This document shows, piece after piece, positions 1-33,614 of a stretch of DNA of 33,614 nucleotides (positions are counted from its first letter, which is position 1; each line of letters opens with the position of its first letter). Below the pieces are notes generated by a model. It was given only the letters and a program-made list of their open reading frames with translations. It had not been told where the DNA came from and did no database searches. The DNA is from Candidatus Omnitrophota bacterium (GTDB lineage Bacteria > Omnitrophota > Gorgyraeia > Zapsychrales > JANLHA01): the NCBI GenBank assembly GCA_023139575.1, contig JAGLNJ010000098.1, positions 1-33,614 of the forward strand, read 5' to 3'. A program made the position numbers and the translations under genes.

Positions 1-218
1 TGCCGGATGAAGTGCTCAGTAAATGTTATTTGGAAAAAAAGATTAAGAATTGGTCGGGTTATTTGGCGGAAGGCAGCACGGATGAAATGCTGCAGGAGAT
101 CAGAAAAAGAGAGTTGACGGGTAGGCCCTTGGGGGATGAAAGTTTTATAGAAAAAATTGAGCGATTGTTGGGGCGACAGTTAATGCCAAAAAAAACTGGT
201 CCCGGGAAAAATAAATAA
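1..218 (+). CDS. REP-associated tyrosine transposase, C-terminal end (runs off the left edge)
   Basis: The reading frame is open from the window edge (codons from base 3) to TAA at 216-218, so only the last ~71 codons are present. The segment TGRPLGDESFIEKIERLLGR followed by a Lys/Pro/Gly-rich tail is typical of the C-terminus of IS200-like, REP-associated (RAYT, Y1 superfamily) transposases. In that family this region follows the catalytic HUH/Tyr domain, which lies outside the window. The stop codon sits inside a 30-bp repeat (214-243) that recurs at 1967-1996. Whether the full gene is intact cannot be seen. Confidence 0.75.
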   Translation, partial: PDEVLSKCYLEKKIKNWSGYLAEGSTDEMLQEIRKRELTGRPLGDESFIEKIERLLGRQLMPKKTGPGKNK

Positions 219-243
219 GGTTACGGTGTGTGTCCCCGGACTG
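214..243 (+). repeat. 30-bp direct repeat, copy 1 (end of RAYT element)
   Basis: The 30 bases beginning AATAAGGTTACGG and ending CCCCGGACTG recur identically at 1967-1996. This copy overlaps the stop codon of the transposase fragment, so it is probably the right end or recognition flank of the RAYT element. Sequence on either side of the two copies is unrelated. Confidence 0.85.
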
Positions 244-277
244 CGTTATGTTAATATAAAATTGTTTAAATTAGAAT

Positions 278-820
278 TTGGTTTTTGTGCTGCGCTGGAA
301 AATTCGCAGAGACATTGGCGCTGAAGATAAACGCTGGTGGTTTGATTCCCCAAAGACCCAATATTCAGTTCGTGCCATAATCATGTCACTACGATTAAAA
401 GAGGCTTTAGAAAAGCACCGTTTTAATCAGACAGTTGAATTTGCCCAGAAAGAAAAAGGTAAAAAACCACTCAATTCTGATGAATTGATATTTACCAATG
501 GTGCTGGGGTTCCGGTTGATCCTGATAACATGATTAAACGCAACTTCCAGCCGGCATTAGAAGCGGCTGGACTACGCAGGATTCGTTTTCATGACTTGCG
601 CCACACCTTTGCCAGTCTGTTGATTGATCAGGGTGAAAATATCAAATTCATCCAGTCCCAGCTAGGCCACGCCTCAATTCAAACCACAATCGACCGCTAC
701 GGTCACCTTATGCCACTTAAGAATTATATGGGAGTGGGCGTAAGACTGGATGAGAAGATATTTGCGTCAAATGATGAGGTTGAAGAAGCGGAGGATGTTG
801 AAAGTAAGCGGGCTACTTGA
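278..820 (+). pseudogene. 5'-truncated tyrosine recombinase (phage-type integrase)
   Basis: The 180-residue frame carries the C-terminal half of a tyrosine integrase catalytic domain: the beta-hairpin Lys (FDSPKTQYSVRAI), HDLRHTFASLL (H and second Arg), LGHAS (H) and the nucleophile Tyr in TIDRYGHLMP. The N-terminal core-binding domain and the first catalytic Arg motif (TGLRxGE) are missing. An in-frame stop at 272-274 lies just upstream, and the only start is TTG at 278 without a ribosome site. The coding similarity begins ~35 bp after the 30-bp repeat at 214-243, so transposon insertion or deletion probably removed the 5' half. It cannot be an active recombinase. Confidence 0.85.
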
Positions 821-883
821 TAATACTACGGGAAAAGACTAAATTTATTAACTATATCTCAACATATGTTCAAGTAATAATTT

Positions 884-910
884 TATCGAACCACATTGTA
901 TGGTTCGATA
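884..910. repeat. 10-bp perfect inverted repeat
   Basis: TATCGAACCA (884-893) and TGGTTCGATA (901-910) form a perfect hairpin with a 7-nt loop between the integrase remnant and the toxin gene. A partial echo, TGGTTCGGTAAGTTCGGTA, follows around 960. No T-tract follows, so it is more like an operator or an element end than a terminator. Confidence 0.6.
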
Positions 911-1019
911 GGCACGATATTTATAGAATGCTGACATGTGTGAAGTTATAATATTTACATGGTTCGGTAAGTTCGGTAAAATAGTGAAAAATAAAATATC
1001 AAATTATTCAAAATCAACC

Positions 1020-1048
1020 TTGATTCTACTATTAAATAGTTGTATACT
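1020..1048 (+). promoter_or_regulatory. Promoter and operator of the toxin-antitoxin operon
   Basis: TTGATT (1020-1025) and TATACT (1043-1048) are separated by 17 bp, a good sigma70-type match 24 bp before the toxin start. The spacer contains the palindrome ACTATT-A-AATAGT (1028-1040), placed where a HigA-type antitoxin would bind to autorepress. The operator role is inferred from position. Confidence 0.6.
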
Positions 1049-1071
1049 TTTAGTGATGAATAGGGGGAGAA

Positions 1072-1437
1072 ATGAAGAAATGTAAGTGTGTTTATTTCAA
1101 GACAGATGCTGGAAGAATTCCAGTTGAAGATTTTATTAATTCATTGGATGATAGAACGCAGCAAAAATATTTTGAAGTTGTAGGATTATTAGAAGATTAT
1201 GGAAAGAGGTTGCCAGCGCCACATTCTAAGCATTTGGAAGACGAAATTTATGAATTACGATTTACCGGCATAGAAGGTAGAGTAAGAGTTTTATATTTCT
1301 TTTATCATGCAGGAAAAGCAGTTTTCACAAATGGGTTGGTCAAGAAAAAAGGGCCAGTTCCACGAAATGAAATTAAGACAGCTAAAGAAAGAATGAAAGT
1401 TTACCTAAAAAGACAGACTAAAAAGAGAGTCTTGTAG
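1072..1437 (+). CDS. HigB/Gp49-like (RelE superfamily) toxin
   Basis: This 121-residue basic protein has the layout of the phage-derived Gp49-like/HigB family: VYFKTDAGRIPVEDFI at the N-terminus, then HLEDEIYELRF, then RVRVLYFFYHAGKAVFTNGL and a Lys/Arg-rich tail. Known members are ribosome-dependent mRNA interferases; the role here is by family. The ATG follows a strong ribosome site (AGGGGGAGAA). The antitoxin gene starts 15 bp after the stop, in the usual toxin-first HigBA order. The pair is AT-rich and lies among integrase and transposase scars, consistent with horizontal arrival. Nothing looks broken. Confidence 0.85.
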   Translation: MKKCKCVYFKTDAGRIPVEDFINSLDDRTQQKYFEVVGLLEDYGKRLPAPHSKHLEDEIYELRFTGIEGRVRVLYFFYHAGKAVFTNGLVKKKGPVPRNEIKTAKERMKVYLKRQTKKRVL

Positions 1438-1452
1438 AAAGAGGTGATAAGA

Positions 1453-1779
1453 ATGAAAGAAAGAACAGTAAATGAACATTTGCAGGAAAAATTAAAAGAT
1501 CCCTATTTCAAAGAGTTATATGAATTGGAACAACAAAAATATAGTATTGTTAGAAAGATTATCGATTACCGTATCAAAAAAGGGATCACACAAACAGATT
1601 TAGCTAAAGAAGCAGGGGTTTCTCAACAGCATATTTCTAAGATTGAAAATGGTGAATTTAGTAGTATTGTGACTTTAGAAAAAGTTTTGCTTCATATTGG
1701 TATGACAGTTAGAATGAAAGTTGTAGAATTAAATGCGACTGTCAAAAGACAAATCAAAAAGGCTATGGCAGCAGTATAA
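1453..1779 (+). CDS. HigA-type antitoxin, XRE-family HTH
   Basis: The product is 108 residues from ATG 1453. That start is chosen because AGGTGA (1442-1447) is well spaced from it; the GTG at 1444 overlaps this ribosome site and is unlikely. A Cro/C1-type helix-turn-helix spans roughly residues 44-90: ITQTDLAKEAGVSQQHISKI with NGEFSSIVTLEKVLLHIGM. It should neutralise the toxin at 1072 and repress the shared promoter at 1020-1048. The gene is complete and co-oriented with the toxin. Confidence 0.85.
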   Translation: MKERTVNEHLQEKLKDPYFKELYELEQQKYSIVRKIIDYRIKKGITQTDLAKEAGVSQQHISKIENGEFSSIVTLEKVLLHIGMTVRMKVVELNATVKRQIKKAMAAV

Positions 1780-2170
1780 TATTCTATATCGATATTTAGA
1801 TTATAAATAATGCTCCTGACTTCGACACTTTATTGTTCTAACCTGTTGCAAATAAACAATGTTTAAATTTTTCCAGGCACTACATTTTACTTGATAATAT
1901 AAGCTGTCAATCTCCTGTTAACATTCATCAGTTTATATATTCTTTTAACCTCCATGGTAATCCTTGAATAAGGTTACGGTGTGTGTCCCCGGACTGTAAA
2001 AAATTACTTTTAAAAAAAACCTTCTGGACGGCTTCACGAAAATCTGGTATAAATAAGTTTCGGTTTTACACCTTTTTTACCCTGCTAAAAAACGGCGGGG
2101 TTAATTCTCAGACGGTTTTTCAAACCTGTAATTTATGTCGCTTACGCTCCATAAATTATCTGCTCATTAA
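1780..2170. other. Gene-poor stretch between the toxin-antitoxin pair and tRNA-Pro
   Basis: No credible coding sequence is seen in these 391 bp. They hold the second copy of the 30-bp repeat (1967-1996) and a 9-bp perfect inverted repeat, TAATTTATG (2129-2137) with CATAAATTA (2150-2158), around a 12-nt loop just upstream of the tRNA. The open frame at 1983-2180 has no family resemblance. Confidence 0.6.
1967..1996 (+). repeat. 30-bp direct repeat, copy 2
   Basis: It is identical to 214-243 and in the same orientation, but no transposase reading frame precedes it. The two copies bracket a 1.7-kb segment holding the integrase remnant and the toxin-antitoxin pair. Confidence 0.85.
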
Positions 2171-2244
2171 CGGGGAGTAGCGCAGCTGGCTAGCGCACAT
2201 GCTTTGGGAGCATGGGGTCCCGGGTTCGAATCCCGGCTCCCCGA
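2171..2244 (+). tRNA. tRNA-Pro(TGG)
   Basis: A full 74-nt cloverleaf folds. The acceptor is CGGGGAG/CTCCCCG with discriminator A2244. The D-stem is GCGC/GCGC, the anticodon stem CATGC/GCATG with loop TTTGGGA (anticodon TGG), the variable loop GGGTC, and the T-arm CCGGG-TTCGAAT-CCCGG. CCA is not encoded. A run of seven T follows, a plausible end signal. Confidence 0.96.
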
Positions 2245-2481
2245 TTTTTTTACAGTTTAGAAGGGAGGAGTTTTCTTATCCCCCTTTAATTCAGGAAACC
2301 ATCAATAATATTGATTTTATAACCGCAAGAGATGAAGCCAACGGCCTCTTAGCTGTTCCGCATATTGCCAATCTAAACAAATCTTTTACCAAATAGCAAT
2401 AACACCTTCCCGTTTTCCGGAAGTAATACCCGATAAAGTGTCTTTTTTTGTCAATTTATGGTGAAATTCGCGGCCCTGGCA

Positions 2482-2509
2482 TTGCGATTAATTTATTAGA
2501 TGGTATACT
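2482..2509 (+). promoter_or_regulatory. Likely promoter of the lipoprotein gene
   Basis: TTGCGA (2482-2487) and TATACT (2504-2509) are 16 bp apart. The -10 begins a 7-bp inverted repeat, TATACTT-GAGA-AAGTATA (2504-2521), which could be an operator. The rest of the ~300-bp gap 2245-2545 shows no supported gene. Confidence 0.4.
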
Positions 2510-2545
2510 TGAGAAAGTATAATATTTATATAAGGTGGCGAGATT

Positions 2546-3004
2546 GTGAAGAAAACACGGCTAATCATTTTATTACAAGCACTTACATTCTTAGGTTGCG
2601 CGAGCACCAAAAACCCGCAGACGGTATATAAGATTCCCCCGCCAAAAGTCAGCACATCAGCAATTATGCGGGATTATCTTTCAACGGTAACCCGTCATGA
2701 TGGCATAGAGTTTGAAGAGGCGGTTCTTATAGCGCAAAGTGAGATGATTTTCCGGGGGAAGGCAAAGAATTATCATCTGGACAAACCGATGGTGGAATTT
2801 GTCAATTCACAAACATGGGGGTTAAGGTTTTATCCGGTCAATGAATCCTATCGTGACGCGGTTAAAAATGTGAGCATTTTAATTTCGGTGGAAAAACAGA
2901 AGGGTAAGGTCCGCTGGCATTCCCGGGGGATATCATTTCTTTTGACGGAAGAAAATGTTCCGGGTAGTACGCGTATCAATAAGGTCTATGAGGTGACGAA
3001 CTGA
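2546..3004 (+). CDS. Small lipoprotein of unknown function
   Basis: The product is 152 residues from GTG 2546, supported by AAGGTGG 7 nt upstream. The N-terminus is a lipoprotein signal (MKKTRLIILLQALTFLGC) with lipobox Cys18, so the mature protein should be membrane-anchored. Two Pro and a Thr/Ser-rich linker follow. The remainder (about residues 45-150) has alternating hydrophobic strands and a conserved-looking stretch, SQTWGLRFYPVNESYRD. I do not recognise a family. It is flanked by a tRNA upstream and a palindromic repeat downstream and is apparently a single-gene unit. Confidence 0.75.
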   Translation: MKKTRLIILLQALTFLGCASTKNPQTVYKIPPPKVSTSAIMRDYLSTVTRHDGIEFEEAVLIAQSEMIFRGKAKNYHLDKPMVEFVNSQTWGLRFYPVNESYRDAVKNVSILISVEKQKGKVRWHSRGISFLLTEENVPGSTRINKVYEVTN

Positions 3005-3016
3005 ACTGTTTATCCG

Positions 3017-3078
3017 CCCACGCGAAAGATTTCGGGGTTCCGCCAAAGGCGGCTCTGCCTCCGGCACGTACGCGTGGG
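3017..3078. repeat. Nested GC-rich palindromic element
   Basis: CCCACGCG (3017-3024) pairs with CGCGTGGG (3071-3078). Inside lies CCGCC-AAA-GGCGG (3040-3052), followed by GCCTCCGGC. The nested hairpins occupy most of the gap after the lipoprotein gene. A related core, TCCGCC-TGT-GGCGGA, sits inside the broken tRNA-His at 33443-33457, suggesting a dispersed small repeat family. Confidence 0.6.
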
Positions 3079-3158
3079 ATTCCATTTGTCAGGACAGAAT
3101 TTTTCGTATATTATGTGAGGCAGGAATTAATCATTTTTAATAAGGAGAGATGGTGACA

Positions 3159-4223
3159 ATGGAAAGAATTATGAAGAAAATTATTCAAGGAGGCATGTGC
3201 CTTTTCTTTGTGGTGAGTATTTCTTCTGCCCGGGCTGATGAAGCAGCAAACGAAGATTTGTATGAAAAACAACTGCGGCCTTATAGCCATGTGCACACGG
3301 AATATAATAGAAAACGCGAAGCGGAAAACAGACGTCAGGAAATATGGAACAGAAAATTAAAAGTGACGAAGGCACATCTGCAGGAAGAATATGTTGAGCT
3401 TGAGGCTAAGATAGAAGAGCAGAAGGCCACCAACCGCCTTCTGGAAGTGGAAAATAAGCAGTTAGCTCAAAGAAATAAAGACATGCAGGGGCAGTTTCAG
3501 GAAATGGAAGAGCTTTATGAAAAGCATGTTACAGAAAAGGAACGCTTAACAAAAGAAGTTGCCAGGCAGGAGGCGGAAAACCGCATACAGGAAGAAAAGA
3601 CACAGCAGTTAAAGGAAATGAATGACCAATTGCAGGTGGATTATGATCAAACCAGGGGTGAATATGAACAGCTGGAGTCGCTTTTTGAAAAGCAGCAATC
3701 AGAGAATACAGCCCTCCAGGCACAGATCAAACAACAGGAAGAAACCAATCAGGCCCAGTTAGACAGGAATTCTGAATTGGAGAAATTGAACACCCAGTTG
3801 CAGGAGGTCTTTGATAAGCGGCAGGCTGAGTACGATGGCCTTGAAGAATTATTCGATAAGCAGGGGCAGGAGAATGCTGAACTCAAAACAAAAATAGAGG
3901 AGCAGAAACAAGACATTGCTTTGCAGGAAGAACGCAATCAGGCATTGAATGAGACCAAAGAAGAATTGCAGTCGGAGTATGAACAGCGGCAGGAAAAATA
4001 TTCCAAGCTGGAAGGTTTAGCCAAAACGCAAGAAGAAGAAAATAAACGGCTGCAGGAAGAGTTAGACCGCGATCAAAAAGAATTTGTCCAAAGGCTGCTT
4101 GAATTTTATAAAAAAGAAGAAGCGCAGCTTAATCAAAGAATTGAGGAGTACAGGACCAGACAATCGGATATACGCGGGCAGATTGAAGAGTTTAGCATTG
4201 AAGACAAGAATGATTTAGAATAG
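3159..4223 (+). CDS. Exported long coiled-coil protein with 56-residue repeats
   Basis: The product has ~354 residues. The start is uncertain: ATG 3150 is only 2 nt from AAGGAG, GTG 3153 is 5 nt away, ATG 3159 is 11 nt away; I take 3159. The signal peptide around MKKIIQGGMCLFFVVS ends SSARA before DEAANED. From about residue 50 to the end it is almost pure Gln/Glu/Lys-rich coiled coil. Three consecutive units are exactly 56 residues (8 heptads), beginning FQEMEELYEK, YEQLESLFEK and YDGLEELFDK, with partial units on both sides. It is probably a periplasmic or surface rod or spacer; no catalytic domain is visible. A terminator hairpin follows. Confidence 0.8.
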   Translation: MERIMKKIIQGGMCLFFVVSISSARADEAANEDLYEKQLRPYSHVHTEYNRKREAENRRQEIWNRKLKVTKAHLQEEYVELEAKIEEQKATNRLLEVENKQLAQRNKDMQGQFQEMEELYEKHVTEKERLTKEVARQEAENRIQEEKTQQLKEMNDQLQVDYDQTRGEYEQLESLFEKQQSENTALQAQIKQQEETNQAQLDRNSELEKLNTQLQEVFDKRQAEYDGLEELFDKQGQENAELKTKIEEQKQDIALQEERNQALNETKEELQSEYEQRQEKYSKLEGLAKTQEEENKRLQEELDRDQKEFVQRLLEFYKKEEAQLNQRIEEYRTRQSDIRGQIEEFSIEDKNDLE

Positions 4224-4228
4224 AGGAC

Positions 4229-4681
4229 TTAAGATCTTGAGCCCTGGCCTTTATTTTTTTTAAGGGCCAGGGTTATTTTTTGCCTGAGATCATCGCTGTT
4301 GATCGGTTTTGGGATGAAATCATCAGCACCCATGACCATAAAGGTGTCACGCATGCTTTTTCTGGAAGAGATGATGATGACGGGGATATGATTGATGTCT
4401 TCGTTTTGTTTTAATTCCTTGAGGAATTCAAAGCCTCCCAAGTCCGGTGTGAAGACTTCCGTAATGATGATGTCTAATCCGGAATCCGAAACTTTATCCC
4501 ATCCTTCCTGACCGGTAAGCGCGGTTTCGACACTAAAGCCGAATTTGCCCAGCAGATGGGCAAGCAGAGTCAGAGTGGTGGGGTCGTCATCAATAACAAG
4601 CGCCCTCTTGCCCGCGCCGGGAAGGGAAGAGTCGGCTTGCGTGTTTCCGTCCAAATTCTTATCTTGAGGGACATCAACCAT
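4229..4681 (-). CDS. Receiver-only protein with Glu in place of the phosphorylatable Asp
   Basis: This 150-residue protein has a ~24-residue hydrophilic N-terminal extension and then one CheY-like receiver domain with no output domain. The acidic pair (D31, D32 in VIDDDP), the Ser pair (S105/S106) and Lys125 in IPKPI are present. The residue after IIIT, normally the phosphoacceptor Asp, is Glu (E75 in DIIITEVFTP). Glu often mimics phospho-Asp, so the protein may be locked in an active-like state, which is inference. It is convergent with the coiled-coil gene, and the terminator hairpin 4242-4272 lies inside its last codons. Confidence 0.88.
   Translation of the reverse strand: MVDVPQDKNLDGNTQADSSLPGAGKRALVIDDDPTTLTLLAHLLGKFGFSVETALTGQEGWDKVSDSGLDIIITEVFTPDLGGFEFLKELKQNEDINHIPVIIISSRKSMRDTFMVMGADDFIPKPINSDDLRQKITLALKKNKGQGSRS
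4242..4280 (+). terminator. Rho-independent terminator of the coiled-coil gene
   Basis: CCCTGGCC (4242-4249) extends through TT/AA to GGCCAGGG (4265-4272), an ~11-bp stem closed by a T-rich loop and followed by TTATTTTTT. It overlaps the 3' coding end of the convergent receiver gene. Confidence 0.85.
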
Positions 4682-4815
4682 ATTAGTTTTTTACAGTGTG
4701 AGGGGGAAAATGTCAACTAAAACATCCTTTTTCTCAATCCAGGCTAAATAATGGTGCCATGATATATGCCTTTTGTGCTTGCGCAGATGATTGCGGCAAT
4801 ATAAAATACAAGTCG

Positions 4816-6660
4816 ATGACAACAGCCGCCCCTTCAAAAAAACAGAATAAAACGATTCTTTATTTCTATATCTTCGCGCTTATATTAATAAGCCTTCTGG
4901 CTTACGCCAATAGTTATCAGGGAGTGTTTCTTCTGGATGACCAGATCCGCATTGTTGAGAATGAAGCGATTCATGATTTCTCCTGGCCCTGGAAATTTCT
5001 TGATAATGTCCGCCGCCCCATGCTGCATTTTACTTTGGCGCTGAATTATAAAATGGGGGGTGAAAATCCTTTTGGGTATCATTTTTTCAATCTTGCCGTA
5101 CACTTAATCGCCGGGTTAGCGTTGTTCGGTATTATCCGGCAGACATGCCTTTTGCCCGGACACCGCGCTTATTTCGGCCGGGAGATCAATCCATTTGCTT
5201 TTATGGTAAGCGTTCTCTGGCTCGTGCATCCTTTACAAACACAAAGCGTTACTTATGTTATCCAGCGGGCTGAATCCATGATGGGGATGTTTTTCTTTCT
5301 GGGCCTTTATGCGGCGATACGTTATTTTAGAAATTCCCGCGTCTTATGGGCTGTTGCCGCGGGGATAGCGAGCCTTCTCAGTGGTTTGACGAAAGAGGTG
5401 GCGGTGGTGTTGCCGATTATCATTTTGTTTTATGACCGCGCATTTATTTCTTCGTCATGGAAAAAATGTTTAAAGAAAAACAACGTCATTTATTTTGGCC
5501 TGAGTATAACCTGGCTCGCGATGGGTTATCTTTTGATGACAGCGCATCCTGTTGAGGTGGCTCCTTCGGCGGGGATAGGTTATAAAGGCATTACGTCCTG
5601 GCAGTATGCCTTGAACCAGCCGCGCGTTATTCTGCATTATCTGCGGTTAGCTGCCTGGCCGCATCCCCTGGTCTTTGATTATGGGTGGCTCCCGGCGGAG
5701 AATGTTGGTGAAATGATAGCGCCTTTATTGGCTGTCTTATGTTTAATCGGCATTTTCATAAGCTTTTATAAGCATTATCCGGTAACAGGATTCCTTGGGA
5801 TAAGTTTTTTTATTGTTTTGATGCCCTCCTCGAGTTTTATTCCGCTTAAAGACCTGGCCTTTGAACAAAGGATGTATTTGTCCCTGGCCCCGTTCCTGGC
5901 TTTGGTGAGTTCGGGAATCTTTACCGTTCTCAAGAAAGTGACAAAGGAGGGCGCATCCCGCAAAGCGCTTTTGCTTATTTGTGTTTTCGGCTTAAGCGGC
6001 GTGCTGGGGTTCCTCACCTTTCAGCGCAATAAAGATTATCATAGCGGGCTTGTGATGTGGCAGGATACAGCAGAAAAACGGCCGCTTAATCCGCGGGCTT
6101 TGAATAATTATGGCCTGTATTTGTTTAATAAGGGTGAAACAAAGCGGGCGATGGCCCTGTTCCGAAAATCGTTACAATTCAACCCCGACGCCAAAGCACA
6201 CACTGATTTCGGGAGTTACCTGCTGAAGGAAGGTAAAACGGAAGAAGGCCTGGCCTATTTACAGAAAGCCATTACCCTGGATGACGGTTACGCGGATGCC
6301 TACATGAATGTGGGGGCGGCCTTAGCCGGCCGGAAAAGACTTGCGCAAGCGATTCCCTATTATTTAAAAGTGATTGCCTTGGAACCTGATTACGCGGCCG
6401 CCTATAATAATCTGGGCGCGGTTCTGGCTGATTTGGGGCGTTATCAGGAGGCCATTACTTATTATCAGAAGGCCATTAAATTGGGTTTTGAAAGAGGCGG
6501 GGTCTATCATAATTTAGGTGTGGCCTCCGCTATGACGGGCAAGCCCTATGAAGCGATTGAGGCGATAGAACAGGCTCTTCGGCTACGCCCGGATTTGGAG
6601 CAGGCCCGCCGGCACCTGGTCGAGATCCAGGCGAAATTAGCAGACGAAACTTCTCAATAG
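4816..6660 (+). CDS. TMTC-like polytopic membrane protein with C-terminal TPRs (copy 1)
   Basis: The product is 614 residues from ATG 4816; an upstream ATG at 4759 adds a Cys-rich, non-hydrophobic leader that looks spurious. The first membrane segment is followed by LLDDQIRIVEN, then RRPMLHFTLALNY, GYHFFNLAVHL and HPLQTQSVTYVIQRAESM. These are hallmarks of the GT-C-fold TMTC-like family, whose animal members are linked to protein O-mannosylation. About ten membrane helices span roughly residues 15-410. Five to six tetratricopeptide repeats follow (e.g. PDYAAAYNNLGAVLADLGRY) to the C-terminus. A polyprenyl-sugar-dependent glycosyltransferase role is inferred. The MBL-fold gene starts 18 bp downstream. 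Two more relatives occur in the window. Confidence 0.82.
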   Translation: MTTAAPSKKQNKTILYFYIFALILISLLAYANSYQGVFLLDDQIRIVENEAIHDFSWPWKFLDNVRRPMLHFTLALNYKMGGENPFGYHFFNLAVHLIAGLALFGIIRQTCLLPGHRAYFGREINPFAFMVSVLWLVHPLQTQSVTYVIQRAESMMGMFFFLGLYAAIRYFRNSRVLWAVAAGIASLLSGLTKEVAVVLPIIILFYDRAFISSSWKKCLKKNNVIYFGLSITWLAMGYLLMTAHPVEVAPSAGIGYKGITSWQYALNQPRVILHYLRLAAWPHPLVFDYGWLPAENVGEMIAPLLAVLCLIGIFISFYKHYPVTGFLGISFFIVLMPSSSFIPLKDLAFEQRMYLSLAPFLALVSSGIFTVLKKVTKEGASRKALLLICVFGLSGVLGFLTFQRNKDYHSGLVMWQDTAEKRPLNPRALNNYGLYLFNKGETKRAMALFRKSLQFNPDAKAHTDFGSYLLKEGKTEEGLAYLQKAITLDDGYADAYMNVGAALAGRKRLAQAIPYYLKVIALEPDYAAAYNNLGAVLADLGRYQEAITYYQKAIKLGFERGGVYHNLGVASAMTGKPYEAIEAIEQALRLRPDLEQARRHLVEIQAKLADETSQ

Positions 6661-6678
6661 AAAGGTTTTTCCCTATCG

Positions 6679-7500
6679 ATGAAAAAAATATCCATGCGTC
6701 AACCCGCGTTAATTTTATTATGTTTGCTCCTCCTTGAATCGTTTTGTCTGGGCGATACGTTACGCGTTCACTTTATTGATGTCGGCTTTGGTGACGCTAT
6801 TCTTGTTGAGCTGCCTGGCGACAAAGCGGTGATGGTCGATGCCGGTGAGAGGTTTTATGGCAAAAAGCTCAAAGAATATCTTCAAAAACATGAAATTCAG
6901 GAGATTGACAAGGCCATCTTAACGCATCCGCATAAAAATCATTTCGGCGGCTTCCTTGAGATCCTGAAATCTTGTCCCGTTAAGAATTTTTATTACAATG
7001 GTGATGAACGGGCCGTTGATGAGGGGTATGACGAGTTGTTGGAGCAAATAGATAAGAAGGTGGAAGGTGCGCCGCGCCTCCTTCAGCGCGGGGATGTGAT
7101 ATGGCAAGATGAGAATTTGACGTGGGAGGTTTTATCCCCGGAAGATTTTGTCGGCTCCACGAACGACAACTCTTTGGTGTCCGTTTTGAACTATGGGCAA
7201 ACGAGCATTGCTTTTACGGCGGATGTTGAGCCTGTTCGTTTTAATTCCTTGATGAAAGAATATCCGCAAATCCAAAGGGCAGATATTCTGCAGATCCCTC
7301 ATCATGGTTTAGATATTGCGCGGATTGATCATCAATTCTTGCGCAATAAAATCTGGATCGTCTCGGTAAAAGAAAATGACGTCTCACGGCCGGCGTTGCA
7401 GTACCTATCGGGTCTCGACTTGAACAAGATAATTACAGCCAGAGAGGGGGATATTGTCCTTGAAAGTGACGGCAAGAATTTTCGTGTGGTTGAAAAATAA
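6679..7500 (+). CDS. Exported ComEC/Rec2-type metallo-beta-lactamase-fold protein
   Basis: The product has 273 residues with a signal peptide (MRQPALILLCLLLLESFC). The MBL fold resembles the C-terminal domain of ComEC: VHFIDVGFGDAILVELPG, VDAGE, LTHPHKNHFGG (residues 82-91), NDNSLVSVLNYG, FTADVE (D182) and IPHHG (H208/H209). The usual HxHxDH metal motif reads HPHKNH, with Asn87 replacing the Asp that binds the second metal, so activity may be altered or single-metal. ComEC-type domains act on nucleic acid; free-standing exported versions have mostly unknown substrates. It sits between the TMTC-like and VanZ-like genes in one operon. Confidence 0.82.
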   Translation: MKKISMRQPALILLCLLLLESFCLGDTLRVHFIDVGFGDAILVELPGDKAVMVDAGERFYGKKLKEYLQKHEIQEIDKAILTHPHKNHFGGFLEILKSCPVKNFYYNGDERAVDEGYDELLEQIDKKVEGAPRLLQRGDVIWQDENLTWEVLSPEDFVGSTNDNSLVSVLNYGQTSIAFTADVEPVRFNSLMKEYPQIQRADILQIPHHGLDIARIDHQFLRNKIWIVSVKENDVSRPALQYLSGLDLNKIITAREGDIVLESDGKNFRVVEK

Positions 7501-8035
7501 AAGAAGTTCAAGAGAATTCATGGCCTGGGCCTGTGTTGCTCTGTGGGTGTTTTTGATTTACGCGACGCTTTATATTGTGCGGCCTATTTGTGAGTTTTTA
7601 AAAGACAGCACGCCATTTACCATTCTTATAAACACATTATTAATATTGATAATCACCGGGCTCGCATTTTACTTTTATAAAAATATCGGCTTTCAGAACA
7701 AAAAGGCGGCCGGGCAATTTTTTTTCACCGTGGTTGTTTATATGATCGCCTTACAGAAGATGGAAATCCCGGAAGAAAAAGTGCATTTGATTGAATATGG
7801 CTTACTGGCCTTCTTGCTGCATCGGGCTGTTTTCTTGCGTTTTGAGGGCTGGCACATATATATTATTTCCTTCATTATCGCGGCTTTGATTGGGTGGGGG
7901 GATGAGGGTATACAGTATCTCCTTCCCAACCGTTATTATCAATTCCGGGATGTTTTGTTGAACTGGTTCGGGGCCGGGATGGGGTTTTTGGTTGTGGGGA
8001 GCCTGAAAAAAAATCACCGCCACCTTATTTTTTAA
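7460..8035 (+). CDS. VanZ-like membrane protein
   Basis: This small polytopic protein has four to five membrane helices. The VanZ-family signature is clear: EKVHLIEYGLLAFLL followed by GWGDEGIQYLLPNRYYQFRD and NWFGAGMG. In known cases VanZ proteins affect glycopeptide resistance by an unclear envelope mechanism; here the function is unknown. The start is uncertain: TTG 7460 lies 9 nt after AGAGGGGG and within the upstream gene, which implies translational coupling; TTG 7454 and ATG 7520 are alternatives. It is the last gene of the operon from 4816. Confidence 0.75.
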   Translation: MKVTARIFVWLKNKRSSREFMAWACVALWVFLIYATLYIVRPICEFLKDSTPFTILINTLLILIITGLAFYFYKNIGFQNKKAAGQFFFTVVVYMIALQKMEIPEEKVHLIEYGLLAFLLHRAVFLRFEGWHIYIISFIIAALIGWGDEGIQYLLPNRYYQFRDVLLNWFGAGMGFLVVGSLKKNHRHLIF

Positions 8036-8164
8036 GAAAGATTTAAAGCATTTATATGATTGCTCTTATAACTATTTATCGCTGAAAACACTTTAAAGAG
8101 GCCGGTTTCCTTTCCTTATCAGTATACGTATTATATACTTATAGTTAAAGGAATAGGATGAACT

Positions 8165-9505
8165 ATGACTCAATTATTCAATAAACAGTTTATAATTCGC
8201 TTAGGTGTATTAGTTGGCGTGGTATTTATGTGCTTTCGATTTGCTCTTTATAGTGGCACGATATCTTGGGTTTCTGACCTTGACCTCGCTATTGAAAATA
8301 AATGGCTAATCTACAACATTGTCTATCTTGGTGTGATGGCTGTAGGTTTTCTTATCTCGCTGATAGGCGTTTCAAAGGGTAAGCGATGGGCTGTTAGATT
8401 GCTACAAGTGGTATCCATAATAGTTTATGCGGATTGTTGGAAATTATTCACATTGATGAGCTTTTGGAGTGGCATTGGTATTGCGGCAACTTTTGGTTGG
8501 ATGCTTTCCATCTCGCTGGTTATGATATGTGCTACGAAAGTTATAAAAAAAGAGTTTCAGTTCAAACCGGGCTTATCCGACAGGTCTCCTAAATGGAAAA
8601 CCTTTAACAAAGTATCAGGCAGAGTGCTGTGGGTATTGTTAAGCTTGTTATTCGCCTCGTATCTTACGCATTATTATTACGTCTATCCTAAACAAAAAAT
8701 TACTTATCCCGCCCAAGCCAATTTTGCCGATGGGCAGTCCTTTGATTTATTAGACCATTCCTTTCAAGCACAACAAGATTTGAAAATAGTCAATATATCC
8801 AGTTTGTTTAAGAAACCATTTGATTTTCGTATGCTGTTCTTAGCTAAAGAAGATGAAAGCCTAAGAATTGGGGTGAATGTGACACCCGGCGACTATATCG
8901 CTAATATGTTTCAATATCGCAACTCTTATGAGTTTCATCGCAGATTGATGCGGATGATTCGATTTATCTGCAAATTACCTTTTCTTAATGAAAATGAAAT
9001 GCAGGTTGTGGAAATTGATGTGGGTGACAGATTGGATGGATTCCTACTTCGCTTTGAGCGAGATTCTGGACGAGATTTATATTACTTTTTAGTTTTTGAT
9101 AAGAAAAATAGAGATAGTTCAGGGTCGTTAGGAATAATGTTTGATAAAAAGGAGAGTGCAAACGAAGACATTGTGAAACAAATCATAGGTTCGCTGAAGC
9201 TTGCCAATAAACCGGCGAAAACAAATGAAGCATATTTTGACGAAGCAATGAAAATGGTTCGTAGTAATCAGCTTATTGAAGCACAAGCAAGCTTGGTAAA
9301 TGCCCTTGACCAAGATTGGAGCAACCCCGAATATCATTATCAATTAGCACTCGCTTTTAAGGGGACGGAAAACAAGGTTGGAATGAAGGCTTCTCTGGAA
9401 GAAGTGGTCAAACAAAGCCCCGATTATAAAGATGCAAAACAGTTGTTAGGCGAAGTTAAAACACAGCTCGAAGAAGAATCAAACGAAAAGACAACTGAAC
9501 AATAG
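8165..9505 (+). CDS. Polytopic membrane protein with C-terminal TPR-like region, unknown function
   Basis: The product has 446 residues. Four membrane helices occupy about residues 10-125, and another lies near 150-170 (VLWVLLSLLFASYL). A soluble domain (about 175-345) includes DFRMLFLAKEDESLRIGVNV and a strand-rich stretch. Two TPR-like units follow (e.g. AQASLVNALDQDWSNPEYHY) and a Glu-rich tail. I do not recognise the soluble domain. Codon use is more A/T-rich than in the operon upstream, and the regulator/excisionase/integrase module lies 0.7 kb downstream, so it may be island cargo. The ATG follows GGAATAGGATG-type ribosome-binding sequence. Confidence 0.7.
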   Translation: MTQLFNKQFIIRLGVLVGVVFMCFRFALYSGTISWVSDLDLAIENKWLIYNIVYLGVMAVGFLISLIGVSKGKRWAVRLLQVVSIIVYADCWKLFTLMSFWSGIGIAATFGWMLSISLVMICATKVIKKEFQFKPGLSDRSPKWKTFNKVSGRVLWVLLSLLFASYLTHYYYVYPKQKITYPAQANFADGQSFDLLDHSFQAQQDLKIVNISSLFKKPFDFRMLFLAKEDESLRIGVNVTPGDYIANMFQYRNSYEFHRRLMRMIRFICKLPFLNENEMQVVEIDVGDRLDGFLLRFERDSGRDLYYFLVFDKKNRDSSGSLGIMFDKKESANEDIVKQIIGSLKLANKPAKTNEAYFDEAMKMVRSNQLIEAQASLVNALDQDWSNPEYHYQLALAFKGTENKVGMKASLEEVVKQSPDYKDAKQLLGEVKTQLEEESNEKTTEQ

Positions 9506-9535
9506 AGTGATAGCCAAACTAAGAATTGTTTACCC

Positions 9536-9563
9536 TTGAAATTCTGTTATTTTCTGTTATAAT
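9536..9563 (+). promoter_or_regulatory. Strong sigma70-like promoter with no downstream protein gene
   Basis: TTGAAA (9536-9541) and TATAAT (9558-9563) are 16 bp apart, a near-consensus promoter. No start codon with a ribosome site follows before the terminator at 9744. Confidence 0.65.
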
Positions 9564-9569
9564 ATTGTT

Positions 9570-9744
9570 ATTAAGATATAAGACTGTTCTTTAGATATTT
9601 GATTCAATATAAATCGTGTTTTTTAGGCTTCTTTTGGCTGCTCCGCAAGGACTGCCTTCTTCAAGAACCTAAAAACCCTTGAGATGTTCTTATAAAGACC
9701 TCAGGTAGATTAGCTTAAAAACTAAATCTGTCTGGGGTTTTTTT
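9570..9744 (+). ncRNA. Candidate structured small RNA of about 175 nt
   Basis: A near-consensus promoter ends at 9563 and a very strong terminator ends at 9744, giving a ~175-nt transcript without an evident gene. Within it TTTTTAGG (from ~9623) pairs with CCTAAAAA (~9668-9675), extended by TTCTT/AAGAA, around an inner hairpin containing GGCTGCTCCGCAAGGACTGCC. A second potential hairpin, CCTTGAG/CTCAGG, competes with the 5' arm of the terminator, so attenuation is also possible. The size is in the range of 6S RNA but I cannot match its core; the family is unassigned. Confidence 0.5.
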
Positions 9745-9747
9745 ATT
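9699..9747 (+). terminator. Strong Rho-independent terminator
   Basis: CCTCAGGTAGATTAG (9699-9713) pairs with CTAAATCTGTCTGGGG (9722-9737) with one bulge and a few wobble pairs, followed by eight T (9738-9744 and on). Confidence 0.85.
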
Positions 9748-10111
9748 GGTCCAACCCCCCCCAAGGTTTGGTTTTACCCGCCTTTTCTCCTCTGGGTTTT
9801 GGCGGGCTACAAATCAAACTCGGACTGATACGGCTCAGGGGTTAAAGTTTTCCCAAAACAAACTGGAACAACATTTTCGAACGACCGAAACCAACGTGTT
9901 TGGGTGAGGCAGAGCGTAAGCTATCCAAAAATCCTGAACGGAGCGAGGGAATGAATATAGTTGGGAAAGGTGTTCGGCTCTACTTACGGCAGAATAAAAA
10001 CAGATTTTAGTAGCAAACACAAAGCTTTCTAAATGAGCCGGCATTAACTCAATGTTTACCTAGTGTCAGTTATTAAAGGATTGCAGAACCTTCTGCCGTT
10101 AAGAGTGAACT
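9745..10111. other. Gene-less stretch, no recognised feature
   Basis: No supported gene is seen. The only structure is an inverted repeat CCCGCC (9777-9782)/GGCGGG (9801-9806) around an 18-nt loop. A minus-strand open frame at 9835-10044 lacks a ribosome site and family resemblance. The stretch could include an attachment site of the neighbouring integrase module, but no repeat was found to define one. Confidence 0.4.
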
Positions 10112-10255
10112 ATGTCTATAAACAGAAAAGAAACGCAAATGGCTTACGAAATGTTTTACAGGCGGATAGGCGGACGAATTAACAAAAAAGGCAACCTTGA
10201 GCCGTTTAAGAAAGCGTCTAATCGAAAAAGTCGAACGCTAAAGAAAAAGAATTAA
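10112..10255 (+). CDS. Small basic protein, 47 residues, hypothetical
   Basis: ATG 10112 to TAA 10255 encodes a 47-residue protein rich in Lys and Arg (ending SRTLKKKN) with AYEMFYRRIGG in the middle. Its stop overlaps the convergent regulator gene by 4 bases (TTAA). The ribosome site is weak (AAGAG). The composition suggests nucleic-acid binding, and its place in the integrase module would fit a mobile-element accessory protein, but no family is recognised. Confidence 0.4.
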   Translation: MSINRKETQMAYEMFYRRIGGRINKKGNLEPFKKASNRKSRTLKKKN

Positions 10256-10470
10256 CGGGCTTTAAGGAGATTTTCGGGGGTAACACCCAATGCTTTGGAA
10301 ATCTTTTCGATGGTTTTGAGGGAAATGTTTGGTGGCGACTTGCCTTCAATCAATTGAATGTATTTATAGCCGACGTTTGACGCTTCGGATAGAGCTTCCT
10401 GTGTAAGCTTCTTCTTGGTTCTTAAATGCTTAATGTTTTTACCAACCAGCTTGTTTAATGGGGCTGACAT
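10252..10470 (-). CDS. XRE-family HTH regulator of the integrase module
   Basis: This 72-residue protein is almost entirely a Cro/C1-type helix-turn-helix: VGKNIKHLRTKKKLTQEALS, ASNVGYKYIQLIEGKSPPNI, then ISKALGVTPENLL. It is transcribed divergently from the excisionase/integrase pair, as expected for a repressor of a mobile element. On its own strand TATAAT ends only ~6 nt before the ATG, so the message may be leaderless. The intergenic palindrome at 10502-10522 is the likely binding site. Confidence 0.85.
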   Translation of the reverse strand: MSAPLNKLVGKNIKHLRTKKKLTQEALSEASNVGYKYIQLIEGKSPPNISLKTIEKISKALGVTPENLLKAR

Positions 10471-10498
10471 GCACCCATTATACTACGGTGGTTGTTGA

Positions 10499-10527
10499 TT
10501 GACACCCCAGTATATAGGGTGTATACT
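10499..10527 (+). promoter_or_regulatory. Promoter of excisionase/integrase overlapping an operator palindrome
   Basis: TTGACA (10499-10504), a perfect -35, and TATACT (10522-10527) are 17 bp apart. The spacer carries an inverted repeat, ACACCC (10502-10507)/GGGTGT (10517-10522), covering both hexamers, so a bound repressor would block the polymerase. The predicted transcript start (~10534) is at the end of the AGGAG ribosome site (10530-10534), so the leader is very short. Confidence 0.65.
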
Positions 10528-10540
10528 TTAGGAGATTGAG

Positions 10541-10714
10541 TTGACTGAAATTCTTTTAACTGTTGAGCAGGTTGCAGACTATATTCAAATAAGTAAGTGG
10601 ACTATATATCGTTGGATAAAGGAAAAAAATATGCCTGTTTATAAGATGGGCGGGGTAAGTCGTTTTAAGAAAAGTGAGATTGATGAATGGATAATGAATC
10701 ACAAAGCAAAATAA
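10541..10714 (+). CDS. Excisionase-family DNA-binding protein (HTH_17, MerR-like)
   Basis: The product is 57 residues from TTG 10541 with AGGAG 6 nt upstream. TVEQVADYIQISKWTIYRWI, then GGVSRFKKSEIDEWI, is the typical winged helix of excisionase-type proteins. It overlaps the integrase start (10687) by 28 bp in another frame, so the two are probably translated from one message. Such proteins bend DNA at attachment sites and bias the integrase toward excision; that role is by family. Confidence 0.8.
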   Translation: MTEILLTVEQVADYIQISKWTIYRWIKEKNMPVYKMGGVSRFKKSEIDEWIMNHKAK

Positions 10715-11575
10715 CAATTAAGGCGAGAAGAAGGCGAATAATCAAGACACCCAAACCCTTTAAGAAACTAAACTATAAATGTTATTACATTAAGATTACA
10801 GGTATTGATGGCAAACGCAAAGATATCAATTTATGCACGGCTGATAAAAAAGAAGCAAGGCTTCGGGCTAAGCGAGAAATTGAATTGCTAAACAGCCAGC
10901 TTGACGGAAGCTTTGCTAAGGTAGTTGCGATTCGGGAGATGGTTAACCTATATGTTCAGTCTAAAACCAACTGGGCGGAAACAACTTCTCGTCGAAATAT
11001 ACAGCATTTAACATTCTTTCTAACCTTTATGAACACACATTATTCACAAATAAGATATTTTAATCATATCAACCAATCCCATATTGAGGAATTTCAAACA
11101 CAAAGGCTTAATGGAAAGTTAAGAAGCGGCAAAAGTATTTCTCCTAAGACGGTTCGAGAATCCGTTGGGGTTATCAACAATATGTTTGAATGGGCAATTA
11201 AGCGAGGCTACGCACTCTCCAATCCCGTTAAGAGAATTGAAAAGGTAAAAGTTATAAATAAAGACCAGCATAGGTTTACAGACCAAGAACTTTTGATGAT
11301 ATTGGAATACTGCAAAAATAGAAAAACCCTCACGCATATGTATGCACCCTATCTTATCTTAATAACAACAGGATTAAGAAGTGGCGAATTATCCAATCTT
11401 ATATGGGATGATATAGGCTTTGAGCGACGAGTTATTAAAATCCGAAACAAGACTCTCCCTGATGGGCGAGAATGGAATACTAAAACTCGGCAGAGACGAG
11501 AACTTAAAATGGAGGCTCTTTAACAAAATCTATGGGTAAAGATTTCTTACTTTGTTCGGATAAGAACAAGTAAAT
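10687..11575 (+). pseudogene. Tyrosine integrase with decayed C-terminus
   Basis: The open frame 10687-11523 (278 residues) has a basic N-terminal arm-type region, a core-binding domain (about residues 85-190), and the start of the catalytic domain with TTGLRSGELSNL (first Arg) and the Lys-bearing NTKTRQRRELKM. It then stops at 11521, before the HxxR, H and Tyr motifs. Beyond the stop, integrase-like coding continues in other frames (NKIYG, then KDFLLCSDKNK to ~11575), which indicates frameshift decay. A MITE sits 50 bp further on. The enzyme lacks its nucleophile and cannot catalyse recombination, so the module is stranded unless complemented. Confidence 0.8.
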
Positions 11576-11624
11576 TAATATTTTTTGCAAAAAGGCCAGA
11601 TAATTACACTGGATAACTTCTCTG

Positions 11625-11900
11625 ATTTATTTAGGGTCTGCTGAAAAAGTCAGAATTAGCACAAACGTCGACGATAAAATGTGTAAAATATCACTAAAAT
11701 TAACGCGTAAGCGCGAGCTTTTTGGCCAAAATGTTGCAAAAACCGTGCACTTTTGAAACTAAAGATAATGCTTATTATTGTTTCATCTGGATTCCCGCCT
11801 TCGCGGGAATGACATTCTTCGTCGATAAATTATTTTTGGCATTCCCGCGAAGGCGGGAATGCATAGTTTGAAATCTTTTTTCAGCAGACCCTATTTATTT
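11625..11900. mobile_element. 260-bp MITE with terminal inverted repeats and 8-bp target duplication
   Basis: The element spans 11633-11892. Its left end AGGGTCTGCTGAAAAA and right end TTTTTCAGCAGACCCT are perfect inverted repeats of 16 bp. It is flanked by identical 8-bp sequences, ATTTATTT at 11625-11632 and 11893-11900, as expected from transposition. It has no reading frame for a transposase, so it would move with a related full-length insertion sequence elsewhere in the genome. The transposase family is not assigned. Confidence 0.88.
11791..11860. repeat. Paired inverted copies of a 20-bp palindromic repeat inside the MITE
   Basis: ATTCCCGCCTTCGCGGGAAT (11791-11810) and its exact reverse complement (11841-11860) lie 30 bp apart. 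Each is itself a hairpin, and the pair can form a larger cruciform. The TTCCCGCxxxxGCGGGAA core is a widespread dispersed bacterial repeat type. Confidence 0.85.
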
Positions 11901-12057
11901 ATGTTTGACGCCCTGATGGGACTCGTGATAGTCAAAAATTTTAAAAAAAGTTACAAGTGACTCAAAATAAGATATTTTTGTAAATCATAAACAATATTAG
12001 TTTTATGATATATTTTTTTATGGATTTGAAAGGGCTTTCTGGAAATCCGGGATACGG

Positions 12058-12100
12058 TTGACTTTAGTCGGAAAATATTTTATATTTATAAGACTAAAGT
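12058..12100 (+). promoter_or_regulatory. Promoter of the two-partner secretion operon with flanking inverted repeat
   Basis: TTGACT (12058-12063) and TATATT (12081-12086) are 17 bp apart. ACTTTAGTC (12061-12069) and GACTAAAGT (12092-12100) form a perfect 9-bp inverted repeat that straddles the -35/-10 region, a likely operator. The leader to the TpsB start is ~150 nt. The rest of 11901-12240 shows no gene. Confidence 0.55.
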
Positions 12101-12242
12101 TTCTTGCGATTGTTTACGTGCTGATGAGCGGTTTGGCGGAAATTGAATATTTGCCTTTTCCCACGATTTTATTTTTAGTACAATAATCCCAAAGCAGTTT
12201 TGATAATTAAGATTAATTTTTAAGAAAGGAGATTTCTCTATC

Positions 12243-13958
12243 ATGAGGAATACTCACGGTGTTTTGTTATCTGCAATTTTAGGGTCATTGCTTTTTTTTC
12301 AGTTGCCGGTTCACGGACAGCCGGCGCCGCAGCAGACAATAGGGGGTGTTACCAAGACAGAGTATGACACTGAGATTAGAAAAAAACTTGAACAGCGGAT
12401 TGAAACTGAGAAAGTAACCGGGCAAGAGGAACAAGAAGGCGGGATCATTCCTGAAGACTCCGGGCCGAGAATTTTAGTTGAATCTATTATTGTGGAAGGC
12501 GTTACGATTCTTTCCGGCAAAGAAGTTCAGGACATCATTGCGCCTTATCAAGGCAAAGAGCTTTCGCTTAAGAGTATGCAAAAGGTTTCTGACCTTATTA
12601 CCGATGCGTATCGACAAAGAGGTTATGTGACCTCAAGAGCGTATCTGCCTCCGCAAACGATACAAAAAGGTATTTTGTATATCCGTGTCGTTGAGGGTAA
12701 ATTGGGAAGCCTGGATATTAGAGGTAACCGTTATTTTAAAGAATCACTTATCAGAAAACGCGTATCCATCCAGCCGGATGGATATTTTGATTATAACGCC
12801 CTGCAAAAATCGCTGGTGTATATCAATGAACACCCTGACCGCGTGGCGCGAGCCATTCTCGTTCCCGGTAAAGTTCCGGGCAGCACAGATATAGTTATAG
12901 AGGTAGAGGACCGGATGCCCTTTCATGCCGGTTTTGAATACGATAATTACGGATCAAGATTTATCAATAAGAGTCAGTACTCAGTATTCTTGGAGCATAA
13001 CAATCTTTTAGGTCATGATGATCGGCTTTACCTTAAGGCGCAGTTCGCCGAGGCCAACGCTTTGAATATTCAGCAGGCAAGATATGTCTATCCTGTTTCA
13101 CCGTCATGGGATGTCGGGGTTTATGCCGTTTTGAGCAAACTCAAACTCGGGGAAGAATTTGCTGATCTGGATGCTAATGGAAAGGCGCAGTACTATGGCA
13201 TCTTTACAAGTAAGGCCCTTATTCAGGAAACAGATTTAGAATTACGCTGGAACCTCGGGTTCGATTACAAAAGTGTTATCAATGATCTATTAGGCGTAGA
13301 ATCATCCCGGGATGAATTACGCATTCTTAAGACCGGCTTTGATCTGGATGTCAGTGACAGTTGGGGGAGAACAATTGTTACCGCGCAGATCGATAACGGC
13401 CTGTCTGATATTCTGGGGGCCATGGATGACAAAGATAATCATGCGTCACGCGCGGGCGCCGGAGCAAAATTTAATAAAGGGGTTTTTAATCTCTTCCGCC
13501 TGCAGCCCCTGCCGTTTGAATCGACTCTTTTATGGAAGAATTCCGCCCAGTTTTCGAATCACACTTTAGCGGCTTCAGAGCAATTTCAAATCGGCGGCGC
13601 TTCAAGTGTGCGCGGATACACGCCGGCGGAACACTCCGGAGATACGGGTTATTACACGGCGGTTGAATTATCATTCCCGCTTTATCCTTTAAGCAAAAAT
13701 GTTAATGTGCCTTTTACCAAAGAAAATCTCTATGACGCTTTTCGTCTGGTTCTTTTTTATGATTTTGCCACGGCTCATTTAAACAAAACAGCTGCCGGCG
13801 AACAGGAAGATGAAACCTTGCGCGGGTACGGTTTCGGCGCAAGGCTTAATATAAACGACCGCTTGAATTGTCGTGTTGAAGTCGGATACCCGGATGGAAA
13901 ATTACCGTCAGACGGTGATCATGCCCATCCCTGGGTCGAATTTATGTGGAAATTTTAA
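12243..13958 (+). CDS. TpsB outer-membrane transporter (ShlB/FhaC/HecB family)
   Basis: The product has 571 residues; the ATG follows AGAAAGGAG. A signal peptide ends near VHGQPAP. A POTRA_2 domain (about 80-155) contains ISGK-type LSLKSMQKVSDLITDAYRQRGY, and a second POTRA (about 158-235) contains ILYIRVVEGKLGSLDIRG. A C-terminal 16-strand barrel carries the conserved loop-6 motif VRGYTPAEHSGD and ends in the aromatic WVEFMWKF. Length and order fit the family exactly. It should thread the TpsA protein encoded 47 bp downstream across the outer membrane, using the POTRA domains to recognise its TPS domain. Confidence 0.95.
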   Translation: MRNTHGVLLSAILGSLLFFQLPVHGQPAPQQTIGGVTKTEYDTEIRKKLEQRIETEKVTGQEEQEGGIIPEDSGPRILVESIIVEGVTILSGKEVQDIIAPYQGKELSLKSMQKVSDLITDAYRQRGYVTSRAYLPPQTIQKGILYIRVVEGKLGSLDIRGNRYFKESLIRKRVSIQPDGYFDYNALQKSLVYINEHPDRVARAILVPGKVPGSTDIVIEVEDRMPFHAGFEYDNYGSRFINKSQYSVFLEHNNLLGHDDRLYLKAQFAEANALNIQQARYVYPVSPSWDVGVYAVLSKLKLGEEFADLDANGKAQYYGIFTSKALIQETDLELRWNLGFDYKSVINDLLGVESSRDELRILKTGFDLDVSDSWGRTIVTAQIDNGLSDILGAMDDKDNHASRAGAGAKFNKGVFNLFRLQPLPFESTLLWKNSAQFSNHTLAASEQFQIGGASSVRGYTPAEHSGDTGYYTAVELSFPLYPLSKNVNVPFTKENLYDAFRLVLFYDFATAHLNKTAAGEQEDETLRGYGFGARLNINDRLNCRVEVGYPDGKLPSDGDHAHPWVEFMWKF

Positions 13959-14005
13959 TCTCAATTCCGGAAAGACCGCGTTTGTTGAAAAATGGAGGAT
14001 ATGTC

Positions 14006-16789
14006 ATGAAACGAAAAATGAAAAAAGTTATCTCTCTTGTAGTTGCTATTTGTTTTTCCTGCTTGCCGCAGGCCGCATATGCCTTGCCGCAGGGTGAGGT
14101 CGTTGTTGACGGGGCGGCGGGCTTTGACCGTTCGGTCGCCAATGAGCTCACCGTTAAGCAAACGACCGATAAGCTTATTGCTGATTATGATGCCTTTTCT
14201 ATCGCCGTGAGTGAAAAGGTTATTTTTGACCAGCCCTCAACATCCAGTGTGGCGCTGAACCGGGTTGTTGGTATTGATCCATCATTGATATTAGGGAAGT
14301 TGAAGGCGAATGGCCGGCTTTTCCTTATTAATCCTAACGGCATCGTCTTTGGAGAAGGTTCAAAAGTCGACGTCGCCGGATTAGTCGCTTCAACATTGGA
14401 TATCGACAATGATGATTTTCTGGCCGGGCGCTATAATTTCTTTGGTCAGGGGGGTACGGTGCTGAATTACGGCGAGCTTCTTTCCCCTGGCGGTTTTGTG
14501 GCCTTATTGGGTTCATCGGTCAGAAACGCCGGGATCATTAAATCAAATTTAGGAAGTGTTGCCTTAGCCGCGGGTGAGGCCGTAACATTAGACTTAGATC
14601 CACAGGGGCTGATTAGTGTTGTCGTCAATGAAAAAACAACAAAGGACATTGATAATAATGGTGCCGCTGTTATAAATACCGGTTTCATCGAAGCAAATGG
14701 TGGCGAGGTTATTTTGACAGCAAAATCATTGAGCAGTGTCTTTGATCAAGCTATTAATAATACCGGCATTATCGAGGCCGTTAATTTAGAAGAAGCTACA
14801 GGCCATATCGCATTATTGGCGGATGAAGATATTCATGTCGGGAATACCGTTACGGGTGGGTATGTGGAATTTGATTCATCCGACGGGAATGTGACGCATT
14901 TGACAAACAGCCAGGTTACCACGGATAATGAGAATTTCCGCGGTTCTGCGGGTAAAGATTATATCTTAAAGAATGCCGCGACGATTACGACGGGGGAAGG
15001 AGTTATTGATATTTACGCGGAAGATAATATCCTTTTAGGTTCCGCTGATGATGAGACGGTTATTAACTATGAATGGGATTACATTTTAGGTACAAGAGGT
15101 TATCATTTTACGGAATTCGGTTATTATTACGATGACGGCAATGGGATTGTTTATGTTCCTCTCGCTAAAGGGTCGAATATCGGCAAGCATGCTCACAGCC
15201 CGAGTTCAGGTTCGGGATTGATTTATGATGACCGTGACAGCCTTGACTTGTATACCGTTTCCAGGGATTATGACTGGAAGAAATTGACCTGGCATGATGA
15301 TCCCGCCCTTAACAGCGACGGGGAAGATCACCTGGTTGTTGACGGCATCCGTTATCAATGGGAGGATTTAGAGAATTTAGGGGACAGGGATTTCGATGAT
15401 GAAGTGTTTGATTTCGCTTATGACATTCAGACCTTTACAACGGGAGCGGAACTTAATTCGCGATCAAATGTTTTCCTAACAGCCAACAAAGGTTCTATCC
15501 ATCAGAACGGCGGCAATATCACTGCGGATAACTTGATGCTATCTGCTAATACAGGGATCAGCGGCACCAGCGCGAACAAGGGGTTGGACGCGACAGTCAA
15601 TGCCCTGTCGGCTTTAAATAAAACGGCAAATAGTTTGGCGCTCAATATTCAAAAAGCCGTTAAAGTGGCTGATTTGCGGAGATTGTCCGGGATCAATAAT
15701 GGGGTGGCAGGCAGCAACGGTGTAGAGAATAAAGCCGCTTGTGCAAAAGTTGACATCAAGGTCGCCGGCGATTTGGATATTATGGCTCCGGTTGTCAGCC
15801 ACGGCGATATCATTTTAGAAGCGGATGGAAGCATAACACAAAGCGGCGATGGTGATATAACAATCGTCCGCGACAGCGGGCTTTCTTTGAATCCGCCAAG
15901 CGATTTAGGTAGCCCTTCCCATCAAATTAACGTGCCTTCGGAGAATGATACCATTGAAGTGGTATGGGGGTTGCCGGAATGTGAAGACGGCGGCTGCGGT
16001 GATTTAACATCCACGGCAGGAGGCGCTTTTACCCAGGACGAAGGGACAAAGATCGCCACCAACGGCGGCGATGCTACCGTTGAGGCGCAGGATGACATCA
16101 GGCTGGCCTTAATTGACGCGGGTGACGGACATGCCAAGGTGACGTCGCATAAAGGTTCCATTTTAGACAATGATCTCGGTGTCGTGCCGGGTGATTATGA
16201 TGTGATCGCGCGCAATATCAAACTAGCCGCCGCGGGTCAGATCGGTGGATCCGGAGATCAAGAGGAAATCGATTTGGGCCAACCCGGTTACGGTTTTTCC
16301 CGCATTTTTGACATGATCGATGATACAGACCCGGATATATCGATCGACGATTATACAGTTTTTTTAGATAGTAATGGTGATTGGCGTTTTACGACGGCCT
16401 ATAAGACAACACAAGAGAGCGATAACTGGTGGTTTCATGTGGCAACGGTAGGCGAATCAAGAGAAGAAATGGGAATGTCCGAAACCGCGCATTTAGGGCC
16501 ATTTGTTATTGTTTCTGAACCGCCACCAACACCGGGAATTGATGTTTTGGATAATATCTTTGATAATTTCCGTGTTTACTATGAGATCTTGAGCCCCAGC
16601 CGGTTCGTCAGTTTTGAGCCGTCAACGAAAATCGGGCTTTACGCTTATCATCCGATTGTCAGTACAGATGAATCCGCCTTTGATGACATCAGGCTCGATG
16701 TGGATGCTTACGAGTTTATTGAGCGGAATATCAATCTAAAAGGACCGCTTTCGCCTTATTTCGACGTTGATGAAGAAGACAAAAAGTAA
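14006..16789 (+). CDS. TpsA exoprotein with filamentous haemagglutinin N-terminal (TPS) domain
   Basis: The product is 927 residues from ATG 14006, chosen for GGAGG 7 nt upstream. The signal peptide ends PQAAYA (residue 26). The TPS domain (about 27-230) has LNRVVGIDPSLILGKLKANG and the hallmark NPNGIVFG (109-116), then beta-helix-like repeats (LNYGELLSPGGFVALLGSSV). The central region (about 330-500) contains Asp/Tyr-rich segments that are not typical haemagglutinin repeats, and a CEDGGC pair lies near residues 659-664. The C-terminus is acidic (DVDEEDKK). No toxin or intein domain is visible. It is the TpsB substrate, probably a surface adhesin or S-layer-like protein; the exact role is unknown. 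Confidence 0.9.
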   Translation: MKRKMKKVISLVVAICFSCLPQAAYALPQGEVVVDGAAGFDRSVANELTVKQTTDKLIADYDAFSIAVSEKVIFDQPSTSSVALNRVVGIDPSLILGKLKANGRLFLINPNGIVFGEGSKVDVAGLVASTLDIDNDDFLAGRYNFFGQGGTVLNYGELLSPGGFVALLGSSVRNAGIIKSNLGSVALAAGEAVTLDLDPQGLISVVVNEKTTKDIDNNGAAVINTGFIEANGGEVILTAKSLSSVFDQAINNTGIIEAVNLEEATGHIALLADEDIHVGNTVTGGYVEFDSSDGNVTHLTNSQVTTDNENFRGSAGKDYILKNAATITTGEGVIDIYAEDNILLGSADDETVINYEWDYILGTRGYHFTEFGYYYDDGNGIVYVPLAKGSNIGKHAHSPSSGSGLIYDDRDSLDLYTVSRDYDWKKLTWHDDPALNSDGEDHLVVDGIRYQWEDLENLGDRDFDDEVFDFAYDIQTFTTGAELNSRSNVFLTANKGSIHQNGGNITADNLMLSANTGISGTSANKGLDATVNALSALNKTANSLALNIQKAVKVADLRRLSGINNGVAGSNGVENKAACAKVDIKVAGDLDIMAPVVSHGDIILEADGSITQSGDGDITIVRDSGLSLNPPSDLGSPSHQINVPSENDTIEVVWGLPECEDGGCGDLTSTAGGAFTQDEGTKIATNGGDATVEAQDDIRLALIDAGDGHAKVTSHKGSILDNDLGVVPGDYDVIARNIKLAAAGQIGGSGDQEEIDLGQPGYGFSRIFDMIDDTDPDISIDDYTVFLDSNGDWRFTTAYKTTQESDNWWFHVATVGESREEMGMSETAHLGPFVIVSEPPPTPGIDVLDNIFDNFRVYYEILSPSRFVSFEPSTKIGLYAYHPIVSTDESAFDDIRLDVDAYEFIERNINLKGPLSPYFDVDEEDKK

Positions 16790-16818
16790 TTCTTAAAGTA
16801 TAAGTATTGTAGGTTCCA

Positions 16819-16851
16819 AAAACAGGAAGACCAAAAGTCTTCCTGTTTTTT
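16819..16851 (+). terminator. Rho-independent terminator of the TPS operon
   Basis: AAAACAGGAAGAC (to 16831) pairs with GTCTTCCTGTTTT (from 16837) around CAAAA, ending in a T run. Confidence 0.92.
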
Positions 16852-16853
16852 AA

Positions 16854-16881
16854 TTGTTTTGTATTTTTATATAAGTATAAT
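16854..16881 (+). promoter_or_regulatory. Likely promoter of the 16959-21126 operon
   Basis: TTGTTT (16854-16859) and TATAAT (16876-16881) are 16 bp apart, directly after the TPS terminator and 78 bp before the first gene. Confidence 0.5.
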
Positions 16882-16958
16882 AAATTATATCAATATTTAT
16901 CGAATAAGAATCCTGTCTGGAGAGTAATGTGCCGGCAGTAAGATAAAAGGGGGAGAAA

Positions 16959-17501
16959 ATGTATAAGAATCTGATTGTTTTGATATGTCTTATATCTTTG
17001 AGTTTGACCGGATGCGCTAAAAAAGAAGTGCCGGCTATTGATATCGGAGGGATTGCAATCAGCGCCCAGGAGTTTAAAGACGCTTTTCAAGCCTCCCGCT
17101 ATATTCACCGGGAAGATCGGGCGAAAGAAGCCTTTCTGGAATCATACATTTCTAAACGGCTTATTCTCAAAGAGGCCGAATTGATGGGGATTGATAAGGA
17201 TCCGCAATTTCTGCATGACATCCAGATATATTGGGAGCAGGGCCTTTTGAAGTTAGTCCTGGCACAAAAATCGAATGAAATTATCAAAACGGTTAAGATC
17301 GATGAGAAAGAGATTAAAGAATACTTTCAAGCCTATCAACAATCAGATTTTCCCGGAAAAGAATTGTCAGCGGTTTCCGGACAGATAGAGGGCATTCTTC
17401 TTAGAGAAAAGCAACAAAAAACAATGCTTGCCTGGATTGAGTCTTTGCGCGAGAAGACGGATGTTAAGATAGATTACCCGCAGTTAGGGATTAATGAATA
17501 G
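16959..17501 (+). CDS. SurA_N-like lipoprotein (chaperone-type, no PPIase domain)
   Basis: The product has 180 residues. The lipobox LSLTGC gives Cys19. DIGGIAISAQEFKDAF, then a helical stretch with FLESYISKRLILKEAELMGI and IQIYWEQGLLKLVLAQK, matches the N-terminal helical domain of SurA/PrsA/PpiD-type periplasmic chaperones. KIDEKEIKEYFQAY is the usual run-in to a parvulin domain, but no parvulin domain follows, so it is either a minimal chaperone or an adaptor. The ribosome site is GGGGGAGAA. It is the first gene of a five-gene operon with a HAMP protein, peptidase, receiver and TMTC-like protein. Confidence 0.72.
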   Translation: MYKNLIVLICLISLSLTGCAKKEVPAIDIGGIAISAQEFKDAFQASRYIHREDRAKEAFLESYISKRLILKEAELMGIDKDPQFLHDIQIYWEQGLLKLVLAQKSNEIIKTVKIDEKEIKEYFQAYQQSDFPGKELSAVSGQIEGILLREKQQKTMLAWIESLREKTDVKIDYPQLGINE

Positions 17502-17558
17502 AAAAGAATTTTAATAATATTTTGCAGTCAGAGGAAATAAAAAGACAGGAGGCTCGAA

Positions 17559-18131
17559 ATGGTTCGGGAATATAAAAGAACACAGTTATACATTGGGGAT
17601 ACCTTTCAAAAAAAATTCGTCATAAAATTCTGTTTAATTGTTATAGCATCCGCGATGCTTATCGGAGCGCTGATTTTTTATTTTACCCAGAATTCCACGA
17701 CGGTAGCCATCGAGAATACGAAGGTTGTGGTCAAGCCGACTTCTGATTTTATCCTGCCGGTTCTTTCCGGGACTGTTTTGATTGTGTCATTTTTTTCAGC
17801 GATCGTTATTCTGGCTGTGGCCCTGTATGTGTCGCACCGGATTGCCGGGCCGCTATATCGGATTGAAAAAGAGATTGCTTTAATCAAAGGGGGCGACCTT
17901 ACACGGCATTTTTCCATACGCCAGAAGGATCAGCTGCAGACTTTAGCGCGGCATCTTGATGAGATGACACAAGCCCTGGAAGAAAGGCATGTGGAAATAA
18001 AAAATAAGCTGAATTTCATCTCCAATTTTCTGGATGAAAAGAATTTTCATGTCAAAGGTGAGGACAGCCGGAAATTAAGGAAAATGCTGGAAGAAATTAA
18101 CGAGGACCTAAAATTTTTCAAAGTTCAATGA
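17559..18131 (+). CDS. Two-helix membrane protein with HAMP domain and no output domain
   Basis: The product has 190 residues. Membrane helices lie at about 24-44 (FCLIVIASAMLIGALIFYF) and 68-92 (VLSGTVLIVSFFSAIVILAV), with a ~25-residue periplasmic loop between them. A HAMP domain follows (about 93-145): HRIAGPLYRIEKEIALIKGG ... DQLQTLARHLDEM, then a coiled tail. No kinase, cyclase or methyl-accepting domain follows. It could relay an envelope signal to a partner such as the receiver protein two genes downstream; that is inference. AGGAGG precedes the ATG, and the stop overlaps the next gene's ATG (ATGA). Confidence 0.8.
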   Translation: MVREYKRTQLYIGDTFQKKFVIKFCLIVIASAMLIGALIFYFTQNSTTVAIENTKVVVKPTSDFILPVLSGTVLIVSFFSAIVILAVALYVSHRIAGPLYRIEKEIALIKGGDLTRHFSIRQKDQLQTLARHLDEMTQALEERHVEIKNKLNFISNFLDEKNFHVKGEDSRKLRKMLEEINEDLKFFKVQ

Positions 18132-18700
18132 AAAAAATCTTTCTCTTAATCTTTTTTCTGGTTAATGCGGCCGCGACCTCGGAACTTTCTTTCGCGGAGA
18201 GAGAAGATCTGCGGTTTATCGTCAAGAGCCAATATTTTTCTATCTATGCCCAAAAAGGTGTTGATATCGACCAGGTATTAAAGGTTTTGAATTATGATTA
18301 TTTTCTGCAGTTAGAAAGCCTCCTTCAAGTCCTCCCTCCGAACGTCAGAAACATTCTCGTTAAGACCATCGACGCGATCTATTTAGAGACATCAGACATT
18401 TTGGGTGTTAACATTTTTACCTTTGAGGGAACAATCAGGATATACAAAGACAAGGCCGCGATGCATAATCATTTATTGGAGAAATTCGGCGCTCCCGCAA
18501 AGGCACCAGCGTATTTTTCTTACGACGACAATACTATTTATCTGGCCATGGAAGATCTTACTTTAGGTATATTCTCTCATGAAATGGCGCATGCGATCAT
18601 CACCCATTACTTTGGTATTCCTCCTCCGGTAAAGATGCAGGAAGTGCTGTCGGGTTATGTTGAATATAATTTGCGTAAATCCACCGGGACGCTACCATAA
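18128..18700 (+). CDS. Exported HExxH metallopeptidase-like protein
   Basis: The product has 190 residues with a short signal peptide (KKIFLLIFFLVNAAATS). The zinc motif is HEMAH (H151, E152, H155 in FSHEMAHAIITHYF), with E172 or E179 downstream (QEVLSGYVEY) as candidate third ligand, the pattern of gluzincins of the MA clan. The preceding NIFTFEGTIRIYKDKAAM and YDDNTIYLAMEDL resemble the strand-rich N-lobe of peptidase MA-like proteins. It starts within the HAMP gene's stop codon, so the two are translationally coupled. The substrate is unknown, probably periplasmic. Confidence 0.8.
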   Translation: MKKIFLLIFFLVNAAATSELSFAEREDLRFIVKSQYFSIYAQKGVDIDQVLKVLNYDYFLQLESLLQVLPPNVRNILVKTIDAIYLETSDILGVNIFTFEGTIRIYKDKAAMHNHLLEKFGAPAKAPAYFSYDDNTIYLAMEDLTLGIFSHEMAHAIITHYFGIPPPVKMQEVLSGYVEYNLRKSTGTLP

Positions 18701-18714
18701 CAAAGAGAGAGGCT

Positions 18715-19122
18715 GTGAAAAAAACACCTAAAAAAATATTGGTCATTGATGATGATACGATTCTCGTGAGGATCCTGGATAAAAGCCTGCGTGCCGACGG
18801 GTATGAAGTTATTGGAGCCCTCAAAGGGGGAACAGGCATTGAGAGAGCGCAAAATGAACATCCCGATCTGATCGTCCTGGATCTTATGCTTCCTGATATC
18901 GGGGGGACGGAAGTCACACGGTGTCTGAAAGGTGACCCGCAAACAAAAGACATTCCCATTCTTTTTATTACTGTCACCATGGGTGTTGAAAACGATAAAG
19001 GGGATGAGCGTATTGAGATCGACGGCAAGAAATATCGGATTTTTGCCAAGCCCCTGCACAACCGCAAGCTGCTTAGTACCATTCGCAAGTTGATTAATAT
19101 GCGGGCGCATAAAAATATATAA
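18715..19122 (+). CDS. Receiver-only response regulator with extended beta5 loop (copy 1)
   Basis: The product is 135 residues from GTG 18715, 14 bp after the peptidase gene. A complete receiver domain is visible: D12/D13 (VIDDD), phosphoacceptor D56 (LDLMLPDIGG), Thr in FITVT and K112 (FAKPLH). Between beta4 and the Lys there is a non-standard segment, GVENDKGDERIEIDGKKYR (residues 90-108), instead of the usual short GADDYLTKP. The product of 23346 shares this segment at the same position. There is no output domain, so it should work by protein-protein contact. Confidence 0.92.
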   Translation: MKKTPKKILVIDDDTILVRILDKSLRADGYEVIGALKGGTGIERAQNEHPDLIVLDLMLPDIGGTEVTRCLKGDPQTKDIPILFITVTMGVENDKGDERIEIDGKKYRIFAKPLHNRKLLSTIRKLINMRAHKNI

Positions 19123-19170
19123 TCATTATCAGAAATTGCATGCGTGCGCTAGTAGCCTTCCTGAAATTTT

Positions 19171-21126
19171 ATGAAAACAAAAAAAGAAAATGTTTCCAGG
19201 AAACAAAGAGTCAGTATTTGGATTTCTTTACTTATCGCTCTCATCGTAGGGGCTGCCTATGCCAACAGCCTGCAGGCTCCCTTTGTCTTTGATGATAATA
19301 ATCATATCAGGGACAATCCCCGAATACAAAAGTTATGGCCGATAATGAATGTGATATCGCGGACTAACCGCCCCGTTGTGGATTTGACGTTGGCCGTTAA
19401 TTACCGGTTAGGAAAACGAGCTGTTGCCGGGTATCATATATTTAATCTGGCAATACATATTTTCAATGCCCTTCTTGTTATGTTGATTGTGAAGGGGACA
19501 TTGAGTGTCCTTAGTTCAAAGGGTTTTAATGAAAAACGCGCGGATATGCTTTCTTTTTTTATCGCTTTACTGTGGGCGCTGCATCCCATTCAAACCCAAA
19601 GTGTGACCTATATTATTCAACGCTCCGAATTGTTAATGGGTTTATTCTATCTGCTCACGCTTTACAGTGTCCTTCGCCTTCACGGCAAGCCCAAGGTGAA
19701 AGGATGGGGTATTGCGGCTATTCTGTTTTGTGCCCTGGGTATGGGATGCAAGGAGGTCATGGTGACGGCTCCGATTGTTATCCTGTTATATGACCGTATT
19801 TTTTTGAGCGTCTCTTTTAAAGAGATGTTGAAAAAAAGGGGATGGATTTATTTGGGCTTGTTCGCGACCTGGATTTTGCTGTATAAATTCGCCACCATTG
19901 ATCGCTCTAATGCGGCGATTGGCGGGTTTTCTTTTAACCTTGTGTCGCCTTGGGAATACGCCGTATCCCAACCAAAGGTGATTTGTCATTATATTAAATT
20001 GATGTTTTGGCCTAAAGGTTTGTGTCTGGATTACCAGTGGCCCTTGGTGAAAACAGCCTTGGATATTGTTCCCTATAGCCTGATTATCCTGTTGTTAATA
20101 TTAACGGCAGGGTGGGCCTTGCGTTACCGGATGGCATGGGGTTTTCTGGGGGTATGGTTCTTTTTTATTTTGGGGCCCACGTCGAGCTTTATGCCTGTCG
20201 GGGATTTGGCCTTTGACCACAGGATGTATCTTTCCTCTTTGAGTATCATTATCCTGTTTGTTTTGGGAAGTGACTGGTTGTTGCGAAGATTCAAGGAACT
20301 TCCACAAGCGGTTATTGGGCCGGGGGGGGGTATGCTCGTTGTCGCGGTATTGTTGATATTAACAGTGCAAAGAAATGCTGTTTATCTTGATGGTGAAGTT
20401 TTATGGAGAGATGTCCTGGATAAACGCCCTGAAAATATGCGCGTTTATATGAATTTAGGTGTTGCCCTGATGCGTAAGGATAAACAAATTGAGGCTGAAA
20501 AGTATTTACTGAAGGCCTTGGACTTTAACCCCGGCAATGAAAAAGCCCATCATAACCTGGCGTTTATTATGGAGCAAAGAGGGGACTCGTTCCAAGCGCA
20601 GAAACATCTTAAAGAAGCGATACGGATAAGGCCGGATTTTTTTCATGCCCATTTGTTATTAGGACGGATTTTTCTGGATAAAAATGAATTCTCGCAGGCA
20701 GAACAATATCTTAAAAAGGCGGTTGCGATAGAATCAAAGAATGCGCTGGCTCATCTTGCCCTGGGATTTCTTTTTTACAAAACAGAGCGGCTGGATGAAG
20801 CGATGGGTCAATATGATTTAGCCCTCCAGATAGATCCCGGTAATACAGAGGCTTACTATCAGGCTGCTTTAGTATTAGCTCAAAAGGGAGATTTGGACAA
20901 AGCGGCTCAGTATTTAACCGAAGTGACAAATAAGAATCCAGCCAATGCGCTGGCTCATTTTAATTTGGGAAATATTTTAGCTCAGAAAGGGGACTATCAG
21001 TCTGCCTTATCATACTTCCAGGAGTGTCTTCAGCTCAAACCGGAATTCACGCCAGTCCTGCAACGTATAGGCCAGGTTCAGAATTTGTTTCAGAATAATT
21101 TAAACCTAAACAAGAAAGAACCTTAG
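19171..21126 (+). CDS. TMTC-like polytopic membrane protein with C-terminal TPRs (copy 2)
   Basis: The product has 651 residues. The first membrane helix is followed by FVFDDNNHIRDNPRIQKLWP, then NRPVVDLTLAVNYRL, GYHIFNLAIHIFNALL and HPIQTQSVTYIIQRSELLMG. This matches copy 1 (4816) position for position. About ten membrane helices extend to residue ~405, then seven or so TPR units (e.g. NALAHLALGFLFYKTERLDE) to the end. It is a GT-C-like glycosyltransferase candidate by family. It is the last gene of the operon from 16959; the start ATG lacks a clear ribosome site. Confidence 0.82.
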   Translation: MKTKKENVSRKQRVSIWISLLIALIVGAAYANSLQAPFVFDDNNHIRDNPRIQKLWPIMNVISRTNRPVVDLTLAVNYRLGKRAVAGYHIFNLAIHIFNALLVMLIVKGTLSVLSSKGFNEKRADMLSFFIALLWALHPIQTQSVTYIIQRSELLMGLFYLLTLYSVLRLHGKPKVKGWGIAAILFCALGMGCKEVMVTAPIVILLYDRIFLSVSFKEMLKKRGWIYLGLFATWILLYKFATIDRSNAAIGGFSFNLVSPWEYAVSQPKVICHYIKLMFWPKGLCLDYQWPLVKTALDIVPYSLIILLLILTAGWALRYRMAWGFLGVWFFFILGPTSSFMPVGDLAFDHRMYLSSLSIIILFVLGSDWLLRRFKELPQAVIGPGGGMLVVAVLLILTVQRNAVYLDGEVLWRDVLDKRPENMRVYMNLGVALMRKDKQIEAEKYLLKALDFNPGNEKAHHNLAFIMEQRGDSFQAQKHLKEAIRIRPDFFHAHLLLGRIFLDKNEFSQAEQYLKKAVAIESKNALAHLALGFLFYKTERLDEAMGQYDLALQIDPGNTEAYYQAALVLAQKGDLDKAAQYLTEVTNKNPANALAHFNLGNILAQKGDYQSALSYFQECLQLKPEFTPVLQRIGQVQNLFQNNLNLNKKEP

Positions 21127-21262
21127 TTTCTAATGGCATGCTTTCGATGATATCCTGTGACTTTACAGTATTCATCCAAGATTTTTTCTTTTGATTGTAA
21201 TTAGCTCTTTTGTAACGTGTTACGAATAATACTGTGTATTCTTTAATAGATTTTGGGCTCAT
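21125..21262 (-). pseudogene. 5' remnant of an integrase-core transposase, frameshifted
   Basis: Reading the minus strand, a start with a strong AGGAGGT site gives MSPKSIKEYTVLFVTRYKRA, the N-terminus typical of rve-type (HTH plus DDE core) transposases of the kind that continue LDEYCKVTGYHRKHAIR. Here an A-run causes a one-base slip: the open frame reads KSWMNTV while the next frame reads ILDEYCKVTGYHRKHAIRN and then a stop. The remaining ~300 codons are absent; the remnant ends where the TMTC-like gene ends. It is a dead insertion-sequence fragment. Confidence 0.8.
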
Positions 21263-21329
21263 AATTGTGTTACCTCCTATGCTTCAAGGGTAACATTTAA
21301 TGTGAGTCAATTCGGTCAATTCGTTGGAT

Positions 21330-21358
21330 TTGCATCTTCCAAAAAAATATGGCATACT
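21330..21358 (+). promoter_or_regulatory. Possible promoter of the outer-membrane protein gene
   Basis: TTGCAT (21330-21335) and CATACT (21353-21358) are 17 bp apart, 61 bp before the ATG at 21420. The -10 is a 4/6 match. Confidence 0.35.
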
Positions 21359-21419
21359 TAGGAGTCATGCCAGTATTATAAGTATTTATAATAAACCCTA
21401 TAAATTGAACGAGGTGTAT

Positions 21420-22817
21420 ATGTCCAGGAAATTTTTGTATGTCAGTGTCTCTGCGTTTGCAATCTTAACATTATTAATTTCAAGTATTTACGCTGAAAGC
21501 GATAGCGCCAGAGATGAAATTATTACCCGGAAATTAGACGCATTATCAAGATGTGCCGAAAGTCATCAGGGTGTGGATTGGGTGGATATCTGCTTTACAT
21601 CAGAGGCCGAAATGAATGTCACGGCTGATGAAGAATCAGCTCCTGCCGAAAGTGATGACGCTATAGTGACCGAACCTGAAAATGAAGCAACAGAGGAAGA
21701 TGCTTCTGACGGGGATGAGGGGACTGAAGATGGCGACTATAAAAAAGATGACACAACCAACAAAGAAAGTAAGCCCAGTGAGTTTTTTGATATAGGTTAT
21801 AGACAGATAGCCTCCGCGGATAATTCTTTAACTCATGATGGCAACGATATAAGTTACAAAGAGGTCGCATCGACAGATGATACGGATATCGAGCGATATC
21901 AGTTGCATGAAGATTATTATACTGATATTAGTCAGAATTCATTCCTTTGGGCCTTCTCCAGGCAGAATGATTTGACAAAATTTGAAATGGGCCCGGAAGT
22001 TTATTACTATGATTATCGCGAGCCCGGCCTCATGAAAGATCGGGGCATGATGTATGGGATTTATGGGGCCTATACCTACCGCATTTCTGAAAACTTGCAT
22101 ATCAAGACCATCAAAGATATTTTTTCAGATACCAATAAGATCAATGTATTCAAAATGGACGTGCGCTTTGCTTTTGGGGATGTTGATTATGAGTCTAATG
22201 GGACAGGGACTATTGACGGGATTGAGTATTTTACTTTTGAAGGCAGAGGACTTCTAGGGTATGATATTCCTGTTCAAAGTCGGTCTCGTGTAACGCCATA
22301 TTTGGGGTTAGGCTGGCGCTATCTTAAAGATGACTCAGGGGGGATGTTTTCCTCAACGGGCCATTGGGCATATGACCGGGAATCAGAATATTTTTATGTG
22401 CCTTTCGGGATTGAATCCAATACTCGCATGAAAAATGATTGGGACTTAACTTTGACGGTAGAGTATGATTTCTTTGTAAGCGGTAATCAAACCAGCCATT
22501 TGGAAGATGGGGGTATCAGTGTTTGCAGCTCAACGGATTTGCAGTGCTATGCCTTGGATCCTTTGGAAAATGACCAAAATGACGGTTTTGGTTTAAGAGG
22601 ATCTATGAAGCTTGTTAAAAAGACGGAAAAGATTGATTTCAGTATCGAACCATTTGTCAGGTATTGGAAAATTGATGAATCTGAAGTGAAGCAACTTTCT
22701 TCCCTGGGAGGAGAAATTGTCTGGTTCAGTGACGCCGAGTTTACGAGACCTATTATGGGTGTTGAGCCGGATAATGAAACCATGGAATATGGCCTAAAAG
22801 TCGGCCTGCAATACTGA
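21420..22817 (+). CDS. Outer-membrane beta-barrel protein with acidic linker
   Basis: The product is 465 residues from ATG 21420 (GAGGTG just upstream; an in-frame ATG 96 bp earlier adds an unlikely leader). The signal peptide ends near SSIYA. Residues ~55-110 are very acidic (runs such as TEEDASDGDEGTEDGD), probably a calcium-binding or spacer segment. From ~115 on there are alternating amphipathic strands (EMGPEVYYYDYREPG, GMMYGIYGAYTYRIS, YLGLGWRYLKDDS, SIEPFVRYWKID) and a terminal aromatic (GLKVGLQY), as in transmembrane barrels. I do not recognise a specific family; porin-like or adhesin-like roles are possible. Confidence 0.78.
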   Translation: MSRKFLYVSVSAFAILTLLISSIYAESDSARDEIITRKLDALSRCAESHQGVDWVDICFTSEAEMNVTADEESAPAESDDAIVTEPENEATEEDASDGDEGTEDGDYKKDDTTNKESKPSEFFDIGYRQIASADNSLTHDGNDISYKEVASTDDTDIERYQLHEDYYTDISQNSFLWAFSRQNDLTKFEMGPEVYYYDYREPGLMKDRGMMYGIYGAYTYRISENLHIKTIKDIFSDTNKINVFKMDVRFAFGDVDYESNGTGTIDGIEYFTFEGRGLLGYDIPVQSRSRVTPYLGLGWRYLKDDSGGMFSSTGHWAYDRESEYFYVPFGIESNTRMKNDWDLTLTVEYDFFVSGNQTSHLEDGGISVCSSTDLQCYALDPLENDQNDGFGLRGSMKLVKKTEKIDFSIEPFVRYWKIDESEVKQLSSLGGEIVWFSDAEFTRPIMGVEPDNETMEYGLKVGLQY

Positions 22818-22842
22818 TTTAAGTAAATTAAAGTGTAAAAAA

Positions 22843-22890
22843 GGGCCGCATCCTTTTTTCGTAAAGAAAAAGGGAGGCGGTTCTTTTTTA
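22843..22890 (+). terminator. Rho-independent terminator of the outer-membrane protein gene
   Basis: GGGCCGC (22843-22849) plus TCCTTTTTTC pair with GAAAAAGGGA and GCGGTTC (22877-22883), followed by six T. Confidence 0.85.
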
Positions 22891-22929
22891 TGATATACTT
22901 TTAATGGATAAAGTGACTAAACACTGTCT

Positions 22930-23317
22930 TTGAGTACAAAATACTACACATATGAGAAAAAAATCCTCGTTATAGATGATGATCCCGGAATAGTCCGAGC
23001 GCTGGAAGATACTCTGGATATGAACGGGGTTTGATGTGATTACGGCTTTTGACGGCGCAGAAGGACTGGAAAGGGCCAGGAATGAATCCCCGGACCTGAT
23101 CACTCTTGATATTATGATGCCTGAGGTAAATGGCTATACCATTTGCGGGATTCTTAAAAGTGATGAACGTTACCGCACTATCCCCATAATCATTTTAACC
23201 GGTCGTGATGGGGAAATGGATCATTGTTTTGACCCATCGGTTGCTCCGGATGCTTTTTTAAACAAGCCCTTTGAATCGCAAAAATTGTTATCATTGATTG
23301 GTGAATTCTTGGATTAA
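22930..23317 (+). pseudogene. Receiver-only response regulator split by a one-base frameshift
   Basis: From TTG 22930 the frame gives KKILVIDDDPGIVRALEDTL then DMNGV and a stop at 23031. The other half, open from 23036, continues in the next frame with VITAFDGAEGLERARNESPD, LDIMMPEVNG, IIILTGRDG and FLNKPFES. Removing one G from GGGG at 23026-23029 would restore a continuous ~129-residue CheY-like protein with the acidic pair, phosphoacceptor Asp, Thr and Lys. Either the gene is newly broken or the base is an assembly error. It lies 29 bp upstream of an intact receiver gene in the same direction. Confidence 0.85.
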
Positions 23318-23345
23318 AAGGCAAAGCAGAACCTCTTAATTTCCC

Positions 23346-23765
23346 ATGAAAAATAATCCGAAATCGATACTTATCATTGATGATGAACCGGATATTGTGC
23401 GTTTGCTGGAAAAATGGCTTAATGTAGCCGGCAGGAAAACGACGGCTGCTTTCGGCGGGGAAGACGGGATTAAGCGGGCCCGGGAAGAGGCCCCTGACCT
23501 TATTCTTTTGGATATTATGCTCCCGGACATCGGGGGCGTTGATGTGGCTAGAATTTTGCAAAATGATCCCGCTACGGCAAGCATCCCCATTGTCTTCATG
23601 ACCGCCTGCCTTGGCGTAGAACAGGACAAAGGTGATGAGACCATTGATGTTGATGGAAAAATCTACCGGGCCTTTGCCAAGCCCTTACACAATCCCAAAT
23701 TGCTCAGTGAAATTCGTAAAGCCATCAATCGGCAGGAAAACCAAAATCCCCCACTAGGGAAATAA
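23346..23765 (+). CDS. Receiver-only response regulator with extended beta5 loop (copy 2)
   Basis: The product has 139 residues. Key residues fall at the same positions as in the 18715 product: D12/D13 (IIDDEPD), phosphoacceptor D56 (LDIMLPDIGG), Thr in FMTAC, K112 (FAKPLHNPKLL). It shares the unusual segment GVEQDKGDETIDVDGKIYR (residues 90-108). The two are clearly paralogues separated by 4.2 kb. There is no output domain. A clear ribosome site is not visible before ATG 23346; coupling to the broken receiver upstream is possible. Confidence 0.92.
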   Translation: MKNNPKSILIIDDEPDIVRLLEKWLNVAGRKTTAAFGGEDGIKRAREEAPDLILLDIMLPDIGGVDVARILQNDPATASIPIVFMTACLGVEQDKGDETIDVDGKIYRAFAKPLHNPKLLSEIRKAINRQENQNPPLGK

Positions 23766-23770
23766 TTTTT

Positions 23771-24124
23771 TTAGATGAGAGATATGAGGGTTTCTCTTTC
23801 GATGGGCTTAATGAGATATCCGTCGGCACCGTAGCGGACGGCATCTTGGGCTAACTCGGCGCTCAGGGCCTTTCCGATAACGATGATACGGATGTGAGGG
23901 TAGTTGAGGTGAAAATCTTCGATGATATCAAGGGCATTTTTTTGTTCGTCAATATCTAAAATACACATTTTGATATCATTGTTTTTTTTAGTTATAAAAT
24001 CATAAAAGATGTCAAGGCAGCTATCGCTGTCCTGGCTTAGAATGATTTCATGAGTAGACGGGAAGGCTGTTGAAATCAGGTTTCGTAGTTTTTCGTCACT
24101 TGAACAAACCAAGATGAAAGGCAT
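23771..24124 (-). CDS. Degenerate receiver-domain protein
   Basis: The product has 117 residues with GGAG 5 nt before the ATG. The CheY-like fold is recognisable: ILVCSSDEKLRNLIS, CILDIDE (D57 at the phosphoacceptor place), RIIVIGKALS, YGADGYLIKPI (K106). The acidic pair that binds Mg2+ is replaced by Ser8-Ser9, and the conserved Thr/Ser after beta4 is Gly, so phosphorylation is doubtful. It is probably a phosphorylation-independent pseudo-receiver. It is convergent with the intact receiver gene, 5 bp apart. Confidence 0.8.
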   Translation of the reverse strand: MPFILVCSSDEKLRNLISTAFPSTHEIILSQDSDSCLDIFYDFITKKNNDIKMCILDIDEQKNALDIIEDFHLNYPHIRIIVIGKALSAELAQDAVRYGADGYLIKPIERETLISLI

Positions 24125-24318
24125 TGCAGCTCCAATTGAATAATATTGGTATGTATAGTTTTAGAGAGTCTGTTGTAAGTATAGAACGCAAAGCGTCAGA
24201 ATTCCAGGAGATTTTTATAACTGTTTTATGGGGATAATTTATACATTTCTGCTATCAAAATAGCACTATTTCGTTATATACTGAGAAAAATACTTTATAA
24301 ATACTATTTTTTGAAAAT

Positions 24319-24441
24319 ATGAACGAAGACATTTTATATCCAGCTATTTTCTGCATTTTGGGCATTGCGGGATTTTTTTGGGGTTTTACGCGTTTTCGGC
24401 GCAAAAGGTTGATCGAGAATATACCGATTATAATGGATTGA
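24319..24441 (+). pseudogene. N-terminal remnant of a GIDE-type (E3-ligase-like) membrane protein
   Basis: ATG 24319 opens a 40-residue frame: one membrane helix (ILYPAIFCILGIAGFFWGF) then TRFRRKRLIENIP. RRRLIENxPTSK after a membrane helix is typical of bacterial GIDE-domain proteins, which are often encoded next to LemA. The frame runs into LemA sequence out of frame and stops at 24439. It appears to be the 5' end of a GIDE gene joined by deletion to LemA. A -1 shift near GCGCAAAAGG would give a membrane-anchored LemA fusion. Confidence 0.6.
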
Positions 24442-24929
24442 TCCGGTTGTCGCATAACACGGACAAGGCCTGGTCAAACATCGATGTCCTGTTAAAGCAG
24501 CGGCATGATGAGATCCCGAAACTTGTTAAGGTTTGCGAGGGGTACATGAAGCATGAGCGGGACACCTTGGAGAGTGTTACCAAGGCGCGCACGGACTGTA
24601 TGCAGTCCGGCAGTGTGGGGCAATCAGCACAGAATGAAAATATGCTCAGCCAGGCCTTAAAGAGTTTATTTGCCGTGGCGGAGAATTATCCGGACTTGAA
24701 AGCCAATCAGGGGTTTATGCAGCTGCAGCAAAGGGTGAGTTATCTGGAAAGCCAGATTGCGGATCGACGGGAATTTTTTAATGAATCCGTTAATAATTAT
24801 AATATCCGTATCCATCAGCTCCCGGATATGTTTGTCGCGAATATGCTGGCCATGAAGGATAAGGAGCTTTTTAAAGTATTGGAAGAAGACCGTCAGGACG
24901 TGGATATTAGTTTTGATTTTCCGAAATAA
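24378..24929 (+). CDS. LemA-family protein lacking its own membrane helix
   Basis: The open frame is 183 residues from TTG 24378. From YNGLIRLSHNTDKAWSNIDV through LLKQRHDEIPKLVKVCEGYM to SYLESQIADRREFFNESVNNYNIRI it is a complete LemA domain of the usual ~180-residue size. LemA proteins normally begin with a membrane helix and a short periplasmic N-terminus. Here that part is missing and replaced by FSAQKVDREYTD read from the overlapping GIDE-like sequence in another frame. No ribosome site precedes the TTG. Translation may depend on the upstream frame, or the gene may be broken. LemA function is unknown in general. Confidence 0.75.
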   Translation: MGFYAFSAQKVDREYTDYNGLIRLSHNTDKAWSNIDVLLKQRHDEIPKLVKVCEGYMKHERDTLESVTKARTDCMQSGSVGQSAQNENMLSQALKSLFAVAENYPDLKANQGFMQLQQRVSYLESQIADRREFFNESVNNYNIRIHQLPDMFVANMLAMKDKELFKVLEEDRQDVDISFDFPK

Positions 24930-24940
24930 AAAGGAATAGA

Positions 24941-24979
24941 AAATCGGGGCATCCGCCTTTTGTGGGTGTCCCGATTTTT
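24941..24979 (+). terminator. Rho-independent terminator after LemA
   Basis: AAATCGGG (24941-24948) pairs with CCCGATTT (24970-24977), with additional inner pairing and T's after. It covers the TTG at 24960, which argues against that start for the next gene. Confidence 0.85.
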
Positions 24980-24989
24980 CAATGGAATT

Positions 24990-25739
24990 ATGCCGAGGAA
25001 ACTTTCTGATCCCATGTATTTTGCCTCCCGGCGTGTCGGTAAGGCCGTTGGTGATTATGATATGTTAAACGAAGGGGATAAAGTGTTAGTAGCTGTCTCC
25101 GGAGGCAGGGACAGCATGGCGCTTCTGGAGTTGCTGCGTTACCGCCAAACGATTGCGCCCATTCATTATGATATTACGGCTTTGCATGTTGATTTGTCGA
25201 TCCCTGATTTGGCCATTGATTCTCTTCGAGATTATTTTGTGCGAGAGAAGATTTCTTATCATATTGAGAAAGTCGATCCCTTAAAAGGGAAGACTTGGGA
25301 GGAAATGGACTGCTTTACCTGTTCCCGTATCAGGCGAAAGGCATTTTTGGAGATGGCGGAAAAATTTGGCTGCAATAAAATTGCCACGGGACATCATATG
25401 GATGACATTGCTGAAACGATTGTCATGAATCTTTTTTGCCGGGGAGAGATTGGGGCCATGTGCCCCAAACAAGAACTCTTTAAAGGTAAATATGCGATTA
25501 TCCGGCCTTTGGCATATTTAAAGCAGAGAGATGTGCAGGGGTTTATTGAGGCGGATGACATATTCTATTTGAAAAAAAATAAATGCCTCAAGAGTGAAGA
25601 TTCCAAGCGCATCATGCTGCGGCATATGTTGGATGATATGGAAAAAGAACTGCCCGCGGTGAAGAAAAATATTATCCGCGGGCTTACGAATATTAAGAAA
25701 GATTATCTGATAGATGTGTTTGACGATGAAGAAGGTTAG
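24990..25739 (+). CDS. TtcA-like PP-loop ATPase (tRNA 2-thiolation family)
   Basis: The product is 249 residues from ATG 24990; the longer TTG start lies in a terminator. The PP-loop motif is SGGRDS (37-42), with Arg where most relatives have Lys. The Cys motif CFTC (C108, C111), ATGHHMDD (132-139), IRPL and a later Cys (C199) match TtcA, which ligates a [4Fe-4S] cluster with three Cys and thiolates C32 of tRNAs. Other TtcA/TtuA-type thiolases share this layout, so the exact tRNA position is not certain. The stop overlaps the convergent receiver gene by 3 bp. Confidence 0.85.
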   Translation: MPRKLSDPMYFASRRVGKAVGDYDMLNEGDKVLVAVSGGRDSMALLELLRYRQTIAPIHYDITALHVDLSIPDLAIDSLRDYFVREKISYHIEKVDPLKGKTWEEMDCFTCSRIRRKAFLEMAEKFGCNKIATGHHMDDIAETIVMNLFCRGEIGAMCPKQELFKGKYAIIRPLAYLKQRDVQGFIEADDIFYLKKNKCLKSEDSKRIMLRHMLDDMEKELPAVKKNIIRGLTNIKKDYLIDVFDDEEG

Positions 25740-26098
25740 CTGTTGATTTTATCCTCTATGGCATCGAGGATACCGGACATGCTGTCACCCTTCAGGGTTA
25801 AGTCATCCGCGCCCACTTCAAGCGCCTTGCGCGCGTCAGCCTTATCAATTTTCGCGGTATAGATGACTACTTTTTGCCGGGGGTTGTCGCTCTTTATTTG
25901 CCGGCAAATTTCAAAACCATCATCATTCTTCAGAAAGATATCCAGTAAGATCAGGTCTGGTTTCTCTGAGCTGACAAGCTGAAGACCTTCGTCTTTTTTA
26001 GCAGCGGTCAGGACTTCATACCCTGATTTTTGCAGCTGCAGTTTAACGATTTCCAGCATATCGGGTTCATCATCAACGACCAGGATTTTCTTAGACAT
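25736..26098 (-). CDS. Receiver-only response regulator
   Basis: The product is 120 residues from ATG 26098, chosen because AGAGG lies 7 nt upstream; a longer frame to 26182 adds an unlikely His/Thr-rich leader. It has ILVVDDEPD (D9/D10), LLDIFL (D53), IYTAK (T81) and GADDLTLKGDS (K103), i.e. all phosphorylation residues, but Gly replaces the usual cis-Pro after Lys. There is no output domain. It ends inside the stop of the TtcA-like gene and is transcribed away from the UbiA gene. Confidence 0.9.
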   Translation of the reverse strand: MSKKILVVDDEPDMLEIVKLQLQKSGYEVLTAAKKDEGLQLVSSEKPDLILLDIFLKNDDGFEICRQIKSDNPRQKVVIYTAKIDKADARKALEVGADDLTLKGDSMSGILDAIEDKINS

Positions 26099-26436
26099 AA
26101 TAAACCTCTGCTTTGTATGTGAATTAATTTGATGATACGTATGTGTATGTAATAATTCTACAGCATAAATGGAAAATTTCAAACAACAAGAGAAAATATA
26201 TCCTTTCCAATTTGGTCACAAATTTGGCTTGTCTCTTTTTTACATAAAGAGTAAAATACATTTTTACATTCCATGACTATAGTATGATTATTTTAGAGTT
26301 GTGGAAGGAGATTTATTAGAAGAAGAGCATCTTTCCCAATAAAATTATGAAATTTTTAAAATGGTAAGGGCTCGTTGATAGTATTGAGGAAAATGAATAA
26401 GAGAGGTTTGAAGGATTATTTTAGAAAGGGTTATCT
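26099..26436. other. Gene-less stretch between the receiver gene and the UbiA leader
   Basis: AT-rich, 338 bp. It must contain the promoters for the receiver gene (leftward) and the UbiA unit (rightward), but neither could be fixed with good spacing. A GGAAGGAG ribosome-site-like sequence near 26303 has no start codon at a proper distance. Confidence 0.4.
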
Positions 26437-26499
26437 ATGGGTATAGCAGATTTTAATATTAAAGGGATTGTCCCTTTTTTTAAGGAAAGGCGCCCATGA
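26437..26499 (+). CDS. Possible 20-residue leader peptide overlapping the UbiA start
   Basis: ATG 26437 opens a 20-codon frame (MGIADFNIKGIVPFFKERRP) preceded by AGAAAGGG. Its TGA overlaps the UbiA ATG (ATGA at 26496-26499), so the two could be translationally coupled. The frame spans a terminator-like hairpin (26461-26481) and the UbiA ribosome site, an arrangement like an attenuator leader. No run of a single amino acid codon is seen, so what it would sense is unknown. Confidence 0.35.
   Translation: MGIADFNIKGIVPFFKERRP
26461..26481 (+). terminator. Terminator-like hairpin just upstream of the UbiA gene
   Basis: AAAGGGA (26461-26467), loop TTG, TCCCTTT (26471-26477), then TTTT. It lies 15 nt before the UbiA ATG, inside the possible leader frame, so it would act as an attenuator unless relieved. 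Confidence 0.5.
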
Positions 26500-27407
26500 G
26501 AGTTACGCCTTATATGAAAATGATGAGGGTTGATCACTGGTGTAAGAATGTTTTTGTTCTCCCGGGGATAATTATCGCAGCCCGGTTAACCGATACGCCT
26601 TTTGCCCAATTTGCTTTTCCTCTTTTTTTGGGTTTGGCGAGTGTATGCCTCATAACGTCAGCTAACTATGTCCTCAATGAGTGGTTAGATGCTAATTTTG
26701 ACAAATTTCACCCGATCAAGAAAAACCGTCCGGCCGTGGTAACACATATGAGGGCCTTATGGGTTTATATGGGATACGGTATTCTCCTTACGGGAGGCCT
26801 GGGCCTGGCCCTTCTCGTTTCTTTTCATTATTTTCTGGCGAGTCTTTTTTTTGGGATGATGGGGGTTTTATACAATGTTCCTCCGTGCCGGTTAAAGGAA
26901 AAGGTTTATCTCGATGTCCTGGCGGAATCGCTGAATAATCCGTTGCGTTTGGCCTTGGGATGGCTTGTCGTCAGCGCATCTTCTTTGCCGCCGGTCAGTT
27001 TGATGCTGGGGTATTGGATGGCGGCCGCCTTTTGGATGGGCATTAAACGCTATGCGGAATTACGTTTTATGGGACAGGTTGCAACACGCTATCGTCGATC
27101 CTTTCGATTTTATACGGAACAAAATTTATTAATTTCCTCTTTTTTATATGGAACGTGTTTTTATTTCTTTTTCAGTGTTTTTTCCATTAAGTACCGCGTT
27201 GAAATGCTTGTGAGTATACCCTTCCTGATCATTCTTTTTATATGGTATTTCCGCATTGCTCAAAACCTTCAGTCTGAGGCGTTCCCTTCTCAGCTATCTT
27301 TCCATACAAAGGCTTTTTGGGGGTATTGTCTTTTTATGGCGCTTATCGTCGTTATGCTTTTATTATTTGATTTGCGGGGGACGGGATGGTTTTTGAAAAT
27401 GGGATAA
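26496..27407 (+). CDS. UbiA-family prenyltransferase (decaprenyl-phosphate phosphoribosyltransferase-like)
   Basis: The product has 303 residues and about eight to nine membrane helices. The first Asp-rich motif is NEWLDANFDKFHPIKKNRP (61-79), the NxxxDxxxD plus HPxKxxRP form typical of the DPPR-synthase branch. The second is in YNVPPCRLKEKVYLDVLAES (about 126-145), where many relatives have YSxxLKxxxLLDV. AAGGAAAGG precedes the ATG. By family it transfers a sugar phosphate to a polyprenyl phosphate or prenylates a small substrate. Such lipid-linked donors are what GT-C enzymes like the TMTC-like neighbour use. Its end overlaps the convergent gene by 45 bp. Confidence 0.8.
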   Translation: MRVTPYMKMMRVDHWCKNVFVLPGIIIAARLTDTPFAQFAFPLFLGLASVCLITSANYVLNEWLDANFDKFHPIKKNRPAVVTHMRALWVYMGYGILLTGGLGLALLVSFHYFLASLFFGMMGVLYNVPPCRLKEKVYLDVLAESLNNPLRLALGWLVVSASSLPPVSLMLGYWMAAAFWMGIKRYAELRFMGQVATRYRRSFRFYTEQNLLISSFLYGTCFYFFFSVFSIKYRVEMLVSIPFLIILFIWYFRIAQNLQSEAFPSQLSFHTKAFWGYCLFMALIVVMLLLFDLRGTGWFLKMG

Positions 27408-29294
27408 TTTTTTTAGCCGGCCCAGGGCTTTCTCACTTACATTAAGGCCGAGGGCCTTTGCCTTGAGGGCATCCCGCAGGGCGGCCTCAAAAATTTTTTT
27501 GTCCTGAAAAATAACGGCTCGATTATAATAGGCCCGCGCATATTCAGGATCTAAGGCGATAGCTTTGTTTAGTGAGGTCATGGCCGGGGCCTTATCTCCC
27601 AACTTATATTCGATTTCCCCTTTTTCATTGTATGCCTTTGCATCATCGGGGCGCTGGCCGATAATCTTTTCATAATCGGCCAGGGCTTTATCTAATTTAT
27701 TCATAAAATAGTAGACGCGGGCCCTTTTGAAGAGGGCGTAGGCGTCATGGGAATCCATCTGCAGCATTTGGTTATAATCGGCAAGGGCTAGATCAAATCG
27801 GCCCCGGTTGCGATGGATATTTCCCCGGTTATTATAGGCTTCCCGATAGTCGGGATTGAAGGCCAGGGCTTTGTTAAAATCCTGAAGTGCCAGATCGTAT
27901 CGCTCTAAGTGAGCATAGATGGAGCCCCTATTGTTGTAGGCTTGGGAGTAATTGGGGTAGTAGTGTAAAGCCTGGTTAAAATCGTTGATCGCCGCATGAT
28001 ATTGCCCTCTACTGTAACAGATAAGGCCCCTATTATTGTAGGCCAGAGGGACGCGCGGGTATTTATCAATAACATCCGACCATAAGGTGTAACTGTCCTT
28101 CCAGACTTGACAGCGGTTAAATGTTAAAAATGACAAGGTTGTCAGGCATACCAACAAAAGGAAGATGATGATAGGTCTTAAACGTTGGATGAAAGGGGTT
28201 TTATGATGGGTCAGGAAAATATAACCCTGGGCTATTATAAAAGAAAGGCCGATGCTGGGAAGATACGTGTAACGGTCGGCGATAATGAAGCTGCCTACCG
28301 GGATAATCTTTAAAAGCAAAAATATATTTACAAAGAAAAAAAGAAATCCGAAAACAATACTTTTGGTATGGTTTTTTGTTTTGAAAACACCGATGCCGAG
28401 AAATAAAACGATAAAAGGAGCATAATAGAAAATGGCCGGTAAGGTGTCATGAAATTTTTCCGGATAAGGGTAGAAGCAGCAGAGGTTTACCGGGATGAGA
28501 ATTTTTCCCAAATAAGCCAGAAGCTCATAATGGATGAACAAGAATTTTTCCCAAAAGGTATAGGCGGGAATAGGATTAAAGGCCTGTAATTGGTGTTGGA
28601 TGGTCATGGTAACAGCACCAAAAATAAAGGAGAGCATGAAAAAAGGAATTTTTTCATATAACAGATTTTTGTTAAATCTGCGGCCTAAGAAATAATCAAT
28701 CACCAGCAGGGAAAGGGGGAGGGAGGCGGCCTGCGCCTTAGAAAGCAGGGAAAAGAGGAATAAGGCCCAACAAAGGCCGATATACCGGTTTTGAAAAGTG
28801 TTCCGTTTGATTGAATAAACATAACTAATCAGGGCGCCTAAATAGAAAAAGGCATAAAGCACGTCTTTACGTTCGGCAATCCAGGCAACTGACTCGACCC
28901 GCAGCGGGTGGACTCCAAAGAGTAAAGCGGTGAGCAAGGAGATCTGTAGTCGTCCGGTTAAGAGATAGATGAACCAGAATACCAGGATAATATTGCCCAA
29001 ATGAAGGAGCAGGTTATCCAGATGATAGATGTAGGGATCAAGGCTAAAGAATTGGTATTCAAGCGCGTAAGATAAAATCGTCAGTGGTTGGTAATTCCCG
29101 ACAAAATGCCTGCTGAAGATGTTTTTAAGGTTGGCAAACGAGAGATTTTTGATAAAGGGGTTTTCTAAGACATAACCGGGGTCATCATAGTTGGTAAAAT
29201 CATTCCGCAGGCAGGGGGAGAAGACTAATCCCGTCAGGCTCAAACTAAATAATAATGCAAGCGCGATAGTGAGCTTGCCTTTTGTTATGTGCAT
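27363..29294 (-). CDS. TMTC-like polytopic membrane protein with C-terminal TPRs (copy 3, other subfamily)
   Basis: The product has 643 residues. The first helix is followed by CLRNDFTNYDDPGYVLENPF, FVGNYQPLTILSYALEY, YHLDNLLLHLGNIILVFWF and HPLRVESVAWIAERKDVLYA. This is the common bacterial form of the family and is more distant from copies 1 and 2. About ten helices extend to residue ~390. Six or seven TPRs of the YNNRG type follow (e.g. YSQAYNNRGSIYAHLERYDL), then a basic tail. A GT-C glycosyltransferase role is inferred. No clear ribosome site precedes ATG 29294. It is convergent with the UbiA gene. Confidence 0.85.
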   Translation of the reverse strand: MHITKGKLTIALALLFSLSLTGLVFSPCLRNDFTNYDDPGYVLENPFIKNLSFANLKNIFSRHFVGNYQPLTILSYALEYQFFSLDPYIYHLDNLLLHLGNIILVFWFIYLLTGRLQISLLTALLFGVHPLRVESVAWIAERKDVLYAFFYLGALISYVYSIKRNTFQNRYIGLCWALFLFSLLSKAQAASLPLSLLVIDYFLGRRFNKNLLYEKIPFFMLSFIFGAVTMTIQHQLQAFNPIPAYTFWEKFLFIHYELLAYLGKILIPVNLCCFYPYPEKFHDTLPAIFYYAPFIVLFLGIGVFKTKNHTKSIVFGFLFFFVNIFLLLKIIPVGSFIIADRYTYLPSIGLSFIIAQGYIFLTHHKTPFIQRLRPIIIFLLLVCLTTLSFLTFNRCQVWKDSYTLWSDVIDKYPRVPLAYNNRGLICYSRGQYHAAINDFNQALHYYPNYSQAYNNRGSIYAHLERYDLALQDFNKALAFNPDYREAYNNRGNIHRNRGRFDLALADYNQMLQMDSHDAYALFKRARVYYFMNKLDKALADYEKIIGQRPDDAKAYNEKGEIEYKLGDKAPAMTSLNKAIALDPEYARAYYNRAVIFQDKKIFEAALRDALKAKALGLNVSEKALGRLKKLSHFQKPSRPPQIK

Positions 29295-29407
29295 GGGTGA
29301 GAGATGGCGCAGTGTTAACTGATTTTCTGTTCTCGATGGAAATAGATTGAAACAAATCGAAATATACTATTTACAATTTATTTCAACAAACTTTAATCTT
29401 ACTTGAT

Positions 29408-31072
29408 TTATTTATTATGAATCAGTAAGTTGTTTTTGCCAAAATAGTTATGCGTATCTTCAACGGTAATATCATAGACACGGCCAGTGTAGTCCTTTGT
29501 TGTATTGCTTAATTTCGAGACCTTCTCCTCAGTCTCAAGATCTAGATAAACTCTGTGATCGTCCGTAAACCAATAGCCGCGATAAAAATATAATGTCCAT
29601 GTACCATCATGGATGGTGGTTTTGGTGATTTTCACTTTTTTTTCTTCGCCGTCTTTATATCCAATCACATAATTCCCCACTTTAAGATCTTCAATCTTTC
29701 GGAATCCTTCTGGTGTCCGCACTAGGCTGCCTTCTTCAAGGCACGCGGCAGCAGATTCGCAATAGAGAACCCCTTGACCGTCCGCCCCAATCTGAAGACA
29801 GCCCGAAAGATTTCTTATTCTCACATTGCCCCCCGCTACATCAAGTCTTTCTGTGGGGAAAGCTGTGTTAATGCCGAGGTCGCCGTTTTCGATAATCACG
29901 TGATTCCCGTCATGCCCCACCCGTATTCTATTTACAAATACGCCGCTGTCTATCGGATCCTCTACCTGGATCGCGAAATAGGAGTCATCCGTTGTTAAAA
30001 GAAAATCAAACGATGTGTTATCACTCAAGCGAACCGCCGGCTGGTCGTCTTCAATGGTTAGAGTCGGGCCAACAATGTGCAATGGCGTCTGGGGATCGGC
30101 GGTGCCGATGCCGACGTTGCCGTTGTCAAGAAAAGCTACTCGACTAGTCCAGATATATGGAAACGGGATTCCTGACGATAAGGATAACAGGCCTGATCCC
30201 GAATTATCAAACCTCCAATCCACATTGCCGCCAATCCTGCTTTGCAGCCTAACATCCGCGCTGGAGGTAGTACCTCCGTCTATTACTAAACTCTTGTCGA
30301 TGTACATCCGGTTATTCCCTACCCGCACTTTATTTGTAAATACGCCGCTGTCTATCGGATCCTCTATCTGGATCGCGAAATAGGAGTTGTCCGTTGTTAA
30401 AAGAAAATCAAACGATGTGTTATCACTCAAGCGAACCGCCGGCTGGTCGTCTTCAATGGTTAGAGTCGGGCCAACAATGTGCAATGGCGTCTGGGGATCG
30501 GGTGTTCCGATGCCGACGTTTCCGGTCGTGCCTTTGATAACCATTTTATAGCTTTCAAACCCTTCAGTTCCACCCCAAATAGCAAAATCATTATTTAGAT
30601 TATCAGGCAGGCCGGTAAAGTGCATAGCTCGTAATTCCCATATGGAATCAGCACTCTCAGTCTGCTGAAGCCTTAAAGTTGTGGGGTCGGGGCCGGCGCT
30701 TTCAATATGAAGATTTGTTAGAGGAGTTTCGGTGCCGATACCGACGTAGATATCAGGATCGGTACTGGTCCCTATTGGAAAAATGTTATTACCTGTTTTT
30801 GTCCATACCCCTGAGAGGGGCTCCCATGAACCGGTATCTGTGCTGTCGTCTCGGCAAAGCCAGATGCGGTCAGCATCACCTATTATTTCTTCTATGTATA
30901 ATGTCCCGCTATCACAGGGGCTGATGCCGCTTAGGTCGTTACGCGGCACTAACCTCAGCCGGTCATAGGCTCCGAAGGGCGCAGGATAATAGGTGGTTAA
31001 GGTTATGGATTCTGCAAAAACCGGAGTAGCTGCAATTGTAATTAAAACGAGAAACAAGAAAGTTTTTTTCAT
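29408..31072 (-). CDS. Secreted repeat protein with C-terminal Hint (intein-like) domain
   Basis: The product has 554 residues. The signal peptide ends TPVFA before ESITLTTYYPAPFGAYDRLR. The body consists of tail-fibre-like units of the form GNVGIGTxxPQTPLHIVGP; one ~60-residue unit occurs twice nearly unchanged. From C444 a Hint domain follows: block A CLEEGSLVRTPEGFRKIEDL, block B WFTDDHRVYL, block F RVYDITVEDTHNYFG, and the final H552-N553 followed only by Lys554. Hint domains cleave or splice autocatalytically; here nothing follows for splicing, so N-terminal thioester cleavage or attachment is more likely. AAGG precedes the ATG. A terminator, a GEMM-like RNA and a promoter lie upstream, implying control by a cyclic dinucleotide. 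Confidence 0.85.
   Translation of the reverse strand: MKKTFLFLVLITIAATPVFAESITLTTYYPAPFGAYDRLRLVPRNDLSGISPCDSGTLYIEEIIGDADRIWLCRDDSTDTGSWEPLSGVWTKTGNNIFPIGTSTDPDIYVGIGTETPLTNLHIESAGPDPTTLRLQQTESADSIWELRAMHFTGLPDNLNNDFAIWGGTEGFESYKMVIKGTTGNVGIGTPDPQTPLHIVGPTLTIEDDQPAVRLSDNTSFDFLLTTDNSYFAIQIEDPIDSGVFTNKVRVGNNRMYIDKSLVIDGGTTSSADVRLQSRIGGNVDWRFDNSGSGLLSLSSGIPFPYIWTSRVAFLDNGNVGIGTADPQTPLHIVGPTLTIEDDQPAVRLSDNTSFDFLLTTDDSYFAIQVEDPIDSGVFVNRIRVGHDGNHVIIENGDLGINTAFPTERLDVAGGNVRIRNLSGCLQIGADGQGVLYCESAAACLEEGSLVRTPEGFRKIEDLKVGNYVIGYKDGEEKKVKITKTTIHDGTWTLYFYRGYWFTDDHRVYLDLETEEKVSKLSNTTKDYTGRVYDITVEDTHNYFGKNNLLIHNK
29939..30118. repeat. 180-bp direct repeat, copy A (within the Hint protein gene)
   Basis: It matches 30341-30520 with about six differences; the offset is 402 bp. 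It encodes the duplicated VGIGT...PLHIVGPTLTIEDD unit of the body. The near-identity, including third positions, points to recent duplication or gene conversion. Confidence 0.9.
30341..30520. repeat. 180-bp direct repeat, copy B (within the Hint protein gene)
   Basis: Partner of 29939-30118, same orientation, about 174 of 180 bases identical. Confidence 0.9.
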
Positions 31073-31118
31073 AAGATAACCTTTTTTAAGAGTTTATACA
31101 TTTTTTATTTTACCACTG

Positions 31119-31157
31119 CTAAAAAATAAAAAAACCTATTTCTACAGAAAATAGGTT
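31119..31157 (-). terminator. Terminator between the riboswitch-like RNA and the Hint protein gene
   Basis: AACCTATTT (31133-31141) pairs with AAATAGGTT (31149-31157). Read on the minus strand the stem is followed by T7-A-T6. It lies between the aptamer-like RNA and the start codon at 31072, as the expression platform of a transcription-attenuating riboswitch would. Confidence 0.85.
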
Positions 31158-31183
31158 GGGTTTTAAAAACCAATTGTTTCATT

Positions 31184-31298
31184 GGCAGCTGGCTACCCTG
31201 TACCGTACGGTACAGGATCCTATAGCTTTGTCAGTACACCAAGTCGGATACACCGCCATGAACCCCATGTGGTTCATGGGCCCTACCCTTTCGAGCAG
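31184..31298 (-). promoter_or_regulatory. GEMM-I-like riboswitch (cyclic di-GMP-I or related), 5' half divergent
   Basis: On the minus strand the 3' half reads GACAAAGCTATAGG, then a perfect 20-nt hairpin palindrome (31197-31216), then GGTAGCCAGCTGCC forming a short hairpin (31184-31197). This order matches the conserved CGCAAAGCyAyrGGG, P2 stem and GGtAGCCaGcTgCC blocks of GEMM-I riboswitches. Upstream a strong hairpin CATGAACC/GGTTCATG (31257-31278) and GAAAGGGTAGGGC are present, but the usual GGCAAACC and GAAA-tetraloop stem are not seen in standard form. It is therefore a variant or partly decayed member. Ligand specificity (c-di-GMP or cGAMP) cannot be read from the sequence. Confidence 0.68.
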
Positions 31299-31361
31299 TT
31301 TACCTTTATCAATGAAGAAGAAATTCCTTCCAGTCAAAAGAACAGTAAATTATCTATTTAA

Positions 31362-31390
31362 AATATAAAACAAATAGAGGGGATAGTCAA
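31362..31390 (-). promoter_or_regulatory. Promoter of the riboswitch/Hint protein unit
   Basis: On the minus strand TTGACT (31390-31385) and TATATT (31367-31362) are exactly 17 bp apart, placing the transcript start near 31355, about 55 nt before the aptamer-like region. Confidence 0.7.
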
Positions 31391-31435
31391 TATTTTCTGT
31401 AAATTCTGTAAATTCAGGATGCTGAAAACAAATTA

Positions 31436-31464
31436 TTGAAAAATAGTACTGTTTGCGATATATT
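31436..31464 (+). promoter_or_regulatory. Promoter of tRNA-Arg
   Basis: TTGAAA (31436-31441) and TATATT (31459-31464) are 17 bp apart; the tRNA begins at 31488. Confidence 0.65.
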
Positions 31465-31487
31465 ACTTATTTACAGTTGTTCTTTAC

Positions 31488-31786
31488 GTCCCTGTAGCTC
31501 AGTTGGATAGAGCATCTGCCTTCGTTAAGGAGCCTTCATGGGGAAATCAACCTATGAAGTGGACATCGCTAATTCGGTGGAAGCCCTTTCAGATTGTAAG
31601 GGTTATACCGAGCTACCCCGCCTGTTTCGCTTTGCAAAACAAAGCGGCGGGGGAGTGTAGAGACTTTACACGATGGGGCTGAGATGCCCAAGATAAAGTC
31701 CAGCCAGCAAGCCTAAATGGGTGGTTAAGGTAACTTAATGCTGGATGCTAAGCAGAGGGTCGAACGTTCGAGTCGTTCCAGGGACG
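31488..31786 (+). tRNA. tRNA-Arg(TCT), interrupted by a group I intron
   Basis: The exons are 31488-31522 and 31748-31786. Joined, they give a 74-nt tRNA: acceptor GTCCCTG/CAGGGAC with discriminator G31786, D-stem GCTC/GAGC, anticodon stem TCTGC/GCAGA with loop CTTCTAA (anticodon TCT), variable loop GGGTC, T-arm GAACG-TTCGAGT-CGTTC. The intron lies between anticodon positions 34 (T31522) and 35 (C31748). CCA is not encoded. Standard tRNA scanners would miss or misplace this gene unless intron-aware. Confidence 0.93.
31523..31747 (+). ncRNA. Group I self-splicing intron (tRNA type, IC3-like), 225 nt
   Basis: The 5' exon ends in T and the intron ends in G, as group I introns require. Helices are visible in order: P2 CTTCAT/ATGAAG (31534-31539, 31554-31559); P3 CATCG/CGATG (31564-31568, 31671-31675); P4 TTCGGT/ACCGAG (31573-31578, 31607-31612); P5 CCCTT/AAGGG; P6 CCCGCC/GGCGGG with P6a CGCTTT/AAAGCG; P7 GACTTT/AAAGTC; P8 GGGC/GCCC; P9 CCAGC/GCTGG (31704-31708, 31740-31744). 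The GTGTAGAGACTT and AAGATAAAGTCC blocks resemble the guanosine-binding core of the Azoarcus tRNA-Ile intron. A possible guide pairing is CCTT/AAGG, which puts A rather than the usual G opposite the splice-site T. No homing endonuclease is encoded. Confidence 0.92.
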
Positions 31787-31825
31787 CTTTATTTTTAAGA
31801 TGTGAGAAAACGATAAAAAATAGAT

Positions 31826-32023
31826 GTGTTCAGAACAAAAAATGAATTCGACATTATAATAAGTCAAGGCAATAATATTACAGATGAATTCAATTATTAC
31901 TTTGGTTATAAAGATTACTATGATTACATTGAAGACCGGAAGAAAAGACCCCGCGCTGCGAGTGAAGATACAGTGGTTCAACGTTTCCATATGGGAAATT
32001 ATTTAAGGTATAGATTTCGTTAA
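31826..32023 (+). pseudogene. Possible 3' fragment of an outer-membrane barrel gene
   Basis: An open frame of 65 residues without a ribosome site. It has alternating aromatic/polar stretches (DEFNYYFGYKDYYDYIED) and ends HMGNYLRYRFR, which resembles the last strands of a barrel protein. It starts directly after tRNA-Arg, so it may be a fragment left by a recombination event at the tRNA. The assignment is weak. Confidence 0.3.
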
Positions 32024-32107
32024 GAGGATGATTAAAAAATATATGGACACTATTTGGACACCACCGATATTGTCCTTTTTTAAATAGTTGGTATATAATA
32101 ACTTTGC

Positions 32108-32160
32108 GCCCTGGAGCATCTGCCTTCTAAGCAGAGGGTCGCGCGTTTGAGTAGCCGCGC
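32108..32160 (+). pseudogene. Intronless, deleted copy of tRNA-Arg(TCT)
   Basis: A 28-nt stretch (32114-32141: GAGC, A, the whole anticodon arm TCTGC-CTTCTAA-GCAGA, variable loop GGGTC, G) is identical to the spliced exons of the tRNA at 31488. GCCCTG before it resembles the acceptor 5' strand, but 15 nt covering positions 8-9 and the 5' part of the D-arm are missing. The T-arm is altered (GCGCG, TTTGAGT, then AGC before CGCGC). It is not a functional tRNA. It shows the exon junction without the intron. It directly abuts the next coding sequence. Confidence 0.75.
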
Positions 32161-32173
32161 GTTCTACTTTCCT

Positions 32174-33274
32174 ATGAAAAAAATTGTCCTCATATCATTT
32201 GTCTTTATTTGTATTCTTATACTTCTGTATACCACCCTGATCGTTTTTATAAATCTTAAGAGCAAAACGGTCATTGTAAGCCGTCTGCAAAAAGAGTTGG
32301 GACGTGAAGTATCCATTCAGAAGATCAAATTTCTTCCGTTATTCGGGCTGGAAGTGGGGGATTTGGATATAGAAAACCTTCTTTATGTTAAAAATATCCG
32401 TATTTTTTTCAGCTGGACAAACGTGTGGCAAAAAGATCTTCTGATCGATTATTTGTGGATATATGAGCCGGACATCACCATTTTAAGAACCAAAGATAAT
32501 AAGATCGTTTTTGGTGATAGCCCGGAAGGGGAAGCGGCTCATGTCTATTCGGCCAGCCAGATGATCGGTAAAGTTGTTGAGGGTTTAGTGCCTGTCAAAC
32601 ATAAAAAGAAATTGGGCGGAGGGCCGGCAGGAGAGAAATCAGGTGTTGTTATCAAAAATATTAATATGATGGATGGTAGATTGAAATATAGCGATAACCT
32701 GATGGAGAAGGAGGTTTCATTTGTGCTTAAGGCTCTGAATCTTAAGGCCGATATTTTGTCCTATCCGCTTAAGGCACAAGTCTCTCACCTGGAGTTGGAT
32801 GCCGTTATTGATAAATCATCATTGCCTCTGGCAGGGAGCAAGCTCTTTAGTAAAGGATGGATTGATCCTTTGCGGCTGGATATGGTGAAGAATTTCAAAT
32901 TTATCGACAAGCGAGGCGAGACGATTTTAGATGTGAATCTTAATTCGAAAAAGAATGATATGGCTGTAAGCGGCAAGGTCAGCCTGAATAATTTTATGTT
33001 TAAAAAGGAAGAAGAAGATTTTAAGGCGGCAAGCATGGAAGATGTGCTTTTCAATGTCCTGCAAATGTCCGGTCTGAATATATTAGCGGATTTTTCTTTT
33101 CAGACAAAAATGAATGATTTTCGTGTAGAGAAAATTTTTTTCTCAGGCGATGTTGGCTATAATAAAGAAGAGCTTTTAAAGGCGGGGAAAGAAGCAGGCC
33201 TTGGGGCAACTGAGGGAAAGCCTCATAAGATTGAACCCCCGGGCGCACTGGTTTTGCCGCAATCCTTACGCTAA
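32174..33274 (+). CDS. AsmA-like envelope protein
   Basis: The product is 366 residues from ATG 32174; an in-frame TTG start 27 bp earlier falls in the tRNA remnant. One N-terminal membrane helix (IVLISFVFICILILLYTTLI) is followed by SRLQKELGREVSIQKIKFLP, then DLDIENLLYVKNIRIFFSW and DYLWIYEPDITILRTKDNKI. This is the layout of the AsmA/DUF748 family, bridge-like lipid-transfer or outer-membrane biogenesis proteins. It is shorter than most AsmA proteins (usually 600 residues or more) and lacks the C-terminal half. No ribosome site is obvious. Confidence 0.72.
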   Translation: MKKIVLISFVFICILILLYTTLIVFINLKSKTVIVSRLQKELGREVSIQKIKFLPLFGLEVGDLDIENLLYVKNIRIFFSWTNVWQKDLLIDYLWIYEPDITILRTKDNKIVFGDSPEGEAAHVYSASQMIGKVVEGLVPVKHKKKLGGGPAGEKSGVVIKNINMMDGRLKYSDNLMEKEVSFVLKALNLKADILSYPLKAQVSHLELDAVIDKSSLPLAGSKLFSKGWIDPLRLDMVKNFKFIDKRGETILDVNLNSKKNDMAVSGKVSLNNFMFKKEEEDFKAASMEDVLFNVLQMSGLNILADFSFQTKMNDFRVEKIFFSGDVGYNKEELLKAGKEAGLGATEGKPHKIEPPGALVLPQSLR

Positions 33275-33293
33275 TCCGGTAAAAAGAACTTTC

Positions 33294-33321
33294 TTGATGA
33301 ATATTTTTTTTTTGCTACAAT
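33294..33321 (+). promoter_or_regulatory. Possible promoter of the tRNA-His region
   Basis: TTGATG (33294-33299) and TACAAT (33316-33321) are 16 bp apart. The broken tRNA-His copy and the intact tRNA-His follow in the same direction. Confidence 0.45.
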
Positions 33322-33410
33322 AGAAAATCCTTGAGAAAAGCACTTAAATAGATAAATACCAGATCCATTTTGGTGTTCTTCTCATAAATCTCACCTTTTA
33401 GATTTTTATG

Positions 33411-33491
33411 GTGGGCATAGCTCAATTTCAGCCAGAGGATGATCCGCCTGTGGCGGAGGTTAGAGTGCTTGATTGTGGTTCAGAAGTGCCG
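33411..33491 (+). pseudogene. Broken tRNA-His copy with a palindrome in the D-loop
   Basis: GTGGGCATAGCTC, then TTAGAG-like D-stem and CTTGATTGTGGTTCA anticodon-arm sequence, match the intact tRNA-His at 33517. The D-loop is expanded to about 39 nt and contains the hairpin TCCGCC-TGT-GGCGGA (33443-33457). The T-arm and the acceptor 3' strand are missing and replaced by a T run. The transcript cannot form a tRNA. Confidence 0.85.
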
Positions 33492-33516
33492 TTTTTTTAA
33501 TTTAAAAAAAATCTAT

Positions 33517-33592
33517 GGTGGGTGTAGCTCAGTCCGGTTAGAGCACTTGATTGTGGTTCAAGATGCCGGGGGTTCAAATCCCCTCACTCACC
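33517..33592 (+). tRNA. tRNA-His(GTG)
   Basis: The acceptor GTGGGTG pairs with CACTCAC (one G-T). G33517 is the extra position -1 opposite discriminator C33592, the histidine identity feature. The D-stem is GCTC/GAGC, the anticodon stem CTTGA/TCAAG with loop TTGTGGT (anticodon GTG), and the T-arm GGGGG-TTCAAAT-CCCCT. The next bases are CCA (33593-33595), so the 3' end appears encoded, unlike in the other two tRNAs here. Confidence 0.95.
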
Positions 33593-33614
33593 CCAGATTT
33601 ATGTAAGTCATTGC

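Follow-up and report, generated by a model that had tools for sequence, protein, structure and literature searches.

A predicted c-di-GMP-I riboswitch with a two-hairpin insert at its ligand junction precedes a fibre-type protein gene in Omnitrophota

The leader RNA of a fibre-type protein gene in Candidatus Omnitrophota is, judged by its sequence and predicted fold, a class I c-di-GMP (GEMM-I) riboswitch, and it carries a 48-nucleotide insert of two back-to-back hairpins at the ligand junction. The GEMM-I fold itself is known and is among the best-studied riboswitch folds; the subtype with a two-hairpin insert at this junction appears to be new. The locus lies in a 33,614-nucleotide stretch of DNA (hereafter the window), which is contig C203 within a 2.5-Mb draft genome (G000). 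Read along the minus strand from 31390 to 29408, it comprises in order a promoter, the GEMM-I riboswitch, a U-tailed hairpin, a ribosome site and the gene for a fibre-type protein with a signal peptide (Table 1). We assign a probability of roughly 0.7 to a full explanation in which a c-di-GMP-I riboswitch with a repeat-derived insert would control the fibre gene by transcription termination and a Hint domain would cleave the encoded protein. An initial annotation, made from the sequence, had described such a transcriptional unit, and the promoter, the ribosome site with its start codon and the arrangement with the fibre gene are all supported here. What makes the locus unusual, its two-hairpin insert, had escaped that annotation.

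Table 1 Features of the riboswitch and fibre gene locus, in window coordinates
Feature	Position	Strand	Basis
Sigma-70-like promoter TTGACT-N17-TATATT	31362–31390	−	Sequence; about 1.4 such matches expected by chance across the stretch
P1 5′ strand TTCATTG	31310–31316	−	Complement of 31184–31178
GEMM-I (c-di-GMP-I) aptamer, including two-hairpin insert	31181–31314	−	RF01051 and own family model R2
G20 equivalent, predicted c-di-GMP contact	31304	−	Placed by Vc1/Vc2 spacing to C44 and A47
P2 hairpin (P1b), GAAA tetraloop, CTGCTC-GAAA-GGGTAG	31283–31298	−	Folding and alignment
G-G-C, its C the equivalent of C44 of the universal interhelical pair; insert starts directly after	31280–31282	−
Insert hairpin A, CCATGAACC-acatgg-GGTTCATGG	31256–31279	−	Folding, alignment, partner exchange
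Insert hairpin B, CGGTGTATC-cgactt-GGTGTACTG	31232–31255	−	Folding, alignment, partner exchange
Conserved AC-AAA-GC; A47 equivalent at 31229	31225–31231	−
P3 stem-loop; canonical 11-nt tetraloop receptor unrecognisable	31187–31227	−
P1 3′ strand CAATGAA	31178–31184	−
AU-rich terminator-like hairpin AACCTATTTTCTGTAGAAATAGGTT and U-rich tail	31126–31157	−	Folding, −8.0 kcal/mol
Ribosome site AAAGG, then ATG	ATG at 31072	−	Sequence
Secreted fibre-type protein, 554 aa: TLTTYYPAPFGAYDRLRLVPR N-terminal module, GIGT-type repeats, C-terminal Hint	29408–31072	−
Hint/intein-like domain, aa 444–554: Cys444, TDDH 503–506, terminal HN then K	29411–29743	−

A covariance search against the Rfam GEMM-I model (RF01051), which the initial annotation had suggested as a check, matches the full model (positions 1–87) to nucleotides 31314–31181 of the minus strand with an E value of 4.7e-4, and this match, along with the retained G20 and A47, bears out the GEMM-I identity. 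The score of 29.5 bits falls short of the curated cut-off of 35 bits, which is a detection threshold and not a structural feature. A default cmscan of the window with Rfam therefore reports no GEMM-I, and we attribute the shortfall to the 48-nucleotide insert. With our own family model (R2), whose members include the window copy itself, the aptamer scores 109 bits in a whole-genome search. The RNA also folds well below its shuffled counterparts (z-score of −3.9).

All three helices that surround the ligand junction (P1, P2 and P3) are present in the window copy, as are both ligand contacts, G20 and A47. The equivalents of G20, C44 and A47 were placed with the help of the G12-C36-A39 spacing of Vc1 (PMC4744006). 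The 3′ block GCUGCC aligns identically to RF01051, a correspondence of the block in which C92 is not mapped residue by residue. P2 ends in a GAAA loop of the GNRA type, and the canonical receptor in P3 is unrecognisable, as it also is in the RF03167 consensus. The stem that had been labelled a P2 palindrome in the initial annotation is P3. Immediately 5′ of the insert stands C44 (Vc2 numbering), which we take to be the base of the universal interhelical pair; its pairing G (C44-G83) is likely to lie in P3, although its exact position is not mapped. Canonical GEMM-I RNAs occur at other sites of the same genome, one of them (L002) near a reading frame that carries a GGDEF motif.

The insert lies exactly between C44 and the A47-bearing RC-AAA strand. 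Hairpins A and B abut without a linker, and the window conforms to a pattern of GRC, hairpin A, hairpin B and RCAAA. The genome holds another copy of the RNA (G000:C147), in which both hairpins recur with compensatory changes, and a first covariance model built from these two copies found many more in the order. The exact GRC-hairpin-hairpin-RCAAA fold is formed by 30 of 34 parsed inserts (mean z-score of −4.1) compared with 8 of 6,800 dinucleotide shuffles. In an alignment of 43 matches, most of them insert-bearing, which leans toward structure through its fit to the model, standard pairs make up 95.1% of pair cells against 68.1% in shuffles, two-sided changes occur at 37 of 40 pairs, and none of 500 shuffles reaches any of the measures. 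Every pair in hairpins A and B covaries in this alignment. Exchanging partners among copies depends less on model fitting, with hairpin borders derived from folding: the outer six base pairs of A and B are 94% and 96% paired with their own partners, against 62% and 55% with swapped ones. Such covariation is no proof of a role for the insert in the riboswitch, since repeat and RNA-function models both predict pairing. A kissing loop between hairpins A and B, which fits some G031 copies by eye, does not fit the window.

Searches across the order and the class recover the same RNA throughout. Across the class, a second model has matches in 291 of 384 genomes. Its best matches listed come from about 20 families and mostly span 115–185 nucleotides; their ranking favours insert-bearing copies and so does not give the true share of the insert. 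At 20 further sites in other families, a set that is not fully independent because a few coincide with GTDB loci already aligned, 14 RNAs pass a strict automatic test and the remaining 6 show two junction hairpins by eye. Of the pattern matches in GTDB, those upheld by the covariance model belong to Candidatus Omnitrophota with two exceptions, a record titled only ‘bacterium’ and a weak Salipaludibacillus match (18 bits, E 0.004); almost all matches from outside the phylum were rejected by the model. Near-identical inserts are found in the window (family f1) and in G305, a genome of the distant family f33. No description of the insert appears in Rfam models or in the literature searched, whose coverage is incomplete. 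Insert-bearing GEMM-I RNAs are missed or under-scored by current models throughout the phylum, and the c-di-GMP regulons of Omnitrophota are underestimated as a result.

Placement is not entirely uniform. At four loci (L141, L146, L148 and L153, in G014, G042, G010:C46 and G027:C57) the doublet comes after CAAARCTAT and not before it, a placement termed type B, and in a further RNA of the window's genome (L156, G000:C11:15406-15566) the usual two-hairpin insert is joined by two extra hairpins on the P2 arm. These loci show that doublets can be accommodated at more than one place in the vicinity of the pocket.

In origin, the insert is probably a doublet of REP-like repeats that has been accommodated and perhaps co-opted, because in several genomes its hairpins copy dispersed REP-like palindromes that also occur elsewhere as linker-less doublets. 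Dispersed imperfect palindromes, often arranged as inverted doublets, are seen in G031, G361, G335 and other genomes. For example, G031 has 14 copies of TGAACC-N6-GGTTCA and G361 has 9, compared with none of a backward control; many copies lie outside riboswitches, and several form linker-less doublets such as CCCTGAACCACATGGGGTTCAGGG-CCATGAACCCACCGTGGTTCATGG. The inner 18 nucleotides of hairpin A in the window are identical to a repeat copy in this doublet (G031:C2:52010), and G031 belongs to a different family; in the genome of the window, the exact pattern of the window's palindrome does not occur a second time. A palindrome of the form CGAAGCTC..GAGCGAAG is present in seven of eight genomes, and just one of twelve further regions fetched with it is another GEMM-I. 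Furthermore, hairpins A and B of G335, G053, G008, G047 and G031 are similar to each other once one of them is reverse-complemented (scores of 23–47, background about 11).

On this reading, the insert most likely arose as an inverted pair of REP-like palindromes at a tolerant junction, and at many loci it has since been retained with its helices intact. The P2 closing pairs, the P2 hairpin, hairpin A and hairpin B would form a four-way junction beside the ligand pocket. Gain or loss of the insert is frequent, since homologous loci occur with and without it. Among riboswitches of fibre homologues it is present in G015 and lacking in G007, G038, G051 and G045, and among those of a TPR gene it is shared by the f1 and f4 homologues and absent in G033. 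The fixed position, the intact core and the near-identical insert in distant G305 all argue against pure parasitism.

Alternatively, the two hairpins could have been a functional domain of this GEMM-I subtype from its ancestor onward, with the dispersed repeats as later derivatives or convergent palindromes; the four-way junction would then modulate ligand affinity or kinetics, or serve as a docking site for a protein or a second signal. We regard such a domain as possible but doubtful. Placement exactly after C44 in nearly all cases, occurrence across about 20 families, the close likeness of the f1 and f33 inserts and the insert common to the TPR leaders of f1 and f4 would all fit it, but riboswitches of homologous genes exist both with and without the insert, and the insert sequence families match repeats scattered through the same genomes. 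A broader proposal that builds on the repeat doublet, namely that Omnitrophota have repeatedly recruited REP-like doublets into the c-di-GMP riboswitch junction as a standard four-way-junction domain that alters c-di-GMP sensing, is put forward as less likely than not. It is rather improbable that the insert is neutral or damaging and the window riboswitch decaying, a reading to which its labile presence, repeat-like sequence and score under the Rfam cut-off might lend themselves, as G20, C44, A47, P1, the GNRA-capped P2 and P3 are intact and inserts throughout the phylum preserve the aptamer core and covary. The insert family constitutes a natural experiment in the entry of repeats into a structured RNA without its destruction, and it makes the question of mobile palindromes becoming working riboswitch parts directly testable.

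The predicted ligand of the window riboswitch is c-di-GMP, since the copy has G20, and A at this position is reportedly the mark of cGAMP-type GEMM-I RNAs in work by Kellenberger and by Nelson. The initial annotation had named cGAMP as a possible ligand as well, a suggestion that G20 makes highly improbable, even though the GEMM-I class includes cGAMP types (PMC8835794; GEMM-Ib) and A occupies position 20 in another insert-bearing GEMM-I of the window's genome (G000:C126). The weakest reading of all, a chance look-alike prompted by the sub-threshold Rfam score, is very improbable given the E value of 4.7e-4 over the full model and the covarying relatives that share the same insert.

Control of the fibre gene probably proceeds via transcription termination. 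By binding where P1, P2 and P3 meet, c-di-GMP would stabilize P1 and determine whether RNA polymerase reads through the hairpin and its U-rich tail into the gene. This hairpin had been described as a strong terminator; the hairpin and its U-rich tail are indeed present, but the strength was overstated, since the stem is AU-rich with a folding energy of −8.0 kcal/mol, and it fails a strict terminator scan. Folding with P1 forced leaves the terminator hairpin unchanged, and for a candidate antiterminator formed by the J/P3 strand and a terminator arm, own pairs were no better than foreign pairs. With no antiterminator identified and the terminator hairpin in place despite a forced P1, the regulatory logic is a guess.

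The gene downstream encodes a secreted repeat protein with an intein-like end, as initially annotated. Its N terminus is signal-peptide-like, and two near-identical repeats (NVGIGT.DPQTPLHIVGPTLTIEDDQPAVRLSDNTSFDFLLTTD) from residues 185 and 319 (30520–29980, minus strand) appear to be a sign of recent internal duplication. The C-terminal Hint domain matches TIGR01443 with 25.1 bits (cut-off 15.6) and PF14890 with an E value of 1.3e-7, just below the cut-off of that model, and it has Cys1, TxxH and a penultimate His followed by a terminal Asn. No nucleophile (Cys, Ser or Thr) follows this Asn, as the protein ends HN-K; splicing is not expected with Lys alone after HN. The Hint domain would plausibly, and in our view probably, cleave the fibre at Cys444, and the protein would be displayed on the surface. 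A single-sequence AlphaFold model of the Hint end has a pLDDT of 38.6, too low for use. Viral contigs yielded no Hint relatives, and among 293 genomes of the class there is no close copy beyond the window's own, with two marginal matches.

The N-terminal module of the fibre protein has a match in 39 of the 54 genomes of the order. A survey of relatives for the same RNA upstream of homologues, whose absence the initial annotation had named as a refuting condition, revealed a GEMM-I upstream on the same strand at 6 of 32 fibre homologue loci (G000, G015, G007, G038, G051 and G045), which span four families (f1, f2, f4 and f5); two of these six RNAs, those of the window and G015, bear the insert. 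By our own estimate, which assumes about 2–15 such RNAs per genome of about 2,000 genes, this pairing is far above chance. A Peptidase_S74 C terminus is present in six of seven homologues tested, three of them with YadA-head repeats, and the riboswitch-carrying homologues end mostly in Peptidase_S74, with some other tails. The Hint domain occupies the place of the Peptidase_S74 end of several homologues. Thus, the link between riboswitch and fibre is recurrent. The riboswitch-Hint pairing, initially proposed as a system, is an individual case, since the Hint end is unique among the 293 genomes and homologues end otherwise. Seven fibre genes (L043, L044, L046, L047, L049, L055 and L056) have PyrR-binding-site RNAs beside them on the opposite strand (RF00515, 41–59 bits; two exceed the cut-off, 54 bits), which points to conserved synteny with a pyr operon.

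The window RNA shares with Vc2 of V. cholerae (GEMM-I, RF01051) the P1/P2/P3 layout, the GNRA-capped P2, and G20, C44 and A47, and with Vc2-type GEMM-I RNAs the conserved 3′ GCUGCC and a U-tailed hairpin before a surface-protein gene. It differs in the 48-nucleotide insert that separates C44 from the A47-bearing strand, in having no recognisable canonical receptor and in scoring below the cut-off. Several canonical copies that precede fibre genes in Omnitrophota match best to the c-di-GMP-I-GGC family (RF03167), whose consensus, like the window, lacks the CUAAG..UAUG receptor; in contrast, the 80-position RF03167 model contains no insert, and the window copy scores 23.3 bits. The dispersed palindromes, often inverted linker-less doublets, are like REP/BIME elements, whereas the Omnitrophota doublet lies within a riboswitch aptamer at one fixed position. 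With Peptidase_S74 fibres, which carry an endosialidase-type chaperone, the window protein has the N-terminal module in common, and both ends are potentially self-processing, although the window protein has a Hint/intein-like end instead. Like BIL/Hint domains of secreted proteins, it combines Cys1, TxxH and terminal HN on an exported protein; unlike them, it has Lys alone after HN, and at most cleavage or ligation is expected.

Several further observations concern GEMM-I variants and the surroundings of the locus. Two insert-bearing GEMM-I RNAs, L125 (G000:C126:7354-7512) and L150 (G008:C13), have A at position 20, the cGAMP-type mark. In a tandem arrangement (L117), an insert-bearing G20 copy (G031:C36:98850-98984) is closely followed by a canonical A20 copy (98746-98832) ahead of a subtilase-like gene, and a c-di-GMP/cGAMP pair is possible. 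Another GEMM-I group, set apart by an elaborate and long P3 (L070 and L072–L078, in G007, G027, G022, G010, G019, G001, G040 and G053), has a 5′ end, AGCCGATAAAG, complementary to CTTTATCGGCT of the downstream terminator, which suggests direct competition between aptamer and terminator. Long GEMM-I matches with plain P3 expansion (in G007, G022, G040 and others) were excluded as a different variant. In the window itself, nucleotides 31487–31520 of the plus strand (CGTCCCTGTAGCTCAGTTGGATAGAGCATCTGCC) resemble a tRNA gene of which the 5′ half is present, broken off close to the anticodon arm; neither ARAGORN nor Rfam reports a tRNA at this position. Judged by ORF translations alone, two integrase-like ORFs and an adjacent RelE/HigB-like and HTH pair lie near a tRNA-Pro gene (278–820, 10687–11523 and 1072–1779, plus strand). 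The plus strand also carries a two-partner secretion pair at 12243–16789, with a ShlB/FhaC-type transporter and a TPS-domain exoprotein.
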